From the NCBI GenBank assembly GCA_019747015.1, contig JAIERI010000028.1, forward strand, positions 1-40,640: a stretch of DNA of 40,640 nucleotides, given 5' to 3'. The notes under the pieces were generated by a model that was not told the DNA's origin, made no database searches, and saw nothing but the letters and a program-made list of their open reading frames with translations. A program made the translations under genes and the position numbers. Below are positions 1 through 40,640 of this stretch, one piece after another (positions within the stretch are counted from its first letter, which is position 1; each line of letters opens with the position of its first letter). Source of the stretch: Xanthobacteraceae bacterium (GTDB lineage: Bacteria > Pseudomonadota > Alphaproteobacteria > Rhizobiales > Xanthobacteraceae).

Positions 1-197
1 ACTCCCTCCGCCGAAACATGCGAATAAACGCCGACGTCGTAGCCGCGCGCGGCCAGCTCAGCGCCGAGGGAATCCATTCCCGTCGAAAAAACGTTCGCCA
101 GACCCCTGAACAGGTAGACATGGGCGGCTGGTTTGGCGTCTGCCGAACTTGTGCTCAACCCGGCTAAAAAAACGGCTAAAATCAAGAAAACGCGCAT
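1..197 (-). CDS. Partial secreted protein (N-terminus only), possibly alpha/beta-hydrolase-like
   Basis: Reverse-strand reading from ATG at 197 gives MRVFLILAVFLAGLSTSSADAKPAAHVYLFRGLANVFSTGMDSLGAELAARGYDVGVYSHVSAEG..., with a signal peptide and an open frame to the window edge; not in the supplied ORF track. Confidence 0.6.
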   Translation of the reverse strand, partial: MRVFLILAVFLAGLSTSSADAKPAAHVYLFRGLANVFSTGMDSLGAELAARGYDVGVYSHVSAEG

Positions 198-427
198 AAC
201 CCTCACCATAGTCAGGCCATTTGGCTTCATGCCGGCGGGCAATTAAAATGAACGATCAGCGCAAATCAAGCGATTTGGCCGCAATCCCGCGTCAATTGCC
301 CCTGTTCGGTGTTTCTTTCATCCTGTAGTGACATCTCTACATCTGTCGGCATCCCCGCTGGCTCGAGATTTACCAAAAAATGCCCCGCCGAAGCATTCGC
401 GACGGGCACGGTTTAAGCAGAATCCTC

Positions 428-1027
428 ATGGAATTGCCGTTCATCACGCCGCTCGTCGGCAAAATCGTGTGGCTCGCAGGCGTCATCGGATGGTTCATCA
501 TCCGCTATCCACACGATCGCCGGGCGCGGCGCACACCCAAGGCGCGCCGCTACGTGGGAATCCGCGAACTTATTTCCCTGGCGATCTCGGCATCAGGGCT
601 CGGGCTCATTCCGGCGGTTTATGTGTTCGCCGGCGCGCCGCGGTTCGCCGATTATCCGTTTAGTATTGTGGCGGCGATTTTGGGCACGGCGATCTTTGCT
701 TTCGCGCTCTGGCTGTTTCACCGCACGCACACCGATCTCGGACGCAACTGGTCCGTCACTCTCGAAGTTCGCAACCAGCACAGCCTGGTCACCGAGGGGG
801 TCTATAACCGCGTCCGGCATCCGATGTATTCGGCGTTCTGGCTTTGGGGCGTGGCGCAGGCCGCGCTGCTTCCCAACTGGATCGCCGGTCTTGCGGGACT
901 GGTCGGCTTCGGAACGCTGTTCTTCCTGCGCGTCGGCAATGAAGAGCGGATGATGCTTGAGACCTTCGGCGACGAATACCGCGACTATATGAAGCGAACG
1001 GCGCGCATCATTCCGGGGATTTACTGA
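428..1027 (+). CDS. Isoprenylcysteine carboxyl methyltransferase (ICMT/PEMT)-family membrane protein
   Basis: Multi-TM protein with C-terminal ..GVYNRVRHPMYSAFWLWG...GNEERMMLETFGDEYRDYMKRTARIIPGIY, typical of ICMT-like methyltransferases. Likely start is the MELPF Met inside the 380 ORF. Confidence 0.85.
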   Translation: MELPFITPLVGKIVWLAGVIGWFIIRYPHDRRARRTPKARRYVGIRELISLAISASGLGLIPAVYVFAGAPRFADYPFSIVAAILGTAIFAFALWLFHRTHTDLGRNWSVTLEVRNQHSLVTEGVYNRVRHPMYSAFWLWGVAQAALLPNWIAGLAGLVGFGTLFFLRVGNEERMMLETFGDEYRDYMKRTARIIPGIY

Positions 1028-1863
1028 TCCGCGCCAAGCTCAAGGCGCTGCGGATTTTGCATCAGGTCACGGACCAGCGACAGGAAGCGGCCGACCTCAT
1101 AGGCGTCGGTGAGACGATGATCCGCGCGCAGGAATAATGGCATCACGCGGATCGACACAAACCGGTCCTCACGCTGCACCACCTTGGTTTCGACCGGCCC
1201 GAGCGTGAGATTTAGAGAGTCGCAGCTGTCGGGAAAGCGGCTCGGCTTGTACATGCGCATCGGCGGTGCGCCGGATGACGAAAGATCATTGACCATCGTG
1301 CTGCCGCCGCGCAATTCGTCCAGACGGCCGAGCGTGGGAATCGGGAAGGTGCGATCGATGAAGCCGTAAAACCGCATAAATTGCCCGAATACAAAACTTG
1401 GAAGACGGCGCATCTTGTTAAGATCGCGATCGCGGCCAATTCCGCCCCGTCCCGCCTGCAACATCCGTTGCCAAACCTCCTGTCCGATCTGTTCAAGACT
1501 TTTGGTGTTTGCGGATGAGATAAGCATGACGTCGATTTCTTTATTTCCGCGATGAACGAATGCGGTGCGAATGTTCACGGCGCGAAACGAATAGATCCGG
1601 TGGCCAACCAGACGAACGTTCATTTGCGGAAACTGCGCGAGCGCAAGTGCCGTCGCGCGAACCAGTGCATGCGAGGTGGTCACGAGGGTGTCCCCTGTGC
1701 GATTGCGTTCGCGCAGGAACGCAAGCAGGGAATCAGCCTCGATCTCCGTACCCATCACCATGACGGGATCGACGTGGCTCGCTTTCGACGCGTAAAGATA
1801 ATAGCGATTGTAGAGCGGAACCTGGTCGTAAGGGACAGGCTTTTTGTTTAAAGGCCACTTCAT
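1021..1863 (-). CDS. Stand-alone 2-oxoacid dehydrogenase E2 / chloramphenicol-acetyltransferase-like acyltransferase
   Basis: 280 aa; N-terminal MKWPLNKKPVPYDQVPLYNRYYLYASKASHVD and C-terminal DHRLTDAYEVGRFL resembling the HxxxDG active-site motif; no lipoyl domain. Confidence 0.75.
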   Translation of the reverse strand: MKWPLNKKPVPYDQVPLYNRYYLYASKASHVDPVMVMGTEIEADSLLAFLRERNRTGDTLVTTSHALVRATALALAQFPQMNVRLVGHRIYSFRAVNIRTAFVHRGNKEIDVMLISSANTKSLEQIGQEVWQRMLQAGRGGIGRDRDLNKMRRLPSFVFGQFMRFYGFIDRTFPIPTLGRLDELRGGSTMVNDLSSSGAPPMRMYKPSRFPDSCDSLNLTLGPVETKVVQREDRFVSIRVMPLFLRADHRLTDAYEVGRFLSLVRDLMQNPQRLELGADQ

Positions 1864-1928
1864 GGCGTGACGTATATCATGCGTGAGAGGCGATTATGCC
1901 TGAGAAAATCTGGGAGGCCGATCCACCG

Positions 1929-2189
1929 TCAAGCGCCGACACCTTGGCTCTGCACCAGGCTGACGATGGCCGAAACACTGCGGAAGTTCGCCGGACTGAC
2001 GTGGTTGCTTCCAAGCTTGATGCCGTAGCGCTCCTCAAGCTGAAAGATCAAGTCAATTAACAGCAGGGAATCCAGAAGGCCCTCCTCCAGCAGATCGGTC
2101 TCCGGATCCAATGCCGGATATTGCGGGCAGCGCGAGCGCACAAATTGCAGAATATCGGCTTCGATTTGTGTCCGGTCGGGCATCTTCAA
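1929..2189 (-). CDS. Acyl carrier protein (phosphopantetheine attachment site)
   Basis: 86 aa with LLEEGLLDSLLLIDLIFQLEERYGIKL, matching the DSL carrier-protein motif. Confidence 0.85.
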   Translation of the reverse strand: MKMPDRTQIEADILQFVRSRCPQYPALDPETDLLEEGLLDSLLLIDLIFQLEERYGIKLGSNHVSPANFRSVSAIVSLVQSQGVGA

Positions 2190-2245
2190 ATTTTCCTATG
2201 TCGCACGCCGTATCGCGTCATTGGCAGGCAAATAACAGACCATCC

Positions 2246-2277
2246 AGGTTTGGGGAATTCCTAGGTTTGGGGAATTC
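2246..2277. repeat. 17-bp-period tandem duplication (AGGTTTGGGGAATTC x2)
   Basis: catccAGGTTTGGGGAATTCctAGGTTTGGGGAATTCgaag read directly; spans the stop codon of the AMP-ligase ORF. Confidence 0.9.
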
Positions 2278-3865
2278 GAAGTTTGAGCGCCGCGCGATCC
2301 ACCTTGTAGGCCGAAGTGAGTGGAAGCCTGTCGAGAACCTCGAAATGCACCGGCACCTTGTGAGACGGAAGCTCTCGCATGCAGGCGGCGCGGATTTCGG
2401 CTATGTCGATGGCGCGATCGTCCTGGGCGGCGAGGAAAAGTGCAAACCGGGTCTCTTCACTTTTGATCATCGGAAGGGCCACGGCGCGGGTATTGGGAAA
2501 CCACGCCTCAACGGCGCCTTCAATTTCAGCGGGGTGCACGCGATGCCCCTGAACCTTCACCAGCAAATTCGCGCGGCCGTCGAGGTAAAAATAGCCGTCC
2601 TCGTCACGGTGCGCCATATCTCCGGTGCTCAGCCATCCATCATCGCTCAGAACATCTTTCGTGGTCACGGCGTCCTGCCAGTAACCGAGCATTACATTGT
2701 CGCCCCGGGCGTAGAGCATCCCGACAACACCGGCGGCAAGCTCGCGGCCGCCCTCGTCTTTGACCGCGAGCGTGACGCCCGACAACGCCTTGCCGATCGA
2801 CCCGCGGCGAATCCGGAGCTGGTCTGGCGGCAGGATCGCAAGGCGCGCCGTCGCCTCCGACTGGCCGTACATCACATGAAATGTCGCGGGCGCTATCCGC
2901 GCCGCGATGTCGGCGGCAAGATCGGCGCGCAATTCGCCCCCTGCCACACTCATGTAGCGCAAGCTCGGCAGCGGCCGCTCTCCGAGTTGCCCGTATTTGA
3001 GCAGCATGCCGTAAACTTCAGGGACGGCCGAAAAACTCGTGGCGTGGAATTCCGCGATCGCCTCGACGATGGAGGCTGGAAACATCAGCGTGCCGCCCAT
3101 TGCAATCGTGGCACCGGCCAGCATATGGGTTTGCAGAATCGAGTTGCCGAACGAGTGGCAAAACGGAATCAGGACCAGCGCCTTGTCGTCGGCGCGAATG
3201 GGCAAATCCTGCAGAATCGAATTGGCGTTGGCGAGCAGATTGCGGTGGCTCAGCATCACGCCTTTCGGCACGCCGGTGGAGCCCGACGTGAAGAGCAGCA
3301 TCGCAAGATCGTCGCCGTGGCGGCGCGGCGCGGGACGCGCGATCTGCGCGCCAGCGATGTACGGCAATTCCAGCACGGTGACGGGAGAATTGTCATTCGG
3401 ATCGATCTGCTCGCGCCGCGCGATCACGACGTCTGGACGGCATTGCTCCACAATCTGCTGCCAGCGCAGCCGCTCCAGCGCCACAGGCAGCGGCACAACA
3501 ACGCAATCGGCCAGCAACGTGCCGTAAAAGGCGGCGACGTATTCGGGCGAATTCGGCAGCCGCAATGCGACGCGCGCGCCGGGCACATAATCGGGCCGCG
3601 CGCACAGATATTGCCGCACGCTCTCAGTGGCGCGCAGCAGCCAATCGTAGGAGACCACACCGGCCTTGGTTTCGATTGCGGAATGATCCGCGCGCGCACA
3701 CGCGATGTCGAAAAACGCAGTGCCGAGATCGCCAGCTTTTACATTTGAGACCGATACGCTTGAGGCTGACGCCAATTCGTTGCCGCGAACAGTTTCACTG
3801 CGCGCAGGCATGCCCGGCGGCACCGGGGCAGCGAATTGCAAGATCACCGTATCCATACGCCGCAC
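2261..3865 (-). CDS. AMP-dependent synthetase/ligase (fatty-acyl or other acid-activating enzyme)
   Basis: ANL motif LLFTSGSTGVPKGVMLSHRN, GWLSTGDMAHRDEDGYFYLDGR, C-terminal SAYKVDRAALKLR. Start may be the internal ATG at 3856. Confidence 0.9.
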   Translation of the reverse strand: MRRMDTVILQFAAPVPPGMPARSETVRGNELASASSVSVSNVKAGDLGTAFFDIACARADHSAIETKAGVVSYDWLLRATESVRQYLCARPDYVPGARVALRLPNSPEYVAAFYGTLLADCVVVPLPVALERLRWQQIVEQCRPDVVIARREQIDPNDNSPVTVLELPYIAGAQIARPAPRRHGDDLAMLLFTSGSTGVPKGVMLSHRNLLANANSILQDLPIRADDKALVLIPFCHSFGNSILQTHMLAGATIAMGGTLMFPASIVEAIAEFHATSFSAVPEVYGMLLKYGQLGERPLPSLRYMSVAGGELRADLAADIAARIAPATFHVMYGQSEATARLAILPPDQLRIRRGSIGKALSGVTLAVKDEGGRELAAGVVGMLYARGDNVMLGYWQDAVTTKDVLSDDGWLSTGDMAHRDEDGYFYLDGRANLLVKVQGHRVHPAEIEGAVEAWFPNTRAVALPMIKSEETRFALFLAAQDDRAIDIAEIRAACMRELPSHKVPVHFEVLDRLPLTSAYKVDRAALKLRIPQT

Positions 3866-4025
3866 CCTGTGGCCGCCGCGACCGGCGCACCTGCGATAAC
3901 CATCAGGAAAACAGGCCCTTAATGGTCACTGGATAACCGTCATTGGGGCGAATTCCAACCCCAAACACGCCCTGAAGATGTTCGCATAGCAGTGCTGCCC
4001 AGCCTTGACGCCGATGCTCTTGATA

Positions 4026-5009
4026 TCAACTGACGATTTTGCGCGCCTTGCCTGGCGGCCTCGCGCCCAACGGCAACAGCCGCGCCGCGTCGATCAATGT
4101 CCGCTCGTACTTCGCGCGTTGCTCCCTGGCCTCTTCAGGTGTCCAGTCCCAGAAACCTGAACCGGTCTTGGTGCCGAATTTACCGGCCTCGACCAGCGCC
4201 TCGATCGAGCGGCCCGGTTTGCTGGCATTGTTCAGATGCGGATAGATCGACTTGCCCGCAGCGTAATTGGTGTCCAGCCCGGCGAGGTCTTTCTGTAATA
4301 TGGGCCCGGCCGCGATGTAGCGGAATCCGAAACCGTAGCGCACCGCCGCGTCGACGTCTTCGGGCGTCGCCAGACCCTCGTCGAGGATCGCGTAGGCTTC
4401 GCGCATCAAGGCGTGTTGCAGGCGGTTAGCCAGAAATCCCGGCACGTCTTTCGCCACGCGGATCGGTACGCAGCCGACCGATTCCATGATCGCGAACATC
4501 TTGTCCATTGTCGCGCTGTCGGTGAACTCACCGGCGACGACTTCGACCGCTGGCACCAGATGTGCCGGCAGGAAAAAATGCAACCCGCCCATCCGGTGAC
4601 GCGTTGGCAGGCCCTGCGCGATCTCGGTAATACGCAGTCCCGACGTGTTGGTTGCCAGCGGTATGCCTTCCGGCGCCAATCGATCCAATTTGGCGAACAG
4701 CTCGCGCTTGAGCGCAATCTTCTCCGGCACCGCCTCGATCAGAAGTTCGACACCGTCCCACGCCAGTTCTTCCGGCGTCGCGACCAGCGAGAATTTACCG
4801 GCGCCTGCCAACGGATCGAGCTGGCTGAGAGACAGAGCGACGCGCTCGCGCGCCCTCTCCCAGTTCGCGGTGTCGGGCTCCATCGCCCGCACTGACCAGC
4901 CGCTTCGCAGAAAGATCGCCGCGATATCGCAACCCATCAGGCCGCATCCAAGAACGATGAGCGTCTTGCTCACGCCTAGGTCTGTCACGCCTGAATCCTT
5001 CAAGACCAC
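4026..5009 (-). CDS. 3-hydroxyacyl-CoA dehydrogenase-family NAD-dependent dehydrogenase
   Basis: Rossmann motif LGCGLMGCDIAAIFLRSGW, NTSGLRITEIA, HRMGGLHFFLPAHLVPAVEVV, KDVPGFLANRLQHALMREA. Confidence 0.9.
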   Translation of the reverse strand: MVLKDSGVTDLGVSKTLIVLGCGLMGCDIAAIFLRSGWSVRAMEPDTANWERARERVALSLSQLDPLAGAGKFSLVATPEELAWDGVELLIEAVPEKIALKRELFAKLDRLAPEGIPLATNTSGLRITEIAQGLPTRHRMGGLHFFLPAHLVPAVEVVAGEFTDSATMDKMFAIMESVGCVPIRVAKDVPGFLANRLQHALMREAYAILDEGLATPEDVDAAVRYGFGFRYIAAGPILQKDLAGLDTNYAAGKSIYPHLNNASKPGRSIEALVEAGKFGTKTGSGFWDWTPEEAREQRAKYERTLIDAARLLPLGARPPGKARKIVS

Positions 5010-6124
5010 GCCTCTGCATCGAGTTTGGCGATGACCTTCTCATCGAACGCATAACCGAGACCGGGATCGGTCGGCAGTGCGAGGCCCTTGCCCGGCACTA
5101 CCTTCACCTGACGATCGATAATCCTGCGGAAGTTCAGCACCTGATCGTCTGCGAAGTACTCGACCATCTCGCCATTCGGAATCGCCGCAACCAGATGCAG
5201 ATGCAGATCGTGAAACCAGTGCGGGCACATGTTGACGCCGTAGCAGTCGGCCATCGCCGCGATCTTCTTGAACTCGGTGATGCCGCCGCAAACCGCGGCG
5301 TCGGTTTGCAGGATCGCCGCTGCGCCCTTGTCGAGCAGTTCCTTGTGACGCCAGCGGCCGGCCTCGATCTCGCCGGTCGCGACATTGATATTGATGCGCT
5401 CGGCGAGCTTTGCGTGATTGTCGATCTGGTCCGGACTGAACGGCTCCTCGATCCAGTACGGATCGTAGTCGGCGAAGCGCTCGCAATAGCGCAGCGCGGT
5501 CGGCACGTCCTGCCACGCATTGTTGGCGTCGAGCAGCAGCAGCGCATCGGGACCGATCGCCTTGCGAGCGGCAGCAACGCGTTTTTGCTCGCCCGCGGGA
5601 TCGTCACGGCCGACTTTCATCTTCACACCCTGCAGGCCGAGCGCGAGATAGGAGGCCATTTCGTCACCCAACATCTGCGGCGTCTTGCCCTCGAGATAAT
5701 AACCGCCGCTGCCATAGGCCGGCACCGGATCGCGCGTCGCAGCGCCAAGATAACGATACAGCGGCAGCTTCGCAGCCTGCGCGTTCACATCCCACAGCGC
5801 GATATCCAGAATGCTGAGCGCGCGCATCACCGAGCCGGTGCGGCCATGCAGCAGCACATCCTGATACATCTCCTTCCAGAGCAACTCGACTTCGGTGGAC
5901 TCCTTGCCGATCAGATTTGGCGCGAGCAATTCGCGCACCGCCAGCGTGACGACCTTGCCGCCGAAATTACCGGCGTAGCAGTGGCCGATGCCCTCCAGCC
6001 CGTCGTCGGTCCCGATCTTGACCAGTGCATAGTCGCGCGCCGTGACCTGGCGTTTCGAAAACGCTGTCGGACGGTCCAGCGGAACGCGAACGGTGCGGGC
6101 CTGCACCGACACAATACGAGCCAT
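5000..6124 (-). CDS. Mandelate racemase/muconate lactonizing enzyme-family (enolase superfamily) protein, probable acid-sugar dehydratase
   Basis: GVKMKVGRDD (KxK), LLLDANNAW, WIEEPFSPDQI, NVATGEIEAG, CPHWFHDLHLHL. Confidence 0.9.
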   Translation of the reverse strand: MARIVSVQARTVRVPLDRPTAFSKRQVTARDYALVKIGTDDGLEGIGHCYAGNFGGKVVTLAVRELLAPNLIGKESTEVELLWKEMYQDVLLHGRTGSVMRALSILDIALWDVNAQAAKLPLYRYLGAATRDPVPAYGSGGYYLEGKTPQMLGDEMASYLALGLQGVKMKVGRDDPAGEQKRVAAARKAIGPDALLLLDANNAWQDVPTALRYCERFADYDPYWIEEPFSPDQIDNHAKLAERININVATGEIEAGRWRHKELLDKGAAAILQTDAAVCGGITEFKKIAAMADCYGVNMCPHWFHDLHLHLVAAIPNGEMVEYFADDQVLNFRRIIDRQVKVVPGKGLALPTDPGLGYAFDEKVIAKLDAEAWS

Positions 6125-6157
6125 GGTTTCTCTCCCCTTTTATCTTGTTGGCGGCGA

Positions 6158-7861
6158 TCAGGTCGCGCGCGGGTCTTCGATCAAAAAGTCAAAGTCGCAG
6201 CCCTGGTCGGCCTGTAACACAGTGTCCTGAAACAGTTTGGCGTAGCCGCGTTTCGGTCCGGCCTTGGCGGCCGGCAGCACCTTGGCGCGGCGTTCGAGTT
6301 CGGCGGCATCGACCAGAAGTTCGACGCTGCGATTGGGGACATCGAGACGAATCATGTCACCGTTCTTCACCAGCGCGAGAGGTCCGCCTACGGCGGATTC
6401 CGGCGTGATGTGCAGCACGATGGTGCCGAACGCCGTGCCGCTCATGCGCGCGTCGGACATCCGCACCATGTCTTTCACGCCCGCACGTGCCAGCTTTTTC
6501 GGAATCGGCAAATATCCCGCCTCGGGCATGCCGGGCGCGCCCTTCGGGCCGGCGTTGCGAAGCACCAGCACGTCGTCGGCTTTGACGTCGAGATCGGGGG
6601 AATCCACGCGCTCCGTCATGTCCTGCACCGAATCGAACACCACGGCGCGTCCGGTGTGGACCATCAATTCCTTGCTTGCCGCCGATTGCTTGATCACCGC
6701 GCCGCGCGGCGCAAGATTACCGCGCAGCACTGCTATGGCGCCTTGTGCCTTGAGCGGCTTGTCGCGCGGCCGGATCACATCCTGATTGGGCACCTCTTCC
6801 GCGCGCTCGATCACATCGCCAATCGTGCCGCCGCCAACCACTGGCGCATTGAGCCTGAGCAGATCGCGCAGCTCGCGCATCAGGCGCGGCAGTCCGCCGG
6901 CATGATGGAAATGCTCCATGTAGTGCTGGCCGGACGGTTTCAGATTGACCAGTACCGGCACGTCGCGTCCCACTTTGTCGAGCATCTCGAGATCGAACTT
7001 GATCCCTGCCCGGCCGGCGATCGCGGCCAGATGCACCACACCGTTGGTCGAGCCGCCGATCGATTGCAGGATCACCAGCGCGTTGTGAATCGAATCCTCG
7101 GTAATGAGCGCACTCGGACGCGGCGTGTCGGACACCGCCATCTCCGCAGCGCGTCGTCCCGTCGCCTCGGCGAGACGCCGGCGTTCGGCATGCGTTGCCG
7201 GAACGGCTGCGGTGTAAGGCAGAGACAGGCCCATCGCCTCGGTGATGCAGGCCATCGTGCTGGCGGTGCCCATCACCATGCAGGTGCCGACCGATGGTGC
7301 AAGACGCGCGTTGATGATCTCGATCTCGTCGCCGTCGATATCGCCGGCGCGGTGGCCCCCCCACATCCGGCGGCAATCGGTGCAGGCGCCGAGCACTTCG
7401 CCGCGATGATGTCCCACCACCATCGGACCGACCGGCAGCACGATCGCTGGCAAATTGGCCGACGCCGCCGCCATGATCTGCGCCGGCAGCGTCTTGTCGC
7501 AGCCACCGATCACGATCACCGAATCCATCGGCTGCGTGCGGATCATCTCCTCGGTGTCCATCGCCATCAGGTTGCGCAGGAACATCGAGGTCGGATACGC
7601 GAAGCTTTCGTGGATGGTGATGGTTGGAAACACCATCGGCATGCCGCCAGCCAGCATCACGCCGCGCTTCGCCGCCTCGATCAAATCCGGCACGTTGCCA
7701 TGACACGGATTGAAATCGCTGTAGGTGTTGGTGATGCCGACAATCGGCCGCTCTAGCGCGTCGTCGGAATAGCCCATCGCCTTGATGAAGACTTTTCGCA
7801 GGAACAGCGAGAACTCCTGATCGCCATAACTGGTCAGTCCCTTGCGCATGCCGCGTGCCAT
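6158..7861 (-). CDS. IlvD/Edd-family dehydratase
   Basis: GITNTYSDFNPCHGNVPDLIEAAKRGVMLAGGMPMVFPTI, IGGCDKTLPAQIMAAAS, GGSTNGVVHLAAIA, MSDARMSGTAFGTIVLHITPE. Confidence 0.95.
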   Translation of the reverse strand: MARGMRKGLTSYGDQEFSLFLRKVFIKAMGYSDDALERPIVGITNTYSDFNPCHGNVPDLIEAAKRGVMLAGGMPMVFPTITIHESFAYPTSMFLRNLMAMDTEEMIRTQPMDSVIVIGGCDKTLPAQIMAAASANLPAIVLPVGPMVVGHHRGEVLGACTDCRRMWGGHRAGDIDGDEIEIINARLAPSVGTCMVMGTASTMACITEAMGLSLPYTAAVPATHAERRRLAEATGRRAAEMAVSDTPRPSALITEDSIHNALVILQSIGGSTNGVVHLAAIAGRAGIKFDLEMLDKVGRDVPVLVNLKPSGQHYMEHFHHAGGLPRLMRELRDLLRLNAPVVGGGTIGDVIERAEEVPNQDVIRPRDKPLKAQGAIAVLRGNLAPRGAVIKQSAASKELMVHTGRAVVFDSVQDMTERVDSPDLDVKADDVLVLRNAGPKGAPGMPEAGYLPIPKKLARAGVKDMVRMSDARMSGTAFGTIVLHITPESAVGGPLALVKNGDMIRLDVPNRSVELLVDAAELERRAKVLPAAKAGPKRGYAKLFQDTVLQADQGCDFDFLIEDPRAT

Positions 7862-7889
7862 GATGATGGGCCTTTTCTAAATGTTCTTG

Positions 7890-8819
7890 TTAAAGACGCG
7901 CGCGCGGATCGTGTTTCGCCAGACGCGACAGCAGATAATCGACTTCAGCCTTCGCAGCGGCGGTCAACGAATTGCCGGGCTTGCGCTGGGCGTCGCAGGC
8001 AATCGCGCCGCGCTTTTGCAGAACGTATTTGCGGGTCGCAAGGCCGACGCCCTGCTGCTGCTCGTAGCGCACCAGTGGCAGATGCGCGTCGAACAGATCG
8101 TGCGCCTCGTCGCGTTTGCCCTTTTGCTGCAGGCTGACGACATCGACCAGCATGTCCGGGAAGGCATAGCCGGTCATCGCGCCGTCGGCGCCGCGCTCCA
8201 TTTCGAAATCGAGAAACAGTCCGCCATTGCCGCACAGGATCGAAATCGGCCGCATCGAACCATCCTTCTGAAATCCGCGCACCGCGGAAATCTTCTCAAG
8301 ACCCGGCCAGTCTTCATGCTTGAGCATCACGCAGGAGGAATGGTTCTGCACGATCTGCCGGATCACTTTTGGCGTCATCACGACCGAGAGCGTCAGCGGA
8401 TAATCCTGCAAGACCCACGGAATGTCGTTGCCGATGGCCTCGACCGCCTGCGCGAAATACGTGGTGATTTGGTCGTCAGTGCGAAGGCTCGGGATCGGCG
8501 CGATCATCACGCCCGCAGCACCCGCATCCATCGACGCTTTTGCAAGCGAACGCATCGCCGCAAAGCCCGGCGCGGAAACGCCGACCACGACGGGCACCTT
8601 GCCGGCGCGTTTCACGACACGGTTGACCACCGTGAGCGATTCCTCGGGCTCGAGTTTGGGTGCTTCGCCCATGATGCCGAGGACGGTCATGCCGGTGACG
8701 CCGCACCTCAGATAAAAGTCGGTCATGCGGTCGATCGACTCGACATCGAGCCGCCCGTCGGGATGAAACGGCGTCGCCGCGATGGGGTAGACACCTGCGG
8801 CCTTTTCGTTCAACGGCAT
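7890..8819 (-). CDS. Dihydrodipicolinate synthase (DapA)-family lyase/aldolase
   Basis: AAGVYPIAATPFHPDGRLDVESIDRMTDFYLRCGVTGMTVLGIMGEAPKL; Schiff-base Lys region CVMLKHEDWPG. Start taken at MPLNEK. Confidence 0.9.
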   Translation of the reverse strand: MPLNEKAAGVYPIAATPFHPDGRLDVESIDRMTDFYLRCGVTGMTVLGIMGEAPKLEPEESLTVVNRVVKRAGKVPVVVGVSAPGFAAMRSLAKASMDAGAAGVMIAPIPSLRTDDQITTYFAQAVEAIGNDIPWVLQDYPLTLSVVMTPKVIRQIVQNHSSCVMLKHEDWPGLEKISAVRGFQKDGSMRPISILCGNGGLFLDFEMERGADGAMTGYAFPDMLVDVVSLQQKGKRDEAHDLFDAHLPLVRYEQQQGVGLATRKYVLQKRGAIACDAQRKPGNSLTAAAKAEVDYLLSRLAKHDPRARL

Positions 8820-8823
8820 TGGT

Positions 8824-9552
8824 TCAGCCTTTCTTGCTCGCTTCGTAGCGCGCCTTGTTTTCTTCATTGGGTGGATACAGACCGGGCAACGGCGTGCCCT
8901 TCTCGACTTCCGTCATGATCCACGCTTCCAGCCGCTCCTGCTCGGGCGCAGCGGCGACCACCTCGTCCACAAGGTCCGCCGGAATGAGAACCGCGCCGTC
9001 ATCATCGATCACGATGACATCGTTCGGGAACACCGCGACACCGCCGCAGGCGATCGGCTCCTGCCAGCTTACGAATGTGAGCCCGGTGACGGACGCAGGC
9101 GCTGCGGCGCCCTGACACCAGATCGGCAGGCCGGTGGTCAGCACACCGGCGACGTCACGCATCACGCCATCGGTCACGAGCGCGGCAACCTTGCGCCTGG
9201 CCATGCGGGCACAAAGAATGTCGCCGAAAATTCCGGCGTCGGTGACGCCCATCGCGTCGGCCACGGTAATGCAACCTTCCGGCATCGCCTCGATGGCGGC
9301 GCGGGTCGAGATTGGCGATCCCCACGAGGCTGGGGTGGCGAGATCCTCACGCGCCGGAACGAAGCGCAGCGTGAACGCGCGGCCCACAACGCGCTTCTGG
9401 CCGGGCTTCAGCGGACGCGAGCCGCGAATCCAGACATTGCGCAAACCTTTCTTCAAAAGGATGGTGGTGATCGTCGCGTTTGCCACTTTCGACAAAACAT
9501 CGACAACCTTATGATCTAGCGGCAAGGTGGCCGGAAAATTCTTGGGGTCCAT
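8824..9552 (-). CDS. RraA-family protein (HMG/CHA aldolase-like)
   Basis: MDPKNFPATLPLDHKVVDVLSKVANATITTILLKKGLRNVWIRG..., VADAMGVTDAGIFGDILCARMARRKVAALVTDGVMRDV, VFPNDVIVIDDDGAVLIP. Start at ATG 9552, not the long 10200 ORF. Confidence 0.92.
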   Translation of the reverse strand: MDPKNFPATLPLDHKVVDVLSKVANATITTILLKKGLRNVWIRGSRPLKPGQKRVVGRAFTLRFVPAREDLATPASWGSPISTRAAIEAMPEGCITVADAMGVTDAGIFGDILCARMARRKVAALVTDGVMRDVAGVLTTGLPIWCQGAAAPASVTGLTFVSWQEPIACGGVAVFPNDVIVIDDDGAVLIPADLVDEVVAAAPEQERLEAWIMTEVEKGTPLPGLYPPNEENKARYEASKKG

Positions 9553-9608
9553 GGGTAACTCCGTTCTTTTCGATACAAAGGATGGTCCTGCGGACCGAGA
9601 TGGATGTC

Positions 9609-10601
9609 TCAGGCGCTTTTGGTTTTGCAGGTTTTGGGCCAGGGGGTTTCCGCCACCGGCGTCAGCGGGCCCTTGCCCGCGAACCACGATCGCAGATTGT
9701 CGACGACAAGCTCGCCCATCACCGCGCGGGTATGATGCGTACCCGAGCCGATATGCGGCACCAATACGACATTGGGCAGTACCAATAGCGCGAGCGGTAC
9801 ATTCGGTTCGTCGGCAAACACATCTAATCCAGCGCCGTGAATGATGCCATCGCGTAACGCATCGATCAGCGCATTCTGGTCGACGACCGAGCCGCGCGCG
9901 ACATTGATAAGGATACCGCGCGGCCCCAATGCTGCGAAAATCCCGGCATCGATCATATGCTTTGTGGCCGCACCACCCGGCACAACGGCAATCAGGGTAT
10001 CGACATCGCTCGCCATCGTTTTCAGATCGGGATAGTGCCGGTAATCGACGCCATCCTGCGGCTTGCGTGAATGATAAACGATCGGCACGCCGAAAGCGGC
10101 GATACGCTTGGCGATGGCGCGGCCGATACGGCCCATGCCAACCATGCCGATGGTCCGGTCGCGCAAGGTCTGCGTCAACGGGTAAGCACCCTTCAGCCAT
10201 TTACCGTCGCGCAGAAATCGGTCGGCCTGCGGCAATTCGCGGATCGTAGAGAGAACAAGACCGACGGTGAAATCCGCGACCTCTTCATTGAGCACATCCG
10301 GCGTGTTGGTGACGATGATGCCCCGCGCCATCGCCGCCGCGAGATCAATGGAGTCATAGCCGACACCGAAATTCGAGATGACTTCCAGCTTCGGCAGAGC
10401 GGCGATCAGCGCCGCATCGGTCCTTTGCCGCCCGCGCGTCGCAATGCCGCGGATCACGCCGCCGAACTGCGAAACGACCGACGCAAGATTTTCGGAGCCA
10501 GCCTGATACACGACAAAGTCCTGCGCCAGGGCCGCATCGACCGCGGGCATCATCTGCCCCATGCTGAGAATGTGAACTTGATCCGGCACGGCGTCTCTCA
10601 A
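9609..10601 (-). CDS. D-isomer-specific 2-hydroxyacid dehydrogenase
   Basis: ISNFGVGYDSIDLAAAMARGIIVTNTPDVLNEEVADFTVGLVL, GMVGMGRIGRAIAKRIAAFG, INVARGSVVDQNALIDAL, VLVPHIGSGTHHTR. The track start is TTG; internal GTG/ATG starts are possible. Confidence 0.95.
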   Translation of the reverse strand: MRDAVPDQVHILSMGQMMPAVDAALAQDFVVYQAGSENLASVVSQFGGVIRGIATRGRQRTDAALIAALPKLEVISNFGVGYDSIDLAAAMARGIIVTNTPDVLNEEVADFTVGLVLSTIRELPQADRFLRDGKWLKGAYPLTQTLRDRTIGMVGMGRIGRAIAKRIAAFGVPIVYHSRKPQDGVDYRHYPDLKTMASDVDTLIAVVPGGAATKHMIDAGIFAALGPRGILINVARGSVVDQNALIDALRDGIIHGAGLDVFADEPNVPLALLVLPNVVLVPHIGSGTHHTRAVMGELVVDNLRSWFAGKGPLTPVAETPWPKTCKTKSA

Positions 10602-11326
10602 TGCTGCAGGATCTTGGACAGGAACTGCTGCGCGCGATCGCTGCGCGGCGTTCCAAAGAATTCGTCCTTGGCCGCGTCCTCGACGATGGCGCCCTGATCC
10701 ATGAACACGATACGGTTGGCGACGCGGCGGGCGAATCCCATTTCGTGGGTCACCACCGCCATCGTCATGCCTTCTTGCGCCAGCGCCACCATCACATCCA
10801 GAACCTCGTTGATCATCTCCGGATCGAGCGCCGATGTCGGCTCGTCGAACAGCATCGCCACCGGATCCATGGCCAGCGCGCGGGCAATCGCCACGCGCTG
10901 CTGCTGGCCGCCCGACAATTGCGCGGGGAATTTCTGTGCCTGCACCTTCAGGCCCATCCGGTCGAGCAGCTTGTCGGCGCGGGTTTCGGCCTCGGTGCGA
11001 CTGCGGTTCAAAATCTTGATCTGCGGCAGCGCGATGTTTTTCAGCACCGTCATGTGCGGAAACAATTCGAAATTCTGGAACACCATGCCGATCCGCGAGC
11101 GCAGCTTCGGCAGATCGGTACTCCTGGCACCGACCGAGATGCCGTCGACGAAGACTTCGCCTTTCTGAAACGTTTCAAGCCCGTTCATGCATTTGATCAA
11201 AGTACTCTTGCCGGAGCCGGACGGGCCGCAGATGACGACAACCTCACCCCTGCGAATCGTGAGAGAGCAATCGTCCAGCACCCGAAAGGCACTGTACCAC
11301 TTGCTGACATGGCTCATCTCGATCAT
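10598..11326 (-). CDS. Amino-acid-type ABC transporter ATP-binding protein
   Basis: Walker A GPSGSGKSTLIKCMNGLE, signature LSGGQQQRVAIARALAMDPVAMLFDEPTSALDPEMINEVLDVM. Confidence 0.96.
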   Translation of the reverse strand: MIEMSHVSKWYSAFRVLDDCSLTIRRGEVVVICGPSGSGKSTLIKCMNGLETFQKGEVFVDGISVGARSTDLPKLRSRIGMVFQNFELFPHMTVLKNIALPQIKILNRSRTEAETRADKLLDRMGLKVQAQKFPAQLSGGQQQRVAIARALAMDPVAMLFDEPTSALDPEMINEVLDVMVALAQEGMTMAVVTHEMGFARRVANRIVFMDQGAIVEDAAKDEFFGTPRSDRAQQFLSKILQH

Positions 11327-11976
11327 ATCGCATATCTCCGCTGCAACCTGCTCACGAGCCGCGAGGCGGTGAAACAGATCACCAAAAAGGTCACCGCGAC
11401 CGTGGTGTACAACTCGATCGGCCGGTTGGTGCTGTTGGCGATCACGTCGGCGGTGGTAAGGAAGTCGCGGACGCCGACGATGTAGACGATGGAGGTATCC
11501 TGAAACATGATGATCGCCTGCGTCAGCAGCACCGGCAGCATGTTGCGGAACGCCTGCGGCAACACGACATGGCGCATCATATTAAGATGGGTGAAGCCCA
11601 TCGCGAGGCCGGCCTGCACCTGCCCGCGTTTGACGCTGGAGATACCGGCGCGGATGATCTCGCAATAATAAGCCGCCTCGAACAGGATGAAAGCGATCAG
11701 CACCGACGAGTAGGCGTCGATCGGATGACCGACGATTTTCGGCGTCAGCACATAGAACCAGAAGATCACCAGAATCAGCGGCAGCGAGCGCAGGAAGTTG
11801 ACATAGCTGCCCGCCAGCGCCGCGACGATCCACACACTGGACATCCGCATTAGCGCCAGACACGTCCCCAGAAACATGCCGCCCGCGATGGCGATCAGCG
11901 TCAGCTGGAAGCTGATCAGAAGGCCGTGGAGCAATAGCTCCTTGTGCTGCAGAAGGACGTTGAAATCGAAATGCAT
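11323..11976 (-). CDS. Amino-acid-type ABC transporter permease
   Basis: HisM/GltK-like: RSLPLILVIFWFYV, EAAYYCEIIRAGISSVKRGQVQAGLAMGF. Confidence 0.93.
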   Translation of the reverse strand: MHFDFNVLLQHKELLLHGLLISFQLTLIAIAGGMFLGTCLALMRMSSVWIVAALAGSYVNFLRSLPLILVIFWFYVLTPKIVGHPIDAYSSVLIAFILFEAAYYCEIIRAGISSVKRGQVQAGLAMGFTHLNMMRHVVLPQAFRNMLPVLLTQAIIMFQDTSIVYIVGVRDFLTTADVIANSTNRPIELYTTVAVTFLVICFTASRLVSRLQRRYAI

Positions 11977-12698
11977 CAGCGCCCCCCCGCGAAGGCAGTA
12001 CCGGCAATTCGGGTCTTGCGTTCAAGGAAGCGCATCAGGACGATGACGCACAGCGTGACGCAGGAATAGAGTACGGTCGCGGCCGCGAACGGCTCGAACG
12101 ACTGAAAGGTGTATTCCTCGATCTGCCGCGCCGCCGCGGTCAATTCCATCACGCCGAGCGTCAACGCCAGCGACGAGTTCTTGAATACGCCGAGAAAATC
12201 ATTGGTCAGCGACGGGATCACCGTGCGGTAGCCGATCGGCAGCAACACGTAGCGATAGACCTGCGCTTGTGTGAACCCCATCGCCAGCGCTGCTGCGCCC
12301 TGCCCGCGCGGGATCGACTGGATGCCCGAGCGAACCTGTTCGGCGACGCGCGAGGCTGTATAAAATCCAAGTGCCACCACAGCCGTCCAGAATTGCGGAT
12401 CCGGCATCTCGCGCTTGACGTAACGCTGCGCGTCGGCCGGCAGGAGTTCGGGAATAACGAAGTACCAGAGGAACATCTGCGCCAGCAGCGGAATATTGCG
12501 GAAGATTTCGACATAGACGGTGCCGATGGTTCGCAAGATCTTGTTATCAAGAGTCCGCAGAACACCGATCACCGAGCCAAGCGAAAACGCAATCAGCCAG
12601 GCGTAGATCGCCAGAATGCAGGTCGTGGTAAAGCCGGAGACGATCCAGCCGGCATAGGGATCGCGAAACAGCATTCCCCAGTCCCAGGAATAATTCAT
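11976..12698 (-). CDS. Amino-acid-type ABC transporter permease
   Basis: VEIFRNIPLLAQMFLWYFVIPELLP, ASRVAEQVRSGIQSIPRGQGAAALAMGFTQAQVYRYVLLP. Confidence 0.93.
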   Translation of the reverse strand: MNYSWDWGMLFRDPYAGWIVSGFTTTCILAIYAWLIAFSLGSVIGVLRTLDNKILRTIGTVYVEIFRNIPLLAQMFLWYFVIPELLPADAQRYVKREMPDPQFWTAVVALGFYTASRVAEQVRSGIQSIPRGQGAAALAMGFTQAQVYRYVLLPIGYRTVIPSLTNDFLGVFKNSSLALTLGVMELTAAARQIEEYTFQSFEPFAAATVLYSCVTLCVIVLMRFLERKTRIAGTAFAGGR

Positions 12699-12747
12699 CC
12701 CTGCTTCCCCACGACCTTAACTCCCAAGCACTTATTAGATGAGCGAG

Positions 12748-13635
12748 TCAGTCTGCAAAGGCATTCAGCCGCAGTGCGTTCTTGAGATCGTCGTTCATCG
12801 GCAGATTGATATTGGTCGGACCCGGGTCGAACCATTTCTTGTACATCTCGAAAATCTCGCCCGAGGTGTAGAGGTTCGACATCACCCTGAGACCGATCGC
12901 ACGCAGCTCGGTGTCATTCTTCGGAATCATGATGGAGAACGGATCGTAGGAATAAAACGGGCCGACGACTTCATAGTCGTCTGGGTTCTTCGCCATGGTG
13001 CGGATGCCGTACAGCACCACGTCGTTCGAGGTGTAGGCGTCGGCGCGGCCCTGTTCGAGATTGAGCAGCGCCTGCGGATGATCCTTCACCTTGACGACAT
13101 TGACCTTGAGCTTGCGCTTTTCGATTTCGGCCAGCGCGGCCTTCTCATTGGTGGTTCCGGCCAGTGCCAGCAATGTCTTGCCGCCATCAAGGTCTTCGAT
13201 CTTGGTGATGCCCGAACCCTTGCGCACCAGAAGTTTTGTGCCGGTGATGAAGTCTGGAGTGAGGAACTCGACCTGCTTCATGCGGCCGGTGGTAATGGTG
13301 GTGGACGAACATTCCGCGTTGGCCGTGCCGTTGGCGATCACCGGAATACGGGTCTGCGGGGTGATCGGGACATATTTGATGTCGATCTTGTCGAGCTTGT
13401 ACTCGGCCTTGATCGCCTCGGCGATCTTCAGACAGATGTCGATGGCGTAACCCTTGGGGGTGCCGCTGGAGTCGATGAAGGAGAACGGGACGGATTCCTC
13501 GCGATAAGCAATCGCGAAGGTCTTGCTGGCGACAATCTTCTCCAGCGAACTGCCGGCAGATTGCGCGAATGCGGATGGACTGGTGGCGGCAGAGATCGCG
13601 ATGACGCCCGCGACAGCGATAGCGCGTTTCAACAT
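12748..13635 (-). CDS. Amino-acid-type ABC transporter substrate-binding protein
   Basis: Signal peptide MLKRAIAVAGVIAISAATSPSAFAQ; FAIAYREESVPFSFIDSSGTPKGYAIDICLKIAEAI. Start set at the signal-peptide Met (track ORF extends to 13731). Confidence 0.93.
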   Translation of the reverse strand: MLKRAIAVAGVIAISAATSPSAFAQSAGSSLEKIVASKTFAIAYREESVPFSFIDSSGTPKGYAIDICLKIAEAIKAEYKLDKIDIKYVPITPQTRIPVIANGTANAECSSTTITTGRMKQVEFLTPDFITGTKLLVRKGSGITKIEDLDGGKTLLALAGTTNEKAALAEIEKRKLKVNVVKVKDHPQALLNLEQGRADAYTSNDVVLYGIRTMAKNPDDYEVVGPFYSYDPFSIMIPKNDTELRAIGLRVMSNLYTSGEIFEMYKKWFDPGPTNINLPMNDDLKNALRLNAFAD

Positions 13636-13721
13636 GGTGTCTCCCTGGGACGATTGCCTTTTGGCCGTTGGTTTCCGGCTCATTAATTTCCCGGGCGGTA
13701 ACGTCCTGTGCGCCTGTCCGC

Positions 13722-13740
13722 TTGTCAACAATATTATTGA
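13722..13740. promoter_or_regulatory. Candidate GntR-type operator in the divergent intergenic region
   Basis: TTGTCAACAATATTATTGA: TTGT-CA-ACAA fits the GntR GT..AC scheme, and TCAAcAATATTaTTGA is a near-perfect 16-bp palindrome; lies between the ABC operon and the GntR gene. Confidence 0.5.
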
Positions 13741-13816
13741 TAACTAAATTGCCGCATGAGCAAGTGCGCCTGTAACCCGATGCCGCTCCTCATAATGAAG
13801 GATACGTGACGCCGCT

Positions 13817-14506
13817 ATGGCCCGCCTCGCCGCGAAAGATGCAAAACCACCCTCCACGACAGCAAAACGGCTGGCGTCTGTCACAGGCGTGGTCGAACGC
13901 ATCGAAGAAGATATCGTTCTGGGCCGGCTGCATCCACGCGAGCGCCTGATCGAAGACGAACTGATGGAGCGGTTCGGCGCCAAGCGCCATGTGATCCGTC
14001 AGGCGCTGCTGGATCTGGAACGGATGGGCGTGATCGAGCGCGTGCCGAATCGCGGCGCACAGGTCCGCTCCTATACCGCCGAGGCGGTGCAACATCTGTA
14101 CGAAATGCGCGACATGCTGGAGACCACCGCAGCCGGTCTGATCCCGATGCCGCTGCCGGAGGCGGCGCTGGACGAATTGCGGAAAATTCAAGGACTGCAT
14201 GAAGACGCGGTGCGTAAAGGCGACCTGAAGCGGGTGTTCCGCCAAAACATAGCCTTTCACTGGGCACTGTTCGCCAATTGCGGCAACCCGTATCTGACGG
14301 CGGCGATCAACGATTACTCGCACCGCGCGCATGTGATCCGGTTTCATTCGCTCAACCAGCGCCGCTACATGCTGCGCGCCCGCGACGAACACCGGGCGAT
14401 GATCGTCGCGATCGAGGCCTGCGACCGGCCGACGCTGATCGACCTGTGCCGCAAGCATCTGACACCGTCCAAGGATGCGTACCTGAAGCTGCTGCCCCGC
14501 GAATGA
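13817..14506 (+). CDS. GntR-family (FCD) transcriptional regulator
   Basis: VVERIEEDIVLGRLHPRERLIEDELMERFGAKRHVIRQALLDLERMGVIERVPNRGAQVRSYT winged HTH plus FCD domain. Confidence 0.93.
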   Translation: MARLAAKDAKPPSTTAKRLASVTGVVERIEEDIVLGRLHPRERLIEDELMERFGAKRHVIRQALLDLERMGVIERVPNRGAQVRSYTAEAVQHLYEMRDMLETTAAGLIPMPLPEAALDELRKIQGLHEDAVRKGDLKRVFRQNIAFHWALFANCGNPYLTAAINDYSHRAHVIRFHSLNQRRYMLRARDEHRAMIVAIEACDRPTLIDLCRKHLTPSKDAYLKLLPRE

Positions 14507-14711
14507 ATTGAATGCATTGCGCGCCCGGCAAGGTAACAGCGCATGTCGAGCATCCGAGTCACTGGCATCATATTGTCGTGAGATGAACCGGATCGCCGAT
14601 TTGTAATTTCAATTTTCTGAAACTTCCCGTTCGCAGAAACGATGGCGAAACGCTAATCTGGTTTCCTCACTTGAGCGATACGGCTTAATCAGCAGGTAGC
14701 GGGAGAGACGA

Positions 14712-15062
14712 ATGTCGAAGACCGTGGCGGAATTACTGGTCGGTGTGCTCGAACAGGTTGGCGTCAAGCAGATATTCGGACTGATCGGCGACTCGCTCAA
14801 TCCGCTGGGGGATGCTGTCAGACGAAGCAAGATCGAGTGGATCCGCGTGCGCCACGAAGAAGGCGCCGCGCTCGCCGCGGCAGGCCAGGCCAAGCTGACC
14901 GGCCAGCTCGGGGTCTGCGCCGGCCCCACCGGACCCGGCAGCACTTGTCGCATTGTCGTCGCGGAAGGGGCGCCGAATGTGCCGCATGTCGAACTCGACA
15001 AGATCGAGAATTACGCCGTGACGAAAATCAAGGAAGCCGTATTGGCCGTCACAGGCGGCTAA
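14712..15062 (+). pseudogene. Internally deleted thiamine-pyrophosphate enzyme (PoxB/acetolactate-synthase-like) remnant
   Basis: N-term MSKTVAELLVGVLEQVGVKQIFGLIGDSLNPLGDAVRR...VCAGPTGPGST is classic PoxB-like but jumps straight to a C-terminal-like tail NVPHVELDKIENYAVTKIKEAVLAVTGG; only 116 aa versus about 550-600 aa expected. Confidence 0.7.
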
Positions 15063-15098
15063 CGAGAATGCCGCCCAACCGACTGGAAAAGTAAAATC

Positions 15099-15611
15099 AT
15101 GCCCGATCATTCCGACCATCACGATCATGCCCATGAGCATGGGGACACTCGCTGGAAGAATGACGGGGTGCGCGTGATCCCCGGCAACCAGCTCGATCCG
15201 AACGTTCCGTCAACCGCCGGCATGGACAGGAAAGCGGCGATCAATTTCGCACGCGTCGGCGCGCAAAAGCTCTGGGCAGGAACCGTCACCATCAAACCCG
15301 ATGCGAAAACAGGCGCGCATCATCACGGCCATCTCGAAAGCATCATCTATGTCGTAAGCGGCAAGGCACGCATGCGCTGGGGCGAACATCTGCAGTTCAC
15401 GGCTGAAGCCAACCCGGGCGATTTTATTTTCATTCCGCCTTACGTGCCGCATCAGGAAATCAACGCCAGCCCGGATCAGATTCTCGAATGCGTGCTCGTG
15501 CGCAGCGATGGCGAGGCCATTGCCATCAATCTGGATATTGAACCGGTCGAAAGGCCGGAAACGGTTCTTTGGATCGATCCGATCCACCGCGACCCTGCCG
15601 AGAAGAAATGA
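15099..15611 (+). CDS. Cupin-domain protein with His-rich N-terminus
   Basis: MPDHSDHHDHAHEHGD; KTGAHHHGHLESIIYVVSGKARMRWG...NPGDFIFIPPYVPHQEIN. Confidence 0.9.
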   Translation: MPDHSDHHDHAHEHGDTRWKNDGVRVIPGNQLDPNVPSTAGMDRKAAINFARVGAQKLWAGTVTIKPDAKTGAHHHGHLESIIYVVSGKARMRWGEHLQFTAEANPGDFIFIPPYVPHQEINASPDQILECVLVRSDGEAIAINLDIEPVERPETVLWIDPIHRDPAEKK

Positions 15612-15761
15612 TTCCCGGCTGACAAATCGCGACGCCGAACCGGGTCGCTGCGTCCCAATCTCCTCCCGTAATTTCTTCTGCGAGGCGCCTTTGGCCTCCT
15701 GCCGCGCCGATTTGCGCTGCAGCATGCCGCCGCAACACATGAAATACTTGTTCCATGCAAG

Positions 15762-15771
15762 TGATATATCA
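15762..15771. promoter_or_regulatory. Candidate operator TGATATATCA upstream of the MFS gene
   Basis: Perfect 10-bp palindrome; related to TGATATGACA at 15799-15808, TGACATATCT at 17404-17413 and TGACATATCA at 21255-21264. Confidence 0.45.
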
Positions 15772-15798
15772 ATGATCGATTGACAGACCACCCCCTGT

Positions 15799-15808
15799 TG
15801 ATATGACA
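15799..15808. promoter_or_regulatory. Second candidate operator TGATATGACA upstream of the MFS gene
   Basis: One mismatch from TGATATGTCA; 37 bp from the first site. Confidence 0.35.
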
Positions 15809-15867
15809 TTTCGAGGCAGTCCGGAGCGGCATCAAGAACGCCCGGGTCAAACTCAGGGGAGGACACC

Positions 15868-17277
15868 ATGACTGCTTTGGATGCATCGAAAGATGCTGGA
15901 CTACTGGCTTCGGCCAAGGCCACACGCACGGCACAGGCCGCACAGGTCGCCGATATCGCGGGCCGTCTCGAGCGGCTACCACTGACATCATATCAAAAGG
16001 GGATCTTCGCGATCATTGCGACCGCGTGGTTCTTCGACAGCATGGATCTGGGGGCGCTCACTTTTGTCCTTGGTTCAATCAAGCAGACGTTTCAGCTTTC
16101 CACCGCCGAGGCGGGTTTGCTATCGAGCATGAGTTTCCTCGGCATGTTTCTGGGCGCCGCATCCGCCGGCCTCCTGGCCGACCGTTTCGGCCGCAGCCGT
16201 GTGTTCCAGGTCAGCATGATCTTCTGGGGACTGGGTAGCCTGTTCTGCGGCCTCTCAACCACCGCAACCATGCTGGGTGCATCCCGTCTGCTGCTCGGAT
16301 TCGGCATGGGCATGGAATTTCCAGTGGCCCAATCGATGGTATCCGAAATCATGCCGGCCAAGAATCGCGGCAGATATATCGCCTATCTCGAAGGCTTCTG
16401 GCCCATTGGTTTCATTGCCTCGGGATTGCTGACCTATGTGGTGCTTCAAATCGCCGACTGGCACATGGTGTTTATCCTGCAGGCCATTCCTGCGATCTTC
16501 GTATTGATCGTTCGTCGTTACGTTCCGGAGTCGCCGCGATGGCTTGCTTCGCACGGTCATTCGGATCGTGCAGAATCAGTCATGCAGTGCATCGAAAAGA
16601 AGGTATCCGAACGGCTGGACGGAAAGAAACTGCCGCCGGTCATACCGCAGGCGGTCGTAACATCCGGCAGCATCGGCATCGGAACGCTGTTCTCGGGAAT
16701 TTATGCCAAGCGCACGACCATGTTGTGGACATTGTGGTTCTTTGCATTGATCGGCTTCTATGGTCTGACGACCTGGCTCGGAGCACTCCTGCAAGCCAAG
16801 GGCTTCCCGGTGACGAAGTCGGTTTTCTACACAATCATGATTTCGCTGGCCGGCATTCCGGGCTTCCTGTTCTCCGCATGGCTCGTTGAGGCATGGGGAC
16901 GCAAGGGCACGCTCGTGCTCAACCTGCTGGGCGGCGCGACGGCATGCTACTTCTACGGCGGCGCGACCGATCAGACCCAACTGATCGTGGCAGGGCTGTG
17001 CATGCAGTTCTTCCTGTTCGGCATGTGGTCGGCGCTCTACGCTTATACGCCGGAGCTCTATCCCACGGCGGTGCGGGCAACCGGCACCGGCTTTGCCTCC
17101 GCGTTTGGGCGCATCGGATCGCTGATCGGTCCCTATGTGATCGGTGTGATCTTGCCGACAATGGGGCAGACCGGCGTTTTTGCCCTCGGCGCGGGCGCGT
17201 TTGTGATTGCCGCACTGGCGGTGCTGATCCTGGGTGAGGAAACGAAGGGCCGAACCCTAGAGAGCATTTCGCACTAA
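15868..17277 (+). CDS. Major facilitator superfamily transporter (AAHS/sugar-like)
   Basis: 12-TM protein with GLLADRFGRSRVFQVSMIFWGLGSLFCGLS, YAYTPELYPTAVRATGTGFASAFGRIGSLIGPYVIG, LGEETKGRTLESISH. Confidence 0.95.
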   Translation: MTALDASKDAGLLASAKATRTAQAAQVADIAGRLERLPLTSYQKGIFAIIATAWFFDSMDLGALTFVLGSIKQTFQLSTAEAGLLSSMSFLGMFLGAASAGLLADRFGRSRVFQVSMIFWGLGSLFCGLSTTATMLGASRLLLGFGMGMEFPVAQSMVSEIMPAKNRGRYIAYLEGFWPIGFIASGLLTYVVLQIADWHMVFILQAIPAIFVLIVRRYVPESPRWLASHGHSDRAESVMQCIEKKVSERLDGKKLPPVIPQAVVTSGSIGIGTLFSGIYAKRTTMLWTLWFFALIGFYGLTTWLGALLQAKGFPVTKSVFYTIMISLAGIPGFLFSAWLVEAWGRKGTLVLNLLGGATACYFYGGATDQTQLIVAGLCMQFFLFGMWSALYAYTPELYPTAVRATGTGFASAFGRIGSLIGPYVIGVILPTMGQTGVFALGAGAFVIAALAVLILGEETKGRTLESISH

Positions 17278-17288
17278 GGCCCCGATTG

Positions 17289-17317
17289 CGGGAGGGATGA
17301 CGAATGCATCCCTCCCG
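17289..17317 (+). terminator. Strong hairpin downstream of the MFS gene, possible terminator
   Basis: CGGGAGGGATG-acgaatg-CATCCCTCCCG, 11-bp perfect stem, starts 12 bp after the stop; no strong T tract. Confidence 0.6.
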
Positions 17318-17403
17318 TCAATTGAACAGGGGTGCATACTTCCCAAGTTATGAATGATTCTATCGATGCAGCTCTCCACGGGCTGTTGCCGCTTGTCCGG
17401 TGA

Positions 17404-17413
17404 TGACATATCT
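17404..17413. promoter_or_regulatory. Candidate operator TGACATATCT upstream of the GntR gene
   Basis: 9/10 match to the TGACATATCA site at 21255; 42 bp before the GntR ATG. Confidence 0.4.
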
Positions 17414-17455
17414 GTCGTGCATCAATGATTTGAAAAGTGCGCATCAAGGGTCTCG

Positions 17456-18220
17456 ATGGCTGAAAACAAGAAGAAAGCCGCCTCGCCGGTCACTGTTCCG
17501 AAAAAGAACAAGCTCCCGAAGCGCGCGGGGTCGACAGCCGGGCCATCGGCCAAGCGGCGGGCCAGAAGCGTGTCGATGTCGCTCGAGGGCGATATTACCC
17601 TGACCGACAAGGCTTACGCCCAGATCGAAGAGCTGATCGTCACACTGCAATTGCCCCCCGGAACTGTTCTGTCCGAGCTGGTGCTCGCGGATCGTCTGGC
17701 GATCGGACGAACGCCGATCCGCGAAGCCCTGCAACGGCTGTCGCGCGACGGTCTGGTCAATATCCTTCCCCGCCGCGGCGTGCTGGTCTCCGATATCGAT
17801 CTGCGGGCGCAATTGCGTCTGCTGGAAGTGCGCCGCGAACTCGAGCGGCTGATGGCGCGTGGCGCCGCTGAACGGGCGACAGACGAAGAACGGGCACAGT
17901 TTGTGGAGATCGCTGCCGGCATGCGCCGCGCAGCGGAAAATAATGACGACATCCTGTTCATGCGGCTGGACCAGCGGTTCAACACGCTGGTGTCACTTGC
18001 GGCCCGCAACGAGTTTGCCAACCGCTCCATAGGGCTGATGAACGGTTTGTCGCGCCGCTTCTGGTATCAGCACTATAAACAGGCCGCCGACCTGCCCTTG
18101 GCAGCCCGGCTGCATGCGAACGTCGCGGAAGCGATTGCGGCACGCAATCCGGACAAGGCGGGTGCAGCATCCGACAAACTGGTTGGATATATCGAAAGTT
18201 TCGCGCGCTCGACGCTCTGA
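17456..18220 (+). CDS. GntR-family (FCD) transcriptional regulator
   Basis: KAYAQIEELIVTLQLPPGTVLSELVLADRLAIGRTPIREALQRLSRDGLVNILPRRGVLVSDID; Lys-rich N-terminal extension. Confidence 0.94.
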   Translation: MAENKKKAASPVTVPKKNKLPKRAGSTAGPSAKRRARSVSMSLEGDITLTDKAYAQIEELIVTLQLPPGTVLSELVLADRLAIGRTPIREALQRLSRDGLVNILPRRGVLVSDIDLRAQLRLLEVRRELERLMARGAAERATDEERAQFVEIAAGMRRAAENNDDILFMRLDQRFNTLVSLAARNEFANRSIGLMNGLSRRFWYQHYKQAADLPLAARLHANVAEAIAARNPDKAGAASDKLVGYIESFARSTL

Positions 18221-18224
18221 AGAC

Positions 18225-19334
18225 TCAGAACTCAAGCACGGTGCGGATCGACTTTCCTGCCCTCAGATCGTCGAAGCCCTGATTGATCTTGTCGAGCGGC
18301 ATGCGGCCGGTGATCAGTTCATCCAGCTTGAGCTTTCCATCGAGATAGGCCTGCGCCAGCAAAGGAAAGTCGCGGCGCGGCCCTGCACCGCCAGACCTCG
18401 ATCGCCGCAGGCGATTTTCGCCCATCAGCGATCCCCACCGGAAGCCGACATCCTTTGTCACGTCGATCTTGCCAAGCCAGATCACCTGGCCGCCAACGCG
18501 TACCGCCTCCGTGGTCTGCCGGAACGCAATAGGATGACCCGCCGATTCCAGCACCACATCCGCACCGCGTCCATTCGTGGCGGCCTTCACGACGTCAACC
18601 GGATCTTCACGGCTTGCGTTGATGGTCTGCGTCGCGCCGAGCGTTGTCGCCAATGTCAGCTTTTTGTCATCGAGATCGACTGCGATGACCGCCCCCGCGC
18701 CAGCCATTCGTGCCCCCTGCACGGCCGCAAGACCGACAGCCCCGCATCCAATCACCATGACTGTATCGCCGTATTTGATATCAGCGATATTCAAGGCCGC
18801 GCCGACACCCGTCATCACACCGCAGCCGATCAGGCAGGACCGGTCGAACGGAATGTCCTTTGGCACAACGATGGCCTGCTGCTCCGGCACGACACAGATT
18901 TCGGCGAAGGCGCCGAGAAACATCAAATGCGTAAGCGCTTCACCGCCTTGAAGCTCTGCCTTGGATTGCCCGTCGAAATGAAGACCCTTCGGTCCCTCAC
19001 CGAGATAGGTTTCGCACAGGATCGGCTGATCGCGATCACAGTGAAAGCAATGGCCGCAATGCGGATTCCACGACAGGATAACGTGATCTCCGACACGCAC
19101 ATGACGCACCTCGGAGCCGATCTCTTCCACAACGCCTGACGCCTCGTGCCCCAAAATCATCGGCAACGGATAGCGCAGCGAGCCGTCGATCACTTCGAGG
19201 TCGGTATGGCAAAGGCCGGCCGCGCGAACCATGACGACAACATCGCCAGGCGCAGGCGCACGGCGTGAAACCTGCTCGATCGTGAGCGGTGCTCCGCTCT
19301 GGCGCAGCACCGCCGCACGGTAGTTCAATCCCAT
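18225..19334 (-). CDS. Zinc-dependent alcohol dehydrogenase (MDR superfamily, class III/aryl-alcohol type)
   Basis: VRAAGLCHTDLEVIDG, GHEASGVVEEIGSEVRHVRVGDHV, CGHCFHCDRDQPILCET, GCGAVGLAAVQGARMAGAG. Start at MGLNYR. Confidence 0.95.
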   Translation of the reverse strand: MGLNYRAAVLRQSGAPLTIEQVSRRAPAPGDVVVMVRAAGLCHTDLEVIDGSLRYPLPMILGHEASGVVEEIGSEVRHVRVGDHVILSWNPHCGHCFHCDRDQPILCETYLGEGPKGLHFDGQSKAELQGGEALTHLMFLGAFAEICVVPEQQAIVVPKDIPFDRSCLIGCGVMTGVGAALNIADIKYGDTVMVIGCGAVGLAAVQGARMAGAGAVIAVDLDDKKLTLATTLGATQTINASREDPVDVVKAATNGRGADVVLESAGHPIAFRQTTEAVRVGGQVIWLGKIDVTKDVGFRWGSLMGENRLRRSRSGGAGPRRDFPLLAQAYLDGKLKLDELITGRMPLDKINQGFDDLRAGKSIRTVLEF

Positions 19335-19363
19335 TTTACGAACGCTTTCCGGCTGAGTGCGCG

Positions 19364-19672
19364 TCAGGCCGCACGATTTGCGCGCAGCGCTGCAATGGCC
19401 GCTTCGATATCGGCGCTCGTCATTTGCCACTCATTGTCGAAATTGGCGACGACGCGTTCCATGAAAGGCTCGTACAGGCTCTTCGCCGTGACGATGTCAT
19501 TCAAATGATCGAACAATAGCGCGAATGCCAGTTGCGACGGCTCCGGACCTTCATAGCTCCATTCGAAGCCATACTCGGTCAAGCGAAGCTGGTCGTAATA
19601 TGGCGAAAGCGGCTTTCCATCGACCTGAACGGCAATGCCGTCGATCGTACGGTCCCCGGTATAGGTTTTCAT
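19364..19672 (-). CDS. DUF6166-like small protein
   Basis: MKTYTGDRTIDGIAVQVDGKPLSPYYDQLRLTEYGFEWSYEGPEPSQLAFALLFDHLND, recalled DUF6166-like pattern (TGxR...G..VxVDG.PL....FEWGY.G..P.QLA.A.L.D). Confidence 0.7.
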   Translation of the reverse strand: MKTYTGDRTIDGIAVQVDGKPLSPYYDQLRLTEYGFEWSYEGPEPSQLAFALLFDHLNDIVTAKSLYEPFMERVVANFDNEWQMTSADIEAAIAALRANRAA

Positions 19673-19742
19673 TCGTTCCTCCCAGACAACTACTATGGCG
19701 ACGCTTCATGGGCGCCGATAGTTTCTTCTTATTTAGCCTGCG

Positions 19743-19931
19743 TCACTTCAGTGACGTCGCGTTTTTCTTCATCACCTCGGGGAACACCCACATCGCCATG
19801 GTCGCGAACAGACCTAAGAATACCACGGCGTAGCTCGGTCCTTTTTGTCCGATGTGAACCATGAAAATGTAACCGCCGGCGGCTGTCAGCAGACAGGCCA
19901 GTGAGAGCAGAAACTTCACGCGATGGGGCAT
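19743..19931 (-). CDS. Small membrane protein (62 aa, about 2 TM)
   Basis: MPHRVKFLLSLACLLTAAGGYIFMVHIGQKGPSYAVVFLGLFATMAMWVFPEVMKKNATSLK; hydrophobic, fits the operon layout. Confidence 0.65.
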   Translation of the reverse strand: MPHRVKFLLSLACLLTAAGGYIFMVHIGQKGPSYAVVFLGLFATMAMWVFPEVMKKNATSLK

Positions 19932-19974
19932 TGTCCTCTCCTGTCGAATATTCTTCTGGTTGCAACGATGGCCG

Positions 19975-20373
19975 CTACGTCAACAGCGAACGGATCAAGG
20001 GGCCATCGAAGGACGCCAGCAGTCCCAACGCAGCGGCCATTATAATGGCTGCCGCCGCCAGACCCGGCCTTCCATCCTTCCAGCGTCCGGGAAGAGCCTG
20101 AAACGCCTCGGGGATGAACAGGAACAGAATTCCTCCGACGACGACTGTTGTTGTCCAGCGAAGCTGCGCATACGCGAACATCAACGTGCCGGCCATCAGG
20201 GCCAGCCACAATACCGTATTCGCGAGAACGAACAGCGTTGATCTTCCCGGTGCATTTTCCTGCTGCCTGCCAATCGGATACATGCCTGCAAGCTGGAAGA
20301 ATCCAAGACAGCAGACACTCCAGAGCAGAACAAACCACAGAAGCGCGGGCACGTTCGGTTCGATTTGAGTCAT
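19975..20373 (-). CDS. Integral membrane protein of unknown function (about 4 TM)
   Basis: MTQIEPNVPALLWFVLLWSVCCLGFFQLAGMYPIGRQQENAPGRSTLFVLANTVLWLALMAGTLMFAYAQLRW...; same strand and spacing as operon partners. Confidence 0.75.
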   Translation of the reverse strand: MTQIEPNVPALLWFVLLWSVCCLGFFQLAGMYPIGRQQENAPGRSTLFVLANTVLWLALMAGTLMFAYAQLRWTTTVVVGGILFLFIPEAFQALPGRWKDGRPGLAAAAIIMAAALGLLASFDGPLIRSLLT

Positions 20374-20440
20374 GGATCCCTCCAATCAGCGTTTGAACGA
20401 AACGGAAGAACCGGACAATCACGCCCGGTCCTTCGCCATT

Positions 20441-21226
20441 TCATTCCGCCGGAACAGCCGTATGCACCACGCGCGGCGTTTTCGATGTCCGCCGCATGTC
20501 GGTTTTCACGTACTTCGTCTCGTAACCGTTGAAGATATGACCCAGCAGACCACGATTGAGATCGGAAGTGCCGAGCAGATAGTCCATGACCGGGAACGTG
20601 AGATTCATGTTCCGCTCCATCATGATGGACTGGTTGTGATGGGCGGTGTGATGCCGGCGGATGGTGTTGACGAACGGCATGTTGCGCACGAACCAGTTTT
20701 CATCGACGTGACAGCAGAAGTGCATGAACTCGTAAATCAGGTACATCGATGTCGTGGTGGTGATGAGCAGCCATCCCACGTTCGGCGAGATCAGCAGGCC
20801 GCCGATGATGGCGAACGGGATCGACATCAGCGTGAACACGACGAGTGCGTAAGGCGGGAAGAAGGTCACGCGCCAGTCGTGATGGTCGGCGAACCGCATC
20901 TCCTCCTCGGTGAAGAACTGATGATGCATCAGGGTGTGGCGGCTATAGACCGCGCGCATCAGTGGCACGTTCGAGGGCCGGTGCATGACGTAGCGGTGCA
21001 CCGCCCACTCAAAGAAATTGGCGATCAGGAAAACGACCGGCACGGTGAGATATTCCCACCAGGCCACGTCGTGAATGTTGGCCAGGTAAACGTATAGGGC
21101 GGTGACGCCGATCGTGTAGATCAGCACGATATGAAGCCATCCGTTGTACCAGCCGGCGACGCGCTCCCGGTAATTTTCCCGGTATTTACGCTGCCGTTCG
21201 GTCATGTGTGTTGCTGCAAGCTCCAT
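20441..21226 (-). CDS. Fatty acid hydroxylase/sterol desaturase-superfamily membrane di-iron protein
   Basis: His motifs EWAVHRYVMHRP, RHTLMHHQF, CCHVDENWF, RRHHTAHHNQS; multi-TM. Start at MELAATHMTE. Confidence 0.9.
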   Translation of the reverse strand: MELAATHMTERQRKYRENYRERVAGWYNGWLHIVLIYTIGVTALYVYLANIHDVAWWEYLTVPVVFLIANFFEWAVHRYVMHRPSNVPLMRAVYSRHTLMHHQFFTEEEMRFADHHDWRVTFFPPYALVVFTLMSIPFAIIGGLLISPNVGWLLITTTTSMYLIYEFMHFCCHVDENWFVRNMPFVNTIRRHHTAHHNQSIMMERNMNLTFPVMDYLLGTSDLNRGLLGHIFNGYETKYVKTDMRRTSKTPRVVHTAVPAE

Positions 21227-21253
21227 TGCGGACCTCCCTCGGTATTGCTGTAT

Positions 21254-21265
21254 CTGACATATCAG
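21254..21265. promoter_or_regulatory. Candidate operator CTGACATATCAG upstream of the hydroxylase operon
   Basis: Arms CTGA/TCAG; core TGACATATCA is TGATATGTCA on the other strand, matching sites upstream of the MFS and GntR genes. Confidence 0.45.
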
Positions 21266-21518
21266 TAGCACATCAGATTTAGAACGCAAGACGGCACCCC
21301 CTCGTTCCACGGCGATACGGGGCTATTTCAGGCGGATTCCGGGAGGCTTTTCGGCCGATCACTCATTTCCGGGGGATATCGGGCCGGGCCGGAAATCGCC
21401 AGGCCAAGTGCAGGACACACCTTATAACGGACGAATGACAGGGCCGGGGCATGGAGCTTCAACCTGGTGCGACGCGAAAAATGATGGTCCTGGGAGAGCC
21501 ACCCAAAGCCGGACCGGC

Positions 21519-21614
21519 TCAGCGGCACCAGGTCAATGCCAGCCAGTTAAGGCCGCAGGCAAAAACCAGCACCATGCCCACCGCCAGATCGATCCTGAGT
21601 GCGCCTTTTGCCAT
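21519..21614 (-). CDS. Possible 31-aa single-TM micropeptide in an otherwise empty intergenic region
   Basis: ATG..TGA reading gives MAKGALRIDLAVGMVLVFACGLNWLALTWCR; no clear Shine-Dalgarno; below the ORF-track length cut-off. Confidence 0.3.
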   Translation of the reverse strand: MAKGALRIDLAVGMVLVFACGLNWLALTWCR

Positions 21615-21821
21615 ACCGCAAAATTCGGAGATTCGCGCCGCGGAGTCCCGGCCGATATTTGGACAAATTTTCCGGCGGATTCAGGAGTCGTTTACGACTC
21701 GATTCCCCATCAGAATCAGCCCCGCCAAAATTTCATGCAGGCGTCAAATGGCAGTAGACCGATTCGCCCTGGCCGGCCTTAACGGCAACCACCTGCAAGA
21801 TAGCCGGGAAACTTTCAGCAA

Positions 21822-22622
21822 CTAGCCGGGCTGCCACTTGAGCAGCCGGGTTTCGACGATGCTGACAACACCGTCGAGAAGCAGCGCGGAAATGGTCAGC
21901 ACCATAATGCCTGCGAACACGGTATTCACGTCGAAAACGCCCTCGGCCTGCAGGATCAGATAGCCGACACCGGCAGATGAGCCGAGATATTCGCCGACCA
22001 CGGCGCCGACGAATGCCATGCCGACGGACGTATGAAGGCTTGAAAAAACCCAGCTTGTCGCCGAGGGCAGATAGACAGTCCGTAGGAGCTGCTTTTTGCT
22101 GGCGCCGAGCATGCGTGCGTTCGCAAGCACGACAGGGCTGACCTCGCGAATGCCCTGATAGACATTGAAAAACACGACGAAGAAAACCAGCGTGACACCG
22201 AGCGCGACTTTCGACCAGATTCCAAGACCGAACCACAGCGAGAAGATCGGCGCGAGGATCACGCGCGGCATGGCATTGAGCGCCTTGATGTAGGGATCGG
22301 ACAGCGCCGAAGCGGTCGGGCTGAGCGCGAACCACAACCCGCAGACCAGCGCCAGACCCGCACCGATCAGGAATCCAAAGATCGTCTCAAGCAACGTGAT
22401 GCCGAGATGATAGAAAATCTCGCCCGACAGCACCCAGTCGATCACGCAGCGAAACACCGCAATGGGCTCGCCAAAGAAGAACTTCGGCAGGATTCCGCTC
22501 TTGGTGAGCCCGTACCAGAGAAGGAGAATGCCGACGAACAGTAGAACCTGAAAGATGCGAAGCGTGCCGCCGGAGCGCGCGGCGAGACCGATCGTCCGAT
22601 TATCCGCGTTTGCTTTGAGCAT
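21822..22622 (-). CDS. Nitrate/sulfonate/taurine-type ABC transporter permease
   Basis: ALNAMPRVILAPIFSLWFGLGIWSKVALGVTLVFFVVFFNVYQGIREV, LPSATSWVFSSLHTSVGMAFVGAVVGEYLGSSAGVGYLI. Confidence 0.95.
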   Translation of the reverse strand: MLKANADNRTIGLAARSGGTLRIFQVLLFVGILLLWYGLTKSGILPKFFFGEPIAVFRCVIDWVLSGEIFYHLGITLLETIFGFLIGAGLALVCGLWFALSPTASALSDPYIKALNAMPRVILAPIFSLWFGLGIWSKVALGVTLVFFVVFFNVYQGIREVSPVVLANARMLGASKKQLLRTVYLPSATSWVFSSLHTSVGMAFVGAVVGEYLGSSAGVGYLILQAEGVFDVNTVFAGIMVLTISALLLDGVVSIVETRLLKWQPG

Positions 22623-23466
22623 AGCCCTTCAAAACCTCTTCTTTCATGACGTCCCAGATCTCACGGTGCAGTTCCATGAATTGCCGGGTGTGCCTGATTT
22701 CGGATACGTCGCGCGGGCGCGGCAGATCGATCTTGAACTCGGCAATGGGATGCGTACCAGGTCCGGCTGACAGGACCACCACACGGTCCGACATCGAGAT
22801 CGCTTCCTCAAGGTCGTGGGTGATGAACAGCACTGACTTTCTGTTGGCCGCCCAAAGCGCCAGCAGTTCGTTTTCCATCAGCACGCGGGTTTGGGCATCG
22901 AGCGCGCTGAACGGCTCGTCGAGCAGCACGATTTTCGGATCGAGCACGAGCATCTGCGCCAGCGACACGCGCTTGCGCATGCCACCGGACAACTGATGCG
23001 GATAACGGTCCTCGAAACCGGCAAGACCGACTTTCTTCAGCCATTCCATCGCACGCTCATGCGCCGTCGATGCGTCGACGCCCCGGTATTCCAGACCGAC
23101 CATGACGTTGCCAAGCGCGGAACGCCACGCCATGAGCGATTCCGCCTGGAACATGTAACCGGCGCTGCTATTTATGCCGCGCAAAGGCTTACCGAAAATC
23201 TCGATCTCGCCTTCGCTCGGACACAGCAGACCAGCTGCGACATTAAGGAGTGTCGACTTTCCGCATCCCGTCGGACCGACGACCGAGACGAATTCTCCGT
23301 CCATCACGTCGAGGGAGACCTTATTCACCGCGGTATAGATCTGGCCGCCCTGCCCTGCCTTGCGCGCAGTGCTGGCGAACCGGCAGGTCACGTTCTTGAA
23401 CGTGACCGCCGGCACCTCAACTATCGGCCTGGCATCGGTCATCATGCCCACTTCCGCGATACCCAT
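22600..23466 (-). CDS. Nitrate/sulfonate/taurine-type ABC transporter ATP-binding protein
   Basis: VGPTGCGKSTLLNVAAGLL, LSGGMRKRVSLAQMLVLDPKIVLLDEPFSALDAQTR. Confidence 0.96.
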   Translation of the reverse strand: MGIAEVGMMTDARPIVEVPAVTFKNVTCRFASTARKAGQGGQIYTAVNKVSLDVMDGEFVSVVGPTGCGKSTLLNVAAGLLCPSEGEIEIFGKPLRGINSSAGYMFQAESLMAWRSALGNVMVGLEYRGVDASTAHERAMEWLKKVGLAGFEDRYPHQLSGGMRKRVSLAQMLVLDPKIVLLDEPFSALDAQTRVLMENELLALWAANRKSVLFITHDLEEAISMSDRVVVLSAGPGTHPIAEFKIDLPRPRDVSEIRHTRQFMELHREIWDVMKEEVLKGYAQSKRG

Positions 23467-23496
23467 GGTCCCTCACCATACTTTTACATCGCAACG

Positions 23497-24537
23497 TCAG
23501 TTGCTTTTCGGGGCGACCGCTTTCACGAACTTGTTGGTGAAGGTCTTGGCGAGATCGGGCTTGGCCGCCTCGAGATTCGGCACGTAGGGTCCGAGCGCCG
23601 CATACGCCAAATCTCCACTGTTGTCCGGGAAGATGCCGTCTGCCGAATAGGTGTCCTTGAGGCTGACCAGAATCTTGCGGGTGACCTCCGGATCAGGCTG
23701 CGAGAACTGCTTCGGCATCACGGCGATAACCTCTTCCGGCTTGGCCTTGGCCATCCAATTCAGCGTTCGCACCATTGCATTGGTAAACGCCTGTGTCGTG
23801 TTCGGATTCTTCTTGATGAAGTCTTCGCTGGCGATCATTGCGGCGCAAGGATAGGCCGCTCCATAGACGTCTTTTGAACCTTCATCGTGGCGCCCGTCGG
23901 CGATGATCTTGATGTCGCCGGCCTGTTCAAGGATACCCAGCACTGGATCGTTGTTAGCGATGCCATCAAGCTGACCGGCACGGATCGCCGCGACGGCAGT
24001 CGGACCGAGACCGACGGCGACCGTCGGCACATCGCTGGCCTTGATCCCGTGTTTCGCCAGGAACAGTTTCAGGAACATGTCGCTGCCAGAACCCGGCGAG
24101 GAAATGCCAAGTTTCATGCCGCGCAAGTCCTGCGGCGATTTGTAGGTCGCGGCTTTCTCCTTGGTCAAACCGACCGCGTAGTCGCAAAGCCGCGCCTGCA
24201 ACACAAAACCCTGCAGGGCGACGCCCTTGGCACGCAGTTGAACGACGTGGTCGTAAGCGCCGCTGATCATGTCGACACTGCCGCCGACCAGCGCCTCGAG
24301 CGCCTTACCGCCCGAACCCAGATCGACGATTTCAACGCTCAGACCCTCGTCCTTGTAGTAGCCGAGACCCTCGGCGACCATCGTCGGCAGGAAAAAGAAC
24401 CCGTTCTTGCTGCCAACACCGATTTGAAGCTGCGGTTTCTCAATATTGGCAACCGGACCCGCACCCGACGATCTGGCGAACGCTAGACCACAGGTGAGAC
24501 CCAAAGCGACAACTGCTATCTTGCGAAAGATACTCAT
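23497..24537 (-). CDS. NMT1/SsuA-like ABC transporter substrate-binding protein
   Basis: Signal peptide; LQIGVGSKNGFFFLPTMVAEGLGYYKDEGLSVEIVDLGSGGKALEALVGGSVDMISGAYDHVV. Confidence 0.95.
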   Translation of the reverse strand: MSIFRKIAVVALGLTCGLAFARSSGAGPVANIEKPQLQIGVGSKNGFFFLPTMVAEGLGYYKDEGLSVEIVDLGSGGKALEALVGGSVDMISGAYDHVVQLRAKGVALQGFVLQARLCDYAVGLTKEKAATYKSPQDLRGMKLGISSPGSGSDMFLKLFLAKHGIKASDVPTVAVGLGPTAVAAIRAGQLDGIANNDPVLGILEQAGDIKIIADGRHDEGSKDVYGAAYPCAAMIASEDFIKKNPNTTQAFTNAMVRTLNWMAKAKPEEVIAVMPKQFSQPDPEVTRKILVSLKDTYSADGIFPDNSGDLAYAALGPYVPNLEAAKPDLAKTFTNKFVKAVAPKSN

Positions 24538-24623
24538 GGCTGTTTCCTCTCCGAGATTTCTTGTTTGCCGTCTGTGTCATTTTTTCTTTTGACTTCAGTC
24601 GTGGTGGTTAAAGATTGACGGCG

Positions 24624-26069
24624 TCAGGCGAGTGCTTTCTCCGTGACGCTTGTTGTATCGCCAACATCAATGCCCGCGGCTGCCAGTCTTTGCTGAAGCA
24701 GGCGGATGTCGAGTTTGGATGGCGAGATTCCATTTTCAGATGCAAGCGCGGCGGCGGCGCCCGCGACCTGTCCCGTGACAAGACAGCAATATTGCGCACG
24801 CGACCACATGTCGGCGTCATGGGTTGCCGACAAGGCCCGTCCGCCGATGGTCATGCCCTCGACGCGGTTCGGCACAAGCACGCCAAACGGAATCTCGAAC
24901 CAGGTCAGGCTTGTCGTGCCGGTGCGATACACCGCATCGTTCGGTGCGCCCTCGCCGCCATCGGCCTTGTGCCAGTCGCGCCCGGCAGCCATGTGGCGCC
25001 AGATGCGCGCCACGCTGTCGGGATAGGTCGCCAGCGCCATCATGTCTTCCTGCTGAAGAAGATGTGGGCCGCGCACGCGGCGGGTCTCGCGCACGCCAAC
25101 CGTGGGTGATGAATCCAGAACGTATGAATTCTCAAAGCCAGGAATGCTTTTCTTGATGACGGCAAACAATTTGCGGTTTTGCGAACGCGCCTCCATATCG
25201 GCGCGCGTCAGATCCCACGCATTGGTGCCGTCGACATTGTAGACACGGGAGTTGTTGACGGTGACGACGCCGCGATCGACGCTGATACCCTCAAAACGGA
25301 TGTAATGGATTTCGTCCGGCAACTCGCCATTCGTCCGCGCTTTATCGACGATGTCGAAAAAGCCGGACATCCGGACGAGGCCGTTGTCCAGATCCAGAAT
25401 GTGGAAATTCGGATCGGCGGTGAAATTCTTCGGGTCGCGTTTGCAGTATTCAACCGCGCGCTTGATGTCCACGCCACCGAGCCGGAACAGCACGCTCATC
25501 GGCCGCATCTTTTCGTCTTTTTCACGGCCCTTGACGAATTCGGCGCCGGCGGCGGACGCGATGTCGGCGTCGCCGGTGCAGTCGACGACGGTCTTGGCGA
25601 GGATGGCCTGACGGCCTGATTTGTTCTGAACGATGACGCCGCGAATCTTGTTGCCGTCCATGATCGGCTCGACCACCCACGTGTAGGTGAGGATCTCGAC
25701 CGACGCGGCATTCATCAACTCGGTTGCCAGTTCCTTGAATGCCTCGGGATCGAACGGAAAGGTCGGGCCTGTGATGACACCGGCACCACGCGCGGCCAAT
25801 GTCTGCGCGATTTCCTTCGCGACGCCGGTCATTTTCGCCAGCGGCACGTTCCAGGTATTCATGATGACGGCGGTCGCCGCACCGCCGAGAAATGCGTTGC
25901 GCTCGATCACCATGGTTTTCGCGCCGCTTCTTGCGGCCCCGAGCGCCGCGCCGACGCCCGACACACCGCCGCCGCACACCAGCACATCGACTTCGCGGAC
26001 CACCGGGGTCACGCGTGCCGGTTCAACGACTTCGCCGGCCTGCAGCCGGATCGCGGCTTGTTCACCCAT
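24624..26069 (-). CDS. FAD-dependent oxidoreductase (FAD_oxidored-like)
   Basis: VDVLVCGGGVSGVGAALGAARSGAKTMVIERNAFLGGAATAVIMNTWN; KTVVDCTGDADIASAAGAEFVKG; GMTIGGRALSATHDADMWSRAQYCCLVTGQVAGAAAALA. Confidence 0.93.
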   Translation of the reverse strand: MGEQAAIRLQAGEVVEPARVTPVVREVDVLVCGGGVSGVGAALGAARSGAKTMVIERNAFLGGAATAVIMNTWNVPLAKMTGVAKEIAQTLAARGAGVITGPTFPFDPEAFKELATELMNAASVEILTYTWVVEPIMDGNKIRGVIVQNKSGRQAILAKTVVDCTGDADIASAAGAEFVKGREKDEKMRPMSVLFRLGGVDIKRAVEYCKRDPKNFTADPNFHILDLDNGLVRMSGFFDIVDKARTNGELPDEIHYIRFEGISVDRGVVTVNNSRVYNVDGTNAWDLTRADMEARSQNRKLFAVIKKSIPGFENSYVLDSSPTVGVRETRRVRGPHLLQQEDMMALATYPDSVARIWRHMAAGRDWHKADGGEGAPNDAVYRTGTTSLTWFEIPFGVLVPNRVEGMTIGGRALSATHDADMWSRAQYCCLVTGQVAGAAAALASENGISPSKLDIRLLQQRLAAAGIDVGDTTSVTEKALA

Positions 26070-26138
26070 GTTACTCTCCCTGTCTTCGGGGCTATGCCCT
26101 CGTTGTTGTTCTTCGTTTGCTCGTATTCGATGTCTTGA

Positions 26139-26786
26139 TCAATCGGCTCCCAACCGGAACGCGAGCAGCGTGCTCTCGTAAGAGGAGCGGATGTGAAAAC
26201 GGGCATTGCGCTCGGCCAGATCACCATCGCGCTTGACGATGGCATCCAGGATCGCACGATGTTCGCGCGTCGATTCATCGCGCCGGCCCTGAAGATCGCG
26301 GAGCTGGCTGACACGCGTCATGCTGATCTGGGCCTTGAGCGAATCCAGAATTTTCGTCAGACGCTTGTTGCGGCCGAACGCCACGATTTTATTGTGGAAC
26401 TGATCGCCAAGCTGGACCAGCACTTCCCAATCGGTGGCTTCGACATATCCGGTGTGAAGAGCTTCGAGTTCGGCGATCTCGGCCGGGGTAATGTTCTTCG
26501 CGGCGCAGGCGGTGGCAAACCCTTCGAGACTCTCACGCAATTCATAGAGTTCGCGCACGTCCTGATGCGACCAGCGGGGCACAAGAAAGCCGCGGCCGGG
26601 CAGCGCATCGACAAAACCTTCACGCGCCAGAACCTGCAAGGCCTCACGCACCGGGGTGCGGCTCATGCCGAACCGCTCCGCGAGGTGGACCTCATACAAG
26701 GCTTCGCCGGGCAGATGCTTCCCGCTCAAAATGGCTTCGCGCATTTTGAGGTAATCCTTCGTAGCCAGACCATTTGACTTTTGCAT
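26139..26786 (-). CDS. GntR-family (FCD) transcriptional regulator
   Basis: LKMREAILSGKHLPGEALYEVHLAERFGMSRTPVREALQVLAREGFVDALPGRGFLVPRW. Start at MQKSNG. Confidence 0.94.
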   Translation of the reverse strand: MQKSNGLATKDYLKMREAILSGKHLPGEALYEVHLAERFGMSRTPVREALQVLAREGFVDALPGRGFLVPRWSHQDVRELYELRESLEGFATACAAKNITPAEIAELEALHTGYVEATDWEVLVQLGDQFHNKIVAFGRNKRLTKILDSLKAQISMTRVSQLRDLQGRRDESTREHRAILDAIVKRDGDLAERNARFHIRSSYESTLLAFRLGAD

Positions 26787-26800
26787 CTTGAACGACTTTA

Positions 26801-26819
26801 TGCATACTTTGCGTATACA
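26801..26819. promoter_or_regulatory. Candidate GntR operator between divergent GntR and FAD-oxidoreductase genes
   Basis: TGCATAC-TTTGC-GTATACA, 6 of 7 bp inverted repeat overlapping the palindromes TATGCATA and GTATAC. Confidence 0.45.
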
Positions 26820-26910
26820 CACAGTCTACGCAAAAAAATCGAGAGTCAAGCGGGCTCAAAAAAATCGGATGCGGCCAAATCGCGCCGGGAGCGGAACAAG
26901 GAGAGACAAG

Positions 26911-28290
26911 ATGCGACATATCGAAGAGCCGGCACGGCAGATTCCCGTCCTCATGAATGTCGATATCGTGGTGGTCGGCGGCGGAACGACCGGTCCGCTT
27001 GCGGCGGTTGCCGCAGCGCGGCAAGGAAAAAGCGTCGTGCTGATCGAACGTTTCGGCTCGCTCGGCGGGAACCTGACCCTCGGACTCAACACCAAACCAT
27101 CGGGCTCGATGGTCGGCGGGCTTCCGCTCGAGCTGTGGAATCTGGCGCGCTCGACGGGCGCCGCCGGAGAGGATTACGTCGCGCGGACCAAGACGGGGGG
27201 TGTGAACATCGCCTCTCCCTGCGATCCGGAAATCATGAAGATGCTGCTGACGCGGCTTTGTGCCGACGCCGGCGTTCAAATCCTGTTCGAGACACTCGTG
27301 TCGCGTCCCATTCTCGAAGGCAACACCGTCATTGGCGTCGTGATCGAAAACAAGGGCGGCCGTTCCTTCATCGGCGCCAAGGTCGTGATCGACTGCTCGG
27401 CTGACGGCGATGTCGCGGCCGCCGCCGGCGCACCCTTCATCATGGGATCCGGTGAAGATGGCGAGTCCCTGAAAATGCAGCCTGTCGGCATGTACTTCAC
27501 GATGTCGGATGTCGATTTGCCGGCGCTGGCCCGGTGGGCCCGCACCACCGACGACATTCCAGCCCAGGCCATTCCGGCGACAGATGACAAACTCGATTAC
27601 GGTTTGTGGCTCACGGGCTTCAACAAAACCGTTCAGGCCTACAAGGTCGAAACCGGCATCGATCTGCCGCGCGAGAACATCACCCTGAAAACCGCGAACG
27701 GCTTGATGTATGTGAACGCCACACGCGTTCTCGATGTCGATGTGTTTTCGCCGGTTGAGTTCAGCGCGGCCGTGATCGATTGCTATCGGCAGATCGACGA
27801 ATATGCGCGCTTTCTGATCAAGAAAGTTCCAGGATTTGAAAAATCACGTATTTCGCAAATCGCACCGGTCCTCGGCGTGCGCGAGACGCGGCATATTCAC
27901 GGCGAGTACACCCTGACCGCAAATGACGTGATGAAAGGAACCTCGTTCGAGGACACGATCGCCGTCGACGTCTCGGCTTTCGACGTTCATGCCCCGAAAG
28001 GCGAAGATGTCGATTTCCAGGGCCTGCAACCTTACGAAATTCCCTATCGCTGCATGGTCCCGATGGGTGTCGAGCAGTTGCTTGTCGCTGGCCGCTGCGT
28101 TTCGGCTGATCACGTCGCTCATGGCAGAACCCGCAACATGCCCGCCTGCATGGCAATGGGGCAAGCCGCAGGTGTCGCAGCCAGCATCGCTGTGAGTTCG
28201 AACACGACAGTTCGTCATATTTCGACCGATGGTCTTCAGGCCATCTTGCGGAAAATGGGAATGCCGCTGCACGCAGCCGATCTCCAGTAA
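26911..28290 (+). CDS. FAD-dependent oxidoreductase (paralogue of the 24624-26069 product)
   Basis: VDIVVVGGGTTGPLAAVAAARQGKSVVLIERFGSLGGNLTLGLNTKPSG; KVVIDCSADGDVAAAAGAPFIMGSG; LLVAGRCVSADHVAHGRTRNMPACMAMGQAAGVAASIA. Start at MRHIEE after a GGAG-like SD. Confidence 0.92.
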   Translation: MRHIEEPARQIPVLMNVDIVVVGGGTTGPLAAVAAARQGKSVVLIERFGSLGGNLTLGLNTKPSGSMVGGLPLELWNLARSTGAAGEDYVARTKTGGVNIASPCDPEIMKMLLTRLCADAGVQILFETLVSRPILEGNTVIGVVIENKGGRSFIGAKVVIDCSADGDVAAAAGAPFIMGSGEDGESLKMQPVGMYFTMSDVDLPALARWARTTDDIPAQAIPATDDKLDYGLWLTGFNKTVQAYKVETGIDLPRENITLKTANGLMYVNATRVLDVDVFSPVEFSAAVIDCYRQIDEYARFLIKKVPGFEKSRISQIAPVLGVRETRHIHGEYTLTANDVMKGTSFEDTIAVDVSAFDVHAPKGEDVDFQGLQPYEIPYRCMVPMGVEQLLVAGRCVSADHVAHGRTRNMPACMAMGQAAGVAASIAVSSNTTVRHISTDGLQAILRKMGMPLHAADLQ

Positions 28291-28307
28291 GCTCGGCGGC
28301 GAACATC

Positions 28308-29483
28308 ATGGAAGACGCCAGACTTCCCCCTTTGGACAGCGGTGCACTTCCGGCCGGAATCCGCTCGCGCTTTGTCGAGAACGTCAACGGCCTGCGGATG
28401 CATGTGCTGGAAGCCGGCTTTGAAAGCGTTGATCGGCCTTGCCTACTTCTGCTGCACGGCTTTCCTGAACTGGCCTATTCCTGGCGCAAGGTTATGTTGC
28501 CGCTGGCGGAGGCCGGCTATCATGTCATCGCCCCGGACCAGCGCGGATATGGACGAACCACCGGATGTCCTGCGGGTTATGACGACGATCTTGCGCCTTT
28601 TCAGGTTTTAAATCTGGTGGCGGACATGGTGTGGTTGGTGGCCGCGCTCGGCAACCGATTGGTGACCTGCGTGATCGGTCACGATTACGGCTCGAACGTC
28701 GCGGCAAGCTGCGCCCTCACCCGGCCCGATGTCTTCCGCTCGGTCATCATGATGAGCGCGCCTTTCGCACCACCGATTGCGCTGCCTTTCGCCATCGCGA
28801 ACAAGAATTCTTCGCCGCTCCTGACGCCGGGCCAGGACAAGATTCACCGTGAGCTTGCCCGTTTGTCCCGACCGCGCAAACATTATCATTTGTACTATTC
28901 GACCCGCGAGGCGAATGGCGACATGGCCAACAGCGCACAAGGAATTCATGATTTCCTGCGCGCCTACTATCACCACAAGAGCGCCGACTGGCCGGGCAAC
29001 AAACCGTTTCCGCTGCAGTCATGGACAGCGGAAGAGCTGGCGAAGATGCCAACCTATTACGTCATGGATCTCGACAAGGACATGGCGCAGACCTCCGCCA
29101 TTGAGATGCCGTCGGCTTCGCAGATCGCGGCCTGCGGCTGGCTCACCGAGAGCGAACTGAAATTCTATAGTAGCGAATATCAGCGCACGGGTTTCCAGGG
29201 CGGCCTGCAATGGTATCGCACGCGCATGAACGGCAGCCTGCGTGCCGGCCTGTCGCTGTTTTCCGGCCGCACCATCGATGTGCCATCCCTGTTCATCGCC
29301 GGAAACAGCGACTGGGGTGCCTATCAGTCCCCGCGCAGCCTCGAACAGATGCGCGACGTCGCATGCACACGCATGGCGGAATTACATTTCATCGACGGCG
29401 CGGGCCATTGGGTCCAGCAGGAAAAACCGGCCGAGTTGTGCAACAAGGTCATGGATTTTCTTCTGACGATCGCGCGCGCATGA
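28308..29483 (+). CDS. Alpha/beta-hydrolase, epoxide hydrolase/dehalogenase-like
   Basis: LLHGFPELAYSWRKVM (HGFP), nucleophile elbow VIGHDYGSNVAA (Asp), late DGAGHWVQQEKP His. Confidence 0.9.
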   Translation: MEDARLPPLDSGALPAGIRSRFVENVNGLRMHVLEAGFESVDRPCLLLLHGFPELAYSWRKVMLPLAEAGYHVIAPDQRGYGRTTGCPAGYDDDLAPFQVLNLVADMVWLVAALGNRLVTCVIGHDYGSNVAASCALTRPDVFRSVIMMSAPFAPPIALPFAIANKNSSPLLTPGQDKIHRELARLSRPRKHYHLYYSTREANGDMANSAQGIHDFLRAYYHHKSADWPGNKPFPLQSWTAEELAKMPTYYVMDLDKDMAQTSAIEMPSASQIAACGWLTESELKFYSSEYQRTGFQGGLQWYRTRMNGSLRAGLSLFSGRTIDVPSLFIAGNSDWGAYQSPRSLEQMRDVACTRMAELHFIDGAGHWVQQEKPAELCNKVMDFLLTIARA

Positions 29484-29511
29484 AGGCCACGCCAAGTCCG
29501 TGATCATATGG

Positions 29512-30405
29512 CTATGCCCCGGTATCTCTTCTGGTGCGGCCGGAATAGGCGCTTAGAAAATCGTCGTCAGACCGTTTCTGTTTACGAAACGACTTCAAGG
29601 CTTCCTCATACAACATCGCAAGTGCTTCACGCTTTATATCATTGGCGCGGTCTTCCTCATAAAGCAGCGCAGCCGTGCGGGGTTTTGGAAGATCGATGTT
29701 TATACATTTACGTAATGACGCTGGCCCATTGGAGAGAAGAATGAGACGGTCTGCCAGCAGAATGGCCTCATCGATATCGGTCGTCACGAACACAACGGTT
29801 CTTGGATTCTCGGCGTACAATTGCAAAAAATATTCCTGCATCAGCCCCTTCGTCATCGCATCCAGGCCGCGAAACGGTTCATCCAATAGCATCACCGCCG
29901 GATCATTGATGACCGCTCTTGCCAGTTCGACCCGCCTTTGCATGCCCCCGGATAATTGAGACGGATACTTGTCCTGAAAGGCACTCAAGCCGACCCGCTC
30001 AAGAATCGAGTGCGCCCTCGTTTTCATTGTCCCGGATCTAGATCCGCGTGCGTGCGGACCGAAGACAATGTTCTCGTAAGCACTCATCCAATCGAAGAGC
30101 GCATTTTCCTGGAATACGACAAGTCTGTCGGAGCTAGGCCCCTGGATACGAACGCCATCGAACGTAATTGTTCCCGCGTCGGCCTCGTCAAAGCCCGCCA
30201 TGAGATTCAAAAGAGTCGATTTCCCGCAACCGGACGGCCCAATGATAACGTTGAGCTTTCCCGGTTCGATTATAAAACTACAATCCTCGACAACGGCTTT
30301 CTCCGACTTCTCAGTGCCGAAATATTTCGTGACGCGATGAAGCACGATTTTCCCGCGACCATTCACAGCTTCAGTCCCGTCGTTGTCATGCATCTGGATG
30401 CTCAT
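29512..30405 (-). CDS. Nitrate/taurine-type ABC transporter ATP-binding protein
   Basis: IGPSGCGKSTLLNLMAGFDEADAG, LSGGMQRRVELARAVINDPAVMLLDEPFRGLDAMTK. Start at MSIQMHD. Confidence 0.95.
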   Translation of the reverse strand: MSIQMHDNDGTEAVNGRGKIVLHRVTKYFGTEKSEKAVVEDCSFIIEPGKLNVIIGPSGCGKSTLLNLMAGFDEADAGTITFDGVRIQGPSSDRLVVFQENALFDWMSAYENIVFGPHARGSRSGTMKTRAHSILERVGLSAFQDKYPSQLSGGMQRRVELARAVINDPAVMLLDEPFRGLDAMTKGLMQEYFLQLYAENPRTVVFVTTDIDEAILLADRLILLSNGPASLRKCINIDLPKPRTAALLYEEDRANDIKREALAMLYEEALKSFRKQKRSDDDFLSAYSGRTRRDTGA

Positions 30406-31229
30406 TGCTTGCGAGACCACGGCGCGATGTACTCACCGACTTTCCGGACGAGTGCACTACACAGATATCCCGCAATACCGATGCTGATCATGCCGACTAG
30501 GATATTGTCGTAGGCGCCGCCAAGATATGAGCTCCATATAAAATGACCCAATCCCCCGCTGGATGAACCCAGTGCGGACGATCCCGAGATAATCTCCGCT
30601 GCAACGACGACCTCCCAAGTCAGCCCGATCGCCACCGAGGCACCGACCATGATCGCCGGAATGGTCGCCGGCAGAATGATGCGGCGGAAAATGTAGAACT
30701 GCGAGGCGCCGAGCGACCTTGCCGCATTCAAATATCGCACGTTGATATTTCTCGCGCCGGCAAAGACATTCATGACGATGGTGAAGAATGCACCCAGGAA
30801 GGTGATGAACGTGATTGCGAGTTCCTGTGTCGGCCAGAAGATGATCGCGGCCGGCACCCAAGCCAGCGGCGGTATTGGGCGAATGATTTCGAATACCGGA
30901 AAGGCGATACCGCGAAATGTCTTGTTCGTACCCAGCAGCAGACCGAGCGGAACAGCCGTCACAAGCGCAATGGAAAATCCCCCCAGAACGCGCGCGAAAC
31001 TCAACGCCCAGCTTACCCAGTAACCCGGGTCTTTGACGATCGATGCCCATGCCATCATAACCGCGACGGGGGATGGTAATTTGCCAATGCCTGGAACGCT
31101 GATGCCCGTCCAACTGTGAAGCTGGGTTCCGATCTGCCAAAGAACAACGCACAGGACCAAAGCCGTCACGGCACGACGAAAAGCGAATGGGCTCCTGGGT
31201 ATCGATATGCCGGCGCCTCCTGCTGCCAT
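30402..31229 (-). CDS. Nitrate/taurine-type ABC transporter permease
   Basis: IIRPIPPLAWVPAAIIFWPTQELAITFITFLGAFFTIVMNVFAGARNI, GASVAIGLTWEVVVAAEIISGSSALG. Confidence 0.95.
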   Translation of the reverse strand: MAAGGAGISIPRSPFAFRRAVTALVLCVVLWQIGTQLHSWTGISVPGIGKLPSPVAVMMAWASIVKDPGYWVSWALSFARVLGGFSIALVTAVPLGLLLGTNKTFRGIAFPVFEIIRPIPPLAWVPAAIIFWPTQELAITFITFLGAFFTIVMNVFAGARNINVRYLNAARSLGASQFYIFRRIILPATIPAIMVGASVAIGLTWEVVVAAEIISGSSALGSSSGGLGHFIWSSYLGGAYDNILVGMISIGIAGYLCSALVRKVGEYIAPWSRKQ

Positions 31230-31231
31230 AT

Positions 31232-32086
31232 CTAACCCTCCTTGTCGCCCGCACGGAATGCAGCCATCGCCTCTTCCCGAACCAAGGCGCTGGTTTCCTC
31301 CATGATTTCCCGGAACCGCCGTCCCGTTACAATCGTATGGTCGCGTGGATGCGGAATATCGATAGGAATGATTTTCTTGGGCCGGCAGGGCCGAGACGTT
31401 GAAATGACGACGCGATGCCCGAGGAAAACCGCCTCTTCAAGGTCATGGGTGATGAAGAAGATGGTGACACGGTTACGGTAGTAAACCTCGAGCAAGGCTT
31501 CGTGCATGACCGACTTGGTCAGAGAATCAAGCGCGCGATACGGCTCATCCAGAAGCAGCACCTTGGGATCGTTAATCAGCGCGCGCGCGATTTCCACGCG
31601 ACGGCGCATGCCAGAGGAAATTTCGCCAGGAAAGTTGTCCTCAACTCCGCTCAGGCCAACATCCGCGAGCAGCGAGCGCGCTTTTTCTCTGGCCTCCGAT
31701 TTCGTCATGACGCCCTGACGGATCGGACCGTAGACGACGTTTTCTAGATTTGTCTTCCAGGGGAACAAGGCTCCATTCTGAAAAACGACGACACGATCCG
31801 GTCCCGGCTGCGCTTTCAGCCTGCCCGGCCCGCAAATCTCTTCTCCGTCAATCGAAATGCGACCGGTAGTGATATCGTGGAATCCCGCAATTGCGTTCAG
31901 CAATGTCGTTTTGCCGCATCCCGACGGGCCAACGATCATGCAGATTTCACCGCCTGGAATATCGAGAGAACAATGATCGACCGCGACGACTTGCGAGGCC
32001 CCTTCGCCATATGTCTTGACGACATCATCGATTTTAATTGAGCCGCGATTGAGTATTGCGCTGGCGCCCGTCAACGAAACCGTCAC
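31232..32086 (-). CDS. Nitrate/taurine-type ABC transporter ATP-binding protein
   Basis: VGPSGCGKTTLLNAIAGFHDITTG, ISSGMRRRVEIARALINDPKVLLLDEPYRALDSLTK. Probable GTG start (VTVSLTGASAIL) overlapping the upstream permease stop by 4 bp. Confidence 0.93.
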   Translation of the reverse strand: MTVSLTGASAILNRGSIKIDDVVKTYGEGASQVVAVDHCSLDIPGGEICMIVGPSGCGKTTLLNAIAGFHDITTGRISIDGEEICGPGRLKAQPGPDRVVVFQNGALFPWKTNLENVVYGPIRQGVMTKSEAREKARSLLADVGLSGVEDNFPGEISSGMRRRVEIARALINDPKVLLLDEPYRALDSLTKSVMHEALLEVYYRNRVTIFFITHDLEEAVFLGHRVVISTSRPCRPKKIIPIDIPHPRDHTIVTGRRFREIMEETSALVREEAMAAFRAGDKEG

Positions 32087-32955
32087 GACGCGCCTCCGAT
32101 CTCGCGCATCCGCCACAACATCAGCCGGTTGCCCAGCAGACGGATAAGGCTGCTGGAGACGTATCCAACGATCCCCAACGTAAACATGCCGATCGCGATC
32201 GTCGGATACTGGATCTTTGTATACGACGTGTTGATCAGATAGCCGAGCCCATACTCGCCGGACACCATTTCCGCCGCGACAAGAGAAAACCAGGCCACAC
32301 CGATCGAGATTTGCAAGCCCGTAAAAATGCTCGGAAGCGAACCTGGAATGATAACATCCCTGAATATCTGATTGGGTGTAGCCCCAAGACAAGCCGCGGC
32401 ACGAATGTAAGTTTCATCGATCGACCGCACACCCTGCATGGTATTCAAGGTCGTGACGAAAAAGGCCGCGATGAAGGTCAGAAAAATGACGGATACCTCA
32501 CTGCCGTTGAACAGAATGATCGAGATCGGCACCCACGCCAGAATGGGGATCGGCCTCAACGTTTCAAAAACGGGAAATACGTATTCGCGAAACCTCTCCG
32601 ACCAGCCGAGCATCAATCCCAGCGGCACGCCAAGAGCCGTCGCGGAAATAAAGGCTATGCCGATACGCACGAGACTGACCGCGATATGCTTGTAGTACTC
32701 GGCCGTGAAGATCGAGATGCCATAAACGGGATTCGGACTGACCCACTCGGTTACAACTTCCCGCAACCCGGGCAATTTCGAAAACCGGGGCAGCTTGAGA
32801 ACATCGACAGCGAGATACCAGGTGCCAAAAAAGATTCCGAACCCCAGCAACATCAAAAGGAACTTCGTTTGCCTGGGGCTTTTTCGTACACGCGCGCTCG
32901 TAACCTCGGCCACTGCTGCTCCGCGGGGGGCGGTCTGATCCAGATAGGCCTTCAT
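32083..32955 (-). CDS. Nitrate/taurine-type ABC transporter permease
   Basis: VFETLRPIPILAWVPISIILFNGSEVSVIFLTFIAAFFVTTLNTMQGVRSID, ISIGVAWFSLVAAEMVSGEYGLGYLI. Confidence 0.95.
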   Translation of the reverse strand: MKAYLDQTAPRGAAVAEVTSARVRKSPRQTKFLLMLLGFGIFFGTWYLAVDVLKLPRFSKLPGLREVVTEWVSPNPVYGISIFTAEYYKHIAVSLVRIGIAFISATALGVPLGLMLGWSERFREYVFPVFETLRPIPILAWVPISIILFNGSEVSVIFLTFIAAFFVTTLNTMQGVRSIDETYIRAAACLGATPNQIFRDVIIPGSLPSIFTGLQISIGVAWFSLVAAEMVSGEYGLGYLINTSYTKIQYPTIAIGMFTLGIVGYVSSSLIRLLGNRLMLWRMREIGGAS

Positions 32956-33039
32956 AACGGCGCTTTCCTCCTACTGACCAACATTCACGCCGTCATCGGA
33001 GACGGACCGGCGCATCACTCCGGTCCGCCTCCTCCCGGA

Positions 33040-34149
33040 TCAATTCGACGCCTGTGCCCTGACCAGTCCCACGGGCGATTGAAGTTTCCGTTCCTTCAGA
33101 ATGTCCTGCGTGAACGAAGGCATGATCGCATCGTCACGAAGCTTGTCGACACTGATGACCTTGTTGTCCTTCAGAAAATCCACGCCACGATTAACGAGTT
33201 CGGTAACCTCTGGCGTGAATGTGTAAGGCAGATAAAGCCGGACCTCATTGCCGCCGTCTTTGGCCGGATAAGAGCCGTAAATCGCGTTATAGAGACCTTT
33301 ATCTGTGAATCCCGTGACTTTGCTCTTCACGATATCGATCATTTCCTTTGCATTGGCTGGGTTGGACATCCAGATCTGCGCATCAAGTTCAGCCTCCAGC
33401 CAGGCTTTAACGACGTCGGGGCGCTGCTGAATAAGATCAGCCTGCATGACCACGAAACCGCCGCCCTTTTCCCCGATGGTTTTTCCGGTCGCAACACGGC
33501 GGGCCAATCCCTCTTCCACCAGATTGCTGGCGTTCGGCTCCCATACCGCCGCCGCGTCGAGACGACCCGACTTGAAGCCGGAACTGATCACTTCGATATT
33601 CTGGTTCAGGTAAGAGTCAGGTGTGGTACCCGTTCGCTTGAACAGCTTCTGAACGAAGTCGTCCGTGCAACTGCCTTTCGGCGTCGATACGGTCTTGCCG
33701 TTCACCCATTTCAACGCCTCGTCGCTGTCCTTGAATTCGGGGGCGTCCTTGCGAACAATGAACACATAGCACTGATCGTAGGACATGGCCGTCGAGGCGA
33801 CAATCCGGACGTCCGATGCCTGCGTTTTCGTTGTTGCTGTAAAGGCCGGGAGATCACCCATATAGCCGACATCGGCCTTGCCCGCGAGCATCTGATTCAC
33901 AACCACGGCGCCCTGAAGGCCGATCAGATATTCGACGGTGGATCCGGGCGGAAGATATTTTTTCCAAAGCTCCTTTCCGGAATTCACGAAAACCGACCAC
34001 ACCTCTGCATAGCAGCATGGATGTGCGATGGTGAGGTGAATCGGGTCTCCTGGCTTGCCGTAATCGAGCGCCGATGAAGCCTGCGGAGAAAATGTCGCGG
34101 TCAGCGTTAAAAGACACGCGATCAGCTTCGCTCTCATATTCAACTTCAT
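33040..34149 (-). CDS. NMT1/TauA/NrtA-like ABC transporter substrate-binding protein
   Basis: Signal peptide MKLNMRAKLIACLLTLTATFSPQASSA; TVEYLIGLQGAVVVNQMLAGKADVGYMGDLPAFTATTK. Start at MKLNMR. Confidence 0.93.
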   Translation of the reverse strand: MKLNMRAKLIACLLTLTATFSPQASSALDYGKPGDPIHLTIAHPCCYAEVWSVFVNSGKELWKKYLPPGSTVEYLIGLQGAVVVNQMLAGKADVGYMGDLPAFTATTKTQASDVRIVASTAMSYDQCYVFIVRKDAPEFKDSDEALKWVNGKTVSTPKGSCTDDFVQKLFKRTGTTPDSYLNQNIEVISSGFKSGRLDAAAVWEPNASNLVEEGLARRVATGKTIGEKGGGFVVMQADLIQQRPDVVKAWLEAELDAQIWMSNPANAKEMIDIVKSKVTGFTDKGLYNAIYGSYPAKDGGNEVRLYLPYTFTPEVTELVNRGVDFLKDNKVISVDKLRDDAIMPSFTQDILKERKLQSPVGLVRAQASN

Positions 34150-34262
34150 TTTACAGCTCCTATGGTTTGCAATGAACAAATCTCCCCGGGTGATTTCGAT
34201 TTTATCCGAACACATTTGCAGACCCTGTCCGTTTCCATCGCCATTTTCCGGCAATGACATCT

Positions 34263-35306
34263 TCACAGACGAACGACATTATGCCGCTCATCCATCTTTT
34301 GATTGTCGACTGGCAACTCGCGCCCCTCGTCATCTCCCTCGAAGATGACCGGCTGATTGGCTGACCGATCGATCGTAAGCTTGAAAATATCAAATCGGTT
34401 ATAGTACCCCGACAGATCATGAAGCTGCTTCGGCTCGACGCATGCCGCCGTGTCGATCTCTCCGTAAAGAATTCTCTCCTCATTTTGAACGGGTTCGGCG
34501 ACGACCGATCCTGTCGGTGAAAGGATCATGGACACGCCACGCGGGCTGTCAGCGAGAATTCGTCTGGCATCCGCGTTGCCCGCACTTAATTCATCCAGCA
34601 TCTTGTCATCCATGAACGATGCCGCGACGAGGTTGAATACTTTGGCTTCGAGCGAATGGGCATTTGCACGTACGCGTATGCCCTCGGCAACGTCGTAGGA
34701 TGCTTCTTTGGGATCGTAGGCAGGCCATACCGGCGGGTAAGATGACAAGTGAACCTGCTCGCCTTGCGCGATCATCGAGAACCGCGCCAACGGATTAAAG
34801 TTTTCTCCACAGATCAGCATTCCTATCTTTCCGAGATTGGTCTCGACGACGCGCAAACCCGCGCCATCCCCGTTCGACCAGCACATTTTTTCCCAGAAAG
34901 TGGGCACCAGTTTACGGTGATGATTCAGAATACCACCGTCAGCACCGATCAGAATGTTCGAATTCCAGATACAGCCAACGCTCGCCTGCGACCCTTCATT
35001 AATTCCTATCGAGACGATCGTGCCGGTTCTGCGCGCGGTGGCTGAAATTTTTTCGATTTCCGGACCCGGCACCATGACGGCCGATGCGGCAAGTCTGCGG
35101 AACCAGCCGTGATTGTAAATGGGAGCATTCAATGCGCTCCAGATCGGAAACGCTGAAATATAGGTTTCCGAAAACACCACCAGCTCAGCGCCATTGGCGG
35201 AGGCCTCTTCGATCAGAGAGCAGGCTTTTTCAACCGTGCGCGCAGTGTCCAGCAAGACCGGCGCAACATGCATGATAGCCGCCTTGAACTTTGGATATTT
35301 CCGCAT
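34263..35306 (-). CDS. Carbon-nitrogen hydrolase, probable nitrilase
   Basis: Catalytic Glu (LVVFSETYISAFP), Lys (HHRKLVPTFWEKMCW), Cys (IGMLICGENFNPLARFSMIAQGEQVH). Confidence 0.92.
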   Translation of the reverse strand: MRKYPKFKAAIMHVAPVLLDTARTVEKACSLIEEASANGAELVVFSETYISAFPIWSALNAPIYNHGWFRRLAASAVMVPGPEIEKISATARRTGTIVSIGINEGSQASVGCIWNSNILIGADGGILNHHRKLVPTFWEKMCWSNGDGAGLRVVETNLGKIGMLICGENFNPLARFSMIAQGEQVHLSSYPPVWPAYDPKEASYDVAEGIRVRANAHSLEAKVFNLVAASFMDDKMLDELSAGNADARRILADSPRGVSMILSPTGSVVAEPVQNEERILYGEIDTAACVEPKQLHDLSGYYNRFDIFKLTIDRSANQPVIFEGDDEGRELPVDNQKMDERHNVVRL

Positions 35307-35314
35307 TTACAAGC

Positions 35315-35336
35315 CTCTTTCCATACCTGGAAAGAG
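35315..35336 (-). promoter_or_regulatory. Perfect 9-bp hairpin overlapping the nitrilase Shine-Dalgarno
   Basis: mRNA-sense CTCTTTCCA-GGTA-TGGAAAGAG then GCTTGTAAATG; the 3' arm contains the AAAGAG(G) ribosome-binding site. Confidence 0.6.
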
Positions 35337-35384
35337 CTTGAGTTAGACACCCTCAAATGTAAAATATAATAATAAAGGCTTATT

Positions 35385-35401
35385 CATAGGATGAACCTAT
35401 G
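35385..35401. promoter_or_regulatory. Candidate LysR-box (T-N11-A palindrome)
   Basis: CATAGG-ATGAA-CCTATG, containing TAGGATGAACCTA = T-N11-A with dyad symmetry, 38 bp upstream of the LysR ATG in the divergent intergenic region. Confidence 0.6.
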
Positions 35402-35438
35402 GATAAATCGGCGTCGGTTTGACGCATTGTGAGAAGCG

Positions 35439-36347
35439 ATGCATCTCAATTATACCTTGAGGCACCTGAAGTACTTCATGGTAGCGGCTGACTGCGGATC
35501 CATTTCGCAAGCCGCGCGGGATTTGAACATCTCGCAACCTTCCATCTCGGCGGCGATCAATCATCTCGAGCGCGAGATCGGGGTTGAACTGTTCCTTCGC
35601 AAACGTCCACACGGCGTCATATTGACGGCCGCGGGCCGCGACCTTATCCGGGCAGCCCGCCAGCTTCTGAATCATACAAAGGAGTTCGAGGTTTCCGCGG
35701 GCAATCTGGTTGATGCCGTTGCGAGCGAAATCCACGTTGCCTGCTTCGTGAATATCGCTCCGACATATCTTGCCGCGATCCTGCGTTCCTTTCACGCTAT
35801 CCACCCTAACGTGACGGTGCGATGTTATGTTGAGGACCAGGGTGAAATTCTCGCCGGCATTTCAAGCGGCCGGTATGAAACCGCAATTACGTTCGATCTG
35901 GATTTGACAAACGACTACACGGTAGAGGTTGTCAGGGAGTTGCCTCCCCGGCTCGTCGTGTCCAACCACCACCCGCTTTCTCAGCGATCCCGTGCTTCCC
36001 TGGAACAGGTCTTGTCGGAACCGTTCATCGTTCTGGATCTTCCGCACAGCCGAAATTACTTTCTTTCGCTGTTTCATAATCTGGGCATTCGACCAAGCCG
36101 GATTATTCCCGTGTCATCCTTTGAGACCATTCGAAGCCTGGTCGGAAATCAGTTCGGCTATTCGCTTCTCAATATCGAGCCGCGAGCGGTTGTAAACTAC
36201 GATGGCACGCAGGTCAGATATATAAATCTGCGCGACAAACTCCGCCCCTTGCAGCTATGTTTGCTTACGCTCGCTGGGTCGTCGCCCCGGCGCGCTGTGA
36301 TCGCTTTTAACAAACATGCTCAGGCATTTTTCAGAAAGATAAACTAG
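35439..36347 (+). CDS. LysR-family transcriptional regulator
   Basis: LRHLKYFMVAADCGSISQAARDLNISQPSISAAINHLEREIGVELFLRKRPHGVILTAAGRDLIRAAR. Confidence 0.96.
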   Translation: MHLNYTLRHLKYFMVAADCGSISQAARDLNISQPSISAAINHLEREIGVELFLRKRPHGVILTAAGRDLIRAARQLLNHTKEFEVSAGNLVDAVASEIHVACFVNIAPTYLAAILRSFHAIHPNVTVRCYVEDQGEILAGISSGRYETAITFDLDLTNDYTVEVVRELPPRLVVSNHHPLSQRSRASLEQVLSEPFIVLDLPHSRNYFLSLFHNLGIRPSRIIPVSSFETIRSLVGNQFGYSLLNIEPRAVVNYDGTQVRYINLRDKLRPLQLCLLTLAGSSPRRAVIAFNKHAQAFFRKIN

Positions 36348-36403
36348 CTGCACCCGCGAGCGTTTGTCCAAGAATGTTTCGCCGAACAAAACTGCGGCGA
36401 TTG

Positions 36404-38029
36404 CTAGCTCACCACCGCCTGTCCATCGCGGCGCGGATCGCTCGCCGCCACATAGCCTTCCACGGCCGGATCGCCCATCCGCCAGATGAACTGGCCTGCG
36501 CCGAAATCCATGTAGCTGTCGCTGAGCGGAATCACTTTGTGGCCGCGATCGACGAGTCCCTGAACCGTCTGTGGGTCCATGCTGGCCTCGGCATTGATGT
36601 TGAGCCCGGACTCGAAACGCCAGCGCGGCGCGTCGCATGCTGCCTGTGGATTCTGACCGAAGTCGAGCATTCGCACCAAGGTCTGGAGATGGCCCTGCGG
36701 CTGCATGTTGCCGCCCATGACGCCGAAGCTCATCACCGGCGCACCGTCACGGGTGAGGAAGCCGGGAATAATGGTTTGGAACGGTCGCTTGCGCGGCGCG
36801 ACACAATTGGGGTGCGCAGTATCGAGGTTGAAACCGTGGCCGCGATTTTGCAACGACACGCCCCATTCCGGGATCACGACACCCGAACCGAACCCCATGT
36901 AATTGCTCTGAATGAAGCTCACCATCATGCCTGAGGAATCCGCGGCCGTGAGATAGATGGTTCCTCCTCTCACCGGATTCCCGGCCTTGAAGTCCTGCGC
37001 CTTCTTGCGATCGATGAGTTTGGCACGCCCGGCGAGATAAGTATCGTCGAGCATCTGTTCGGGTGTCACCTGCATGGCGACTGGATCGGCGACATATCGA
37101 TAAGTATCGGCAAAAGCGAGTTTCATCGCTTCGATCTGTAAATGCTGGGCGTCAACGCCGTCCACCGGCAGACCCTCGAAGTCGCAATGGGCGAGAATTC
37201 CAAGAGCGATGAGTGCGGAGATACCCTGCCCGTTGGGAGGCATTTCATGCACGGTATAACCGCGATAATCCTTGGCGATGGGCGTGACCCATTCGGGCTT
37301 GAACGCAGCTAGATCCGCGGCGGTCATGACACCGCCCTCTGCGCGCGCGTGGCGCTCGATAGCCTCGGCGATCTCACCGCCATAAAGAGCTGCACCGCGC
37401 GTCTCGCCAATCAGACGCAAGGTTCTTGCCGCAGCGGGAAACATGAAGCGCTCGCCCACATGCGGCGGACGGCCCCGCGGCAAGAACGTCTCGGCGAAGC
37501 CGGGTTGTTTGACCAGATTTTCGAGACCGAAGGCGCCCACCCATTTGTGCTGGATAATGGTGGGAACAAGATAGCCCCGTTCGGCGATCTCAATGGCGGA
37601 CTCAAGCAGATCGGTGAATGGCAGACGGCCGAAACGTTCGGACAACGCTACCCAGCTTGCGACTGCGCCCGGCACCGTGACCGAGTCCCAGCCACGCACA
37701 GGAGGCATTTTGGCATCGTCACCATATTTGGCGCGGAAATATTCAGGCGTCCAGGCAGCGGGCGAGAAACCGGACGAGTTGAGGCCATGAAGGCGCTTGC
37801 CATCCCACAGGATACAAAACGCATCCGATCCAAGACCGTTGCTGCACGGCTCGACAATCGCCATGACGGCCGCGGCGGCGATTGCCGCATCCACTGCGTT
37901 GCCCCCCTTCCAGAGCATCTTGAGCCCGGCCTGCGCCCCCAGGGGATGCGAGGTGGAAACGACATTGTTGCCGAAGACGGGCAAACGCCGCGAAGCGTAT
38001 CCGGTGGCCCAGTCAAAAGATGCAGTCAT
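36404..38029 (-). CDS. Gamma-glutamyltransferase-family protein
   Basis: VVSTSHPLGAQAGLKMLWKGGNAVDAAIAAAAVMAIVEPCSNGLGSDAF, RGGTIYLTAADSSGMMVSFIQSNYMGFGSGVVIPEWGVSLQNRG. Confidence 0.93.
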   Translation of the reverse strand: MTASFDWATGYASRRLPVFGNNVVSTSHPLGAQAGLKMLWKGGNAVDAAIAAAAVMAIVEPCSNGLGSDAFCILWDGKRLHGLNSSGFSPAAWTPEYFRAKYGDDAKMPPVRGWDSVTVPGAVASWVALSERFGRLPFTDLLESAIEIAERGYLVPTIIQHKWVGAFGLENLVKQPGFAETFLPRGRPPHVGERFMFPAAARTLRLIGETRGAALYGGEIAEAIERHARAEGGVMTAADLAAFKPEWVTPIAKDYRGYTVHEMPPNGQGISALIALGILAHCDFEGLPVDGVDAQHLQIEAMKLAFADTYRYVADPVAMQVTPEQMLDDTYLAGRAKLIDRKKAQDFKAGNPVRGGTIYLTAADSSGMMVSFIQSNYMGFGSGVVIPEWGVSLQNRGHGFNLDTAHPNCVAPRKRPFQTIIPGFLTRDGAPVMSFGVMGGNMQPQGHLQTLVRMLDFGQNPQAACDAPRWRFESGLNINAEASMDPQTVQGLVDRGHKVIPLSDSYMDFGAGQFIWRMGDPAVEGYVAASDPRRDGQAVVS

Positions 38030-38047
38030 CGTGAAATCCTGTGTCGA

Positions 38048-39133
38048 TCAATGTGCCTGGCCAAAGACAGCGTCCAGTCTTTGCATCACGGGTGCGATAT
38101 CGAATCCATGGCTCGAAAGCCAGGAATCATCATAAAGAGTTGATCGATAGCGTTCTCCGGAATCGCACAGAAGCGTGACGATCGAACCGGTTACACCTTT
38201 TTCCATCATCTCCTGGATAAGTGTAAATGCGCCGCAGATGTTGGTGCCGGTCGAGCCGCCGCAAGGACGGCCGATAATCTCGCTGAGCTTGCGAGCTGCG
38301 GCGATGCTCTCGGTGTCTGGGACAACGACGACGCGGTCGACAAGATCCGGCATGAAGGAAGGCTCCACCTGAGTGCGGCCGATGCCTTCGATCACGCTTG
38401 AACAAGCCTCCACTCTCGTTACGGCACGGTCGGCATAGTGATGGTGAAAGACCGACGATTTGGGATCAGCGACACAAAGCCGGGTGGGATATTTGCGATA
38501 ACGGATGAAACGGCCGATCGTTGCGGCGGTGCCGCCAGTGCCCGCTCCGCACACAACCCAGTTCGGCACGGGATCGGTTTCCTTGGCCATTTGCGCAAAG
38601 ATGGACTCGGCGATGTTGTTGTTGCCGCGCCAGTCGGTGGCGCGCTCGGCAAAAGTGAACTGATCCATATAATGGCCGTTCAACTCGGCTGCGAGACGAT
38701 GGGCGGTCTCCGATGTGTTCCTGCCTTCGATCAGATGCGGCTCGCCGCCATGAAAGGTGATGGCCGCGATCTTTTCCGTCGAAGTTGTGCGCGGCATCAC
38801 GGCAATGAACCGCAGACCAAGCAGGCGTGCGAAATAGGCCTCCGAAATCGCCGTCGAGCCCGACGATGCCTCGATGATGGTGGTGCCGGGACCAATCCAG
38901 TTGTTGCATAACGCGTAAAGGAACATCGAGCGCGCCAGCCTGTGTTTGAGACTGCCGGTCGGATGACTGGACTCGTCCTTTATATATAGAGCGATGCCAG
39001 GCGCGCGCGGCAGCTCGATACGGATAAGGTGCGTGTCAGCCGAGCGATTGATGTCGGTTTCGATCAGCTGGATGGCATGGGCAAGCCAGTTGGTATCGCG
39101 AACTTTGTTGGATCGGGGAAAAACGACGTCCAT
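38048..39133 (-). CDS. PLP-dependent cysteine synthase-fold enzyme, Cds1-like (L-cysteine desulfhydrase type)
   Basis: [18 protein letters not shown] (PLP Lys), [67 protein letters not shown]. Internal ATG (MDVVFPRSN) preferred over the track start. Confidence 0.88.
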
Positions 39134-39140
39134 CAATTCC

Positions 39141-40640
39141 TCATGCGGCCTTGAGTTCAGCTTCCGCCAGCCGGCGTAAGCCAGCGCGATCGATCTTGTT
39201 CGTGGAAGCAAGCATCATCTCATCGAGGAACCAGATTCGGCGGGGATGCTGATAGGCCGGTGCGTTTGCCAGCACGTAGCGCTTGAGCGTGTCTTCATCC
39301 ACCGACGCGCCAAGTCGCCGCACGACGAAGGCGACGGGCTTTGTACCCTTGATATCGTCGTCCACCGGAACCACGCAGGCCTGAAGCACGTCGGGATGTG
39401 TTTCCAGCACTGCCTCGACTTCGCCGGGAAAGATGTTCTCCCCTCCGCTCACGAACATGTCGTCCGAGCGGCCCATGAAATAGTAGAAACCATTCTCATC
39501 GCGCCGGAAAACGTCGGCCGTATCGTAGTAGCCATCCGCTGTAATGGGAGAACGCACATCCGGGCGGTTATGATAGCCGAGCATGACCGCCGGACTTTTC
39601 ATCTGCAGCACGCCACTTGTAGGCGCGTCCGGGCCGACCAGACGAACCGATACCTCGGGGTGAGGATAACCGACTGAACTGATAGGCGTGGCGAGACCGT
39701 CCGGATGATCGGTAAAAGCGATAGGGCCGCCTTCGGTCGTACCATAGGCGTTGATGATGCGTGCGTTAGGCAGGAGCGCGCGAATTTGCCGGGCCAAGGT
39801 ATCGTTCACCGGCGCGGACCCCATGCGGACAGTGCGCACGCTGGACAGGTCGGCGAAAGCCAGTGCTTCTTTTTCACGCAGCATCATGGCGATCATTGGC
39901 GGCACCGCGGTGAGCCAGGTGCAGCGGTAGCGGCTGATCGCTTCGATGTAGGGTACGGCCTTGAACTGGGGCAACATGATCGCCGTCGCGCCGCTCGCAC
40001 ATACCAGCAGCGACAAGGCCAGGGCATTCATATGATAGAGGGGGGCCGCGATCAGCACGCGCTCGTTATGCAGGTCAGTCTCCTGCTTGCGCGTATTTGC
40101 GACCCACAGATGGGCCGTGTGCGACAGCAAAACCCCTTTGGGACGCCCCGTCGAACCGGATGTATAAAGGCTGAGAGCGGGCTCATCCGCGCGCGGCGTC
40201 ACCGGCACAAAACGACCGGGGTCCAGCCAGGATGATATGCTGCCCTGACCTGTCCCATCGAACGTCACGAAAGACACGCCTGGAAACTTCTCCGGATCCA
40301 CCGAGGCGCGGCGCTCATCGTCATGAACAACCAGACGAGCGTCGCAATCGGCGATCACTTGAGCAATCGTCACAGGAGGAAATTTGAAATTGATCGGGAC
40401 CGGCACTACGCCGGCCCGCATGGCGCCGAGCAGGAGCGCCACATATTCCGGCCGATTGGCGGACAGGATTGCGATCCTTTCGCCGCGCAGGACTCCAGCC
40501 TTCATGAGACCGCGAGCGAAAGCGTCGGCCATGGCGTCCAGCGCACCGCGCGTCATAACAAATTCTGTTTTGTCCGGCCGCACGCCAATGATAACCGGAC
40601 GCGAAGGGTCGTCGGTGCGGCGAACGAAGTTACCGAGGTT
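39141..40640 (-). CDS. AMP-dependent synthetase/ligase (acyl-CoA synthetase), N-terminus cut by window edge
   Basis: [71 protein letters not shown]. Frame stays open to 40640 (..[28 protein letters not shown]), so the track start at 40583 is internal. Confidence 0.95.

Follow-up and report, generated by a model that had tools for sequence, protein, structure and literature searches.

The locus described here raises the question of how an adenylating ligase, a carrier protein and an acyltransferase built on the catalytic core of a 2-oxoacid dehydrogenase E2 could act together, and on what acceptor. The three genes, hereafter the trio, lie next to one another in a 40.6-kb contig from a fragmentary genome of the genus Afipia; the window is the whole stretch of DNA that was analyzed, 40,640 nucleotides. 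A previous sequence-only reading had described three contiguous minus-strand genes for a ligase, a carrier protein with a DSL motif, and a lipoyl-free transferase with HRLTDA in place of HxxxDG. All three open reading frames were confirmed in position and strand:

2261-3865, minus strand: AMP-forming ligase of the ANL type (534 residues as listed; Pfam AMP-binding, E 6.3e-66)
1929-2189, minus strand: free-standing acyl/peptidyl carrier protein (86 residues; Pfam PP-binding, E 4.7e-7)
1021-1863, minus strand: stand-alone E2/CAT-type acyltransferase (280 residues; Pfam 2-oxoacid_dh catalytic domain, E 1.4e-16)

The Pfam scan recognized a single domain in each protein, and the intergenic gaps within the trio are 71 and 65 bases. 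Alignment of six orthologues places the start of the ligase probably at the ATG at 3856, which would give a protein of 531 residues, and alignment of relatives likewise places that of the carrier protein probably at the ATG at 2183. The ligase contains the motifs TSGSTG, YGQSE, STGD and YKVDRAAL, and the phosphopantetheine site of the carrier protein is LLDSLLL, in which Asp-Ser-Leu is invariant in an alignment of seven orthologues. Neither condensation nor ketosynthase domains nor multidomain modules were found in the 18 window and 15 neighbor ORFs scanned, which are part of all ORFs, and the earlier statement that the trio stands without PKS or NRPS genes holds for this set. Defense-system models gave zero matches. 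A 545-residue plus-strand ORF antisense to the ligase (2111-3748) was taken as an antisense shadow and not as a gene; long antisense frames lie opposite many genes of the window and look like composition shadows.

Distribution and conservation of the trio

The trio, with its order kept, is present in 7 of 29 Afipia genomes (the window genome, G450, G140, G440, G441, G155 and G443). A. carboxidovorans and strain 1NLS2 are among the carriers. The genus assignment follows from G440, a member of the same genus group, whose third contig shares 2301 bases at 100% identity with the repAB region of plasmid pHCG3 from A. carboxidovorans. The earlier suggestion that the genes belong together is borne out by their co-occurrence, since within the genus every ligase match at E≤1e-60 falls in one of the seven transferase-bearing genomes, with the ACP between the two genes. 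The transferases of the seven carriers are 60 to 77% identical, and the ligase gene of G140, which contains a run of N, is not fully readable, leaving six full-length ligase orthologues. For each trio gene, dN/dS against relatives is 0.13 to 0.23, indicating purifying selection on each; because the gene order is also conserved in seven genomes, the trio is beyond a chance arrangement.

Six of the carriers (all but that of the window, whose genome gave no rpoB match and was left off the tree) cluster in an rpoB tree together with the trio-less genome G107, with uneven support (0.70 for the whole group and 0.01 at one inner node). No orthologue of the trio was found outside Afipia in the sampled genomes of the family (200), order (249), class (385) and phylum (399), about 1,200 genomes of which some recur between samples. 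Transferase searches outside the genus gave weak partial matches only, nearly all of them within longer frames that have the length of a usual E2, and a transferase search of plasmids returned no match. In a proteome paper on A. carboxidovorans OM5, a cultivable laboratory strain, trio-type products are absent by name, and the enzymes mentioned are all others. Every NCBIfam match listed for the three proteins lies far below its cut-off, so the trio is not an annotated pathway there. The trio is a conserved, narrowly distributed module in which known enzyme types occur in an uncommon combination.

Substrate class of the ligase

In an ungapped stretch aligned with gramicidin synthase A domains, the position of the amino-group-binding Asp is Ser or Ala in all six full-length ligase orthologues, and the replaced residue belongs to an H-S/A-F-G motif of the kind found in enzymes that activate acids. 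Because this Asp is missing, the substrate is probably a carboxylic acid other than an alpha-amino acid. The nearest solved relatives by score are NRPS domains and feruloyl-CoA synthetase, followed by a group that includes malonyl-CoA and oxalyl-CoA synthetases. Among the best family matches are TIGR03098 (exosortase-A-associated acyl-CoA ligase; 246 bits, cut-off 592) and PRK07514 (malonyl-CoA synthetase; 191 bits, cut-off 558), enzymes to which the ligase is related with scores far under their cut-offs, and we take its ranking near malonyl- and oxalyl-CoA synthetases as a weak hint of the substrate and not as an assignment. Arg341, close to where the substrate pocket is expected, does not vary between the carriers in the alignment and would suit a second carboxylate; we have left it out of the evidence. 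The AlphaFold model of the ligase (pLDDT 46) is too poor for reading the pocket.

An E2-type catalytic core with an additional segment

The PF00198 catalytic domain is recognized in the transferase at 61.1 bits against a cut-off of 23. The HRLTDA motif spans residues 249 to 254, of which His249, Arg250 and Asp253 are invariant, and the usual Gly of HxxxDG is Ala. The AlphaFold model has low confidence (pLDDT 48), such that the active site and pocket cannot be checked on it; the 50 best Foldseek matches listed for it are all E2 components from 2-oxoacid dehydrogenase complexes. The CAT fold that had been assigned to this protein is supported by its sequence and agrees with these matches, even though they derive from a model of that confidence. 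The transferase shares with the 2-oxoacid dehydrogenase E2 core its domain family, its HRxxD catalytic motif and its best fold matches, but it differs in having neither a lipoyl domain (none in Pfam across the whole 280-residue protein) nor an E3-binding domain, in the replacement of Gly by Ala, in an insert of about 40 residues, and in a gene that is partnered with an ACP rather than with E1 and E3, no genes for which were identified near it in the conserved neighborhoods. Each of the eight genomes examined for them has two ordinary E2 genes at other loci, so the transferase is not the dehydrogenase E2 of these genomes and is free for another role.

The insert, at residues ~143 to 182, is without counterpart in E2 structures. 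In the alignment with 3mae, the span from residue 142 to residue 233 of the transferase corresponds to 153 to 201 of the structure, which makes the transferase longer there by about 43 residues. In all seven transferases the insert opens with a cationic amphipathic segment (hydrophobic moment 0.4 to 0.5, net charge +4 to +5), whose character suggests a membrane-docking element and therefore a membrane-near acceptor, although the insert could instead have a role other than docking.

A probable carrier-protein-dependent acyl-transfer pathway

Taken together, the three genes probably, though not assuredly, form a dedicated acyl-transfer pathway that runs through a carrier protein. The ligase would adenylate a carboxylic acid, probably not an alpha-amino acid (acid + ATP -> acyl-AMP), and would load the acyl group as a thioester onto the phosphopantetheine of the carrier protein encoded beside it to give acyl-S-ACP; alternatively, it could make a CoA ester, with the ACP loaded by other means. 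The cationic amphipathic segment would dock the transferase at the cytoplasmic membrane face, and His249 would act as general base while an acceptor hydroxyl (or amine) attacks the thioester to form an ester (or amide). Since the transferase would dock at the membrane, it probably acts on a lipid or on something linked to one. This pathway is favored by neighboring genes on one strand that together supply every activity needed, all three of which occur in the same seven genomes in one order and under purifying selection, by the ligase catalytic motifs and the missing amino-group Asp, by the invariant carrier Ser and HRxxD together with the amphipathic segment in every carrier, by the ordinary E2 genes elsewhere that leave the transferase free, and by the fact that a comparable ligase-carrier-transferase logic is established in AlmEFG and Dlt. 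Against it stand the Ala at the usual E2 Gly and the AlphaFold models, which are too weak for an active-site check. Even if malate, discussed below, is not the acyl group, an E2 catalytic core that works with an ACP in place of lipoamide would be an instructive case of central metabolism lending an enzyme to another task.

In Vibrio cholerae AlmEFG, the ligase AlmE charges AlmF with glycine, which AlmG then transfers to a lipid A acyl chain. The trio follows the same three-part logic of an adenylating ligase, a dedicated carrier protein and a small-acyl transferase. AlmE, however, activates glycine, whereas the trio ligase is without the amino-group-binding Asp, and AlmG is an LpxL-type acyltransferase, not E2/CAT, whereas the trio transferase carries the 2-oxoacid_dh domain only and falls outside the LpxL-type family. 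Because the ligase type and the transferase family differ, the trio is AlmEFG-like in its working but is not a member. The Dlt system (DltA-DltC-DltB-DltD), with which the sequence-only reading had drawn a loose analogy, also pairs a ligase with a small carrier protein, and this much of the analogy stands. Yet the carrier protein scores 27.5 bits against DltC (cut-off 68), DltA is absent among the best 25 NCBIfam families listed for the trio, and neither a DltB-type membrane acyltransferase nor DltD was found among the neighbor genes scanned. DltB is a membrane protein of a family that differs from the E2-like transferase, and Dlt modifies Gram-positive wall polymers by D-alanylation of teichoic acids, whereas the trio ligase probably does not use an amino acid. 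Judged by this analogy of parts, AlmEFG rather than Dlt is the closest working analogue. The earlier proposal of a complete acyl-transfer pathway thus survives in its core, as a dedicated ligase, carrier and transferase remain the best reading and co-occur, but it needs amending in its closest analogue, in the probable non-amino-acid specificity of the ligase and in a possible fourth gene. The OlsH/OlsI ornithine-lipid pathway, considered on account of a weak ACP match, was rejected because that pathway relies on a GH3-like enzyme together with an alpha/beta-hydrolase.

Candidate acyl groups and acceptors

The lipid A of A. carboxidovorans contains 26:0(25-OH) that is almost totally esterified with malic acid, 26:0[25-O-(C=O)CH2CH(OH)COOH] (PMC7663294). 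The lipid A ion with malate is at m/z 2454.7 and the malate-free ion reported in the same paper at m/z 2338.75, a difference of 116 units. In 2020, its authors called malic acid new to the literature as a tertiary lipid A substituent, and the enzymes that attach tertiary groups to the VLCFA of rhizobial-type lipid A were at that time unexplored (PMC7663294). We speculate, tentatively and with the balance of probability against it, that the trio comprises a malate ligase, its ACP carrier and an E2-like enzyme that esterifies the (omega-1)-hydroxyl of the C26 VLCFA. The ligase would activate malate via the CH2-adjacent carboxyl, the ACP would carry the malyl group, and the E2-like enzyme would act on the C26 chain while on AcpXL or already on lipid A. 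A. carboxidovorans both carries the trio and has malylated lipid A, the trio and the known malate case are confined to the same Afipia branch, and the chemistry fits in calling for a small acid, an ester to a hydroxyl, cytoplasmic enzymes and a membrane-near acceptor. That malonyl- and oxalyl-CoA synthetases rank among the solved enzymes closest to the ligase points the same way, but this ranking is a weak substrate hint only. Moreover, a lipid A structure was found for one Afipia species only, and lipid A genes are not adjacent to the trio in the stretches read. Other rhizobial lipids A bear 3-hydroxybutyrate, acetate or a hopanoid on the same type of hydroxyl, and the trio was not found in the sampled relatives, suggesting that a different enzyme class may do the attachment generally. 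Hopanoid attachment by the trio was itself considered, as Bradyrhizobium needs such an enzyme, which a 2017 paper still counted among the missing ones (PMC5613085), and was rejected because the trio is absent from the sampled relatives. Should malylation prove correct, for which the chance is modest at best, the trio would be the first pathway known to place a tertiary acyl group on an alphaproteobacterial lipid A VLCFA, and would show an E2 catalytic core re-purposed as a membrane-docking malyltransferase for outer-membrane modification. The trio brings the question of how one such tertiary lipid A group is attached down to a single locus in a cultivable strain.

A second possibility, likewise rather unlikely, is that the trio serves the synthesis or decoration of a small molecule for export, such as a siderophore-like compound or another secondary metabolite, the ligase and carrier supplying an acyl or aryl starter that the transferase joins to a soluble partner. 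An EntS/MFS_3-type MFS exporter is encoded just upstream of the trio in four carriers, a ferrichrome-type TonB receptor gene lies near it in one, and the carrier protein is weakly similar to the petrobactin AsbD and cispentacin AmcB families. The exporter and receptor are not conserved, however, the exporter being missing in the window, G140 and G450; no condensing, NRPS or siderophore synthetase gene is present among the ORFs scanned, and the amphipathic segment favors a membrane-near acceptor over a soluble one.

The neighboring membrane methyltransferase

One gene accompanies the trio throughout:

380-1027, plus strand: ICMT-type (isoprenylcysteine carboxyl methyltransferase family) membrane methyltransferase (NCBIfam NF040696, 283 bits, cut-off 160)

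The ICMT gene is convergent to the transferase gene, with a 7-base overlap in the window. It adjoins the trio in all seven carriers, as its sole constant neighbor, tail-to-tail and with an overlap of 4 to 7 bases in the window and four others. Among trio-less Afipia genomes, ICMT is present in 2 of 22, and no match was found in G107, a member of the carriers' rpoB group. The hypergeometric chance of this association is about 2e-5 by our own arithmetic, a figure overstated because of shared descent. The ICMT may be a fourth member of the trio unit through a putative functional link. On the other hand, it occurs without the trio in 96 of 200 family genomes, and outside the genus it usually adjoins a gene for a roughly 400-residue alpha/beta-hydrolase-like protein, so the trio may be the later arrival beside it.

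ICMT enzymes methylate carboxylates on lipid-anchored substrates, and one could imagine that a membrane molecule receives a dicarboxylic acid from the trio and that the ICMT then methylates the carboxylate left free. This four-gene arrangement seems to us doubtful, more so than malylation alone. The constant tail-to-tail placement, the lack of a match in G107 and the activity of ICMT enzymes on lipid-anchored substrates speak for it; the many family genomes with ICMT alone suggest an older neighbor, and the published lipid A malate is a free acid, with a 14-unit series ascribed to the acylation pattern. That the E2-like protein is a relic of a 2-oxoacid dehydrogenase complex or an accessory core to one, the three genes sharing no function, is very improbable despite its sole recognized domain being E2 catalytic and its best structural matches being E2 cores, given the absence of a lipoyl domain and of identified adjacent E1/E3 genes, the two ordinary E2 genes elsewhere, and the joint occurrence of the three genes in all carriers under purifying selection.

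In other genera of the family (loci L050-L077), the ICMT gene is usually preceded by one for an alpha/beta-hydrolase-like protein of ~400 residues, and a secreted 'VYLLRGLxNVFS' hydrolase-like gene is often nearby. In trio-carrying Afipia, the trio occupies one side of ICMT in place of this hydrolase-like arrangement.

Variable surroundings

The genes upstream of the trio vary between carriers, with the MFS exporter in four, an Fe-type alcohol dehydrogenase in three and a glycosyltransferase in one. In the window, this side is occupied by the following:

4026-13731, minus strand: catabolic gene set of sugar-acid type, upstream of the trio (absent beside the trio in other carriers)

Its genes encode a 3-hydroxyacyl-CoA dehydrogenase-like protein, a mandelate racemase/MLE-type dehydratase, an IlvD/Edd-type dehydratase, a DapA-type aldolase, an RraA-like protein and an amino-acid-type ABC transporter binding protein. 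Near the far end of the window (39141-40583, minus strand) lies a second AMP-binding ligase, with AMP-binding_C, that nothing in the analysis connects with the trio. Between 24624 and 28290, two FAD-dependent oxidoreductase genes, both PF12831, lie near each other on opposite strands.
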